Assembly (NCBI GenBank): GCA_038093975.1
Contig: JBBPTG010000115.1
Location: 16,543-80,542, forward strand
Length of the DNA: 64,000 bases
Source: Chalciporus piperatus
Taxonomy: Eukaryota > Basidiomycota > Agaricomycetes > Boletales > Boletaceae
Direction: 5' to 3'
Under the pieces are notes generated by a model. The model saw only the letters and a list, made by a program, of their open reading frames with translations, had not been told where the DNA came from and made no database searches. Position numbers and translations under genes: made by a program. This document shows positions 1 through 64,000 of this stretch, in pieces (position 1 is the first letter of the stretch; the number at the start of each line of letters is the position of its first letter).

Positions 1-1130
<1,130 letters not shown>

Positions 1131-3397
1131 AGGCACCCATCATCTAAACGTGTACCGTAAGTTTTCCGATGTCAGGATATCAAGAGGATCGACGGAAGAG
1201 CCCAGAGGCAGATGCGGACGCGGATGCGTGACCGGGTCTGTAGAGTTGTATGATCTTTGTTGCAAGCGAATACCGGATACCAGATACCAAGGGTCGACGG
1301 TTGTTGGGTGTATCTTTGAAAACAGGTTATTTATGTTTGGTTTTTCGTTCGAATGTTTTCGTGTTTTGAGACGGATAAGATCTCGAGAGGGGCCAGGGGT
1401 AGTTGTTCAACGCCCGGCTGAGTCTGTCGTTGCTCTAGCTAATAGCTAGTCTGAGTACTGAGTCTTGGGTCCTGATACAACAGACCAGAACGGATCGTCT
1501 TGAAGCCATTCAATTGACACTTGTCTGCGCAGTGCCAAGGAAACACAATAGCATCGAAACTACCAGCTTAGCACCAAGTCTACCCAGGACTGCGAAGAAT
1601 GCAGATCCCTCAACTCATCTCAGAGTACAAGGGATTGATCTTCGACATGGCCGCCTCGAGCAGTGACGTCACGCTCGACAGCCTGAGCTGCTCAACGCTG
1701 ATCTCGAAACATACACTGGTGAGTCACAACCATTTCGCCATGGATCGACGTGCATGCTTGCTAGTATTCCGGGGCGACGATACCTGGGGCGGTGTTGATC
1801 GTGAATCAGGTCAACAGAACCACTTCCGACGTCCAGACTCCAGGCGGGCTTCTCATCCCTCCAGGAACGTATGTTCTGAAGTAAGGTTGGCACGACCTAT
1901 ACCCAAGGTTAAGATAACTTTAAGCTCATTGGCCCGCTCACGGTCTTACTCGACGTTCTATGGTTTTCCTGGTGGGAAGCGATAACTACTGGCATCTCTC
2001 GACCAGCAACGGAAGCGTAAACTTCGACTATGGCGGTGATAATCCCGACGCACAGAAAGTTTATATGGATCATGATTCTCACTTGATCAAAGAGTTGGGT
2101 GTGAGTTCGGGAATACCAAGCCCCTTTCATCCCTTAGCGCCGCAACTAGCCGCAACTCCGCCATCGGTTGTGTATATAAACCTCGACCTTCTGCTTCTCT
2201 CTCTTCACTCACGACAGCTCGAAAGCTACGAGGCTCAGCACGCACAAGACATGGCTCCAGCCATGTCTTTCTTCCTGAGCGGGAAGGTCTGAGCATTTCA
2301 GTCATCCTCGATTGTCTCTAGCTGGGACCAGCCCTAATGGAATGAGCGACGCACCAGAAAAGTAGTTGCCATTTGGGAAATGGTCGACTTTGCAAGGTGT
2401 CGCGATGACTTGGGCGAGTTCTTCCTTTCCATTGATACGCGAGCGTTCTCTATCGCGGTGACGTGTCCCTTTGGACGTAGAACGTAGCCTGGCCATGTGT
2501 TACCCCACATGGTTGGGACCGACGTCGATTGATCAAGAGGAGCAGTAAACGCATTCAAACTGCTAACGGGAATACAGAGCCTCTCTTCAGCCATCAACAC
2601 GAACGATGGAAGGACTCTCCCATAGTGACATCCCGTCACCCTCTGTTGATTCATCCAGATCAGCCCAGCTACATATTGGGTTTCAATCGGCCGTCGGTCT
2701 TCGGCTCGTTGCTTTCTTGCACTGGTTTACCCAGTGTTGTGACGTTGGTTGGGCTTCACGACCACTGACGTTGCACACCGTATGCGGAGACGACCGAGTT
2801 CGTGTCTTGGTAGAGTGCTCGTTCTTGAGTTCACTTCGTGGCTCCCGGTCCTCGTTGACTGGGAAACTCGATTCAGACTACTCTCGGGCTGTCATGCCTT
2901 ATTTTTTCCTTCTCTTCCTCGGGAAGGTTTTTTTTGGGACTTGTGGGTTCGTCCAGTTCTGTCCTGGAGCGTCAACATTTGTATGCATGCTAGGCTCTTA
3001 TCCGATGCAATTTTTTTTTCTACAATTTGATGTGGGCTTTCTGTTTCTTCATGGGTGAAGGCAATCTTCCTTGAGCAATGTGATCAGTGCTGTCAGCAGC
3101 TTGTTTTTGAGGGTGAAGTAGCAAAGCTGGAGTGGATGTTCCCTGTCCGGGCCACAGGTTTGTACCACTTGGCTTGTCGTTATCTTGAACAAGGCGAAGA
3201 TTCAGACTTGAACAGTGCGTGAATATCAAGGCCTAGATACGTTCGACGTTCTGTCCATGGTTAGGATCGTTTTCGCCTCCAACGCGCATCGAACATATTT
3301 GACTCCACTGGAATACACGATCACATAAGTAAGGAAATCCATCAAACATTATGAAGAGAAAAAGGCAAAGCAAAGGAGGGAACATGCACACGACTAT
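1131..3397. other. Intergenic stretch, mostly without supportable genes
   Basis: This 2.3-kb stretch lies between the MAP kinase stop and the stop of the minus-strand GTPase. Only one small spliced frame (1599-1884) has any support. An open frame at 2606-3058 begins with ATG and could code for 150 residues, but it shows no domain, no intron pattern and a T-rich tail, so I do not call it. The rest is probably 3' UTR of the two flanking genes. Confidence 0.5.
1599..1884 (+). CDS. Possible small two-exon protein, unrecognised
   Basis: Exon 1599-1718 ends before a good GTGAGT donor, and a CTAG acceptor precedes exon 1765-1884. The join is in frame and gives 79 residues ending at TAA 1882. The middle reads like a beta strand series (IPGAVLIVNQVN, then GGLLIPPGTYVL). 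There is no signal peptide, no transmembrane segment and no family that I recognise. Further in-frame fragments follow (for example around 1920-2090), so this may be a front piece of a longer, decayed or differently spliced gene. Support is only the splice-consistent frame. Confidence 0.3.
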
Positions 3398-5466
3398 TTA
3401 ATTATTGGGTGGGGATTCGGAGGAAAGGTTCGTATACGCTGGTCTATTCGGTGGTGTGTTCAATCGCTTGCTCACCTCCCCAGTCGACCTTGATGCCTCG
3501 ATGTCGACAGGCTTGCTATATCCTCCTTGAACATTTGGATGAGGACCCATTGCAACCAATTTGTTCCCTTGGCCAACGTGTTCCAGAGCCCTATGCATAT
3601 CTCCGCCAACACGCTTTGGAGCCCCTAGCACTGGCATGACACTTCTGGCAGCATCGGCAAGGGTCGTAAGGGCTTTCTGGAACTTGGAGGGGTTGAGGCT
3701 CGCTGGGTCAACCCATAGCGTCTCCACCAACATCATCAAGGTCGAGGTCGCGCCACTGTCAACTGGACGGCTCGGTACATTCGGAAGGAACGTAAGTGAC
3801 ACCTGGATGTGGATGTAGCGAGAGACGAGGTCCCAGCATGCCTGAGCGACTTCTTGGTTATCACATCCTCTCAGCACGACGATCATGGGGCACATCAGTC
3901 CACCCGCGATAGAGTAAAACGCGGTTAGGGCAGCTACATCCGCTTCCTCGATGCCGCTATCGAGCAGAGGGGATGTATAGAAGATGAGAAGGCCACCGAC
4001 GACCTGCGGCTTGGTAGATGGGGAAAGGTTTTCAATACGAATAAAATCGTACTCGTGATCACGTATGCGGCTTGTGTGTTTCTGCCACGAAGAAGTGATC
4101 CCAGGCGGACATTCGACGGGGTGATTTGCGGCCATATCATAGACGATGACCGTCCTCACGATCTTTCTATTCGAAAAATGAGTAGGGCGGAAGAGATCGC
4201 GAAACATGGGGAAGATTAGGGACATGTATGAATCCTCGATTTTCCAAGGCGGTCGTTCAGAATACTTGATGATGAGACCCCGCAGAAGCTTTCGGGAAAG
4301 CGAGCGACGTTCTTGGACGACGTGGTCAGTGGTTTCCAGGGTGGTGATGCAGGCGTATGCGTCAAACCGCATACCCTCATCTTGGAAGTCATTTTTGTTT
4401 GCGTCCCACCACGTCTCCATCTCCCCCTCCTGATGTTCAAGGCCAGTAACAACCAGAGCGACTGGCGCCTTCTTCCGGCAAACTTTAGAGTAAAAGATAT
4501 CGTAGTTGCGCCGATGGGTTTTCGTGAGTCTACCGGCGCGGACGCAATAAATGATCAGGTTGATTCCACCGGCACTAGCAATCATTTGGATAAGCACTTT
4601 GAGATTGCTCTCTGCTAGGGCCGCAGGAACCGTCCCCGAGGACCCTTCATCGAGTCCTGTGGTGTCCCAGAGGCGGCATTCAAATCCGTCCAGCAAGACA
4701 GTGTATTTCTCGTGTTGGAACGTACATCCGAGAGCGTTGTTGGAGGTTTTGGCCAAAGGTTTATCGGCAATGAGGTTAATGATGGATGACTTGCCGACGC
4801 CAGTTTCGCCGAAAATGATGATGTTGGATTGACATCCGTCGGCAGCGGGATGTGGGTGGCCAGGGACGGAAGTCCAGTCTGGATTTGACGCAGGAGATTG
4901 GGTAGTATTGGAATGCATTTCTGCCGCATCCTGAAAATAGTTCATATAAATCCGTGTGGAAAGGTTACAGATCTTACATGAGTGCTGGCAGCGTCCTACG
5001 AGTAAGATGCTCAGGTCAATGACCACAACAGAAAGATACCACTTACAATCTTTCCTTCATAAACGTCCCGTACGGGGTTCGAAGGTGGGAAGCCAGTGCC
5101 ATCGGATGGTACACGGCAATTGGTCCATCCCGTTTGCACGCCGATGTCCGGTCCTACCTGCGATCCAACGAAGCCCTATAATCAAAATGGTCAAGCCGAA
5201 CTTAGTCACACAGTTATAGTACTTGCCTCCGTTACGGGCCAACGCACAGAGTCGGCGTTCTCGGCGGTAGAGGGCACGTTGCTCGACTCCACAGGATAAC
5301 TTGCATTCAAATTGGTAGTTTGAACACAGTGACCCGTCTGCATAGTGAATGGCGTTTCCTGGTTGGAGGGGGTGGGCGACTCTGTTCTATCGGGAAGTAC
5401 GTGTTGAGTACCTTGTATCCCGTCAGCGTCACTGGATTCAGAGGGGGAATTCGGAAAGGAAGTCAT
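3398..5466 (-). CDS. AIG1/IMAP-like P-loop GTPase, 639 aa
   Basis: A septin/Toc34/AIG1-type GTPase of the kind expanded in mushroom genomes; substrate and partner are unknown. Exons from the 5' end are 5466-5227, 5175-5047, 4995-4978 (only 18 nt) and 4930-3398, all phase 0. Seen in the protein are G1 GETGVGKSS, G3 DTTGLDEG, and at the G4 position VVTGLEHQ instead of the usual TKxD/NKxD, which is typical of this divergent group. About 120 residues before the P-loop are low-complexity, rich in Ser and Thr. The last 250 residues repeat a P-loop-free domain with WDLVSRY. The first intron can only be read in frame as a GC-AG intron. It stands head to head with a paralogue at 6493-7586. The ATG at 5464-5466 is the first in the open frame. 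Confidence 0.82.
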
Positions 5467-6492
5467 GATTGCGGGAAACGGTCGTGCCAGTAGCCTTCAA
5501 GTGTTCTTGATGGTATGGGTTGACAATGAGGTAGGCTCCACAGTTTCCTCTGAGACGCCCAATATTCAGACCCTGTGCCCTGCACGAGCTCCTCCGTGAT
5601 TGCTGAGCTTGGCAATTGATGGCCGCGACGAGGCCTCGTGGTAGGAAACGAGTGTCTGCCAGCAGGAAACATCGCCCAATCTCTGCTAGGTATAAAGTTG
5701 GTTGTGTTTGAGCGCTCCGCATCTGTCATTCCGAGTCACTGCGGCCTGAGGCCAAGGAGACGGGGGAAACTAAAGTTGGTTGAGGATTGCTTCTCGAGTC
5801 TACGGCAGGGGGCTGACCTTCAAGCTTCATCCCGAATACGGGGACAGTGTCGGAATTTCCACCCAATGATGTAACCTACGTCAAACCTACGTCAAACTAT
5901 GGCAGTACAGAGTACAGTCTTAGTGTCCTCCCTCTCTTCCTCTATCAAGTCGTAATTCTTGATCGACGTGTCCACATCAATCTTTTCATTCATAAAACAA
6001 ACGGAGATGGAAGTTTGCAAGGGTCGCTGCAAACGCGCGTAACCAGACAAGGGAGCATGCTCCACTGGCATGATCAGCATCAGGAACGCAAGCTGACCAT
6101 ACTAATACACGATACAAGTTCTATGAGGAACACGAGTCAGCAACGAGGATGTCACGGTTGCGCCTCGAAGGGATATCACTATGATTCCGATGATCGTTCG
6201 GTACGCTCTTACTGTTAGTGATGTGGCTTCTGAGAGGCGTTCGATACAGACCCTGTGGACTCATGACCTGGTCGAGGCGATAGCCAACCCGTGCTTCCCT
6301 GAGCGTTCCGTCTCATTCTGGCAAGTAGGGTTCATTTAAATTTCAAGTTGCGACTTGTGGCTAGCTGACTCCTGAGGCTTCCATCCCCGACTCTTGGTCA
6401 GATTATAAGCTTGTACACTACATCTCACTTCAGTTATTCTACCCTTTACGAAGTTTGTCACTCTATCCCAGTGAACTGGGTGATTACCAGTT
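5467..6492. promoter_or_regulatory. Shared promoter region between two divergent GTPase genes
   Basis: This 1026-bp gap separates the starts of two paralogous AIG1-like GTPase genes transcribed in opposite directions, so it must carry both promoters. Open frames within it on both strands are short, overlap each other and show no domain. I see no long repeat or transposon end in it. Confidence 0.45.
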
Positions 6493-7586
6493 ATGATGCA
6501 TCACGGTCAATCGAACTTCAGGAACGACTTTCTTTTCGAAGAGACGCCCGCGTCTTCGTGGTACCCACCGGACGAGGATAGCGAAGATCAGAGGCCGCCA
6601 TACTATGCGGATGTGAATAATAGTGCGTCGAATTATCTGGCCCCCTCATCGATCATCCTGAATACCTAACATCCTTGCAGACACAGGAAGCGACACCCGC
6701 CAAGAAAAGAGCCCGTCCACTCAACCTTCTTTTGTCTACGAGGGAACGCGACCTGGTAAGTGCATCAACGGGTCTCTATTCACCTCCGAATGAACATACT
6801 TCAGTGCCTTCGAATGTGAAGCAGAAGAACATCGTTCTTTTTGGGGAGACTGGAGTTGGAAAAAGCTCCGTGATCAACTTGATTGCTGGCCGAGAGGTCG
6901 CTGTCACCTCGCCGAACTCCAAAGGTTGCACGTTTCAATCGACGGAGTACTCGTTCACTGCCGGCGAGCTCCAACTACGAATCTATGACACCGTCGGACT
7001 CGAAGAACCAGACATCGGTGTCAATACCTTCTTCGGAGCTATCGAGAAAGCTCACCAGCTCGTCACGTCCCTCAATGCCGCTGGTGGCATTGATCTCCTT
7101 CTCTTCTGCATACGAGCTGGAAGAATCACTTGCGCCATGCAGAGAACTTATCGACTGTTTGTCGAGTTTCTCTGCGAGGAGCAGGTACCACTTGCGCTTG
7201 TCGTCACGCATCTAGAAAACAACGACGAGATGGAGGACTGGTGGGCTAATAATGAGCAGGCACTCAAAGCCTATGGGATCGCTCCCGTCGCACACGCGTG
7301 CATTACAGCTGCTCCAGAGCGCCTGACGCAGTACACAGAAAAGCGAGCTCAGTCACGGCGCGCCTTAGAAGACTTGCTGCGCAACACGCTAAGTTCCGCC
7401 AGTTCTCCATATTCCCAGGACGTACGCAGTTGGTTCAAGCGCCTCGCCGCATGGTTGCACACCTTGTTGAAAAGGTCAATGTCTTTAAAGGCTCAGAGGA
7501 AACAGCTGGTGAAGTCCCTCACAACCCGGTGTGGATTACGGGACGAGGAGGCCAAGAAGTTTGCGGAAATGCTTGCGAAGGGCTGA
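6493..7586 (+). CDS. AIG1/IMAP-like P-loop GTPase, 328 aa
   Basis: A shorter paralogue of the GTPase at 3398-5466. Exons are 6493-6622, 6681-6755 and 6805-7586, giving 987 nt. The start is the first of two adjacent ATGs; the spliced N-terminus is acidic, with a Pro/Tyr-rich patch (PPYYADVNN). Motifs are G1 GETGVGKSS, G3 DTVGLEEP, and VVTHLENN at the G4 position. The matching positions in the neighbour are GETGVGKSS, DTTGLDEG and VVTGLEHQ, so the two share the same unusual G4 replacement. It ends soon after the G domain with a basic amphipathic stretch (WFKRLAAWLHTLLKR) that could lie on a membrane, and lacks the long C-terminal half of its neighbour. Cellular role is unknown. Confidence 0.82.
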
Positions 7587-7958
7587 GCTTGCTATGTAGC
7601 ATATACATATGACTTACTGTACAAGAGTGATTTGCCCAGATTATCGATCGGTTACGCGTGTTCTTCAGGAGTCGGAGCTTGTAAAGGGGAAGGAATTATC
7701 GAGGGCGATACTCATTTCAGAGGAGGCGAAGAGATTGGCGAAGAGCAAGAAGCAGGGCTTAAGTACTGATACCGCTGTTCGAAAAATTGTCTATCTTTTA
7801 TATACGCCTGGGCATGTAAGTTACCATACCACTGATGCGTCAGTGACATTAGTGTATCATAGTCATGGAGCAACACATCATCGCGGACATATCGCTGGGG
7901 TATACAAACCGCGAAAACGACAAGGAATATATCAAGTCCTGGCACAAAAAACTCCATC
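7587..7958. other. Intergenic, convergent 3' ends
   Basis: This 372-bp gap lies between the GTPase stop and the SEC2 stop. A lysine-rich frame runs from about 7666 to 7810 after a possible CAG acceptor at 7663-7665. It could be a further 3' exon of the GTPase, but I find no donor that would join it in frame before the TGA, so I leave it out. Confidence 0.4.
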
Positions 7959-10900
7959 TCACCCTCCAAGTGCTCGCACACCACCGATCCTAGCCCAAAA
8001 CATCTCTTCCTTCAACTTCACCACCTCCTTCCACGTTCTCTCCTCCCATGTCGCATCACCTGCGAACCCTTCTCCTTCTGTACTTGACGATCGTTTCGTG
8101 CTCGTCGTATCGATGGACGTGCGCACCGTCGCCGTCGAGGTCTTGTCATTGTCCGTAGATGGGACGGGGGCGTCGGTGTCAGCGGAAGGTGGAGCATCCG
8201 ACGCAGCGACGGTGGGAGGTAATTGAGACTCGACGGATGGTTGAGCATTGTCTGCGACTGCTTCTCCCTTCGTTCCGTTCGCGATGCTCTCCGGCGCTGC
8301 TGCTGTTACATCTGTCACGGGTGCAGCCGTAAGTTCAACGTTGGCTTCGTCGTTTGCAGGGTTGTCTTCACGTTTAATAGCCTCTTTCTCCTTCACACTC
8401 TCCACTTCCTCTTTCCGCGCCTCCGTTTCAGGAGCTGGTGCTGTAGCTGGCACAGTGCCCTTCACCTCATCCCTCGCCACCTCGCCACCGACTTTTCCGT
8501 CACTCGATGTCGTCGGGGGCGGTGGCACAGCCCTCCTCGCAGGCGCCCTCCTCGGAAGAGGCGGTGCACCCGGTCCCGCAGCCGGAGACGCCGGTCGTGA
8601 CGGCCCCAACGGCGACGACGTCGATAACTTCCCTCGAATATGCGATGGCGTAGGTAAATGTCCAGGTGGCGGAGTCGTCGTACGTGTAATTCCGGCCGGT
8701 GCTGGTGATCCTGGTCGAGAACGGTTGATAGCGGGGCTAGCGGCGCGTGGTATGGGCGGTGGGGATGCGGGGGAGGAAACGCGAGACCGGGGACGTGGGA
8801 TGGGAGAGGTGACACGTGGAGGAATGGGAGAGGTAGGTGTTTCGGGGAGGGGAATGTTGTGTGCGGCTGGCGATGTGGATTGGTCCTGGATCGGTGCGGC
8901 ACTCACGGTGGCATCAGCAGGAACGGGATGAGTAGTCGTGAAAGGAGCAGGCGAAGTGGCGGTTGGTGTAGGCGCTGCGAAAGTGATTTCGTCGACCGGG
9001 GTCGCGAAGGAGTCATTGGACGCATTCGGATCTACTTTCTCTGTCTCAAGGTGGCCGTTCGTGGTGATAGCTGATTCTGCAGGCTCTGGAGCGGGAGCAG
9101 CGGTACCATTCTGATGGGTCTCTGGCGGGGGAATAGCTGTATCAGTCGTTGCCCTACCACGGACTACGCTGCGCTTTGGAAGCGGTGGTGGGACATGTTC
9201 CTGTTCTCGTGGAGTGGGGACCTCAGTATGAGGATGTGGGACGGTGGGATGGGTCGGTGGCGGCAGCAAAGTCTTCGTGCTCTCCTTCTCTTTCGCTCCC
9301 CCCTTCTCTTTGACACTGTCTCCGCCTTCCTTGCCCCAACTAACTGCCCTCTCTCCCAACGCACTAGCCATCTCCCAAAGCCTCCTTCTACGCGGAGGCA
9401 CCGGAGGTTTCTCGGAAGCAGTCGGAGGTGCTGTCGCGCTCGCTGGTTGACTTCCAGCGCTCGCAGGGGTCACTGGCGAGTCAAGTGTTTCTTGACTGTT
9501 GCCGTCAACTCCCGACTTGGGTGGTTGGATGACTTCTTCCTCCCATATTCGTTCGACGACCCCCACACGTACGAACGCCCACAACGAACACGTACTTCGC
9601 AGCCTCGTCAGGCAGTAATTCGACGTGCAGAGAGGATACGGGGAGTTTTGTGTCTGTGGTGGAAGGACGCGAGTCGCTGACACGGGATGCACCGGGGGAC
9701 GAGTGGATGTGCCAACAGCGGGCATAGACGCAGAAGGCGCATGAACGGGGTTAAGATATGGTGGGGGGATGGCAGTGGTAGCAGCGGCGAGACGGAAGAT
9801 ATATACCTGCCCTGGGGGTTCGAAGTCTGCCGTTTGTGGTGTCGTGGCAGTGGAATTCTGAGATGAGGAAGACAGGGCCAAGGGATATTTGAACCATGAA
9901 CTCCCGTTGACGCTGTTTGGACGTGTAGGTAATGTTCCTGGAGGTAAGCGTGCGATCTCTGTACCACATAGAGCGCAGGAGACAGATGTGGATGATACGG
10001 ATGAGGAATGAGAGTGGAATTCTTGAAGAAGGTTCGTGAAGGAAATGGGCTCCACGGTTAACATGCCGGTGTGGATTGCAGCAAGAACTGAGCGACGAGA
10101 CAACCAGTTCAGCGAAGGTGCGAGGTCAAGACGGAGAGTAGGTTCACTAAACATGTATAATGAGATCAGCAGGAGAACAATACATTGCATGAACTTACGA
10201 GTCCTCAGTGAGTAGACGTGCAAGGAATGGTTGACCTAAAAGCATCGACATGGCAGGAGGTGTTGGCTGTTGGACCCTCAGTCCCCGAAGATGCGTGACG
10301 AACGCGATGAATTCGGAGTATGGAGTGTGCGTAGTCATGAAACGAATCTTAGACACTTCCCCGACGCGTAGCTCGTCACGCTCTACCCATTTCCCTTTGC
10401 CCATTGTCATCTTTGCCTCTCGTGCCTGCCTCTCAGCATCTTCCTTCTCGGTTTGGAGAGTCTGCATCTGGACCTGCATTTGCTTGACGGCATCTTCTGC
10501 CATTTTGAGAGCCTCCTCCGCGCCATGCACTTTTCGTTCACTTCTGGCTTGACCGAGGCGAGCTTCGGCGACCATCGTGTTCGCTTGATCGAAAAGCGTT
10601 GCACTCAGATCATCGAGGTCTTTCTCGATATCATGACGTGCACTCTCTGCCTGACCTCGCTGAGCAGCCTCCTCGGTCGCGCGTTCCATAAGTCTATTCA
10701 GCTCGGTCGTGACATGCGCTTTCTCCACCAACAAACCCGTGTTCAGAGCTGCCAAATGATGGCTTCGTTCAAGCTCGAGCGAAGAAACCGTGACATTGGC
10801 ATTTCGGAGTGAAGCAGACGTATCATGTAGTTCGTCCTCGAGGTTTGATACACGATCGTATGAGGTGACAAGTTTGCTATTGAGTTGCGTGACTTGAGAG

Positions 10901-11070
10901 AAGAGGTCGGTTACTTGGGCACGCAAGGATGCTATGACCTGGGCTTGGGCTTCAGAGGTGTCCTCGTCAGCCTCGTCGTCCACTCGACTGCCGCTGATGT
11001 TGAGTTTATGAGTAAATTCCGGATGTTCGTTATGGTCGTACCTTTTTCCTGTTGTTTCCGCCTCTGACAT
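7959..11070 (-). CDS. SEC2: Sec2-type Rab GDP/GTP exchange factor, 1019 aa
   Basis: Activates the secretory Rab (Sec4/Rab8) on post-Golgi vesicles so that they can dock at the growing hyphal tip. Two exons, 11070-10199 and 10146-7959, joined by a 52-nt intron. Residues of about 30-230 form a long coiled coil; within it DLDDLSATLFDQANTMVAEAR is the hallmark of the Sec2/Rabin exchange domain, the segment that opens the Rab switch regions. After it comes a conserved block around the intron (LLGQPFLARLLTEDSE to SFTNLLQEFH) with a CALCGTE zinc-knuckle-like patch. The C-terminal half is long, disordered and Pro/Ser/Thr-rich with SH3-type proline runs, ending in a short conserved helix with WEERTWKEVVKLKEEMFWARIG. 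ATG 11068-11070 is the first in frame. The 529-bp upstream gap separates it from CAB2. Confidence 0.88.
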
Positions 11071-11599
11071 CGTGAAGGTAAGTCACAAAGGCCCGAGTGA
11101 CCAACCTTAACCCTAATAAAGGTTCAGCGTCACAATAATGGGCGGAGCCTAATGGCTACATTGCGTACACAATGGATTACAGGTTGCAGATACTGTATCT
11201 ATGCTACTCAATCTCTACGGGTACCCTCGTAGGCTGTCCCTGGGATTGTACAGATTTCGAGACTTGAATTGTCAGAGCTTCTCTGCACATATTTAAATTT
11301 GAATTTGGCGATGTCTTCGCGCGAAGCCCTCCACCGTCATGGTGACGCAAATGGTAGTCTCCCCTAGACACCCAAGAGTCGGGATGAAGACAGTCGATCA
11401 CCCCCCACTAGGCCACGCAAAAGGCATCGGAAGCAAATGTGCGATTGGGGCGGTAGGACCAAACTGATGTATTGATTTGTTTGAAAAACGCTTGATCGAC
11501 GAACAGATGGTGGTGCCCGTAGTATGACATAGTCTATTCAACCTTCTCATAGAGTGCAAAGTAATTCATACTCGTACAGTTCTTCTCCTAGATCTTCTG
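11071..11599. other. Intergenic: SEC2 promoter and CAB2 3' end
   Basis: This 529-bp gap must carry the SEC2 promoter and the CAB2 terminator. It is AT-rich around 11285-11310 (runs of TTTAAATTT). No conserved open frame is seen. Confidence 0.4.
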
Positions 11600-12971
11600 T
11601 CACAGAGCACGGTTGATCCAAGCATCATGTCGTGTTACCAACTCTTTTACAATTTCTTCTTCGATCTCCTTATGAGGTGCCGATGGAGAGGAGTCAATTT
11701 CAATCCATTGTTCCTGGTACTCGATTCCGTTGGGACCAGGCTTGCCGCTGGCAGGCGAGGCTTTCGGGGACACAAATACGACACGATGCTTGCGATGGTG
11801 CAAGTCGTTCCCAATGACGACCTGGTGTCCATATCGCTCGAGTGCCTGACAGGCTTTAGGTATGAGGAACGCCTGGTCGGTTTCGAGCTGACCGTGCACA
11901 CAAGGTCAATGATCCATAAGAACGAGACGAGATTTCTCTGGTGCACGTACCTTGAAGGATACGACGAAGCCGCCTGGTACCCACTCGGATACCAGCGGTT
12001 TCAGAACTTTGGGTACCTGGTCCATTTCTATATGCAAGCTTCCTTTTCCTGATTGAATCTTGTGTTCCGACTGGTTAACGTCAACGACCTCTCATTTAGC
12101 GACCTTTGAAAGAATGAAAACTATCGTACTGACCATTTTTTGACGGGGTAAAAAGAAGTCGCTCACAGCGGCGGCGAGGTAGTACATCGCCTTGGATCCC
12201 AACCGCCTCATTTCCTTACTGATCGCACGTAACAAATAGAGGTAATCGTTCACGGTGACAAACGTAAGGGTATGCAGAGTTCCTTCTCCCTGTACAGCCT
12301 TGTAGGCTCGCAAGACAGATAACAAGGCTGCCCGTTCAGACGTCCTGACTGTAATGTGTGGCTGGGCTGCACTTGGTGAGGGGTCATTCGAGTATGGATA
12401 TGCGGAATCGAGCGTGGAGGAAGATGGCAATGCTGCATCTATCTCGAGGAAATCGAGGAAAGGGTGGGTTGAATGGGAGTAATTCCGACTGAAAGGCTGA
12501 AGACTGAATTGCCGATGCATGAATATGACCGCGTATCCTTGCTTCAAGAAGTATTCGGCGGAGGTAGCGCCTCGAGTGCCTAGAACACACAAAAAAATCA
12601 CAGATGAATTCAATTCATGTTGCCAGGTCAAGCTGACACACCTGCACTGAAGTTATCAAGGAACCGCACGCTGGATCAGGGGGATAATGAGTAATTCTGG
12701 TCCTCCACCGAAAGTTGACTCACACATTGAGTTCCAGCGGCACAGTAGTACCCCCGCTCTACTTTTTCAGTAAGATCGGCGAACATAGATCCGAAGAGAC
12801 GGGGGACTCAATCACCGTGACGAGTACGACCTTCTTTCCTTTCTCTATCTGTCTATTGAGGAATTGTGATACACCCTGGATATCAATGTGTAGAGACGGA
12901 GGTTCGGGTTGTGTCGCAAAGTAAGTCTCTGCAGAGAAAGTCGACGCATTGGACTCGTGAGCGTTCTCCAT
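11600..12971 (-). CDS. CAB2: Phosphopantothenate-cysteine ligase, 357 aa
   Basis: Second step of coenzyme A synthesis: joins cysteine to 4'-phosphopantothenate using a nucleotide triphosphate. Six exons: 12971-12816, 12758-12724, 12670-12642, 12579-12134, 12070-11951 and 11887-11600; two exons are only 35 and 29 nt, and the sum, 1074 nt, is in frame. The spliced protein has the family signature SGGTTVPLE, then RFLDNFSAGTRGATSAEYF, then GYAVIFMHR, and the later YYLAAAVSDFF, which is the cysteine-ligase counterpart of the AAVADF motif. The segment FVVSFKLETD and VIGNDLHHR follow as in eukaryotic PPCS. Length matches yeast Cab2 (about 365 aa). The yeast name is used by homology. Confidence 0.92.
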
Positions 12972-13503
12972 CTCCTAGTTCATGAGTCGGATAAAGCGGA
13001 CGACCGACTTCATTTGTGGTCAAAGCACAGCCACCTGCCATTCGGTTCTGCTCCATTGGAATTGACCGAGATACGAACGTGAAATTCGATAGCAATCACC
13101 CTTCAATGGATCGGCGACAAGCTTAAGGATTCTTGCACCAACGTTGCTGCCAGCTCCACCGAAAAAAAAACATCCACATCGTCGACCACGAGCGACGCTC
13201 TCGCGCGCTCGCAACCCTTTAGTATTAACCTGCTAACATATAGTTGAAGCACTCATCGACCACGCAAACGATACGGTATGTACTATGTAGGGGTAAATGT
13301 AACTGCTCCGAAAGAAGAAAAAAGAGAAGGATAGCCCGATCAACGTCCTTTGCAAGAGCAAAACATGGAATCGATGTAACAAAAAAAGAAAACCGTCTGA
13401 TATCAACTAATTCATAGCAGATTCAGGATAGCATGAACGATCGCCAACGGACAGCCATCCAGAAAACGGCGTCGTCGCAGCGATAAAGAGTGAATGTCGT
13501 GCC
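12972..13503. other. Intergenic: CAB2 promoter and SKT5 3' end
   Basis: This 532-bp gap lies between the CAB2 start and the SKT5 stop. It holds a run of nine A at about 13143-13151 and A-rich stretches near 13310-13390 that suit the 3' UTR of SKT5. No gene is seen. Confidence 0.4.
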
Positions 13504-16115
13504 TCACATGATAACACACTCCTTCTCCTCGAGCTTGGCGCTTTGAATCCCCATCTCCGCAAACGTCGTCGGCCCTTTCCCTTTGCGCTGTTGCGGCTGA
13601 CCACCAACACCACCATCTCCCTGAGGCGGCATGGGCGACGGCATCCCACCAGGTCCTGCACTCCCCGCCCGTTGACCAGGCGGCCTTCCAGCAGGTCTTC
13701 CATAATTCGGGGATTCAGTCCTCGACGGCGGTGGTGAGTTCCCTGCCGAGTTGGAACCAGGATCGATGAGTGTGTATCGGTGTTGGTTGGGGAATTGACG
13801 TTGAGTTTGCTGAGCTTGGGTGAGTGGAATACCACCGGGAGTAGGACCTGGGCCCGGTGGGAAACCCTGTTGCATGCGTGGACTAGCCTGCACAGGTTGT
13901 TCTGCAACAGGTGGGAGGCCCCCGTTTAGGGCAGAACCAGATCCGCGAGTTTGATGACGCGCGCCAGAGTTCTTGCGGATGACTTCAACGACTTCACGAG
14001 CTTCATCCATGGATGGTCTTGCAATACCACCGCCACCGTCCCGCTCTGAGCGCTGCTTCGCTTGAGTACGTTTACGAACGAGTTGGGATTCGGTGATGTT
14101 GTCATGTTCTTGTCGTGACAACGATTCAGGAGATGACTTTGACAATGCAGCTAGACGGTCGATGGCATCAGCGTTACCATGTTCAGATGCCTGTCAAGGT
14201 GCAGATGTTAGCACTCGAATCATAAGCAACACACACGGCGGATCCGTCGACTTACTAATTGGTACCACGTTCTAGCGGTATCGAGATCTTTGGGACCGCC
14301 GACACCAACTTCCCTGTAATAACCCATGGCAAATTCCGCACTCGGCAACTCTTTCCGAGCAGCCTTCTCAGCAAACGTAAACGCCAAATTCTCATCCTTG
14401 TCGAACGCCCCTTCCGCACCGCACAAGAACCACTTGCTGAGTGCCATATCCGCCTCTACCTCGCCCTGTTGACTCGCAAGCGAGTAATACTGCACGCTCA
14501 AAAGCGCATCAAACGGGAAAGGTGGCAGTGCGAATTCGTAGGCATGACCGAGTTTGTACTGTGCGGGTGCGAAATGAAGGAAAGCGGCCCGTTCGAGATG
14601 AAGTCGAGCTTCTTGTTGAATCGAAGAATGAGAAGGAATGAATGAGCTGAAGACTTGCGGTGAAACAGTAACGTGGGAGAACTCTCCGAGGAGCAACAAC
14701 CCGTAAACGTACGCCGGCTGAGGTACTTGAACGGAAGCAAGCGTCGCAGCACGGTGAAGAAGGGGAATGGCGACTTCCGGTTGAACGTTGAGTCCCAATT
14801 GACCCATGAGATGAGCCATTCCCATTCGCTGTTACATAGGCGTGGGAGATTAATACCTATCACGACATCTTAGTCTGGAACGTTACGCACGTAAACGCAA
14901 CTCTCGACGTTAAGCTTGACGCCACGCTCGAAGCAGTCACGGGCATGAGTCGCATCCTGGAAGCTTTCGTAATCACGACCGAGGCGGAACCAAGCCTGTG
15001 CATAGCCTACCCTCGCGGCTTGCTCAAAGTCGCGGAAGGCGACACGAGGATTACGCGGTACATGGTCAGGATAAGCACCCGAGGCTGCGAAAGTAGCACG
15101 AAGGTAGATCGCCTCAGCTGCAAAAATCGGCATCGGATTGGGATGTTGGGCAGATGCGATCTGAAGGATCAGTGGGACTGCGATCTGGGCAATACGTGCC
15201 AGTTGCGGATCTTGGATGGTGACTGGGCCGACAGGAGGTGTGTCGTCACTGGAAGAGTTCTGCTGAGCGCGGTCGACGAGCATGAGGACGTCTCGCGCCC
15301 AGTTTACTTTTAGTGCAGGGTCATGGTTAGGTTGTTGAATGCTGGGCAAGGCAGCCGTGAGTGACTGAATAGTTGGAAGAGGAGCAGTGAGCGAAGGTGC
15401 TCCATTCTGCTGCCGGGGCGCTTGCGGGGGTGCGTAAGATGACTGAATCATGGATGAGGTTCTCGGGTGAATTGGTGGCTGGCGAGGTTGTTGGCTATAA
15501 GGAACGGGTGAGACAGACGGTCTTTGTTGAGGCGGTGGAGGCTGGAACTGTGGTTGGTAAGGTGCCTGATGAGGAACTTGCTGGGGTGGGTGCGGGGACG
15601 TTGGAAAAGCCGGCGAACTACCCTGATTCCAGTCTGCGTTCCAACCGTTTGGCGGTGGCTGGACTGAAGCGCGTGGATTTGGACCTTGGGGAGGAGGAGC
15701 AAAACCACCCGGGTGGTAGTTATAAGGAGGTTGTTGAGGTGGTGGTGGGGGTCTGGGAGAAGAACCGTAGTACGACGGGTCCTGGTATGATGGAGCCTGC
15801 TGAAAAGCCGTAGCCTGATTGTCTAACGTCCTTGCCATCTGTTTATATATGTAATACGAAAATAATACGCGATCGTCAGCAACCCATCCAGCTCGTCACA
15901 ACATCACGATTGCGCACATTGGCGGGGAGATTTGGATCCAAACGATGGGGACGAGGAGCAGGGAGGGGAGTAGATGAGGGAGGTGGTGGTTGAACTTGAG
16001 ATTGAGCGATAAATTGAGGGGGATGGGGCGGTACTGGAGGTGGCGGGTCTGGATGATTCACCACGTAACCAGTCGTATACTCAGCAGGGTGAGGGGGTAC
16101 AGGGGGGGCAGACAT
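13504..16115 (-). CDS. SKT5: Chitin synthase activator, Sel1-repeat protein with CaaX end, about 807 aa
   Basis: Regulatory subunit that brings class IV chitin synthase (yeast Chs3) to the plasma membrane. Exons: 16115-15900, 15838-14891, 14828-14256 and 14190-13504, all phase 0. The first donor (GTGACG) is weak, so translation might instead begin at ATG 15836-15838. The N-terminal third is disordered, Pro/Gln-rich. The middle is a series of Sel1-like helical repeats (for example LGRDYESFQDATHARDCFERG and AEFAMGYYREVGVGGPKD). The tail is Pro/Gly/Gln-rich and the protein ends in CVIM, a farnesylation CaaX box as in yeast Skt5/Chs4. Fungal relatives are also called CHS4. Order of domains and the CaaX end make the call firm. 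Confidence 0.9.
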
Positions 16116-17682
16116 CTCGTGTCTTGTCGTCCCTGGCGCCTTTCTTTGGTCGAATGTGGTCCAAAACCCTGATCTCCCTTTCTGCCCTTTTCTTATGCTT
16201 AAATCCTTGACAGCGGACTGGTCAAATGAGATCCTGTGTCTGTGCTAGGTGGTTGTTAGCGCGGTCGGGGCAGAAAGGCAGCGCAGTCGTCAAAAGGCTG
16301 TCAGAAATGCGGTGGTATCGCATCAAATGATTTGTATCCGTCAACCCCCACAATCAATTCGAGAAGCTGTGCGCCGTCGCCCGTACCAGTGCTCCGTAGT
16401 CGGATGCATCGTAACGCCCTCAGTCTCCTTCATGATGAACGCTGTCTTTTCCTAAATGCATATCCATGGAAGATATATACCAAGTAGATACTCGATCGGT
16501 CAATCTGCACTGATTTTTTTGACTGGAACAGTCAATCTGGTCTCCGGCCATCTCCGGAAGCCCTCCGTCCTGACACTGACACTTGACAGCGATGATATCA
16601 CCATCACCCGCAATCATTAAATAGGGATTTTTGTACTCGTGCGTTGACTCCACCTGGCACCAAGAATACCAGAATAAACCATACTCAAGCTGCGGCCAGA
16701 GTGAGATAGAGAAGCTGACGAGCCACATTCTGAATCTCCACCAACCTGATCTCGGTCCGGTAAGATATTGAACAGCGCCGTCTGTTGATCCTCGTGATAG
16801 GCTTGAATGAGTGTTGTTTTCTCACAGCCTCCCACTTGTCATGATTGACGCCTTGCAGTACAATTGTCGAGGATACAAATGAGATGTGTACCCTTTCCTA
16901 GTGACCATTGACCTCTAATGCATCCCTCACTCCTGCCGGAACATACTCGTCATCAACTGACTGCGTAAACGAACATCCCACCGTGCCCACCATCATGATT
17001 ACGTTGACAAGACAATTGTAACAAGTAGTAGCTCTGGAAGAAAGCTTAGCTGTAGGTTGTAGCACCCCTGCACCGATTCCACTGACTCCTACTATAGATA
17101 CGTGACCAAAGATCCAGATCCTCTTGTGCTGGAAGGCAACAGTCTCTTTACACCGAACCTAGCATCCAAAGAGAGAAAAAAGATAGAATGATTATATCAC
17201 GCAACTTGAATACCCCTGGGTATCCAGCGCGTTCCTCCCCTCGTCCTTCCTCTCCTTCTCGTTTCCCCAACTTGAAAACGGGAAGGAATTCGGCGGCGAC
17301 ACCGATTAAATACTTCGTCTAGTCCATGTACTGAACTGTACAAATGTTTGTAGGATACATAGGGTTAATAGCTAGTTGGTGCTTTGGCCAAAGATCTCCA
17401 CGCGAGTGTCAAGTTGTGCGTCCGTTTCACGAAAAGCCTGAGCGGCCCCACACAATTACTGGCAGCCATCGACAGATCATCGACGCAGGGTATCATCGAG
17501 TTGTATTCAAAAAGAAACCTACACGATCGAAAGTACACACACCAAGCTCAAACACGCTATCTATGTAACAGCAACGACGACGGACGAAATACAAAGCAAC
17601 AAGAGATCAAACCACGACCTACCCATCCGAGTCGGGTACCCAGTACACCCAACGTCGAAGGGTTCCCATAGACTCAGACTCG
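16116..17682. other. 1.6-kb stretch without a supportable gene
   Basis: Lies between the SKT5 start and the stop of the second MAP kinase. On the minus strand two short open pieces could be relics of one coding region: about 17160-16905, with a hydrophobic CYNCLVNVIMMVGTVGC patch, and 16728-16420, with cysteines at KCQCQDGG. I could not join them in frame with good splice sites, and no family comes to mind. The upstream part next to 16115 should hold the SKT5 promoter. Confidence 0.4.
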
Positions 17683-19370
<1,688 letters not shown>

Positions 19371-19637
19371 GTCGCTGTCAGTGAGTAGTGTCAGTGTCAG
19401 CGCCTATTCAAGTCGTGCTGTCGGGTATCGGATGTCCATCCGTGTCGGCAATTTAAAAGTCATCGGTTATTTATCCGATGCCGAGGATTGAGTTTGCCTC
19501 TGCCTTGTGGGTCCGAGTGTGAATCAGGAGCTCATCGACGGGCTCATCGACGACGGGCTCATCAACCGAGTCAGAGTCATCAACGGCGGTTACCAGCTCA
19601 CCATCGTTGACTTCCATTTCGATCAGTCCCCGTCGTG
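19371..19637. promoter_or_regulatory. Divergent promoter, MAP kinase and chromodomain gene
   Basis: Only 267 bp separate the two start codons, so both promoters and 5' UTRs sit here. It contains a short direct repeat of GGGCTCATCGACG units at about 19530-19565. Confidence 0.5.
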
Positions 19638-22600
19638 ATGGAGGAGATGCCACATTTAAACTCGCCCTCAACCTCGACAGCATCTCTTCCAGTGACGGAC
19701 CAATCTACATCCATGGGCAGAGGGTCCTCGGGCGTATTCCCATACCATGGCGAGGCATACACCCCCACCTTCCGTATGGTTCCACATGAACCAGCAACGC
19801 GGAACACCAGCGCGACCACAGTCGCGACTACTCCGGCAGCCCCGTCTCCGAGCTGGAGCCGGACACAACCTGCTCAGCAGACGACGCCAATTCAGCATTG
19901 GTACCCTTGGGCCTACTCGCCACAACCTTATAACTATGGCCCACCGCAACTGCACCAACCAGTCTCGACCCCATCGACATCATCCGTTCACACGTGGGTG
20001 CCGCAGTCTCAACCATTCCCTACGCCCCAACCAGTCACTCCGCCCCAAGTCTCGACATCAGCTACGTCTAGCCCACGGTTTATTTCCGCGCCTGGTACAG
20101 TATCTACGTCCAGTGCAACTCCTTTACGATCGGCCCCCTCACCATCTCCTTCGTTGGAACCACTCTTGGCACCGCTCAAAGCTCTACAGACACAGGTGAC
20201 TACCCTGCAGGATGACTGTAATACCATAAAGTCAGATGTCAAAGATGCTCTCTCTGCGCTCAATGGTGTACGCAGAAAACAGACCCAGACGGACAAGCGT
20301 ATCAGTACACTGGAAGATGTGATAGGTATCGAACCAGGTTGCGTAACGGTCAAGGCAAAACGGCGCACGCGACGGGGAAAACGGGCGAACGGGAAAGAAG
20401 CTACAGCACAACCTACACTAGAAGTTCAAGCACCTGTCGAGACAGAAGACATTCCTACTTTGATTCACACTTTAGCATGCATTCAGTCGTCTGTCGAAAG
20501 ACTCCTCAGTCGTGAAATACCTCAGCCAGGTGAGTGTTCCCTTTCTTCCTTTGACTTCGACCACTTGATCATTCTCTCGTGAATTTGCTTGTAGATCGAC
20601 CCTCAATCTATAGAGAGACAGCGACTTCGCCTCCACCTTCTCCCCTCGCTGAAAGTCTTCCAGTTGTGGGCCCAACAACGCTTCATTCTGCAGATAGGCC
20701 CGCGTCTCTACCGTTGCCCCTATCTCCCCAGCCCATCGTGATACCCTCACAAGATCCCCCAACATTACTATCGCACCAAGAAAAATGTACGTTCATCCAT
20801 TTTGACATGTTCTTCCCCATCATATGCACGTGCAGACGCTAGTCTACTCTTCAGCAATCGTCTGCTCTGTCATGATCTCCTGGTTAATTCATAATTATTT
20901 GTATCAACGCAGTGTTCGTAGAAGTATCGATTCAAACCTGTCGTCCCCCATCTCCACCTGAGCGAGCATGCGTTCTTGGTTCTCGGGGACGCAGCCTCAC
21001 GCTGAAGCCTGTTGATTGGAGTAATGACCCATGTAAGTCCGCACCACACGCTCGCTAGGTGGCTTGCGTGTTAAATTACTGACCTGCATCATCTACCCGT
21101 AGCTCGTCCATCCGCATATACTGCAGAGTACATGCGTTTCATGTACGACGCCGATCGCGATCTTGCGCTTCAGAACCGGACCAATGTCAATGCCGCAACG
21201 AGTCTTGATGCCCAAGCACGACTCGGACGAATCCCGGGCGAGTCGGATGTTGTTACCGTTGACGATCTTCGTCGTTCGGTTGGGATCTCGAGTCGGTTTC
21301 CCACACGTACGATGTCTGCGCCTAGTTTGACTTCGTTCGCGAATGCGGTTGGAGTGGGTGGACAGCATGATGATGCGCAAGCTGCATCCATGCGGACTGC
21401 GGAAGCAACGTCGGTTCAGGCTTTGTTGGGTGAAGGTCGGGTATCGTCTCTTGTCTCTGCCCCATCGAGGCAGGGGATCGTGGATGGGCTAACTCAGACC
21501 ACGCCGCCGAGATATAGGCGGGCTTCGGTGGGGGACTTGGAGTCGAGAGAGCCGGAGATCCAGGGGGCCGCATCTTCCAGCCTTCCGTCTGGTGTTCCGA
21601 ACGCTACGGGAGACGCGCTGGCATCGATGTCTCCTGCTTCGGGGTCTACACTCGAAGCCGATCCCATGGAAACTCGAGCGGATCCAGTGACGAATCCAGA
21701 GGTGGAAGAGACTGAGCGGGAAGAGGATGGGATGATCATGGATTTCGAAGATGACCAGGCTCCTGGAATGATCGAGATGGCTGACAGGCACTCGGATGTC
21801 GTGATGTCGAACGAGTCTGACTCCACGTCTGCGTCCCCGGTCATGGCACAAATACGGCCATCCCAAGCACATCCAGACGACGAGGATAGGGAAGATAGGG
21901 AGGAGGCGTGTCCATCGGGTCTCCCAACACCTCTGTCTGGCGGTCCTACCCCTGGACCATCTACTGCCGCCCCCGCCGCCACTATGAGTATCACTCGTTG
22001 GACCCACGACGCCGAAGCCGACTCTGAATCGCTTGCGATTCCGAATCCAGAACGGGGTGGATCCTTGAGTCGCCACTTTCCGGTCATATTCACACCCCCA
22101 TCTTTGACGCCTCCCCGGCCGTCCTCAGGAGAGGGAGAGGAATGGAAAGAGCAAGGAGTACGACGGAGATTGGATGACGGCCAGGGGATGGGTTTGGGAT
22201 CGTTCATGATATCCCATCTGACGCCTCCGCCGCCTTCTCCGTTTGTAAAGAGACAGGTTAGGGTCGTGGATGATGATGATGGCGCGGATGACGAGGCGTG
22301 CGATAGAGGTGAGACGGAGACGGAGGATCCGACGGACGTGGTCGTGACCGAAGCGGACACTGGGGAAGAGGACGAAGTGAGGGGTAAAACGACCAGTCTT
22401 CGACGCGACCCCGTGTGTACAGGCACGGCTGCAACTTCCTCGTCGAGCGAGGGGGTCAAGGAGGATGCGACCTCCGTAATCCCTGCCATCACCATCACTC
22501 AAGACTCCCAGGCAGCCCCTCCGCCAGACACAAACGCAGACGCAGACCCCCGAATTGCTGGCGATCATGATGGCAGTTCTTTCGTCACGCCCAATTCCTC

Positions 22601-24928
22601 ACCAGGACTTCCCGAGATCGATTTACGCGAATTCCATCCCGACTTTTCGACCGCTGATTTTATGGATGGTTCATCGTATGAATACCACCTCGGATTTGGG
22701 TCTCCATCGCTTCACCCATCCCACCCCACTTCAACGACCACCTCGGGATGCCAAACCCCTTCCGATTCTACGCATCCCACGCAAGACGAAGACGAAGTCT
22801 GGGATACACTCCTGGGGTTGTCTGGGACGTCCACGCCCACGTCTCTTTTCATGTGTTCCAACTATCCTTCTCGTGCGCAGTCTGTTCACCCAGAAGCGTC
22901 GTCGTCGGTTTCATCGCCGGAGCGGGAGAAGGAACAGGAGTTGTTGTCGATCGATCCATCGATGCTTCATTATCCCCCTCTTCAGCCGCCGCATGAGAGT
23001 TCACCCCATGTTTCGGAGAGATCGCTTTCACCGTTGACATCACTCGACGAGACGGACCTCGAGGATGCCCACTCCCATTCCACCCGCGAGAAACACACGA
23101 GGGGTACCGAGAGCCACAGTGGCGCACACGGCCGCAAACGCCTCGCCAATACTAACAAAAGTCGTCGGTCTGAGCCGTGTCATGGCTCGCTCAAGGTCCT
23201 GGGTGGCTCGATGCCTCCCACGCGCGGAGCGTCGGAGATGACTTCCCTCGGCGGAAGTGGGGGGAGTGGACGGTCGGGGTCGAGGCCACTGGGTGGACCG
23301 AGTGCGTCGTTGGAAGAGTTGATGCTCATGGCGAGGAGACAGCCACTGAAAATTCATGTCAAGGTGCCAGAATCGATGAGGGGGGTGAAGAGGAAGTGGA
23401 GTGCTGTCGAGGGTGAGATTGGTGGGGGCGATGATGGAGAAACCGTCCATGCCAAGCAGGCTGCGAGCACGAGTGGACATGTGGCGCAAGAGCCTGAGGG
23501 TCGAGAGATGTCGGTGATGACCGAGGTGTGTATGCGGGTTGTTGTGATATGGCGGATCATTGACTACTTTTTGTGTGTAGATGGCAGATGAAGTGGGTCC
23601 TGTTAATATGGGTGTCGCGTTGACCACCCCTGCGCCAACGCCGCCAGCATCCTCAATCCCGGCAACCATGACCGATCCTCCTACGACATATACACTCGAG
23701 GATCTAGTCAGGCATCCCTTGCCAGTGGTTCCTAGCAAGAGAACCAAACGTGCTGCACAGGAAGGCAGTATCAAAGAAACCCCCGCCTCACGTTCTCGTC
23801 AGAAGAAAACCAAAGGGGTGTCGAAACCCAAGTCGACGCAGTACCCCTCGTATGATGTCGAGAACGGTGAAGTGGTGATGGCAGCAGTACCGGAGCCGGC
23901 GCCATCTGTCTCCGTTGCACCTTCCCCGGCAGCAGTACCACTTAGGGAGGAAACCCACGAACCCAGTGTGAACCACGAGCGTCCTCTCCAGGAGCCCGTG
24001 AATCATGCGATGAAGACACCACCGTCGTCCCCTATTCGGCCGGCCCGCTCGAGCGGGCATAGCCCGATGAAGATAAAACAGTCGCCTACGAAGGAGGACG
24101 TTTGGAGTGCGATCGCCATGGGAGACGGATCGTGGCCTGAGTTGCCGAATCCGTTTACTCGGTGCGATGAACAGGTACGTTTGTGACGGGTTCTCGCTCG
24201 AAGAGAGTGGTGGCTGAAGAGCTGAATCCGTCTCGGTTGTCAGTTCATCCAGTGTGACAAGTAGGTGTTTGGGAATTGGAGGTGCCTTTTCGGAGATGAC
24301 TGACTTGGATGATGTAGCTGTGATATGTGGTATCATTGTGGGTGTGTGGGTATCGGGCCTGAGGATCCGAGGCTCGAGGATGGGGCGTCGTTCATTTGCC
24401 CGATGTGCCAGTGAGTACAGTCTATTTCCATTTCTTTGATCAAGGCATTTAATCAGTGTCTTTTTTTCCAGAACGAAAAGTATGCTTTTATCTTATCTCC
24501 TTTCTGGAACAAATCCTGACCTATTGGCGAACTAGGCGCGAGACGCAGGGCACTCAGGAAACATGACGAGGCGTGTGCTCGTCCTGATTGTCCTGAACCC
24601 ATTGAGAACACCGGGCTCTACTTTGTTGAGAGACTCGTCGGGCGTAAACGGATTGAGGGCGGTGGTTATCTCTGGCTCGCCAAGTGGGAAGGGTAAATAA
24701 CTATTCTTCGGGCTGTGTGCATTACATTGAAGAACTCATTTGATATGCAGGTACCCGATGGCCAAGGCCACTTGGATTCCCGAGGAAAATATCAACACGG
24801 GTCAAATGGTGCTATTTAAGAGCTTCGAGGAGGATGCCTTAAAGGAAAGTGTAAACCTCTCTGAGGAATCCGTGCTTCTAGAAGAAGCCATTGAGGCCGG
24901 TTGGGGAAACCACGTCAACGACATCTAG
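19638..24928 (+). CDS. PHD-like finger plus chromodomain protein, about 1557 aa
   Basis: Probable chromatin reader. Ten exons: 19638-20529, 20595-20786, 20913-21032, 21103-23525, 23581-24174, 24244-24260 (17 nt), 24318-24410, 24472-24479 (8 nt), 24536-24692 and 24751-24928; total 4674 nt, in frame. The first 1300 residues are disordered, Ser/Pro/acidic, with one short coiled coil (LKALQTQVTTLQDDCNTIKS) and a basic patch RRTRRGKR. The end has a PHD-like finger (FIQCDNC, MWYHCGCVGI, FICPMC; the first Cys pair is not complete) and then a chromodomain: LYFVERLVGRKR, YLWLAKWEGYP, TWIPEENI, with the aromatic cage residues Y, W and W present. The 8-nt exon is needed to keep the chromodomain in frame. 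The start is the ATG at 19638; the frame is also open a little upstream. Confidence 0.82.
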
Positions 24929-25371
24929 GCCCATGAAAAAAATCAACCTGAAGTCCAAGACCAAAATCACGGCGATCGGTCAGGATGAGTTTAACCGAGT
25001 TACTTCTTCACTTGCATTTTCATTTCACCCGCCTAATCTTTTCCTCAATGACCGCATACTCATTTCTCCATCTCGCATAATACACGGTATGCTTTCCTTT
25101 TCAAGTTCGTTTTATCAAAATGAGGCTTTTGTCGTTCATCTGCTTTTTCTCCTCGTGGATTCTCGATTTCTCGTACTCCGTCGTGCTATCAATCCGCTAT
25201 CAATCTGCTATCAAGTTTACCTAGCTATGTATATTATAGTCGTCAGCACCGCTGTAGAATGATTTTACTTCCAAGTAGTATTCTGAATCCAAGGCACACG
25301 TGTTCCGAGGAGTCTAACACGCGCGGTGGCAACGTGCCAGACGTCATATGTAACTTGTCTTCAACCTCACC
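24929..25371. other. Intergenic, 3' UTR and SEC20 promoter
   Basis: This 443-bp gap has AT-rich sequence after the chromodomain gene stop. A CT-rich run near 25354-25371 lies just before the SEC20 ATG. Nothing else is seen. Confidence 0.4.
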
Positions 25372-26714
25372 ATGGCCCCAATCCCTGCCACTTTCGACAC
25401 CGATGCATTGGCTCTGTTAGAAGCGATCGAACGACGCCAGAGCGACCTTTCAGCATTCCAAATCCCACGACTTCGAACATGTACAGGACCGCTCGTCACG
25501 CAGCAAGCGTGGGCTGCTGAGGTCAGGGAGGACATTGAACGGCTGGCGAAGCAGATCGAGGTGTGTGCGTGTCGGGCTCTGGTGCATGGTTGAGTAGTGC
25601 TAAGTGCTCATTGACGTTCGTATGGATGCCTGTGGTTTCGGATGGGACTTGGATAGGACTTGGATGTTCTCGTGGATGACCAGCGCAATGAGAGGGCGCG
25701 TGCAGCGTTGAGGGCGAAGGTGGATGAACACTCAAAGTTGCTTGAAGGGTAGGTCTTCATGTTTCTTCTCCTTACGAGTTTCCTTCGGGCCTAGTCTCTG
25801 AGTGGTGATGACCTTTGTACATAGGTTACGGAGAGACTCCCGAGCAGCCATTCTCGCCTCGAAACGTGCGATAGATGCACAAAGCCGATCACAGCGTGAA
25901 GAGCTTCTTCGTTCGCCTTCTGTGCGGCAACAGGTATCTTCTTCGAATGAGAAAGTCACGTTCGTATCTTCGTAGCCTGGTGTGATTTGCTTAGCGGCTA
26001 ACGACGACGACGGCCTTTGGACTACAGGGAAGATGCGCTGATGAAGGCTAACAACAACGTCGCGGATGCTCTCCAACGGACGATTACCCTGATGCAAAAA
26101 GAGCTCGAGAAGAGCGTCCTATCCAGCCAACTATTGGGTACGTTCTTCCGGTGCCCACTCTCTCCTATTCCGCTCGTCCAACCATGTTCACAGAATCATC
26201 TACGGTCAACCTCAACTCGGCCTCTCAAACACACGACTCCCTCAACCTGCTTATCGGGACCTCCAAACAGCTCGTGACCGCGCTCGAGAAAACTGACTGG
26301 CTCGACCGCGTGCTCATCATCTCAGCGCTCGTCTTCTTCGCCCTCGTGATGCTCTTTATATTAAAGCAGCGCATCTTGGACAGGGGACTCAGGATTGCCT
26401 TTTGGTGGACGAGGTTTGTCCCTGGGATGAGTTCCCGCGGACGAGCAGCAGTGGAAACCGTGAAGGAGATGGCGGTGGATGCGGGTGCAACGACGTCCCT
26501 CGCGAGCGTCGTGTTCACCGCAACAGCTGCTTCATCGACGCTCGGTTCGATATTGATTGCCACTGCGACCGTCGTCCCGGAGGTTACGCTGGGCGAGCCT
26601 GCAACCGCTGAGGCCTTGCTGGATCCGAGTCTCGTCCCTGAATCGGAGCGAGCTGATATTTCTGCTGATTCTCTCCATACACCTGTTGCTGAAGTCCCTC
26701 ATTTTGAACTATAG
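25372..26714 (+). CDS. SEC20: Sec20-type SNARE, 348 aa
   Basis: A SNARE of the Golgi-to-ER retrograde complex (with Ufe1, Use1 and Sec22). Five exons: 25372-25560, 25657-25748, 25825-25959, 26028-26137 and 26194-26714 (1047 nt). The N-terminal 120 residues are helical. The Sec20 domain starts near ALMKANNNVADALQRT and continues through LMQKELEKSVLSSQLLESS and TSKQLVTALEKTDWLDRV, the divergent Qb-type SNARE helix, followed by one membrane anchor IISALVFFALVMLFIL. The domain order and spacing are those of yeast Sec20 and human BNIP1. Unusual is a further 110-residue tail after the anchor with a second hydrophobic stretch (SLASVVFTATAASSTLGSIL), where an HDEL-like retrieval signal would be expected; it ends in FEL instead. 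Confidence 0.88.
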
Positions 26715-27069
26715 CAGGGTACTACTGTGGAACTTTGGTATTCATCTGAATCCGTTTTACATGAAACTTGAATCAGGTCGGGATACAACACCATCTATAC
26801 TGGATTCCCTTTGAGAACTCGGTCAGTTCCCCATCTTGCAGGCATGAATCTTTCACAGCGAACGGAGTGATGCAGCTGGAAGACAGTGCCGCGTTTTACT
26901 TGTTCTGCTGCTCACATTGGAATGAGCTGATGGTGATCAGTCGTGGCTTCCGCATTCAAAACAGGTTGCATTTTCAATCCTAACAGTACACTTTACATCG
27001 ACTCGTTCACTTGAGACACAATATGGCGCTCCGCATCGTCTGGAACTTGACCTTCCCACTTGTCGCCAC
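26715..27069. other. Intergenic, convergent 3' ends
   Basis: This 355-bp gap lies between the SEC20 stop and the stop of the minus-strand inhibitor gene. Only 3' UTR sequence is expected and nothing else is seen. Confidence 0.4.
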
Positions 27070-27599
27070 TTAGGCGGGGATTAAGGTCCAGTTCTGTTTT
27101 TCGTCTCCGGTTCCAGCGGCGAAAGACACGGACTCTCCATCGATAGCTTTATGGAGCCCCCAGAAGACGGTGAGTCCGCCATCCTGGACGCTGTGAAAAT
27201 CGAAGCCCATTAGTACAGGAGCTCGGGATAACCGTGGAAAAATACGAACGTGTAAACGCCCTCGCGCTCCCTGATGGTCCAGACGTATGAATGGGGCTTG
27301 AGAACCTTCAAGACGCCATCACCCATTCCGATCTGGAGGTGAGGGGCCCTTTTAGGAGAGACACTCTGCGTCTTGCCGTCCCTGTAGTCGGTGACGACCC
27401 ACTGCACATCGCACACCACATCTGTCAATGATGAAGGCACTCGTCGAGCTGCAAGACTCACCATTTGGGTCGGCAAGTTGTCAAGCTCGGCGACGGTCAC
27501 GACGGTATTCTCGCCATCGTAATTCATAGCAAGAGGTTTGCCACTCAGGGAGGTGACCCTGTTGACGATGAAGTAGTTACCTGCTGGTGGTTGGGACAT
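27070..27599 (-). CDS. I66-like beta-trefoil serine protease inhibitor, 136 aa
   Basis: Resembles the mushroom inhibitors cospin and cnispin (MEROPS I66), small cytosolic beta-trefoil proteins that block trypsin-like enzymes and are thought to deter grazers. Exons: 27599-27462, 27401-27250 and 27190-27070 (411 nt). The unspliced frame stops early; with both introns out the trefoil repeats appear: GNYFIVNRVTS at the start, then LPTQMWVVTDY, then YVWTIRER, GVYTVQDGGLTVFWGLH and finally QNWTLIPA. The second intron has a perfect TACTAAT branch site. There is no signal peptide, as is usual for the family. The reactive loop cannot be placed with certainty, so target specificity is open. Family call rests on the trefoil pattern and the QDGGLTVFWG block. 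Confidence 0.68.
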
Positions 27600-27660
27600 T
27601 GTGGACTGACTATCTTTCGAGTGAAGGTGATGAGTGACTGAAGAGACAAAACTGAGCGGG

Positions 27661-27668
27661 TTTTTATA
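27661..27668 (-). promoter_or_regulatory. TATA box of the I66-like inhibitor gene
   Basis: TATAAAAA on the minus strand, about 62 bp upstream of the ATG at 27599. Its position suits a strongly expressed fungal gene. Confidence 0.55.
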
Positions 27669-28830
27669 TCCCCCAGGACAGACCTAGCCATTAAGAGTAT
27701 TCACCCTGAAATTTCTACAAAAGTCAGATGGTATACAAAAGTATTGAAGTTCTGAAGGAATGGGAAGTTCCCCGCGTCCATTGGCAACTTCCGCACGGGC
27801 GGCGTTCGTTCGACTTTGTTGCAAATAGACAGAAAAAGGAGACGACTTCCTGATTACAGTAACGACTAGAGATCCAGCACAATGATCTCCAAATCCTAAC
27901 ACAGGATCAGTGCGTAACACCGAACATGTTGGTCGATTGGGGGATAGACGGCTCGTGTTTCCAAGTGAGGACTGCGCTCACCCAGACGGCGCACCAGCGG
28001 ACGGAGATTAGACGCAGGGCATGAGGATGATGTCTAGACCGGGGCGGCTCTGGGAGATCCAGACCAGCTCTCCTCCTATGTCCATGACTCAGACCAGGTC
28101 AGGATGAATGACAAGGGTCACCCGAATCCTTCGATTTGTTCTCTGTGACAACCAGATGGTTTCAATAGCGAGTGTCCTCGTAAGCGAAAAATTTGTCGCG
28201 AAAAGAGAAGCAAGGCAACGAACAGAACGCACCCAACAAACGTTTGTGGTCATTTGCGCGATGACGGGGTCGACATACAGATCAAGCGTGCGATCGCCGT
28301 TACTCAAGGGTGGTCGACTCCAACCGTCCGTGGTTGTCACTCTTGGCCAACACATGTTTTCTGATGAAGGGAATACATCCGGAACCATTCTTGGAGGCAA
28401 GTCACACAAAGGATGTGACCACATGGCGAAAAGCTGTTGTCGATGAGGAAACAAGCGGTCTAGAAAGGTGGGTTAAAGCTGACTTTGACTCACTTTGGAG
28501 ACTTTGTTGTGAACGACTGTCTTTCTTCGGTTCTTCGAAACTCGACAGTTCCGAACAAGAGCGAAACTCACACTGAGCTCCAAACGTCTTGTTACTGTAA
28601 ACCCTCCCGACAAGACCTTTGCAATTGATCCGTGAGACCACGCCAGTCGTTGGGCAAATATTCAACGAAGCATCCTTAACGAGTTAGTTGCTGGAGTCGG
28701 CGGCGGCTCTTTATGACTGTCAGAAACCGGAGGTCGATCAGTACTTGTAGGTACTTGTATCATCCGCATAGCCACACACAACTTCGAAACCACGACCCAA
28801 GTTTCAAGCTTCCAAGAGTCATAAACATCC
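27669..28830. other. Intergenic with one copy of a diverged repeat
   Basis: About 1.2 kb without a supportable gene. The segment at about 28325-28376 is similar to 30568-30620 on the other side of the F-box gene, in the same direction. Open frames here are short and contradictory on both strands. Confidence 0.45.
28325..28376 (+). repeat. Left copy of a direct repeat flanking the F-box gene
   Basis: Shares with 30568-30620 a block of about 50 bp, including CATGTTTTCTGATGA and GGGAATACAT/GGAAATACAT, with scattered differences. Same orientation as the right copy. Confidence 0.6.
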
Positions 28831-30459
28831 ATGCATCAGGCTCTATATCTTTACGAGATCCTTGTGCATATTTTCGGTCATTGTTATGCCGACGACAGAC
28901 AACTTCTGTGGAGCGGATCAGGACACTGTCGTGTCACTGCTGGGCTAGCCAGAACATGCCGTTCATTCAAAGAACCGGCCTTAGATGTCCTGTGGGCGGA
29001 GTTGTTCGATCTGACACCGCTGTCGCGATGTCTTCCTGAAGTCTCTTGTCGCGTAGACGTAGATTATCCAGTGAGGACACAGTTCAAGTTGTCTTTCGTC
29101 GCACAGAAATCCACTGATCGTTCGATTACCCACTTGAATTCCCAGTGTTTTTCGTTTTCAAGACCCCTCGAAGAATCCGAGTGGGATACCCTTCGAAGCT
29201 ACACGCGTCGGGTCCGGAGTATAATTGGCTTGTCCAATACTAGTGGGAGGCTTGATGAGAACGCCCTCACGATAGTCTGCAGCTGCCCTATCACCAAGCC
29301 ACTTTTCCCAAATCTGCGAACCGTGGAATGGAACGACCCAGAGTCGTTCATCCCCTTGGTACATCTTTTCGCTGCATCGCAGCTAACGGCACTCTATCTT
29401 AGCGGGTCATTTGCGGACATTCCCAAACTCAAAGATACGCTCTGTGCACTTGGAACCCTCTTTCCACACATGAAAAGGATTTGGATCCCAAGCACACATT
29501 TCCCCGTTGACCTGAATGAGATCGTCGCCGGCCATGTACGCCGTTGGACGGGTCTTCAAACTGTACTTTGTCCCAATATCACCTTCGAAATCGACGTTAT
29601 TTTGCATCTCTCCCGCATGCCAGCCCTGACCGAGTTATCATTCACACTTGGCGCGCTATCACCAAATGAGTTCTCTCTCTCCAACACTCTACTAGTCTTC
29701 CCAATACTTGACGACTTGAGGATAATCTCTGAATCGATCTCTCCCATTTCATGCCTCCTTTCCCATATCTTACTCCCGGAAGTCACTCATCTCTCTACCT
29801 CATTTTTAAACCGACCTTCGAAACCCACTGTCAAGTCACTCTTGGTGACAATCCGAAAAACCTGCAGTCTCAACTCCATCTTAGGCTTGACCCTCCTGCA
29901 AACTCAATTCCCTTTTCACGGTGACCCGGAGCGTTATCAACTCGTGTTGGATGACCTTCGGCCTTGCATGGCCTTTCGTAACCTTCGCATCATAGAAATC
30001 AACCTTGAATGGTCCGTGGATTTAGCAGACCGCGACTTGCTGGAGTTGGTGTCTGCGTGGCCCAATTTGGAACAACTCTACATCAACAGGGAGTGGGGTT
30101 GGAGGACTGCTGGTGGAATCACCCCGGGCGGACTACTACAGCTTCTGCAGCAATGCCTATCCCTGCAGTGTTTTTGCTTGGCCATCGATACTCGAGACTA
30201 CATCACAATTCCACAGATCTCGAACTTTCACCGGCGGGACTTCAACATGGACATCGCTGACTCGGCGATTCTGCCGGAGGCCGTTCCAGCTTTGGCCGCT
30301 TTCTTCGGGGACATCGCACCGCGCAGGAACTTTTCCAACTTTGTAATCTGGAACAGTCGGACGCTTAGAGATCGCGTCGAGTCGGAGGTCCCAAGAAATT
30401 TGTGGCACGATGTATTTCGTCAGGCGAGCGCGCGGGTCAGAAATCGCCTTGGATTCTGA
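28831..30459 (+). CDS. F-box/LRR-like protein, single exon, 542 aa
   Basis: Probable substrate receptor of an SCF ubiquitin ligase, one of the large mushroom F-box families. Residues 1-60 form an F-box-like start (ALYLYEILVHIFGHC, then LARTCRSFKEPALDVLWAEL), short at its N-terminus compared with usual boxes. The remaining 480 residues show degenerate leucine-rich spacing (PNLRTVEW, LTALYLSG, PALTELSF, PILDDLRI, FRNLRIIEINLEW, WPNLEQLYI) as in these proteins. No introns, whereas most neighbours have several. The target is unknown. The gene is flanked on both sides by copies of a short repeat. Confidence 0.8.
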   Translation: MHQALYLYEILVHIFGHCYADDRQLLWSGSGHCRVTAGLARTCRSFKEPALDVLWAELFDLTPLSRCLPEVSCRVDVDYPVRTQFKLSFVAQKSTDRSITHLNSQCFSFSRPLEESEWDTLRSYTRRVRSIIGLSNTSGRLDENALTIVCSCPITKPLFPNLRTVEWNDPESFIPLVHLFAASQLTALYLSGSFADIPKLKDTLCALGTLFPHMKRIWIPSTHFPVDLNEIVAGHVRRWTGLQTVLCPNITFEIDVILHLSRMPALTELSFTLGALSPNEFSLSNTLLVFPILDDLRIISESISPISCLLSHILLPEVTHLSTSFLNRPSKPTVKSLLVTIRKTCSLNSILGLTLLQTQFPFHGDPERYQLVLDDLRPCMAFRNLRIIEINLEWSVDLADRDLLELVSAWPNLEQLYINREWGWRTAGGITPGGLLQLLQQCLSLQCFCLAIDTRDYITIPQISNFHRRDFNMDIADSAILPEAVPALAAFFGDIAPRRNFSNFVIWNSRTLRDRVESEVPRNLWHDVFRQASARVRNRLGF

Positions 30460-30567
30460 TAGGACACAGGGGTGAATGGAGCTAGAGATTGTTTGCCAGG
30501 GCTACGAAGAGTGCCATAGGAGATCAAAGAACGAGATATTTAAATATGGATAAAGCGTGCGTTCCGT

Positions 30568-30620
30568 ACCGTCCGGTAGTCGCTCTTGGTCAACGCATGT
30601 TTTCTGATGAGGGAAATACA
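30568..30620 (+). repeat. Right copy of a direct repeat flanking the F-box gene
   Basis: Matches 28325-28376 at roughly four of five positions by eye. The repeats lie 0.5 kb before and 0.1 kb after the F-box reading frame, so the unit may have been duplicated or inserted together. Confidence 0.6.
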
Positions 30621-31901
30621 TTGGTTTCACTCCGCACCTGGACTGCGCAGTCCTGCTTTATGAAGCTGTGACCACCGAATTACGGACTTACAGATACTTC
30701 CAGGCCCGTTTAGACCAGTGTGAGGTTCGGGTCTGTTCCAAAGTCAAAGTCATCATTGACGCCACCTTTCTAGACCGCCACACCGTGTTTCCGGCAGTAA
30801 CGAACTTGAAAATGGCAAGGTACGCAGCACAGCTACCTCATGAAACGATTTGTATGCACGGGAAACTGATCACTGTGAAGATTCGTGATCATCTGAAGAG
30901 TGTTTTCAAATTGGTCGCCGCTTACCAGTACTAGCTCTTCAACAAGTTCGTGTATACTCTAATTCAAGGGGTCTGCTTTGTTGGACACAAACAGGGAGTT
31001 GGATCTGATCAGCGTCTAGCTTCAAGACATCTCGAGAAAGATACCAACTTGTGTTCGTCCCCGTTCGCCGCGAGGATCCAGGCATTGCAAGGCTGGAATG
31101 CGTGACCTCGTCGTATTTTTGTTTCATCACGACGTGAGCCTTGTCTGCTGATGCGATTCTCTGCCGTCGTCAATGATGCTAGCTAAGACCAGGATCAAAG
31201 TGATTGGATTATCATACCGACACTCCGTCATTGGACGAGATCGTTGCACTCCGAGTCTGGTCCAACCAAACTCCGCGGATTCCCAGCTTGAGCTTCGCGG
31301 AAGCGTTTGCGAGCCCCAAATGCTAGCACTTGTTCAGTCAACCACGATCGGAGGGAACGTTGAGTTCAAAGCCGTTCATAATGTAAAAACAAACGGCCCT
31401 TTGACACAAGGCTTCGTGGGTTCAGCAGCGCTGCGTTACGGCGGGACTCTCCGAAGTAGAGCAGAACTTCGACTGTCTTCTGCCCATTGAGATGGTTAGG
31501 AGACTATTACGGCGGGACGGTCTCGCTTTCGGATATACGTTGCGGAGTGCGCGAAATCAGAACCGTCGGTCTCGTATACGTATAACTAAGACTTGTATTG
31601 AAGCTGTCATTACATTCAAAATATGCAGTAATATAAACGGTGAAAAGATCCACAACAGGGGAAACAAGAAAATGAGAGTAACAATAAACCATCGAGCCGA
31701 GCAAGGAGCCACAGAGCAGCAAACAACAAACAACTTGCAACGTAGGCACCAATGAAGAACAAGCAAAACGACATCACGAGGCAATACATCAAGAGAGAGA
31801 AAGAAAATCGAGCATGTCGGAACAGAAACACAAAACGCGCACCTCATCCAACACCCATCGTCACTCACTAGTACTCACCTCCCCATCTCTTTGCTCACGC
31901 C
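30621..31901. other. Intergenic without a supportable gene
   Basis: About 1.3 kb. Fragments at 30660-30930 and 31170-31490 stay open for 80-105 codons on the plus strand but lack domains, start context and splice logic. The stretch 31600-31880 is A-rich and precedes the stop of the minus-strand channel gene, so it is probably its 3' UTR. Confidence 0.4.
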
Positions 31902-34900
31902 TCAAAACTTGTTCAAATCCAGGGGAGGAGCCCTAACCTCGATGCTCCCTCCCTCATCCATATTCGCCCCAGTCGTCGTTGCCAATACACCCATCTCCGC
32001 ATTCACTTTGGCCTCCTCCTTCCCCAACCCAAGTGTATCTTGCGGAATCCAAACCACCCTCTGTGGTTTCACCAACGCAGGATGCGCGAACCCGTAATCC
32101 ACCGTACCACCCTCATGCTGAGAAAAGTACTGGTCGTCGTATTCCGACTGAGCTTTGGATCCAGCAACGGAATCGGCGGTGTGCCTGCGCTGAATAAGAG
32201 GTTGGGAGAAACTTTCTTGACCGACGGAGTACGGGCGGGGTTGGGAGGTGGACGCAGAGGGCTCACAGTCACCGGGCGCGAGGGTGTCAGGACGCTTCTC
32301 GTCAGAGCCGCGGCTGGGTGTAGTGTCGGACCTGTAGGTCCTGTCAGCGATGCTGAGTGGAAGTGCGCTGATGAGCGGTCCATAGGATTTGTTGATTATT
32401 ACGTGGAACCCAGCCTGGAGTGTACGGGGTTAGCGCATGATGCATCCAATCTGAGCAAGTAAATATAACTGACAGTAAGTGCAATCAATATTGCCATCAG
32501 TATTCCCTCCGCGACAGCATTTGGCTGTTGGTTCTGATCCCTAGCGAGGAAGAACAGAGCACAAAGACAGAGTTGCTGGATGTACATGCCCACGAATACA
32601 TGCTGAATGGCTTTGGGGTAGAACAATCCTCCAGTCTCCAGGGAGGTTGGCTCAGTGTACTGATACAAGAAGAGGTATTTGTAGACTTGGTAGAAGAGGA
32701 AGAATGCGAGAACAGCGAGACCATTGATGATGGGAGCGATGATAGAGTAGGCGAGAGCTATGTGCGTTGTCAACGGCTGAAGTCAATAAAATGGGTTATC
32801 AACTCACAGATCACAACGAGCAGCGTGATCCCAGGGAAGAGAGTGCCCCAAGCGACCGATCGAGGCGCGAACTTGATGTTGAAGATGGAGCGGGGTGTGC
32901 TTCCAAGAAGGAAGAGCTTCACATAGTACAGAATCAGCTGAACTACAGCAAGGAAGCTACCACCAGTTCCAGAGAGCCCTTGCAGCACGATGTACCTGGT
33001 TGCATCTAAACATCCATGACAAGGACAGCAGGTTGAAAAGAACGCACGTGAGGAAGAATGTTGAAGCTTGGGGGAGATACTGTGCTAACAAGGTTGCGAC
33101 GGAGCTCGGGTTCTGGAGAAGACTGGGAAGCGCCGCCACAATTCCAGAACTCAGCGTGACGACAAGGAATGAGTGCTATGAGGTTCTCCGATCAGGATCC
33201 AGAGTGCCTGAACAATCAATGCACTTACGATGACTTGGAAGATGAAGTAGCGTGTCATCAGACTAAGTTCCAAACCGGTGCGGGTCGGGATGCCCTCGAA
33301 CCTACCCAACAATCTTAGGACGATGGGAAGGAGCATCATGAGGACAGCAAGCAGGACAGGAGGGAGGATGCCCTGAATTATGCCGAGGACCGGTTTTGGA
33401 ATTGTGCACAACCACGCGAGCCAACTGGCCTTTACGCAAAGCCCCTCAATGTTAGAGATGACACCAACAAACGCCACGGGGATCGCCCAAAAGATGATCA
33501 AAGCGGCGGTTGCTGCATAGCTGATCACCATGCGAACGCGTTTCTCGTAAGGGTTCAGGCCGAGATTACCCCAAAGAACGTCCTCGGGTGACACTTCGAG
33601 GAAGCGATCAGACATGTGGTATGGGGCGTGGTGTGCAAGTGTGCGATAGGCAACGTGTGCCGAGATCTGTTGGTTGAATGTGATGAAGGCCGAATTCAGA
33701 GGAGGGTAAGACTGTTCAGATTTGCCCTTTGTGCTTCCGCCGTCGTTGGCATTGTCAGAGAATGGGAGAGAAGATTCCTGGGAAACAGTTCGGCGACCTT
33801 GACGAAGTAATGCGGTTGTGGAAGCAATCTCTGAGCGGCACCATTCGAGTGTATCCACCTTCTGGCCAACGAAGGGGAGAGAGAAAGGCATGAAGCCCAA
33901 CGGAAGGCGGTGGGTGGGGCGTTTGGCATGTGGAACGAGTCTTTCGGAGAGAGCAACGTTGCTTTCAACTTGATCGACAGATTGTAGCGGGTATGCACTC
34001 TTGTCGCCTTGCTTCTTGAGTGCCTTTGAGCGGATCTTGACTGCGGTTGACAGCAGCGTAGTTTCAGCCGACTCGAGTTTTCCGCAGGCGGAGAGGCGAC
34101 GATCGTAAATGTCAGGTAGCTCTTTCAAATCACTGAGGAATGAATTCAGACCGAATGTTATATGAAGGATGAGAAGAGAAAAGGAAAGAGACAATGGCGA
34201 CAAGACTGAGACATACCGATTGATCCAAACTTTCTTAACACCACCAGGGAGATGCGAGTACAACTGAGCCAACGCTTGTTCCGATAGATACTTGGAAGGA
34301 ATTCCAGTGACCAAGATGGTATTAGCTTGGGCAGAGCGAGAGTGCACGGGATCGATTAGATGTAATTGGCGAACGCTGATGAAGTGGTGCATTTCATGTT
34401 TGATGTTCCAGAAAATCCAGACTGCGAACAAGGTCAGGAGGCGAATAGGATGGAGAGCTACGAAGGTGGCTCACGGGTGGATAACCAAGCCAGGATGATG
34501 AAGGCGGCGTATCTACTACCGTGATCGGGTGAAATGTTGCCCATGGTGAATTCGCCCACGCCACTATTGCCTGGAGTCGAATTGTTGACGGACATGACAG
34601 GGAATAATACGATCCACGAAACGATCCAGATTGGAACAAGAATACGAAGGATAACTCTGAGAAAGCGGACAAAGAAATAAGCATCTGGACCGTTGACACG
34701 TTGGATTTCTCTGTAGTCCGCTTTGAAGAGGGCTATGGGCCATGTTAACAACCCGGTTTGGAACGGCTTTACTCGTTCGCTAAGATAAACAAGGGACTTA
34801 GACGGTGGTTAGAATGAAAAGGGCGACAACGCACTCTGCGACTGGGGTGACAGAGCGGGGTTCGTAGACAGCTTTGAAGTAGGGGCGGAGAAGGGTGAAG

Positions 34901-35041
34901 GCGACGATTTCGATACCAAAAACAATCGCATTGAATGTGAGAGCTGTCACGAACGTCGCGGTCGTCGCGGAACCGGCGCTTGAGACGCTCGACCTGTTGG
35001 AGGCTGAGAATGAGGACAGGAGAGGTTCGGAGGACTTACAT
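31902..35041 (-). CDS. CSC1/OSCA-like stress-gated channel (DUF221, Rsn1/Phm7 type), 895 aa
   Basis: Ten- to eleven-pass membrane protein of the hyperosmolality/mechanically gated cation channel family; acts at the plasma or endomembrane. Nine exons: 35041-35040, 34993-34835, 34779-34475, 34421-34217, 34132-33229, 33175-33048, 32995-32808, 32757-32474 and 32414-31902; sum 2688 nt. The start codon is split: AT in exon 1, G in exon 2. Seen: first membrane span TALTFNAIVFGIEIVAFTLL, RYAAFIILAWLSTLW, the cytosolic RRM-like region starting ANTILVTGIP, then the DUF221 core with IFWAIPVAFVGVISNIEGL, YFIFQVIHSFLVVTLSSGI, LLGSTPRSIFNIKF, SVAWGTLFPGITLLVVI and AIQHVFVGMYIQQLCLCALFFLARD. A 170-residue disordered C-terminal tail follows. 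Family call is firm. Confidence 0.92.
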
Positions 35042-35611
35042 GGTGGTGGAAGAGAACAAAGGAGTGTATTGGAAAGGATCTGACTTTTGTATGGATAATT
35101 AGAGAAGCAACAAGGGGAACTAGTCTCGATCCGTAAGTCGACCTTGCTCCTTTTGTACGCGATCCCCTCTTGTCCGTTTTAGGAAATCCAAGCACTGACG
35201 GCACCAGCTTAGCATTCGATTTTTCGTTGGAGTGGGAGGAACAACACTCCAATTAATGTCACATCACCGCTCCACCAGTCGTACTCACACATGAAAAAAA
35301 AACATACAGTGAGTGAGTGAGTGAGTGTACAGTGTTCAATGCCCACGGTGCTATTCTCGGAGCTGTCAATCAGAATGGACCCTGCTGCTTCTAGCTCAAG
35401 GTACACCTCCAAACATGACCTTGGGCAATGGGCGCTGACAGGCGCTGACCTGACGCAAACTGCACACGACAGTGACAACCCTCAGGCGCGAGCAAAATAC
35501 AGAACTGGAATTAGTACATACTAACTTCCGAGCACCCACAATTGACGGATCATTCTGACAATTGACGTGGTGCCAGAAAGTTTTTTTACACTTTCTTCAC
35601 GGGAAGTTGGC
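35042..35611. other. Intergenic between channel gene and transposon relic
   Basis: Holds the promoter of the channel gene. A short run of GTGAGTGAGTGAGTGAGTGT microsatellite lies at about 35308-35328. No gene is seen. Confidence 0.4.
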
Positions 35612-35613
35612 TA

Positions 35614-35636
35614 CAGTCGACTCCCTCATAACCCAT
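35614..35636 (+). repeat. Left terminal inverted repeat
   Basis: Starts CAGTCGACTCCCTCATAACC directly after a TA at 35612-35613. It continues less perfectly into TAACCCATA sub-repeats up to about 35675. Confidence 0.85.
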
Positions 35637-35845
35637 GCCAGGTATAACCCATACTCCCTTGTAACCCATACATTTTTGGATTTCCCGAGTTGGTTTGCAG
35701 GGATTTTGGGATCATATCCAATACCCCATACCCCATAGGTTTTGTGGGCAGGTATGGGTTATGGTAAGGGGTGGATAATGCCGAGGCTGTCCAAAATAGG
35801 AAATTATTGTTATTTTGTACGAAAATGTTTTCTTCCCGTTGGCTT

Positions 35846-36168
35846 CGATGAACATCACGGAACTTCTGAACCCAGCGGACGAGACACACAACATGGTTGG
35901 GGCGACGGACGAGGATATTTTCGAGTCCGTGATGGATGCAAAGAAGTTGAGGGAGATGAATAGAGGTGATGATGATGATATTGATGTGTCCACACCGGAT
36001 CCCACACGTCGCGAAGTGGGCAGCAATAATTTTGTGGAAATATGTCGGGGCATTTGACGACTTGTTCGCCCACAAACTAGAGGTTATTACCTTGTGTTGG
36101 GGTCATTTGGATAGCAGACTTGGGCGGTCGAGATGCAGGATACCAAATTTACTGATTATTTTACTTAG
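35846..36168 (+). pseudogene. Transposase C-terminal relic (pogo type)
   Basis: The frame from 35846 gives NITELLNPADE, then ATDEDIFESVMDAKK and an acidic DDDDID run, then shifts frame near 36025-36035. In the other frame FDDLFAHKLEV is seen, and after a further shift a GSFG patch and TKFTDYFT, which is close to the usual end of pogo transposases of mushrooms. In-frame stops and two frameshifts rule out function. Confidence 0.65.
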
Positions 36169-36308
36169 CTTCATAAACCTACTATATCAATACTATGAAG
36201 CTTAATATGAAAGGGAGAAAAATTTACGAGTTCGAAGCGGTGGATAGGGGTCGTTTGCACAACCCATACTCCCTAGTAACCCATACCTTTGAGGCTATCC
36301 CGACAGGT

Positions 36309-36331
36309 ATGGGTTATGAGGGAGTCGACTG
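36309..36331 (-). repeat. Right terminal inverted repeat
   Basis: Reverse complement of the left terminus: ends GGTTATGAGGGAGTCGACTG at 36331, followed by TA. Sub-terminal TAACCCATA copies lie at about 36260-36290. Confidence 0.85.
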
Positions 36332-36333
36332 TA

Positions 36334-37979
36334 TCATTTTCTTATCTCGGAACCGTGGTACTAATAGTTCCGGTTACGTCTTCCCCCACAGTCTGCTGAC
36401 TTCTTGCTGCCAATTTCAGGTACGACGCTCAGCGCTCCAACTTAGCCAACGAATAATCCCTTTTCATTTGCCCAATGGATAGCCGGAAATGTCATACAGG
36501 GGTCTCCCACTTCTCCGACACCTTCTGCTCTTCGGAGGGTCTTTCCTCTGCTTCCTATGGTGAATGCTCTTCCTTTCCTATTGCCTATGTATTACCAGGA
36601 AAGTTGCAACATTGATATATGTTGTCGAGGCGTACGACGTTCCTGCTCCTCGAAGGGCGGTGACATCTTCATTTTCCGTAGTCGTTGTGAGCGACTGCTG
36701 CTGGAGCCTGTCCTACAGGCAGATCTCTTGACGTACCAGTGCGCCACTTCATCCGCGGAAGCGGTTCCAACGCATTCGAGTCATGCCGTCCGTGGCTTCG
36801 TGGCGTTCTCCATCTGCCCATCCATTGACCAATTGCCGTAGAAAAGCCCGCACTCCCCAAAGCGGAATCAACGTTGGCGTTCGAAACGATGCACGAGCAA
36901 CGATCAAAGCCCCGAATCACGATGTCAGCTATTCCAATCTCGCAATGTTCGCTACCCTTGTAGTGGGATGGTAAGACGGTGTCTCGAGTTGGAGAATGCC
37001 GATGAGAGAATGTGTCACGACCTCCCCCTGTTATGCGTGCTTCTCGCCCCCTTGACCCTTGACTCACGGTCTCTGCAACCTCACGAATGCAGGTTGTGCA
37101 TAGGGGTCGGATCTCTTCATCATGACCGTTGCGCCCGGTGCTCACTGCCCTTCCTTCTCAGCGATTCGATGGACGCGAGGTGTGTCATCCATCCCAATGA
37201 TTCTCGTTTCCCAGTTTCTCAACCCACGACGCTAGCAAATGTATCACAAGCCATACTGTCAACTACCTACGGTCGTCCTCTCGAACAACCGCATATCAAT
37301 CTGTTTTGTACTGTTATGCATTTGCTCGAGAGCTACGCCTGTAAGCCTTGGTCCATTTCTCCCCACACCATTCCATACGTGGGGGGGAAATGATATAATA
37401 TTTTCGTGGTCTCTTCTCGCGAGCTGCTTGAATCAGTTAGCTTTTTGAACGGCCATGTGACCTAATCCATGACCTTACGCTCGTCTGCCTTCCTGCAGCG
37501 TTATCCAGCCAAACCTTATAGGCTTGCTTGCAGATTGGACCTCGTGGGAGGGCATCCTGAAGTATGCTCGAAGCTTCGATAGGGTGTCGCGAAACTCTGC
37601 GCAGGAATCTGCAACCGTGAAAAGCGAGAGTCCGAAAAGTAACCAAATGTCCTAACTCACTCGACATCGACATCTCCCCCGCATACTCGGAGATACTTAG
37701 TGCGTAGTACGTACTCCCCCGTCAGATGCACAGGCCGTGCTATTCTACGTTTCATCCAGACCTGAAAGTGGTACTCACGCCTAACGAGTCAGTAATGACA
37801 AGCTGCGCACTCACAAATCAGAACATGTTTCATCAAAAAATAACTGTGTCATTTGAAGATACAGCAAATACGAGACATAGAGGAACCGTAACTTCGTAAT
37901 CATGACCATTCGAGCAAAACCGAGAATTGACGAAACAGGTACTAGTAACACTCACTCTGCTCTCATTGGTAAGTAGTAC
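36334..37979. other. 1.6-kb stretch without a supportable gene
   Basis: Lies between the transposon relic and the stop of the repeat-peptide gene. Open pieces exist on both strands (for example minus 37145-36669 and plus 36968-37393) but overlap, lack motifs and have no consistent splice sites. The right end should be the 3' UTR of the repeat-peptide gene. Confidence 0.4.
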
Positions 37980-38939
37980 TTAGCCGCAGATAGCTCCACA
38001 AATTTTCACACCGCCCTGTTAGAACAATTAGCGTCCGTTCCCTGAAGTTGGATGAGAAGAACTTACGGCCTTGCAACAGCCATCTTCACTACGTTCGGTG
38101 ATAGCTTCCTCGACGGGAGCACGGCGGCAGATGCCACCACAGACTTTCACACCGCCCTGTTAGAATAATTAGCGTCCGTCCCCTGAAGTTGGATAACAAG
38201 AACTTACGGCCTTGCAGCAGCCATCTTCACTACGTTCGGTGATATCCTCCTCGGCGGGGACGGCGCGGCGGCAGATACCACCACAGACTTTCACACCACC
38301 CTGGTAGAACAATCAGTGTCTGTCCCTTGAAGTTGGAGGCACAGTATAACAAGAACTTACGGCCTTGCAGCAGCCATCTTCACTACGTTCGGTAATAGCC
38401 TCCTCGACGGGAACGCTGAGCGCGCGGCGGCAGATGCCTCCACAGACTTTCACACCACCCTGTTAAAACAATTAGCGTCCGTCCCCTGAAGTTGGATAAC
38501 ATGAACTTACAGCCTTGCAGCAGCCATCTTCACTACGTTCGGTAATATCCTCCTCGACGGGAACGCTGAGCGCGCGGCGGCAGATTCCACCACAGACTTT
38601 CACACCGCCCTGCCAGTGGTAGAATAATTAGCATCTGTCCCTTGGCGTTGGAGGGACAGTATAACAAGAACTTACGGCCTTGCAGCAGCCATCTTCACTA
38701 CGTTCAGTGATAGCCTCCTCGACGGGAACGGCACGGCGGCAGATGCCACCACAGACTTTCACGCCGCCCTGGTAGAACAATTAGCATCTGTCCCCTGAAA
38801 TTGGAGGTGCTGTATAACAAGAACTTACGGCCTTGCAGCAGCCGTCTTCGCTGCGCTCGGTGATAGCGACATCGGAGGCAGGGATAGCAATAGCGGATGC
38901 AACGAGAGTGAAAAGGACAGCGATGAAGGAGAAACGCAT
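37980..38939 (-). CDS. Secreted multi-copy cysteine-rich peptide precursor, 206 aa
   Basis: Unrecognised family. Seven exons, all phase 0: 38939-38829, 38768-38676, 38609-38511, 38459-38361, 38300-38208, 38156-38067 and 38015-37980, with introns of 51-66 nt. Exon 1 codes a signal peptide (MRFSFIAVLFTLVASAIA) and the first ITERSEDGCCKA. Each of the five internal exons codes GGVKVCGGICRR followed by an acidic linker (such as AVPVEEA) and again ITERSEDGCCKA. The last exon closes with GGVKICGAICG and stop. The protein thus holds six copies of a peptide with cysteines spaced CC-x6-C-x3-C, separated by five RR pairs, the site of the Golgi protease Kex2. Each predicted mature peptide of about 30 residues spans an exon junction, and its four cysteines would make two disulfides. 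Possible roles are an antimicrobial, signalling or modified (RiPP-like) peptide; none is proven. No modifying enzyme is seen nearby. Confidence 0.85.
38016..38828 (-). repeat. Tandem exon-plus-intron repeat units in the peptide gene
   Basis: Five internal exons of 90-99 nt and six introns alternate. Exons are nearly identical over CGTAGTGAAGATGGCTGCTG and the GTGAAAGTCTGTGG block. Introns are also alike: all start GTAAGTTC and most share a GACAGATGCTAATTGTTCTA-like branch region. Three introns have length 51, two 60 and one 66. Unit length is about 140-165 bp, so the repeat grew by copying whole exon-intron units. Confidence 0.88.
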
Positions 38940-39021
38940 CTTGATAGAGTTCGAGTTCGAGTTCGAGAAGAAAACACAAGTAAGCTTCGAGTGCTTGTCG
39001 TTCTGAGCAGTCGCGGTAGGG

Positions 39022-39029
39022 TATTTATA
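39022..39029 (-). promoter_or_regulatory. TATA box of the repeat-peptide gene
   Basis: TATAAATA on the minus strand, about 83 bp upstream of the ATG at 38939. Confidence 0.55.
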
Positions 39030-39167
39030 CACCTCGTAATGTGGTCTGTGCGCAACGCTCGCTGATCGTGATGCACGATAGTTTCGCTATGAGTCAGTTG
39101 TTACAGTATTCGACAACATACCTCAAGCAGATGTTGGCTTCCATGCCATTTTGGTGGAACCGAAGGA

Positions 39168-39382
39168 GGTGAAGCGAAAGCCACTAGTTCTGCTTCTGGC
39201 GCTAGCCTACATTCGTCTTGATCTCTTTGTCCAGGTTGGACAGTTCAAGTTGGACTTTTCGAGGATGGACGCGAAGGTGAGGTGAGAACCACTAGTTGTG
39301 CTTCTGGAACTAACCTAAATTCGTCTTGTTCAGGTTGGTCAGTTCAAGTTGGACCTCTCGAGGTTGGACGCCAAGATAGAAC
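39168..39382 (+). repeat. Two tandem copies of a ~105-bp unit upstream of the peptide gene
   Basis: The block around 39168-39278 (CCACTAGTTCTGCTTCTGG, then CAGTTCAAGTTGGACTTTTC) is repeated with changes at about 39279-39382 (CCACTAGTTGTGCTTCTGG, then CAGTTCAAGTTGGACCTCTC). No coding frame is kept across both. They lie 230-440 bp upstream of the peptide start codon and may be part of its control region, or of an older duplicate of something else. Confidence 0.65.
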
Positions 39383-40527
39383 AGCCTCCGAGTTCCTTTG
39401 GCTTGTAGTACTCGTTAGCACCAAGGTCATTCCACAAGGAGAGCGGTAAGTGTTTTCTGGATGAGTTGGTTAACATTTGCGCCTGGCACAATGATATCGA
39501 TCGAGGTGAACCGATTTACGGCAAGGTTTGACCAACCTTCAACAACTGACCCGGCCTTGTTGACAGTAGTATGACAGAAACCACTATGCCTTCCTCGTCG
39601 GTTTATCAGCGTCATGCTGAGCCGGTGGTTGCGTCACCGCATCAGAAATTCCCTGCACAAGTCGATGCGGCCCGTTGCGACCCGGCCTACCTCATTCAGA
39701 CAGGCTATACCGAACAGAAGCACAGAAGGTGGCATTATACAGTTTGAATCTACCTACTTGGAGATATGAAAGCCTGAGCCACAGGGCCACCAGCTGACAG
39801 CATCAAAATGGTGGCTACTAGCAGCACATGGATGGATGATTCACACTGGCACACAACCGGACCTAAATCATAGAACAAAGCTCGTAGTGTGATCTGCGCG
39901 CAAATTGGCAAGAGACGGTTGTAAATTAAGTAGTCTGTCTCTGCTTTCCATTCTATCATGACGGGACCGAAGAGGCGAAGCAAGAGCTGTTTCATCGCCA
40001 TCCCTTGCACTTCCGCCGCTAGCACGAATGAGGATGTTTGTTGTTCCAATTTCGTGGTGGTTAGTTGATTGTAAACTGGCATTGGAGTCTCATGCCCTTT
40101 CCTTGACAGGTCGCCTGTGCGAGCGAACAACCTTGATTCCGAGAGCTAGCGGACGTAAATGGGCAGGTTGAAGACAACGCTAACGCTTCTGGTGGATGAT
40201 CTCTGAAACACACGATGACTTGGCCTTTTGTCGACGAAGCGGCTTGTACACCGTGTGTTCAGCAATCTCTGTTCGTTCAGCATGCTTGAATATTTTGATT
40301 CCAACGAACGGTGCTATGAAACGCGATGATGCGGAGAGGATGTCACTTACGAAGCCTCGAGGATTATCCCCTACGAGTTGGATCTTCAAAGTGATATGCT
40401 GGCACTGACGATACAAGCTCGTGCAAATGTCATAATCTGATGGTTGTGCCTGCGAACAGCCACGTATGCGAAATGTGTGTAGGATGGATGGATATACAGA
40501 GGCCGGATATCAGGGGATATCAGTTGA
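39383..40527. other. Intergenic without a supportable gene
   Basis: About 1.1 kb up to the stop of WD40 gene A. Minus-strand frames of up to 126 codons (39750-40130) show no domain and no start context. I see no transposon ends. Confidence 0.4.
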
Positions 40528-42311
40528 TCATACAACAGCTGAAAGCTCTAGGATGTCGTGCGTTGCAGGGTGCTGAGAAGCGGGTGCGGAACGGTTGTTA
40601 TTGTTCGGTGGATGGGTACGATGAGAAGACCTCTCAACGGGAACATTTCGTCGTTCCCGAGCTGCGGTCGCTGGAGGACGTCGACGACTTATGAGCCCAC
40701 AACATCCGACCTCGATAACCTCAGGCTCGGGGTCCGCTGTCGGAGTATGGATCGAACCCTCTGTGCTATCCGAGTCCTCTCCAGAGGAAGATTCAACGAT
40801 ATCCATGGGAGGATCCGAGTCTGAACTTGGCTGAGTGCTTATGGTCGACCTCGAAGCGACATGTGAACACTGTTTGGCGCAGATTCGAGTATTTGGGACA
40901 AATGGAAGAGTGATTAGCTTACTGCTTCTGCTCTTCCTGGATATATTGGGTGCGGCGGGGAATGGAATACGAGGCGAGGTATTCTCTTCCACCACCGAGA
41001 GAGCGCTGAACTCTGCACCCGGGGGTCGCGGGATGGGTTTCCTCTTGAACGGTCTTGAGGGGGGACGGGTCGACGCCGTGATGCAGGAATCTAACGATCG
41101 TCAACAACGGAGCTAAGATAGGCGTGGAGACATCTATAGTATTGACACTCACATCAAAAAAATCAAGATCAGGCACGTTCGAGGGACCACCGGTATCAGG
41201 CGAGACCACCGCAGACATCTATAGATATGGTACGTCAGAAATAGAAGGTATAGCAGGTCCCAGAACTTGAACGCACCTCAAGGAGGGAATGGAGGTTCTA
41301 CAGTCTCTGGGTTAGTTGATTAAGCTAAACATCGACAAATGACAGCACCTTTCGAGAATCAGCCCACCATGGGACACGCCAGATCACAACTCTCGGATCG
41401 TCATCATGTCCTGTACAGGCAAAGAATTCCCCACTTGGCGAGAATGCAATCTCCCCCATGACTATTTCGTGAGGGAGCGGCTCTCCAACAGCGTTGCAGG
41501 ATTCCACGTCCCAAAAACGAACGGTTTTATCGCTTGAACAACTCGCAAGTCGTTTCCCATCAGCGGAGAGGGCTAAACGGTGCGAAGAGCCGGTGTGCGC
41601 AATCCATGGCTCACCAATGGGCTCGCATGTGTCAGATCTGAAACAACGAATGTTTCCCTCCTCCAAATAGCCACAGAAAATCCGAGCTCCATCAATCGAC
41701 CATACGATATCCGACGGGGAGTGTTCCTGTCGTCTGAATGGCCCAAGGCTACACTCACTACCTGCCACGTCGAAAATAGCGAGTCCTGTCTTCGCGGATA
41801 CGGCGAATTTCCTGTTGTCCGGAGAGATAGAAATTGCTTGTACGCCATCGAGGAGATCCCTGTAGGCTCCGATGTGGCTTTTGACTCGCATCGTCCCCCC
41901 CATTTCCCATAAAAAGACCCAATACTCGTGATAACTCACGAGGAGCTCTTCATCTGGGGACAATGCCATGTGCCGAGCGGGACCATGACGCTCGTTGGAC
42001 CATGGCCCGTCCACGAGTTCCTGCGTATCTATGTTCCATACGATCAGATGTTCCCCTTCGTGGCATGATGTCACGATCCGCCCATCTTTAGTAGCCACCA
42101 TGGACAAGACAGCTTGGTCGTGGACCATCGAGCTACCTACTTGTGTGCCGTTCGTCGAATTCCATATCCGCACGGTGCCGTCGTCTGAGCTAGTGACGAT
42201 GCGATCACCAGGAAGCCACGCTAGGCCAGTGATCCAGTCTTCATGGCCAGTTGACACGGTGAATATCGGGTTAGGGTCAGCCCCTGCTGATTGTTCCTGC
42301 GGGGCCGCCAT
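40528..42311 (-). CDS. WD40-repeat protein A with CCGL tail
   Basis: WD40 propeller of a mushroom-expanded group; partner unknown. The main exon runs from ATG 42309-42311 to about 41334 and codes some 325 residues with WD-type units: ITGLAWLPGDRIVTSSDDGT then VRIWNSTNG, LIVWNIDT, DIVWSIDGARIFCGY, LASCSSDKTVRFWDVES and a last unit ending VVIWRVPWW. Two or three short 3' exons follow (around 41300-40940), coding MSAVVSPDTGGPS and then a block with RWWKRIPRLVF. The last exon ends at TGA 40528 with an acidic stretch, the motif VGCCGLISRRR and the end DILELSAVV. Gene B at 50265-52149 has the same parts in the same order, which supports the exon model. Exact inner boundaries are uncertain. Confidence 0.72.
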
Positions 42312-43109
42312 GCTCGTTCGGCTGGAGAGAGTCGGAATCAGTCAAACCAATGAGACGAACGATCAGCGAAAACACCTTCAAGAACGAGCGAGCGTTGGTT
42401 TGAGTTCGAATGGGCTTCGTTGTTGCGGGTTTGGGAAATTCGCTTTGTGGACAATTTGTGGGCGTCTGTGGGTCCATCGTGCGAACAGTGCCAAAGCGGT
42501 CATGCATATGCATGATGATTGGTCGCTTGAAATAGTCTCCCGCCGTATGCAGTCGTTCCTGCCAGTCTCTTCGAAGGGGTCGCAAACTTGAACTCCATCG
42601 CGAAAGTTGAGCATAATCGAGAGAGTGCATTCGATGGCGAGGAGATAGAGTCTCCAAGACAGTCGTTCACATCTTCATCCCACTGACTCTTCGGCCTTTC
42701 TTGGCAAGACGAGCCCATGGCCAAAGCCCTGGATGTACACGAGGGTACAGATCATGTACATCGAATGTCAATCCAAACGCTGATCTACTGGTGAACCTTT
42801 CAACACAACGGCGAGCAGATACCGATATCCAGAACCGTCCATATCGTGTAAGTACCAGAAACATCTATCAGATATCAGTATGAGGTCAACGAGAGTACGA
42901 CGTATATGACATGGTGTATGCAAAACCTATACGAACGAAAGCACCATCCAAAAATGCAAGACGAGTAGTACAACGTGTAGCAATATAATAGCAACGGATT
43001 CCGATACGCGATACGAAAACTGGGACATGCAGGTAGGACGCCTAGGGATGTGGGGCGAGAGGGAAGGAATAGATCTATGGGTAGTTTCCAGTGCGGAGGA
43101 GGCAAACGT
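42312..43109. other. Intergenic: WD40 A promoter and transporter 3' end
   Basis: About 800 bp with the promoter of WD40 gene A and the 3' UTR of the transporter. Nothing else is supportable. Confidence 0.4.
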
Positions 43110-44574
43110 CTACTTTCCGTATGTCTTGTATAAGATGAGTCCGGCGAGCGCGACAGAGTAACCTGCGTCGAATCATTTAGTAGGCGAGCGGGACAGACCG
43201 CGAAGAAAAAACACGTACCGAACACCTGTAGAGGCGTGATCGGTGCGCCAAACAGAAGCACCGAGCCAGAGATGAGTAGGATATCCTACCGACAAACAAG
43301 CTAAGCCCATTATCACAGAGAGCGACATCAACGGAACATGCCTTGAACACTCCCGCAAGCGTCAGTATCAAGCCGCTCCCTGCGGCAACCAAGAAGACAG
43401 CAGCGACGTTGAGCAAGAACGCCACCGCCGCGTTGGACAGCAGGACCATCCAACTAATGTTACCTGCAGCGATCGCATAGAACGGCTCGAGGCCCTCGGT
43501 GAAAGGGAGTATGAGGAGGTTGATCGCAGCGCAGACGGGTGCATAGTAGTGCAGCGATACAAGGGGGTCCATCTTCATACCATGGAGAAGAATCTCGATC
43601 ATGACCAACCTTGAGGCTTCGAACTAGATGAGATTGCGCGTCAGTCGGAGTGGACGATAAGGCCATAGAAGGTAAAAATAGAGACGAAACGGGATGAACG
43701 GAGATACGCACAGCAATAGCAGCGGCTTGTGTCAAGAAACCGGTGAGATGAAAGTGAAGTTCTCCATGTGAGGCAAGGGCGACGCCCGAGGAGATCATGC
43801 AAACGATTAGGGCAAGTCTACGACTGGGATCCTTTGTCCGGCTCAACCATGAGATGAGAAGGATCGCGACGGGGGTGAATGCCTGTAGTCGATAAATCGC
43901 AACGTCAGTTCCCGTAAAGGACAGGGGAACAGATAAATGGGAAATGCGCTTATCAGCGAGGTCTGTTCGAGAAGAGAAGAGAAGGCACGAGACATACCTT
44001 GAGCATCTGGATGTATGCAATGCTGAGATAGAGATATGCAGTATTACTGAGAATCAGACTGCCACTGAAGAGCAAGCCGATGGGAAGAATGGAGCGCATA
44101 AACATGGCTTTAGACATATTCACGTCTTTGGTGCCATCTAGAAGCCTAGTCGTCCGCTGCAAGACTCTCGTGCCAATGGCCTATCTCACACACGCATCAG
44201 GGTGCAATCACAAGGAGAGGGATAGGGGTGGCACTCACGGCGAATGTAAGATGCCAAGTGACGAGGAAAACAGGATAACGGAATTCGAGGGTATTGTACA
44301 CGCGATTGTTGTATATGATGACCGATGAACTGAGGACTATCCATACAGGAATTATGGCGGCTGCTGAGAGTTTGGATCGCTGTTTCGGCGATGTTGCGGG
44401 GACTGGGAGCGAGGTTTGTGGCGTGGCGGTATCGTCGTGGTCGAGTTCTAGCTGAGCGGGATGGGTATTGAGAGGTATAGGCTCCTCGTCGTGCTCTTGA
44501 ACTTGGAGCTGAGCGTATTGGAGTTTCTCCATCGGAAGTTCTTGCGGATAGTGGGACTTTTCGTCCCGAGCCAT
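43110..44574 (-). CDS. Triose-phosphate/nucleotide-sugar transporter (TPT/SLC35E type), 363 aa
   Basis: Multi-pass Golgi or ER antiporter of the drug/metabolite superfamily; substrate not readable from sequence. Six exons: 44574-44239, 44180-43998, 43882-43712, 43623-43342, 43285-43219 and 43162-43110 (1092 nt). About 80 polar residues come first, then ten hydrophobic spans: SAAAIIPVWIVLSSSVIIYNN, FPVFLVTWH-like, SILPIGLLFSGSLILSN, AYIQMLKAFTPVAILLISWL, and later NISWMVLLSNAAVAFLLN, VFKDILLISGSVLLFGAP and ITPLQVFGYSVALAGLILYK. The block AYIQMLKAFTPV is characteristic of the TPT family. The fourth intron begins with GC (AAG/GCATGT). It shares a 313-bp divergent promoter region with LSM8. Confidence 0.9.
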
Positions 44575-44887
44575 GGTATGATCGTGAAATGCTAGTCAAG
44601 CGAACATATCAGACACAGTTTCACGAATTGTAACCATGCCAGTGAACTCACAGTGGTCAGATGGGTTGAGCAAGGGAAGTGAGGAAGAAAGAAAGAAAGA
44701 CGCCCTAAATGCCAACCTAAGTAAAGGGACAAACAACAATGGAAGGTAACGTCACCGGGTGGCTGTACAGTGCCCAGACAGATGCGGACCCCCAGAGACT
44801 CTTTTCCCCGTCCCTACTCGTCTCATCGCCATCATCCATCTAAATTTCATCTGCCAGATCCACCACGCGCGCTCACGTACGCTCAGA
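44575..44887. promoter_or_regulatory. Divergent promoter, transporter and LSM8
   Basis: Start codons of the minus-strand transporter and plus-strand LSM8 are 313 bp apart, so both promoters sit here. An AGAAAGAAAGAAAG run lies at about 44686-44700. Confidence 0.5.
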
Positions 44888-45489
44888 ATGGCCAGCCTAC
44901 AAGGCTATGTCGACCGTAAGCTCGATCTCGCCGACGAACACCGCGTACTCACCAACAACCAGGTCGTGTACTCCTTGTGCTCCAAGATGGCAGAGCGATA
45001 GTGGTCAGTCAACGTCCGTCTCATCATCTCCGTACGATCCATTCACCTCGTGTGTGTGACAGGGAATCCTTGCAGGTTTCGACCAAAAATCAAATGTCGT
45101 TCTCTCCGAGTCCAAAGAACGCGTGTATAGCTTGGACGAAGGCGTCGAGGAGATCCCACTTGGACTTTACCTCGTCAAGGGTGATATGATGTGAGTTTTG
45201 CATCCCAAGCTCTCTCGCTCTACTTTTCCTTGCTCTTGTCGTTCCGTTCCGTTCCTTTGGTTTATTATTCTCGTCGACCCAGGAACGTATCCCGAGGCGG
45301 TTCTACTCCGGGAATGCGCCTCTTCTCCTCGGATTTTCGATGGCATCTTCTAGCTTGCGTTCCCAACGATCCGATCTGATACTGACACATTCACACAGTG
45401 CCCTCATCGGAGAAATAGACGACGCGATCGAACAGGCCGTCGATCTCTCTAACATCCGTGCGGAACCAATCCCTCCGATCCGGTATTGA
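44888..45489 (+). CDS. LSM8: U6 snRNA-associated Sm-like protein LSm8, 95 aa
   Basis: Subunit of the nuclear LSm2-8 ring, which binds the 3' end of U6 snRNA and serves in pre-mRNA splicing. Four exons: 44888-44915 (28 nt), 44963-45003, 45063-45190 and 45399-45489, in frame over 288 nt. Spliced protein: SLQGYVDRRVLLVLQDGRAIVG is the Sm1 motif with LQDGR; FDQKSNVVLSES and GLYLVKGDM form the rest, where yeast and human LSm8 have LYLVRGDN/VKGD. It ends RAEPIPPIRY, close to the family's end. Length equals that of human LSm8 (96 aa). Confidence 0.95.
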
Positions 45490-46324
45490 TCCCCTACCTA
45501 GGGACGGGACGAGGCCGGGAGATGGGCGCTGGGGTTGACAAGACCAATCGCCCTCAACGAGCTGGTCCATCTACCGTGACCTCTCCCGTCCTGACCACCC
45601 TTCCTTTCCTTCTCATCATCGCTCGACCGTGGGCATACGTACAATATATGCGGCTCTCTTGCGCCACCATCCAAGCCCGCTGATTGAACCACCTCCGACG
45701 TTCTTGTTGTCACCATCTTGATCATTCATATTCATCCAAAACTTGACCCAATCTGGCATGAAACATACCCCGCAAAAAAGGGAGGGAGGGAGGTTGTGCA
45801 AGGACACTGATTGTACAGTAGACGTTTGAGCGAGCAGTTGCCCTTGCAAAAAATGCATGCATTTGTGAATCAGTTTTCGCTTTACCAATGCAAGAGGAAC
45901 CTCTGTAACTCAACTGGGGATCTATAATATCCGTGAGGCGACTTTGGCGAGAGAGAAAGGGAACAGATAATGGGGGACACTTTGCCTACGAGCCTATATA
46001 TATGGTCCTCTAGAGAATACCCATATGACGTCATGATATGGGAGGTGACGAACACGACATTTGGATCCATGGAGCTCGCGAGCGTACAAGTCTATGGTGG
46101 GGATACACGTCTGCGGCTGCCACACGCTCAGCACACTCTCGACGGTCCGTAGAAGTCAAAATTACCTAAACCGAACAAGGTCCAGAAAAATCTAAACTAC
46201 ATATCTATGGTACAGGACCAGCCCCCCTCTGAGCCCTCACAAGCTCAAGTTCGAGAAATAGAATCGTCCAAATGCTAATCGAAAAGTTAATCGCGTCGTC
46301 CGGTGCTCAGCGCTCAGTGTCCGA
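45490..46324. other. Intergenic, convergent 3' ends
   Basis: About 835 bp between the stops of LSM8 (+) and the DUF155 gene (-). It has GGGAGGGAGGGAGG at about 45780-45794 and no supportable gene. Confidence 0.4.
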
Positions 46325-48469
46325 CTACGACGCCTTGACACCGTCAACAACTCTCACGAGCATCTTCACCAATCCCCCACGCGGCATCAGCCCCCTGGCA
46401 ATCGTACCACTGACGCTGTGGCGGCCCGCAGGCTCGTGCACGACGAGTCGTGCAAATACCTCACCCTATTGCATAGGAGGGGACGTCGTCAGCATTTCTA
46501 CGCGCATAGAGGTAGCAAATCGACGAAACGCACCATTTCGACAAAGATGACGAGAATGATGAGCCTGTTGAAATGTGAAACAGAACTTCAGCCAACCCCA
46601 GTCTGAGACGTGAACGACGTACCATATCACAATCCACGTTATCCGCTCCATGGCACTATTGTTGAGATGATCGTGTATTGCGTCGAGCTACACGTGTACA
46701 TCCGTCAGACCTCACAAACGGAAAGAAAGAGAGGGAAAAGGGTAAAACGACATACGAAATCACTCGCGACGACCAACTTTTCGTTCAGCGCTCTTACCCG
46801 TGCCTCGACCTCCATGTATTCTCGAACGCTCTCATACAGCCCACCGAGGCTTGCCTCGGTCCAGAATAGCTCAGGCACATCGAGCACGTTTGACACCAAG
46901 TTGACGTCGCGCCGAAGTTTGAAGAGACGGCCGGTCAATCGCAGGGCATCCCTGCGCTTTAAGGAGAGTGCACCTGACTGGGCGAGCTGCCGCGGAATAG
47001 AAAGCGCCAGCGGATCTGAGATGACGCGGGAGGCTGTACTCTCGTATGTCGCGAGAAGCGTCGATTGGGCGAGTGCATGCGCGACCGAAAGCTTGAGAAG
47101 GTGAGAGGGGGACTTGAATGCTGCAAAACTATGAATATATGCATTGAATGGGTAAGCATATGTCCAACTTACTGAAGAAATCATTGTATATCCTCGGGTG
47201 AGCAATGTATGGATCGATCTGGAATGACGTCATTATCGGTGTACACGAGGTTTAGTTGAATACAGTGACCTGCGGACGTACGGCAAAATGACACTCTTCG
47301 ATCTCCCAATCCTCTTCCTTGATCGTGCGCCGGAATATACCAGCATTTGCGAGGTCGTCGATGATACTTCGTTCTTGAGCTTCGTTGAAGCCATAAAATA
47401 CTGCGACACCATATGCGAAAAAGACGACCTCTGCAATGGGTTCCTCGGGTTCTGGTTCGAAATGCTGCGGTGTCATCACCTGCGAGTTTTGCTGAAGAGT
47501 TGGCGTTAGAAATTCTTGACGGTCTTCCCTCCGCTCCGTGCGGTCGTGTTCGACCTCTGTCTCTCCTGCTGTGTCAGTGACAAGCCCTGCATCGACCTCA
47601 GTCTCCCCGCCCAATTCTCCTTCAGATTCTCCAGTGAGCATGAGCGGGGCATCTCTGTCTCTCCTGGTCTGTATGGGACTGCCGTCGATGACGTAACCAC
47701 CCTCTCTACCTTCGGTGACATATCCATCGTCTTCACGGCGTGGTACTTCCTCGTGCGAACGCTGTCGGGGAGTAGCGAAGTATGATCCTTGGTATCCGTT
47801 CTCCTCTGCTTCAGAGAGACGGCTGAGATGGGCTTTCGTGAACGCTGCCGATGAGCGAACGGTCGTAGACGGAGAGTAGCCCGGTAATAGCGGCAGATGG
47901 TACATCTAGTCTCCAGTCAGACGGTTCCAACACGACGACGAACGAAACACAGGACAGAGAGGAAAAGAAAATATCACACTCACCACATACATCGCCTCGT
48001 CAAACACCCTCGGCTGGACGTTATGCTCCCTCTTCAAAAACCCCGCCAACAACTTCATCTTCATCCCCTCAGCGAGACAGTACGCCGTGATACGGTTATA
48101 CCCCGCTTTCTCCCGCTGTTCCTTGCTCATCCTCTCCGCTGCACTCTTATACTCCCTCACCGGTCCCGCATCGGTTTCGTATCCCAACACGTCCTCTTCT
48201 TCCTCACGCGCGCCAGGGTAAGGGGGATGGAGAGGTTTAGTTTGGGGTGCAGAAGGGAGGAGGACGAGTTTTTCTGTCGTTTTGGACGTTCGAAGGGGCT
48301 TACCGGTCACGACGGCAGCGGTAGCGGGTTTGGGTTTGGGAGTGCCCGGTGTACGGGTGGCATGTGAGGCGATGCGGGGTTGGGCGGGGCGTCGGTATGT
48401 AGGGCGGGCGGATGGTAGCGTTGGGTGGGTCGGCGTGCGCAGCGATTGGGATTGCGGTGGACGCGACAT
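46325..48469 (-). CDS. DUF155/RMD1-family protein, 589 aa
   Basis: Member of the RMD1/RMD8/RMND1 family (Sif2/Sif3 in fission yeast); relatives act in mitochondrial translation or in nuclear-envelope/septum biology, so the exact role is open. Seven exons: 48469-47984, 47905-47270, 47218-47173, 47120-46756, 46687-46623, 46564-46534 and 46465-46325 (1770 nt). The N-terminus is basic and disordered. The DUF155 core is VVFFAYGVAVFYGFNEAQER, EDWEIEECHF, then PYIAHPRIYNDFFTFKS, HLLKLSVAHALAQSTLLATYE and LDVPELFWTEA. Near the end is LDAIHDHLNNSAMERITW followed by a single membrane span, as in the family. The last exon adds about 45 residues after that span. Confidence 0.88.
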
Positions 48470-48800
48470 CTTGACCAAAGTTCTGTTCCAAGTTCCAAGT
48501 TCCAAGTGGCTGCTTGGACAGGCGTACTCGTGGGAAAATTCATGTGCACAATATATTCTCAGTAGCTAACTACTAGCCATGCACTTGAAAGGCGTTGAAG
48601 CTCACAGCTAACTCAGATGTCATTGTCCCCACGGGAGGAACTCCTTGCAAGTTATCACCCGGATCGGATCATCTTCTGGGAGATGTGACGGGGACTATGC
48701 TGGTCAAAAGTTATATCCGAGCCGACCAGAAGGTCCTTCGTAGTGCGGAGCATTTTGTTTCTCTCTAGATAGCAGGACACTCGCTTTGTCCACTCTGAAA
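48470..48800. other. Intergenic upstream of the DUF155 gene
   Basis: Holds the DUF155 promoter. A short repeat AGTTCCAAGTTCCAAGTGGC lies at 48490-48510. Nothing else is seen. Confidence 0.4.
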
Positions 48801-48809
48801 AGATTTGCC

Positions 48810-49016
48810 CTTTTTGACTGGTGAGTGTATCCTTGGACCACTTAGAGGCCAGGAATACTCCCCCCTGCGGTATTGTATGGTCACCCGATGGAGCTCGGCT
48901 TCTCTGTGGCTATGGACCCGGAGATAACATGGATAAAATTCGTTGCTTGAAACCCGCCACAGGAGAGTTCATTGGCGAGCCATGGATCGAATTCTCTTCG
49001 ACCTATTTATTTCTCC
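48810..49016 (+). pseudogene. WD40 fragment (third paralogue, truncated)
   Basis: The plus-strand frame gives LDHLEARNTPPCGIVWSPDG, then ARLLCGYGPGDNMDKIRC and IGEPWIEF. This matches one stretch of WD40 genes A and B (IVWSIDGARIFCGY... IRCFRSDT... IGEPWIAH). It has no start, no other repeats, and stops matching at about 49014, where a lysophospholipase fragment begins. Confidence 0.75.
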
Positions 49017-49275
49017 CGTATCGCCAACGGTGGCCCTCGTTGTTGAATCAATAACTGGGAGACGTGCCCACGCCTGAACTCGAGCAAATATCGGATCAGA
49101 CGTATGTGATCGGGGTTACCCTGCCGCCAATGGTGATGGGAATCAGATGACGGACCCGGAGTGGCCGGCGTGTTTGGCGTGTGTGGTGGGGGATCGGGCG
49201 AGGAATCGGAGTGCGATCGAGAGGAGTGGGGTCTGCGAGACGTGTTTGACGAGGTATTGTTGGAATGACTCGACG
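49017..49275 (+). pseudogene. Lysophospholipase (phospholipase B) tail, copy 1
   Basis: Frames around 49146-49265 read DPEWPACLACVVGDRARNR then RSGVCETCLTRYCW, the typical cysteine-rich end of secreted fungal phospholipase B. The upstream part is almost identical in DNA to 52878-53110. Frame breaks precede it and the catalytic region is absent. Here the RYCW end is kept, while part of the TQGYP block is deleted. Confidence 0.65.
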
Positions 49276-50264
49276 GTCGGGTTGGAGACAAGTATGAAGA
49301 GTGGAAGGACATCCTGTTTTTCGTCATTCAGGCGTTCGAATTCCCCGGATACGAAATGAGTAGTGTGAGATGGCAGTCCACCCCTCAGAGGTCCGACTGT
49401 TGGTGACTGTGTCGCAACGACAGTGAATCAACAACCTACTCGGTCACTAAAATATCCCGGTCGGTCGCGTAAATTTGGCTTCAAACGAGTCCAACTTCCG
49501 CCGAAGGAGGTCCAGCAAATGTTCTGATAATGCGCGGTCATTCGCTGGGCAAGAGTCACGAGTGTGGAATGTGCTTACCGCCTGTTTAGGCCGTTAATCA
49601 GTTGTGCGCACGTTGACAGCACAGTCTGTGGGGGAAGCGGATCCATCATGAAGTCGAAAACGGGAAAAGCTCTGGGACAAGAAGTGGGTTGTGTCTTCTA
49701 GTCGAGACAGTCACGGCGGTTGAGATAGTAGTCCTATTCTGCCTTCACGTCTGCGTATTTCTTGAGGCTCCTGCAAGTCGGGGCGGGGACTGTACACTGG
49801 GTCGTGAGTGCTTCGTCAGTGGTGATAGTAGTAGATCTGATGATGTTCTCGACAAGCACTACTGTACCAGCGAGATTGGATGTGGATAAGTTTCAGGTTG
49901 GGTTACCGTGCGATTCACAAGCCGACTCAAGGTCCTGGTGTTTTGCAGATATGCTGCCAGTGCATCTGTGTCATCCGACTCCTCCTGCACCCTCGCTCGA
50001 AATTCGTGGGCTAGATTTTGTGAACGTGAGCCTTCACTCCTGTGAAAGTAAAGGTCACATCCGAGTCGTTGACGCAAACCTCCCTCAAAATGAAGGGAAA
50101 TGTTCACACAGTGGACCCACTGACGCCCACATTTGGGCCTGAGGGATGTCTTGAGCAACATGAGGCCGGTTTGAACCAAACAACGCTCACCCGCTCTTCC
50201 AGGTTTTTGCACTGATCATTTATCTCCTCCTCTGTGACTCATTCCTACCCCCCTCTAGACGACC
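49276..50264. other. Intergenic upstream of WD40 gene B
   Basis: About 1 kb with no supportable gene. The right end must carry the promoter of WD40 gene B. Confidence 0.4.
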
Positions 50265-52149
50265 ATGCAGGTCTCGCAGGAACAACCGACAGAGACCCCC
50301 AGGCCGATATTGACCGTGACCTCAAATTTGGCAATTGATAACGACTGGATAACCTGTATAACATGGCTTCCTGGTGACCGTATTGTCACCAGCACATTCG
50401 GTGGCATTATGCAGATCTGGAATTCGACGGACGGGACACAAGTGGGTACTTCGATGGAGAACAGGCAAATTTGCTCGGGCATGGTGGCCACTAAAGATGG
50501 AAGGATCTTTGCATCTTCCTGGGCGGTGGAGTATCTGGTAGTATGGAGCGTGGATACGCAGGAAGTGGTGGAGGTCGCGTCGAAGGAACTTGAAGCCTAT
50601 GGTCCTGTCACTCGACGGATGCAATTGTCCCCAAACGAAGACCTCCTCGTTACCTATCACAAGGCTGCCAATGGGGGGTGTCTTGTCTTCTGGGACATCG
50701 CAAGGGCTATCATGGAAGTCAAACATGACATCCCATTCGACAGGGACGGGGTGGGGTTTTGTTACCGTTTCTCTCCGGATGGCAGGCGATTGGCGCTACA
50801 GTGCACCGCGCGAGAACTCATTGTTCTCGATGTGGGAACTGGTGAGAGTATTCTTCAGCTAGACGGTATTGGAGACGACACACGCTGCATCGATGCTATC
50901 ACATGGTCACTTGATGGAGCTCAACTTTTTTGTGGCTACTACACGACCGAGGACACCTTGGGTAAAATCTGTTGTCTCAGATCTGACACCGGCGAGCCCG
51001 CTGGAGAGCCATGGGTTGCGCACACCAGCCTTTTGAGGAATCTGTACCTCTCACCTGATGGCAAGTGTCTCGCAAGTACCAACAAACCAGGATTTCGCCA
51101 GGCAATAGTAACTGTTCGCTTTTGGGATGCGGAATCATGGAACCCTATCGGAGAGCCGCTCCCCCATGAAAAAGGTGTGTATGCAATGGAATTCTCGCCT
51201 TCGGGAGAGTTCCTTGCCTCTGCCGAAGGCGAGGACGGAAGATTCCACATCTGGCGTGTCCCCTCGCGGAATGATGGTCGAGAGGTACTATCGTTCGCTC
51301 ACGATCAGTTTCTTAACTCACCTCGATACTATATGCCCTACATGCCCTCCTTGACGTGCGTTCCAGGACTCGCTATGCCTGCTGTTCCTGACCTTCAGTA
51401 TAGATGCCAGCGGTCGTCTCACCTGACGCCAGCGGTCCGTCATTCAACCCTGATTTTCTTGATGCCAGTGTGAGTTTGCATACGATACATGCCCCCTGTC
51501 CGATTCCTCCCGCTGACGATCATTAGATGCCCGAACCACGTCGACCCGCCCTTCAAGATCGCTTGCCAGCGAGAGATAACCCATCCCGCGACAGTCCCCG
51601 CGTGCAGCAGAATAATTCGGCACTCCCTTGGCGGTGGTGGAAGAGAATACCTCGCCTCGTATTCAATCGAGTGCACCCAATATATCCAGGATACGCGCCG
51701 GCAGTGAGCTAATCACTCTCCCGTTCGTCACGAATACTCAAGTCTGCCTCTAACAGCGCGCGTACGTCGCGTCAAGGCACAGCGTGAATGATGAAAGTCT
51801 AAACTCACACGGGACTCGGACCGTGACGACGCCCACTGGATCTGGAGACGGCCCACTCTTCACGATCACTGTTGAATCCTCTTCCGGAGAGGAGAGCACT
51901 GAGAGTTCGAGGAATGCTACTTCCGTGGCTGACCTCGAGGTTGACCAAATTGGATGCTGCGGTCTTTTTGCTCGTCGACAGCCTGAGCCTGGAGCACCCG
52001 TAGCTCGGGGGCGACAAGATGTTCCTCAGGCTGTCGAGAGGACTTCGCGCGGTACTTCTCCACTTAACTCCGGCAACACACCCATTTACGTACCTTCCCC
52101 CCTGCCCCCTGTATCGCAGGACATTCTGGACCTCTCTGCCGTTGTATGA
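50265..52149 (+). CDS. WD40-repeat protein B with CCGL tail
   Basis: Paralogue of gene A in opposite direction, about 8 kb away. The main exon begins at ATG 50265 and codes WD-type units: CITWLPGDRIVTSTFGG then MQIWNSTDGTQVGTS, LVVWSVDT, AITWSLDGAQLFCGY, TVRFWDAES and FHIWRVPSR. Short 3' exons follow: one with MPAVVSPDASGPS (from about 51402), one with RPALQDR, NPSRD and RWWKRIPRLVF (51531-51704), and a last one from about 51784 to TGA 52147-52149 with an acidic region, IGCCGLFARRQ and the end DILDLSAVV. The same order in gene A supports the model; the first donor after the main exon is uncertain. It lies between two lysophospholipase remnants. Confidence 0.72.
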
Positions 52150-52600
52150 ATGACAAATACACCTGACACAGTACGACTGCCATATGACTACTATGTGTTG
52201 TAGAACGAATGTTACGAGCACAGTGACCTACCACTCACAGCATGGTTCAAGTCGGCGAATCCGCCGCTGAGTCGAGTACAAAGTGAGCGATGTACCATAT
52301 GATACGGCCACTTGCATGTTCGCAGCACCCTTTCATGGGGCGATCTCCGAGATTGTCAACGCTCACTGACAACAGCCTCAGACTATTGTCGCCGTCCATA
52401 GACACACTGGCAGGCAATGGGAGCAGGCTCTAGCTGGGCAAGGGCCATATGAGGTTTAGGTATATGCCATGCCAGTTATGTCTGGCGGTGCGAGCGGTGG
52501 TGAGGCGGTTCCGCTTCGACCGTTATTGTTGCGGATTCTGTAAGTGATTCCTTCGTGTTGGAGGAACTGAGATTGATTCTCGTGTGGTGCATTGGCGATG
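52150..52600. other. Intergenic after WD40 gene B
   Basis: About 450 bp of 3' UTR and spacer without a supportable gene. Confidence 0.4.
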
Positions 52601-52616
52601 ATAGAGCCAGGATTAA

Positions 52617-53130
52617 GTGTATTATTCTGTGAGAGATTCTTTGGCGGTGTCTAAATACTTGAGAATACGTCCGTCCGACGTCCATGGGTCCAATGACCCA
52701 TGGCCCAGATCCCATGCAATTTCACTCATCGATGCATCCCTCTCTAAAATCGGATCAACACCCCCTTCCACACAGCCTATAACTTCCCACCCGCCTACCA
52801 ACGTCATCGAATTCATCGCCGAAAACCACCCAAGCCGACCTACTTTCGTTGGTTGTGATTCCTCGACGGGAGCACCTCGCCAACGGTGGCCCTCGTTGTT
52901 GAATCAACAACTGGGATACGTGCCCACGCCTGAACTCGAGCAAATATCGGATCAGACGTATGTGATCGGGACGCAGGGTTACCCTGCCGCCAATGGTGAT
53001 GGGAATCAGATGACGGACCCGGAGTGGCCGGCGTGTTTGGCGTGTGTGGTGGGGGATCGGGCGAGGAATCGGAGTGCGATCGAGAGTGTGGTCTGTGAGA
53101 CGTGTTTGACGAGGGATGGAGTTTGGTGAG
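52617..53130 (+). pseudogene. Lysophospholipase (phospholipase B) tail, copy 2
   Basis: The open frame from 52617 contains VHGSNDPWPRSHAIS, RPTFVGCDSSTG and, after a frame-disturbed part (LANGGP is readable in another frame), TQGYP, DPEWPACLACVVGDRARNRS and ETCLTRDGVW. This is the order of the C-terminal third of fungal secreted phospholipase B. A small deletion near 53086 removes the RSGVC junction, and the RYCW end is lost. The catalytic GxSGG and aspartate motifs are absent. Confidence 0.6.
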
Positions 53131-54208
53131 TGGCGTTGGGATAGCGGGTCATTGTCGTTGTCGTGGTGATGAACAATGATGGACGGAGGAGCGATAGAGA
53201 GAGCGTTTGGCGTGATGGGTTTTTTGTTAACTTGTTTATCGATCGCTGGTGCGGCGGGTCGTTCACGGTCTACGATCGTTTGAGGTCCGGAAGGGGGACT
53301 GATATCAATGCGGAGGATGCACTTTCACGGGTCCTGTGGCGCCCGATCGCAGTCCAATGACTGTCTGAGTATATGAGAAGTATAACCCCATACAAACAGG
53401 TACCACCGCCAGGCCATGCCGCAGATCCCGGGCGTTTGGAGTCATGACCTTCCTCTGTGGTCCTCATGCGTGCACCGGTGATCGGTGCTCACTTGTCGAG
53501 TGTCAATCTTCCAAGAGTAAGACACCACGTCCGTTAGGATGAAGCCAATCCCGTTTCCCCCTATGTTGATCGGGTCCACGGTCTGGGGAAGCGTAGAGTA
53601 TTTTGATGTTGTCCGATTTATAGTAGTCCAAGCTGCCCGCCGCAATCCGGACGTAGACCTAGGTCAGTGCTTCAAACAAATATCGAAACCTTCCGTTGTG
53701 TCCAATCGACTGACCGAGCGAAAGCAGGCAAGACCATGATCGTATCCGAGGTGAGTGTCGGAATTGCAATGGTTGTATCACCTGCCCACATTGCGCCGTA
53801 CAGACTCTTTGGAATCCAACCCCCGAACTTCTCCTGAGTGATTGCGCCACTGAACGGCTTTTGGGAACGCTGCATATCACGTTCGATGGCACCATTCTGC
53901 CACCAGCGAGGGAAGATGATGGCGACAGGCAAGGCATTCCAAATCGACAGAATTTTTCGATGAGGGGAGTGGTCGACGCTTGAAAAGGTCAGCGTCGCCT
54001 GCGGGTGATCCAGTGCTCGAAGTTCGCGCTGGAAGAGAAGGGATGGCATAGAGCACAGGGTTCATTGGGTGCTGGTAGACGGACTAGATTAACCTACTGT
54101 TTCGGAGGCTACATTTGTTGGAGAAGAACTGAGGAACGCGGCTTACATCAGCGACGCGTTGTTGTTGTGCGACTGTGCCATATTTCGACTCGAACGCGAT
54201 CACAATAA
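53131..54208. other. Stretch with a possible decayed minus-strand gene
   Basis: On the minus strand, 54049-53672 reads as 125 open codons with protein-like composition (SIWNALPVAIIFPRWWQNG and WIPKSLYGAMWAGDTTIAI). After a possible intron, 53645-53500 continues plausibly (VDPINIGGNGIGFILTD). No family is recognised. Both pieces could belong to one unknown or decayed gene. The right end holds the promoter of the ELYS-like gene. Confidence 0.35.
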
Positions 54209-57200
54209 TATGGATGTCGTACGTTGCTCGCTGTTCTTGTCGTTCCCGACGCTGATGACGCTAACGACACACAGGACAATGACCAGCCCCTCGTCGCGTC
54301 AAACGTCGACCAATGGCTTGCGCTCTTCTCACCCGCCACCTCCAAGCCCAGCACCTTCCCGTTCACCCCCCATAAAATACACTCCATAGAGTCTCGGCGT
54401 GCACGCATGTCTGACCTGCTCATATTCGACGTTCTTCTCACTCGAGGTGGGATACGTACCCCCGACATGTACTTCCCACCCCCCGACTCCTCAGCGCTCA
54501 GGGAACTTCTCGACGCAATCGATAGCAGTGTCTACGACACCCTCAAGAAAGATTGCTTGGTTTATATTATATTCAAGTGGGCTTGGGACTTTGATTCGAA
54601 GGATACAAACGCAGGCTGGGAAACCCGGTTTATACAAGATCGGTGTATACCTCCCCAGTTTGCACAATTAGCGGATGCATATTGGTTATTGGACACTGGA
54701 ACTCATCTGGCTGTGAGTATCACTGTCAAAATACTTGATTTGGCTTCGAACGTTGAAATGCCACTCGTTTTCCGCTCTTTAGAAAGCGGTCTCCATGCTT
54801 TCCGATGCCCGCCTGAATAGAGACTATGTCTCCAAAATCCTGCAAGCACTCGCCCTGTCATCCTCTCCTGCTTCGTTCGCTAACGGCACCGCCCCTGCTA
54901 CTGCGGCTCTCGTTGTCAAGTATGTTCGTACAGCCAAACCCCTTCTCACTGAGCCCGATGACATCGACCTGTACGCGCTCTCGCTCGCTCAGCTGTTCTT
55001 CGCGGACGCATGGGCATACCAAAAATCTTTCCCCGAAGAAAGTGAAACGAGAGAAAGACTACTCAGAAAAATCGTAGGGTGGTGTTTGATGCGTGCGTGC
55101 TTCGTTCATATTCCCCTTCGTGGCAGAGTTAACCTTGCGCCAGCGAAACCGAAGCAAACACCCCTTGCACAACTTCTCGCCTTCCCCCTCTCACCTTACG
55201 AGGAATCATTCCTGCACAAGTTGGCTCTTCCCTCCTCACCCTCGTTACCCAGCACCCCTCCGCAAGCTGTCTCTAACTCTTTGGGCCCTGTGCTCTCCCC
55301 GCAAGCTATCTCCATTCTGCAAGACCTGCTCTGCGTGCGCGCGATCCAGTTTGGAGATTGCATTCGTGCCATCAAACTCGACCGCCAATTCTCGTCTTCT
55401 TCACCGCCCGGCTTCGGCAGCGGGACCTCTTCCTCTAATGTTGCCTCCAATGCCGGTCGAGAAACCATCAACCGGAAAGCCATCATTCAAGACCTCTTTA
55501 CATCGCTCCCACCCGCAGAACGAGCACTGCTGGAAGACGAGATTGGCAAGGTTGCCACTGGAGTACGTGCCAGCCTATCGCACGTGTTGACACCAAAGAA
55601 GGGACCGCCTGCCCCTCCACCTGCAAGGAGACCCGCACTAGGCGACTTGAGCATGAGCATGAGTTGGGACGACCTCGGTGCGAGTAGAAGATCATCCGCC
55701 CCAGCTTCGGTCATGTCTTCCATCGTCATGCCCAAGGGAGCCCCGATGGCCAAAGTTGGCCAGCCCTCCTCTGCATCGCCTTTCACGGCACGTGCGCCTC
55801 GACCATCTTTTCCACCTGCTCAACAGGCACCCACACCCAAGTTCACGGCGTTTGGCACACCTATACCACCTGTAGGGACGAGTGTGGGTACGGGTGTAAT
55901 CTCGGAGAAGGGCAAGACGCTCTTTTCGTCGACTGGTGGTCTGTCAGGAAGCGTGGGTCCGAAGCCCGTAGCGCGTACTTCGCTGTTTGAAACAGCGGGC
56001 AGCGCCAAGACTGCACCAAATGCGTTCTACAAGCCTCCCCCACTTCCGGCGACGCGACTCCCTCTGGAAATTGGAAGTTCATTGGTCAATTCCGATACTG
56101 CGGCTGGGCCAGCCATCGGAGCGAGCGCGGGACCACAGAACGGAAAGACAGAAGCAGAGAAGGAAGCAAGTGATGACGTCAGTATGCGCTCTGAGTCCGA
56201 CATCGAGATCGTCGAAGAGGGCAGTCAGGAGAGGTCAGATGTGGAGGAACGTGACGAAGAAGGTGCTGAGGAGGAGGGGGAGGAGGAAGACGCTGGGAAC
56301 TTCATCACCTCTGACATGAGTGGGGCTGCCGACCTCACTCTTCATCCGCGTCATGATGACGACATCATGGGAGACGATCAGGGAGCTGGGCCGGAGCTTG
56401 GGTTTAGCGTGTTCAGCGGTAGCGGGAGTGTGGTGCAAAATGGGAGTGTACGGACGAGTGCACGTCAGAATGGGCGTGGATATGGGGGTCCTTCGTATAT
56501 TTCGACGGCGTCTGGGGGTCGTCCATCGCCCCCTCGCAAGGCAGACAAGAGTCTGAACGTGAGTGCCAGTTCGAGCACGGCGGGCAGACGACGTGCACCT
56601 CCTGGTGCGTTCCACGCTGAAAGTGACGATCAAGATGAGAGCGAGGAGGAAAGCGCCAGCGACGACGAAGAGGAAGCGAAGGTTCACACACAGAAAACGC
56701 CTGTTACCTCTCCTCCCCGTACCACGCGCACGAGGACGCAGACTCAGACTCCTTCACGTCCTCCTGCTCGTTCTCAGCCTCGTCGCGAGTCGAAGAGTAC
56801 CGCGGGCACGATTATCGCTGCTGCTGTTGGTCGACCGGTGATTCGTACAAAGAGGATGTCCGGCAAGCTTAGTGCCCCGAACATGAATCAGAGTATACCA
56901 GGTTCATTGGTGGACGACGATGACGAGGAAGAAATCGATCACACGGACCCGCATGGCGAACAAGATTCGGAGGACGACGAGGACGAAGAAGAGGACGCGC
57001 TTGCACCACTTCCTTCACGTTCTGCCCGTCGCACAACTCGCTCTGGCGTCTTTGGCACGTCCGCCCGGTCTCAGTCGTCGGCGCAATCGAATAGCAAGTC
57101 GGCGGCCACCAGTACAAAACAGAGTACGAGTGCGGCTGCGAAAGGCAAGGCCAAAGCCCGACCATCTGAAGTGAAAACTCCGACGCGCCGTTCGTCGAGA

Positions 57201-57365
57201 CTCTCGACGACCTCTTCTGTTGCCTCGCTTTCACCGGATCGTACCGAGGAAGCGGTACAAGCATCGCCTACGAAGGGGAAGGCGAGGAAGAGTGTGGGGG
57301 GAAAGACGTCGGCAGCTGGGAGTGGAGCGACTGCGACGAGGAGTAGTACGAGGCGGAAACGGTAG
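54209..57365 (+). CDS. ELYS-domain nuclear pore protein, about 990-1010 aa
   Basis: Fungal relative of ELYS, which ties nuclear pore complexes to chromatin and helps post-mitotic pore assembly. Exons: 54209-54217 (nine bases, ATGGATGTC), 54275-54712 and 54783-57365. A further 51-nt piece, 55093-55143, has intron ends (GTGCGT and CAG) and a length divisible by three; removing it joins LMPKPKQTPLAQLLAFPLSPYE smoothly, so it is probably an intron. The helical ELYS domain covers about residues 20-330 (IFDVLLTRGG, FKWAWDFDSKD, FIQDRCIPPQFAQLADAYWLLD). The rest is disordered with acidic blocks, and the last 100 residues are basic, with RRTTRSG and RRSSRLS patches and end STRRKR, suited to nuclear import and DNA binding. 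Confidence 0.8.
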
Positions 57366-57756
57366 AGAGTGTGCATGGATCTTTCAGGATTTGGTGTTTG
57401 AATCTTGTTCTTCGACGTGAACAAAAGATGTGAGCATTCTATGCGCTCTAAGAGTCGCCTGAGATGGTTGCGAACGTTTGCTTCCGGACTGCAAGATCTC
57501 GGCAAGCGTTGCCTTCATCCTCCAGCATTTTCAATCATCACGACCCATGTACGTCGACGATGCATTAAGTTGACCCACAGCACGATTGCTACTCAAGTAC
57601 TCAAGCGCCATACTAAGACGCGTTTATTCAAATTATCTCAAAGTTCGGAAGATGATGCCCCATTCGCAGCATGCGCCACTTGTGAATTTCATGCCATTGC
57701 TACATTGCCTCCTAGTGAAGGGTGAACGACTGTCTTCATTCGACTCTTGGGTCTGC
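57366..57756. other. Intergenic, convergent 3' ends
   Basis: This 391-bp gap lies between the ELYS-like gene and CMC4. No supportable gene. Confidence 0.4.
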
Positions 57757-57996
57757 CTAGGGCAGACTAACATTGCCTGGGTGCTTCTTCAACCAGCGTT
57801 CAACGACAGCCTCCGTTGGACACGCCGTGGACTCCGCTCGAGAACCCTCTGTTTTGTACATGTCTGAGCAGCATGTATAAAGCTTGCGCACATACTCGTC
57901 GCACTTCTCGGGTTTATAGGTGTTGCGGGAGAGACAAGCTTGCAAGGCGCAGGCTGTCCCGGTACATTGGGAAGAGAGTGGCATTCGAATCACCAT
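57757..57996 (-). CDS. CMC4: Mitochondrial CMC4-like twin-cysteine protein, 79 aa
   Basis: Small protein of the mitochondrial intermembrane space, imported and oxidised by the Mia40 relay. It has the CHCH-type pattern: CALQAC, then a ten-residue loop to C at YKPEKC, then CC at RKLYTCC, with flanking cysteines QC near the start and TAC near the end. This spacing matches human CMC4 (p8-MTCP1). ATG 57994-57996 is the longest start; the inner ATG that gives MPLSSQC looks more like the family start. It is not clear whether a short upstream exon exists. Confidence 0.82.
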   Translation of the reverse strand: MVIRMPLSSQCTGTACALQACLSRNTYKPEKCDEYVRKLYTCCSDMYKTEGSRAESTACPTEAVVERWLKKHPGNVSLP

Positions 57997-58777
57997 GATC
58001 GTTCTGTGAGTTTTTCTCAGGACCTGGACTCACCTTCTTCCTGACACCGTTGCAGTAGAGTCTACTTTCCAGGAGGCTGTCAGCGTGTCGTCCCACTACT
58101 AAGGGTCTGGCTGGGATAACTCACCATCTGGGTGATGGAGTAATTGGCAGGGGCCGGCGTTCTCCGCGAATGTCCAATCTGAAAAGGACCTACCCCCTAT
58201 ATATATCTGATGCTTGCGCCTTAGTCGAATGTGTCCCCGAGGATTGTACGATCCTTGTGTTCACGTTCGCCTGAAGTTCAAGCCTCGTCATGGGCTCAGT
58301 AGACTCAAGGTATTCTCCCCTTGGCCAACACAAGAATCGATCATCGTTCTCCAGCACTCAGTGTTGTGATTCCACTCATTCAAACACTTCAATTTGCATA
58401 GCACCCACGACTATTCACCGGTACAAACCACACTTTGGCTGAAATCATACACGGAGTAGCAACCTCTGGGGTGAGTAACCAACTTGAAGAAGCAACTCAG
58501 AAGACGCTGACATCCTCGATCAGCACCATCGTCCAGGGTCCAGGGAGACCTCAGACATGAGGTCGTCCCGTTCGTCCGATACCTCAGAAATACGTAACGA
58601 ATTCACGTCACGAGGTGGTGCTGCCCAAGAGTTGGATGAAGCAACAAGTCACAATACATTCATTGCCTTCACCTTCACAGATTCTCTTAAACTAAACCCG
58701 ATTCCAAACTTTAATCAAGCCGCGCCTTCACTAACACTATTTTTACAGATTTACAACCTTCGAGACTTTGATCCAAT
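57997..58777. other. Intergenic without a supportable gene
   Basis: About 780 bp between the CMC4 start and the hydrophobin stop, with the CMC4 promoter at the left and hydrophobin 3' UTR at the right. Short frames only. Confidence 0.4.
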
Positions 58778-59498
58778 TCACGCGTTGATAGTGATAGGGG
58801 AACATCCGATGTTGATCAGCCCGCTCTATAGAGAGGGATAAGTGACAGCTTCAAGCTCTTGCGAACATTAGTACTCACGAAATTATTGTCAGTGCAGCAA
58901 ACGGGCTGCTGGGTGCAAGCGCTGCCGACCCCGGTGCCGGCACCCGTGATTGGGGAGCAACTAAGGCCAACCTGGCCGGTCACGCCAGACCCAGGGATAC
59001 CCAACCAACCCATGAGTTCGGTAACGGTGCTGGAAGAGGACTAAGAACGCTCCTGATTAGCGTCTGTGCCCTAGTGATGATGGTGACGAGAAGCCTCACA
59101 TCTTGGATGCTGTTGCAGCAGTGGAGGTCTCCAGTGTTGCACTGGCCGCCCGAGTTTTGGTAGCCCGGGTTTTGGTTGCCCGAGTTTCCATAGCCCTGGT
59201 TTCCGTAACCCTGGTTTCCGTAGCCCTGGTTTCCGTAGCCCTGGTTTCCGTAGCCCTGGTCTCCGTAACTCTGGTCTCCGTAACCCGGCTTCTGCTTGCC
59301 TTGGTTTTCGTTCCCGTAGCCCTGGTTCCCGTAGCCCTGGTCTCCGTAGCCCGGCTTCTGCTTGCCTGAGTTTTCGTTTCCGTAGCCCGAGTTTCCGTAG
59401 CCTGGGTTTTGGTCGTCCGGTTTTTGGCCCGAAACACTGGGGGCGGCGACGGCCAAGGCCGCGATAGAGAGGAGAACCACAGAGGTGCGGATGAACAT
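58778..59498 (-). CDS. Class I hydrophobin with long GYGNQ-repeat front, 202 aa
   Basis: Secreted surface-active protein that assembles into the rodlet coat of aerial hyphae and fruit bodies. Exons: 59498-59100, 59040-58879 and 58825-58778 (609 nt). A signal peptide ([20 protein letters not shown]) is followed by about 95 residues of [10 protein letters not shown]-type repeats and QKPGYG units; the first cysteine is at about residue 120. The hydrophobin core follows with all eight cysteines: [10 protein letters not shown], then [27 protein letters not shown] and IGCSPITI, in the class I spacing. Introns lie in the usual places. Ordinary class I members are 100-130 residues; the excess is the repeat front. 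Confidence 0.93.
59160..59425 (-). repeat. Pentapeptide-coding repeat in the hydrophobin gene
   Basis: A 15-bp period (plus strand CCGTAGCCCTGGTTT, and variants) coding GYGNQ, present in an unbroken run of at least five near-perfect copies around 59190-59265 and more diverged copies beyond. Confidence 0.85.
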
Positions 59499-59572
59499 CG
59501 TTTTAAGTAGGTCGAGTTGGACTTTTACTGAAGGAGCTGAAGTTCCTGCTGGTCAACGGTGCATCCTCTCAC

Positions 59573-59580
59573 ATTTTATA
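59573..59580 (-). promoter_or_regulatory. TATA box of the hydrophobin gene
   Basis: TATAAAAT on the minus strand, about 75 bp upstream of ATG 59498, as expected for a highly expressed hydrophobin. Confidence 0.6.
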
Positions 59581-60194
59581 CCTTTCAGCTCCCCTCCTGA
59601 CGCCCGAGCCTCCAAGGAGAAGGTGCGCGATTGGTACATTCCTTGATCACAGACCAAAGCATTTCACATGCAATGCTGTCAATATTGCTTTCCAGAACTT
59701 CTTGTGAGCGCTGTTAGCATCACCACGGTGCGCATGAACGATATATTATGAGCACAAAATGAAGGGGGGGCGCACGAACAAAGTGACCGTCGCGACTGAC
59801 TGGCACGCCGACGCCGACGCCCATTGATGCACCGCACTCCGCCGACGTCGGGTTTGAAAGTCCGTTTGAGTCTGGTCCAGCTGTTCCCCGAACAAGGTGG
59901 TACTATATCAGAGTGATCACCGTGCTGCCGCGCCGAACCAAAATAACAAGCATCAAGGAAAGGTAATGTGCAAGACCATCCTTGAAACATTGTAGGTACG
60001 TCTCAGCCCCTGAGAAGCATCAGCAACGACGCGTTCGTGTTTGTGTGAGGCAGAAGGACAAACTTAATGAACTTCGTCTGCACTCCGGAGTACTCCTCGT
60101 CTCGGCGTCTCGACCTCAGGTTCAAAAGTCACGTAAATGGGCTCGGTGCTACATTCAAATGTGTTGTATTTCCATCAGCAATACAGCCCCATTC
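59581..60194. other. Intergenic upstream of the hydrophobin gene
   Basis: About 600 bp without a gene. Upstream control of the hydrophobin is probably here. Confidence 0.4.
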
Positions 60195-60820
60195 GATGGC
60201 ATAAATCCAAAGGCTGAGGCCATCAGGCCATCCCGCCTGTATACTTCCAGGGATATGGTCTAGATCGAGGTGCGGAAAAATGCGCTTTTTGAGTGTCGTG
60301 CATGACGAGATCCCCTCGGGCAACGTCAATTATTTCACCACGGGAGTCACAAGGTATATCGTATCGAAAGCTGGAGCGGAGAGAGCGGTCATTAGATCAT
60401 CCTGTGGGCCCCTGAGATATTGATGAAGGAGGTCTTTCCAGATCGTACATATGTGGAAGATTGAGCATAGGGATTCAAGTAAATTCCGGGGAGGCATGTA
60501 TGATGACTTCCAATATACTATGTGCGTACTCGTACCAGAGGGAGCATTTGGGGGGTTGAGTGGAGGGAGAGAAGCGAAGGAACAACCCCGTCTTGATGTA
60601 GGGCAAAAACGAGCGCGAGCGCTGTATTGAATATGACCCAACTAGCCTTGGGGGCTGATACGGTCATGCTTCGGTTCCTGAAGACCAGAAGTTAGTAACT
60701 TACCCACTCGGAAGAGCTTGCCTGGGTGGCGACTTTGCCGTGGCCGCCAGTACCACAATGATATCGGGAGAACTAGCGCATCAAAAACCTCGGCTCCTGG
60801 ACAGACAAAGATGACAATGA
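60195..60820 (-). pseudogene. GPI mannosyltransferase (SMP3/PIG-Z-like) relic
   Basis: Minus-strand pieces of a GT22-family ER mannosyltransferase. At about 60800 a CAG acceptor is followed by EPRFLM, the family's (HQ)EPRFL motif, and then at once a stop; shifted by one base, ALVLPISLWYW continues. Further on come SWVIFNTALALVFALHQDGVVPSLLS, in yet another frame IVYWKSSYMPPRNLL and IYLVTPVV, an in-frame stop, and KKRIFPHLDLDHIPGS. The order is that of the C-terminal part of Smp3/PIG-Z. The frameshifts cannot all be removed by introns, and the catalytic N-terminal part is not seen. Confidence 0.65.
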
Positions 60821-61185
60821 GACTACTACTATTTGGATAGCTGCGACAACAATGAGTTTGGGACGTTAACTGAGCGGGAGAAGACATACTCTGTCTGAAA
60901 ACATCTGTCTCGAAATGTACTCTTCGAGTACTACTAGGGCGCCTAGGGGTCAACTTCGCTACAGAACGCAACCAAGTAGCGGTCGAACAGGCTTGTCTGC
61001 CATGATTTTGTTGTCCCAGCAGTTATAGTAATCACGCGTTGGAAAGTAAACTGCTTCACAGCCCGCTCGTTCACATAGTCCTCACTGGACAACCACAATA
61101 CTAGTTGGCAGCACCGCCACAGAGGCTGTTCCTTTCATGGTACATCCTCCGCATTAGTCAGCGTCACACCAAGACATCAACCACC
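60821..61185. other. Intergenic upstream of CWC21
   Basis: Holds the CWC21 promoter; any older 5' part of the neighbouring pseudogene is not recognisable here. Confidence 0.4.
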
Positions 61186-62587
61186 ATGTACAACGGTATC
61201 GGGTTGACCACTCCTCGTGGAAGGTACGTCTAAACATCCTCTATCTTTCCCAAAATCGATCTTCTTTGACTTCGCATTTTTAACGTCTTATTTTTTTCTT
61301 CTTCTCTTCCCCCAACACCAGCGGCACGAATGGCTACGTCCAACGCAACTTGTCCGTCCTACGGACACACGAAACAGCCGCCGACCGCGCTGCGGCGTGG
61401 GACGTCGCTCCTCCCAAACACAGAGAGCCCGATGCGGCCATTTTGGAGCATGAACGGAAGCGAAAGGTGGAAGTCAAATGTTTGGAATTGCAGCTGAAAC
61501 TCGAAGACGAAGGGTACGTCTCCCTCCTTTCTCTCTCTCTCTCTGTCACCCATCCAACGACACCACTCACCCGCGTTACAGTCTCGAAGAAGCTGAAATC
61601 GAAGCCAAAGTTGCTGAACTCCGCACGTCCCTTCTCACGGACCTTGCTTCTCTCACCTCGTCCGCCAAATCTCTCAAGCCATCGGACACTCATGAACTCG
61701 CAGCAGCAAAAAAGACAGAACTTGACAAGATGGCACGTGCGCTTGGTACACGACGCGATTACACAGAGGGCGACGCCTTTGACCGCGAGAAACAGGAAGA
61801 GTTGAGGCGCGTGAAACTGGTGGAGCGGGAGGAGAGGGGGCGGAGACGGGAGGAGGACCGTAAGAAGATGCAGGAACAACGCGAGAAGTGGCAGGCGGAT
61901 AAACGTGAACGGGATCGGTTGCGGAGGAGGGAGGAGGATAGGATCAGGAGGGAGCGCGAGGCGGAGCGGGACAGGGACAGAGACAGAGAGCCAGACAGAA
62001 ACAGAAACAGAGAACCAGACAGAGACAGAGACAGAGACAGAGACAGAGACAGAGACAGAGACCGGGAAAGAGAGGCAGACCGTGAGCGAGACCGGGACAA
62101 AAAACGAATTTCCCCCCCACCCCCTCCACCGAACAGGCCAAGGGAACCTGAACGACCTGGACGGGAACGTGAACCGTACAGAAGGTCATCACCCCCTCGC
62201 CGTCGCCCGCAGTCGTATGAGCGACCACGATCTCCCTCGAGGTCACCATCGAGGTCACCTGCTCCCCCGCATCGTCGCCCTCGTTCGCCCGCATTCTCTA
62301 GTCGGCGCTCGCCTCCCCTTCGTCGCGCCCGTGATCGTTCTGAATCACCCCCTCGACGTCGCTCACACTCTCCATCCCCACGACGCGGACGTGACAGGAG
62401 CGAGTCTCCTCGTGATGACCGCTCTCCGCCACCACGCAGCAATGACAGTCAAAACGACAGGAGAGGACGGGATGTTTCAATGTCGCCGAAGCCAACTAGG
62501 CGTGGTGCTCGCTCACGCTCGTCGTCTGCTGGGTCCTCGATGTCGGTCAGCACAAACAACAGTCGCTCGGGCGGTCGAAGCGATTAA
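61186..62587 (+). CDS. CWC21: Pre-mRNA splicing factor CWC21/SRRM2-like, 411 aa
   Basis: Component of the spliceosome near the catalytic centre; binds Prp8 and Snu114 through its N-terminal cwf21 region. Exons: 61186-61223, 61322-61513 and 61582-62587 (1236 nt). It begins [20 protein letters not shown], the near-invariant start of Cwc21 and SRRM2. Residues 30-60 have the PDAAILEHERKRKVEVKCLEL cwf21 box. A coiled coil and a long RD/RE-rich helix follow (RDRDRDRDRD run coded by a GAGACA microsatellite), then an SR-type tail with many RS, SP and RR pairs. It is much longer than yeast Cwc21 (135 aa), so it stands between yeast Cwc21 and animal SRRM2. Confidence 0.93.
61970..62075 (+). repeat. GAGACA microsatellite coding Asp-Arg repeats
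   Basis: Runs of GACAGA hexamers inside CWC21, with the longest perfect stretch at about 62018-62060. They code alternating Asp and Arg (and some Asn, Pro and Glu). Period six keeps the frame when copies are gained or lost. Confidence 0.85.
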
Positions 62588-62979
62588 AAGGTTGTCGTTC
62601 GACAGTCTGCGATTCCAGTTTATGCTTCATCATTCTGATCGGTTTCTGCTATATGTACTCTGTGAAACTGCAGGCTATGTACTGATGTGTTCGGTTTCGC
62701 TATGTCAATGTTAACTGTTCCTTCCTGGATATGTTGTACATTAAAAACCGAGAAAACGTGTGCCACCCCCGATATGAAAGTGATGCGCTCAACGGCAGGA
62801 TACCAGGAAGACAGCAAAAGTTAGAAGCAAGTAGTCCAAGTCAGGACTCAGCGTAGACTACTATTACTAAAAAAAGACCCTTTGGCAACCAAGATCAGAA
62901 ACAGGGACCACTGTCGAATGTCGTGCCAATCTCTTCGTCTCCCGTCGATACCCGATAATCTCAACCTGAACTTGACGAA
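62588..62979. other. Intergenic: CWC21 3' UTR and F-box gene promoter
   Basis: This 392-bp gap has no supportable gene. Confidence 0.4.
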
Positions 62980-63971
62980 ATGGAGGATTTGGCTTGTGCG
63001 AAACATCCCACACCCCAGCCTACTCTCCCAGATGAACTTGTCTATCACATCTTGCGTTATTGCCGCGGCATGAGCCCCCGCGAGCTCATCCGATTGCGTC
63101 TTGTGAGTCTATAAGTTTCAACCCGTACATCACGTCGCCGATTTTCACTCTGGCCTGGACTCTTCCACACGATTTGCCAAAAAAAACACCTGGGTCTTGC
63201 CGCCCTTCTTGATTACATCCCCCTACTCCAAATGATTACCCTTAGCTCCTCTCTGATGTTCCTCGTTCTAGGTCTCAAAGCAATTTCGCGATGTTGCTCG
63301 CGATACCCAGCTGTGGAAGGCGTGGTACGCCACCGCTCCGTTGCCCCGTCCACCTGGGCCGTTCTCGTGGCAGTCCACTCGGTCTCTTGAACGCATTTTG
63401 GTTCATTCAGAGCGCTTATCCCGTACATGGGCCTCACAGCCCCTCAAAGTTGTTTCAATCACTCAAGGTCCACGTTACAAGCCAACATACACACCCAAAA
63501 TTCTCTTCGGAAGGTTGTTCATTTGGTCGGGAGAGAACCAAGTTTTTGCCGAAGATCTGGAAGTTGGTTCCCGTCAAATGATTTGGGAGACCGACCAACG
63601 AATACGTTCATTCTCAATCTTCTCAATGGGTTTCCCCGATGCACTCCGAGTTTATCTTTCTGTATCCTGCAGCGATGAATTAGAGCCTGAGGGGCGACGA
63701 CAAATGTACGTGCATCCATTGTTCTGTTCTGCTGCTAGTTTTCACCAATCTCTTCTCTAGCAAACTTGTAGTGTTTTCCTTGCAGGACGAAACCAGCTCA
63801 TTCGGACCCGTAATCCACGAGATGGACCTCCCGACAGATGTCACTGGTGTCGCCACCTGCCAGTCACTTCTATATTTTTCGTGTATTCCCGAATACTGGC
63901 TTCGCGGCGTGGTTGTCGACCCGTGGACGTATACCGCATACCAGTTTCCACCATTTAATAGCAATCTAATG
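62980..63971 (+). CDS. F-box protein, 5' part (3' end outside window)
   Basis: Probable SCF substrate receptor. Exons: 62980-63102, 63272-63705 and 63761-63971, followed by a GTGAGT donor at 63972, so more exons lie beyond the edge. Residues 15-70 form an F-box: PTLPDELVYHILRYC, SPRELIRLRLVSKQFRDVARDTQLWKAWY. The rest (VSITQGPRYKPTY, GRLFIWSGENQVFAEDLEVG, VVFSLQDE) reads as beta strands, possibly a propeller-like domain, as in many mushroom F-box proteins without LRRs. The target is unknown. Confidence 0.82.
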
Positions 63972-64000
63972 GTGAGTAGCAAATACTGATGAATCTCAAT

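What the first reader, a model, noticed from the sequence alone, without database searches (positions are those of the whole stretch)
37980..38939. Secreted precursor with six four-cysteine peptides and dibasic sites, one unit per exon
Seen: signal peptide, six copies of a core with cysteines CC-x6-C-x3-C, five RR pairs between copies and none after the last, and acidic linkers of varied length. Known: Kex2 cuts after RR in secreted fungal precursors, and several fungal peptides (pheromones, dikaritin-type RiPPs, Kex2-processed repeat proteins) are made this way. Inferred: six mature peptides of about 30 residues, each with two disulfides. I know no family with this core, and no modifying enzyme gene (for instance a UstYa-like one) was seen in the window.
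Basis: partly seen in the sequence, partly recalled or inferred. Interest (0 to 1): 0.93.

Follow-up and report, generated by a model that had tools for sequence, protein, structure and literature searches.

The report
Mushroom precursor releasing six four-cysteine peptides
A mushroom-type fungus carries a gene whose secreted product looks built to be cut into six nearly identical small peptides, each probably held by two disulfide bridges; relatives in two other mushroom species appear to make a single copy, so this may be a natural case of amplifying one peptide by copying its exon.

Summary
The gene lies on the minus strand (38939 to 37980): seven phase-0 exons, six 51-66 nt introns, a 206-residue precursor with a signal-like leader and six cores. 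Corrections: the spacing is CC-x7-C-x3-C, not x6, and each internal exon holds the back half of one core and the front half of the next. The same genome has three more copies: one with five units and an inverted pair with two units each. Three proteins from two Boletales species share the core as single units ending at the last cysteine; one of the three is labelled partial. In 15 of 15 cores and 3 of 3 relatives, the core follows [I/V]-x-E-R, which fits the extended Kex2 motif. I therefore predict 18-19-residue peptides (SEDGCCKAGGVKVCGGIC), cut at ER in front and RR behind, rather than ~30-mers. The core is conserved (pN/pS about 0.1), the linker less so (about 0.5). It fits the Kex2-processed repeat protein plan, not the dikaritin plan. 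Function is undetermined; a biotic-interaction peptide is the best guess. There is no transcript or peptide evidence.

The parts
38829..38939 (-). exon 1: start codon, leader, IPASDVA, ITER, first half of core 1 (SEDGCCKA)
   Evidence: leader judged by eye (hydrophobic stretch, AIA), no signal-peptide program run
38676..38768 (-). exon 2: GGVKVCGGIC, RR, linker AVPVEEA, ITER, SEDGCCKA
38511..38609 (-). exon 3: GGVKVCGGIC, RR, linker ALSVPVEED, ITER, SEDGCCKA
38361..38459 (-). exon 4: GGVKVCGGIC, RR, linker ALSVPVEEA, ITER, SEDGCCKA
38208..38300 (-). exon 5: GGVKVCGGIC, RR, linker AVPAEED, ITER, SEDGCCKA
38067..38156 (-). exon 6: GGVKVCGGIC, RR, linker APVEEA, ITER, SEDGCCKA
37980..38015 (-). 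exon 7: GGVKICGAICG and stop; last core differs (V to I, G to A, one extra G) and has no RR
   Evidence: the same last core is in the C15 copy
38769..38828 (-). intron 1, 60 nt, phase 0 (first of six; the others are 66, 51, 60, 51, 51 nt at 38610-38675, 38460-38510, 38301-38360, 38157-38207, 38016-38066)
   Evidence: each has an in-frame stop if retained
38886..38939 (-). presumed signal peptide, 18 residues
   Evidence: sequence shown directly; inference
39022..39029 (-). TATAAATA box, 90 nt upstream of the ATG
   Evidence: a TATAAATA lies 84-92 nt upstream in all four copies

Best explanation
The gene encodes a secreted repeat precursor of the Kex2-processed (KEP) type. In the secretory pathway each unit is cut twice: after [I/V]-x-E-R, just before the core, and after RR, just behind it (the last unit ends with the protein). 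Trimming of the RR by a Kex1-type carboxypeptidase would leave five copies of SEDGCCKAGGVKVCGGIC plus one variant, SEDGCCKAGGVKICGAICG. Each is probably closed by two disulfides. The acidic linkers are spacers. Copy number arose by duplication of a symmetric phase-0 exon with its intron, from a single-unit ancestor like the Boletales relatives. Shown: gene anatomy read from DNA, paralogs, homologs, conservation of core and of flanking ER and RR. Inferred: splicing in the cell, secretion, both cuts, disulfides, direction of evolution. Guess on function: a high-dose signalling or defence peptide acting on other organisms or other hyphae.
For: Seven in-frame exons, 206 residues. Three further gene copies keep leader, exon phase, ER, RR and four cysteines per core with 5, 2 and 2 units. 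15 of 15 cores, counted as CC pairs without asking for ER, follow [IV]TER; 3 of 3 homologs have IVER, ITER or VFER. In C115 and C15 every arginine other than Arg2 of the leader lies in an ER or RR site; the C23 copies have one more, Arg83, inside the last loop of their second core. Kex2 can accept Glu at P2 and takes aliphatic P4 (PMC8528282, passages). Products of cuts after single Arg were reported for mushroom KEPs expressed in Pichia (PMC9769878, Results part 1). Core pN/pS 0.098 (13 cores) against 0.50 for the last five linker codons (10 linkers); window cores 1-5 differ by 3.3 synonymous and 0 amino-acid changes per pair. The homologs end at the last Cys (P0002 is labelled partial). A Kex2-type P-domain is encoded on C2.
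Against: No transcript, no peptide. Glu at P2 is a weaker Kex2 context than Lys or Arg, so the ER cut may be partial or made by another protease. RR-only products would be of nearly constant length (29 in 9 of 11 units of C115 and C15). P0001 has a second motif-like site, LPTR, further upstream, so the motif alone is not specific. In the four genes here the last core carries one extra residue (G or P) before the stop, unlike the homologs. That the homologs have one unit rests on gene models; I saw no DNA of them. The linker comparison rests on five codons, and the copies are not independent. Synonymous differences in the cores (pS 0.305 for the 11 C115 and C15 cores) exceed intron differences (0.129 for the 11 introns of those genes), which I cannot fully explain. 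AlphaFold2 gave no usable structure (mean pLDDT 59.5 and 59.4). P0002 has an extra residue between the cysteines and P0003 has x4 in the last loop, so spacing is not strict.
Confidence: 0.6

Rival explanations
1. Kex2 cuts only after RR; the mature products are 29-31-residue peptides with an acidic tail plus the four-cysteine core.
For: RR is the standard site and is present five times. Product lengths would be nearly constant: 29 in 9 of 11 units of C115 and C15, 31 in the other 2, 29 and 36 in C23. Linkers keep an acidic character; PVEE is in 6 of the 9 linkers of C115 and C15.
Against: The first product would begin with IPASDVA instead of a linker; linker length (6, 7 or 9, and 13 in C23) and sequence vary while the core hardly does; ER is kept in 18 of 18 units, including three single-unit homologs that have no RR.
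Confidence: 0.24
2. The secreted protein is not cut up; it is a cysteine-rich repeat protein acting as a whole, for example on the cell wall or as a metal binder.
For: No proof of cleavage here; 24 cysteines in repeats could suit a metal-binding or matrix protein.
Against: The homologs found have one unit in their gene models; nearly all arginines sit at unit borders; no Pfam family over its cut-off for two precursors and no PDB sequence match for a 29-residue unit. No C-x-C motif in the cores, which I recall as typical of metallothioneins.
Confidence: 0.1
3. A dikaritin-like RiPP in which the core is cyclised by UstYa-type enzymes.
For: Leader plus repeated cores plus Kex2 sites is also the dikaritin plan; the genome has 5 UstYa matches.
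Against: The 5 matches are on C42, C71 and C78, none on C115, C15 or C23. Of 40 open frames scanned in the window and around the paralogs 17 had a Pfam match at E up to 0.001, none of them UstYa. Four conserved cysteines point to disulfides instead.
Confidence: 0.03
4. A decayed or misassembled array without function.
For: Near-identical tandem units are prone to assembly error; no expression data.
Against: No frame break in 15 units of four genes, splice sites intact, TATA box kept, few amino-acid changes in the core. Unit number may still be wrong.
Confidence: 0.03

Closest known systems
HYDPIDRAFT_108487 and HYDPIDRAFT_119319 (Hydnomerulius pinastri, in NCBI taxonomy Leucogyrophana pinastri), BDN67DRAFT_1010916 (Paxillus ammoniavirescens): hypothetical proteins of two Boletales
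   Same: MRFS leader, [IV]xER just before the core, DE(D/Q)GCC(K/S)A..GVK(V/I)CG..C in place of SEDGCC.. here. P0001 shares EDGCCKAGGVKVCGGIC letter for letter.
   Different: One unit, no RR, 49-55 residues, end right after the last Cys (P0002 is labelled partial); P0003 has x4 in the last loop and P0002 one extra residue between the cysteines.
Kex2-processed repeat proteins (KEPs) of fungi (Le Marquer 2019 PMC6339444; Umemura 2020 PMC7329392; Vogt 2022 PMC9769878)
   Same: Signal peptide, repeats, dibasic sites between repeats.
   Different: Four cysteines per unit, a second conserved monobasic ER site, and a phase-0 intron inside every core. The passages I saw describe linear, minimally modified peptides (PMC9769878) and two-cysteine pheromone-like ones (PMC6339444); of PMC7329392 I saw only the start of the abstract and a word search without hits. 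Supplementary tables could not be read, so this family might be listed there.
Kex2-processed pro-domain (K2PP) secreted proteins (Outram 2021, PMC8528282, passages seen)
   Same: Removal of an N-terminal pro-part at a site with aliphatic P4, variable P2 (Glu among the listed alternatives) and Arg at P1; the single-unit Boletales relatives fit this plan.
   Different: Here the site recurs before every unit of a repeat precursor.
Alpha-conotoxins (cone snails), recalled, from no call
   Same: Short peptide with a CC-C-C cysteine order.
   Different: No sequence relation tested or claimed; loop sizes 7 and 3; other kingdom. A likeness of pattern only.

Membership tests
Kex2-processed repeat protein (KEP) | signal peptide | tested here: inconclusive
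   hydrophobic leader with AIA before residue 19 read by eye; no signal-peptide program available
Kex2-processed repeat protein (KEP) | at least three near-identical repeats (minimum of the Le Marquer pipeline) | tested here: met
   six in C115, five in C15; the two C23 copies have only two and would not pass
Kex2-processed repeat protein (KEP) | Kex2 sites between repeats | tested here: met
   five RR between six cores in C115, four between five in C15
Kex2-processed repeat protein (KEP) | peptides actually released | not testable with these tools
   needs mass spectrometry
Kex2 pro-domain site (K2PP type) | aliphatic P4, P2 one of K/R/T/P/E/I, P1 Arg | tested here: met
   ITER or VTER in 15 of 15 cores, IVER/ITER/VFER in 3 of 3 homologs; cleavage itself not tested
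Dikaritin RiPP | UstYa-type gene in the cluster | tested here: not met
   5 matches in the genome, none on C115 (80.5 kb contig), C15 or C23; counts are lower bounds
Alpha-type pheromone precursor | STE13 X-A/X-P dipeptides after the Kex2 site | tested here: not met
   10 linkers begin AV, AL, AI, AP or YT; only the 2 AP linkers (one in C115, one in C15) fit
Known Pfam domain or solved structure | match over cut-off | tested here: not met
   (two precursors): six weak Pfam matches for the first and none for the second, best CYSTM E 0.002, all under their curated scores; (one 29-residue unit): no PDB match at E up to 10

The most novel reading that the evidence does not exclude
A family of 18-19-residue, two-disulfide CC-C-C peptides, so far seen only in this genome and in Boletales, each freed by two different cuts (ER in front, RR behind), whose dose is set by duplicating or skipping a symmetric exon that splits every peptide in two; an independent fungal invention of an animal-venom-like mini-scaffold.
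Probability: 0.35. Interest if true: 0.7.

Novelty: new variant of a known kind. Interest (0 to 1): 0.52.

Why it matters
KEP peptides are predicted widely in fungi, yet few have been detected (PMC9769878 abstract), and six kep knockouts in Coprinopsis showed no apparent phenotype (its Discussion). This family gives a series, one unit in the Hydnomerulius and Paxillus gene models and two, five and six in this genome, to test how a single secreted peptide becomes a repeat precursor and what extra dose is for. The predicted peptide is short enough to synthesise and assay directly. It also suggests that KEP searches that look only for dibasic sites can miss the true N-terminus.

Tried and rejected
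Homology search with the six-unit precursor found nothing (7997 candidates scored, none at E up to 10); the two-unit paralog found one homolog among 2 candidates and a small alignment three among 78. Prokaryote genomes and viral contigs gave no relatives, but those scans rest on a few short peptide patterns. More distant or single-unit copies in the same genome: an E-(R/S)-x-E-(D/E/Q/H)-x-C-C pattern gave 16 hits, 15 of them the known cores and one on C5 that I did not examine further, with 1 hit for the reversed control; P0001 and P0003 found only the known genes. Structure prediction was too poor to use, so no fold search was made. Tandem Repeats Finder missed the array, presumably because unit lengths differ. 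Literature: no paper in the open library held the two core strings or the three accessions. Further searches, of which I saw listings only unless a paper is named in the report, showed no description of this family. The species could not be named.

The metallothionein idea was set aside because of the leader and the processing sites; a Rep1-like wall protein was considered and not tested.

Full report
WHAT IS THERE. The finding lies on the minus strand. From the ATG at 38939 to the stop ending at 37980 there are seven exons of 111, 93, 99, 99, 93, 90 and 36 nt and six introns of 60, 66, 51, 60, 51 and 51 nt. All exons are multiples of three and all introns are phase 0. The spliced product has 206 residues: a leader (MRFSFIAVLFTLVASAIA), then six cores of which five are SEDGCCKAGGVKVCGGIC and the last is SEDGCCKAGGVKICGAICG. 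The intron always falls inside the core, after CCKA, so an internal exon is one repeat period but not one peptide. Each intron has an in-frame stop if kept. A pattern of donor, gap, acceptor and core is found 6 times in the window with 0.00 expected in 100 shuffles.

PARALOGS. The genome (35.5 Mb, 484 contigs, not named) has four copies found by DNA search: the window (C115), C15:8565-9341 and an inverted pair on C23 at about 11.5 and 17.9 kb. C15 encodes five units, the C23 copies two each. The last C23 unit is SEDACCYAGGVKVCGARCP. The C23 pair is 91.7% identical over 2.2 kb; C15 matches the window at 87% over 1478 bp, upstream DNA included. A TATAAATA box lies 84-92 nt upstream in all four. 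A looser pattern for the front half of the core gave 16 hits: 15 are these cores and 1 (on C5) was not examined further; the reversed control gave 1.

HOMOLOGS. Three single-unit proteins were found: one among 2 candidates, then three among 78. Two are from Hydnomerulius pinastri and one from Paxillus ammoniavirescens, both Boletales. All three have the MRFS leader, E-R just before the core, and end at the last cysteine; P0002 is labelled partial, so its end is uncertain. P0003 has four residues in the last loop; P0002 has KAVSGVKI between the cysteines. The in-frame reading of the donor GTAAGT is V-S, so P0002 may come from a misplaced splice site at the same intron position; this is a guess, since I had no DNA of that gene. 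No relatives were found in prokaryote or viral collections, with pattern-based scans.

HOW IT PROBABLY WORKS. RR after each core but the last is the standard Kex2 site. A second site is suggested by [I/V]TER directly before 15 of 15 cores (the script asked for ER, so I recounted from CC pairs alone), and by IVER, ITER or VFER before 3 of 3 homologous cores. Outram and colleagues list Glu among the five best alternatives to Lys at P2 and aliphatic residues at P4 (PMC8528282, passages). Vogt and colleagues saw products of cuts after single arginines when mushroom KEPs were expressed in Pichia (PMC9769878, Results part 1). In C115 and C15 all arginines other than Arg2 lie in these two kinds of site; the C23 copies have one more, Arg83. 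With both cuts all peptides of C115 share one N-terminus and are 18 residues long, 19 for the last. Against this, RR alone would give products of 29 residues in 9 of 11 units of C115 and C15 and 31 in 2, and P0001 has another motif-like site, LPTR, further upstream. A P-domain of a Kex2-type protease is encoded on C2; the search gives lower bounds, and PMC9769878 states that C. cinerea and other agaricomycetes have three kex2 genes.

SELECTION. Among 13 cores (one of the two C23 copies, identical in protein, left out), pS is 0.346 and pN 0.034. In the last five linker codons (10 linkers) pS is 0.289 and pN 0.145. Window cores 1-5 differ only at synonymous positions. The mean intron difference over the 11 introns of C115 and C15 is 0.129, less than the pS of 0.305 among the 11 cores of the same genes; splice signals and gene conversion may explain part of this. 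These numbers are small and the copies are related, so they are indicative only.

NEIGHBOURS. In the window I scanned 20 of the 140 open frames of at least 110 codons; near the gene they show an RSN1/CSC1-type channel, a WD40 protein and, below its cut-off, a triose-phosphate transporter match. Around C15 and C23 I scanned 20 of 44 frames of at least 150 codons: mobile-element genes, Use1, DEK_C, chitin synthase, a myosin head, a Sec23/24 zinc finger and a gelsolin repeat. In all, 17 of 40 frames had a Pfam match at E up to 0.001. No UstYa match was among them; the genome's five are on C42, C71 and C78. Unscanned frames could still hold a modifying enzyme.

STRUCTURE. AlphaFold2 on P0001 alone and with its two relatives gave mean pLDDT 59.5 and 59.4. 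Both drew two short strands around the GG turn; this is not evidence.

COMPARISON. The gene fits the KEP plan of signal-like leader, repeats and dibasic sites (PMC6339444, passages). It does not fit the dikaritin plan. The word 'disulfide' occurs 0 times in the main texts of PMC6339444, PMC9769878 and PMC7329392. Their supplementary lists were not readable here, so I cannot say that the family is unlisted. Glomeromycotina SP7 effectors (PMC11333574, passages) have tandem hydrophilic repeats and a conserved intron before the first repeat; I saw no closer likeness.

VERDICT. A real gene family with a conserved core; a new variant of the KEP kind with a plausible two-cut release of small disulfide peptides. 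Expression, cleavage, disulfides and function are unproven.

Noticed in passing
62954-64000: Dispersed repeat: 39 matches in the genome, 22 of them (the window's own included) of 677 bases or more at 78-100% identity, one of them 97% identical and about 0.5 kb downstream of the C15 paralog.
   Followed up: partly
39167-39375: Two stretches of about 100 bases upstream of the gene that cross-match each other's counterparts upstream of the C15 and C23 paralogs; possible shared upstream control region.
   Followed up: no
3401-5056 (-) and 6624-7583 (+): Two GTPase open frames with MMR_HSR1/AIG1-type matches close together.
   Followed up: no
G000 C23:10975-13110 and 16631-18838 (L053-L055): Inverted pair of 2.2 kb segments (91.7% identical), each holding a two-unit paralog with identical protein.
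   Followed up: partly
7962-10235 (-): Long open frame of 758 codons without any Pfam match, in a stretch of higher G+C (0.590).
   Followed up: no
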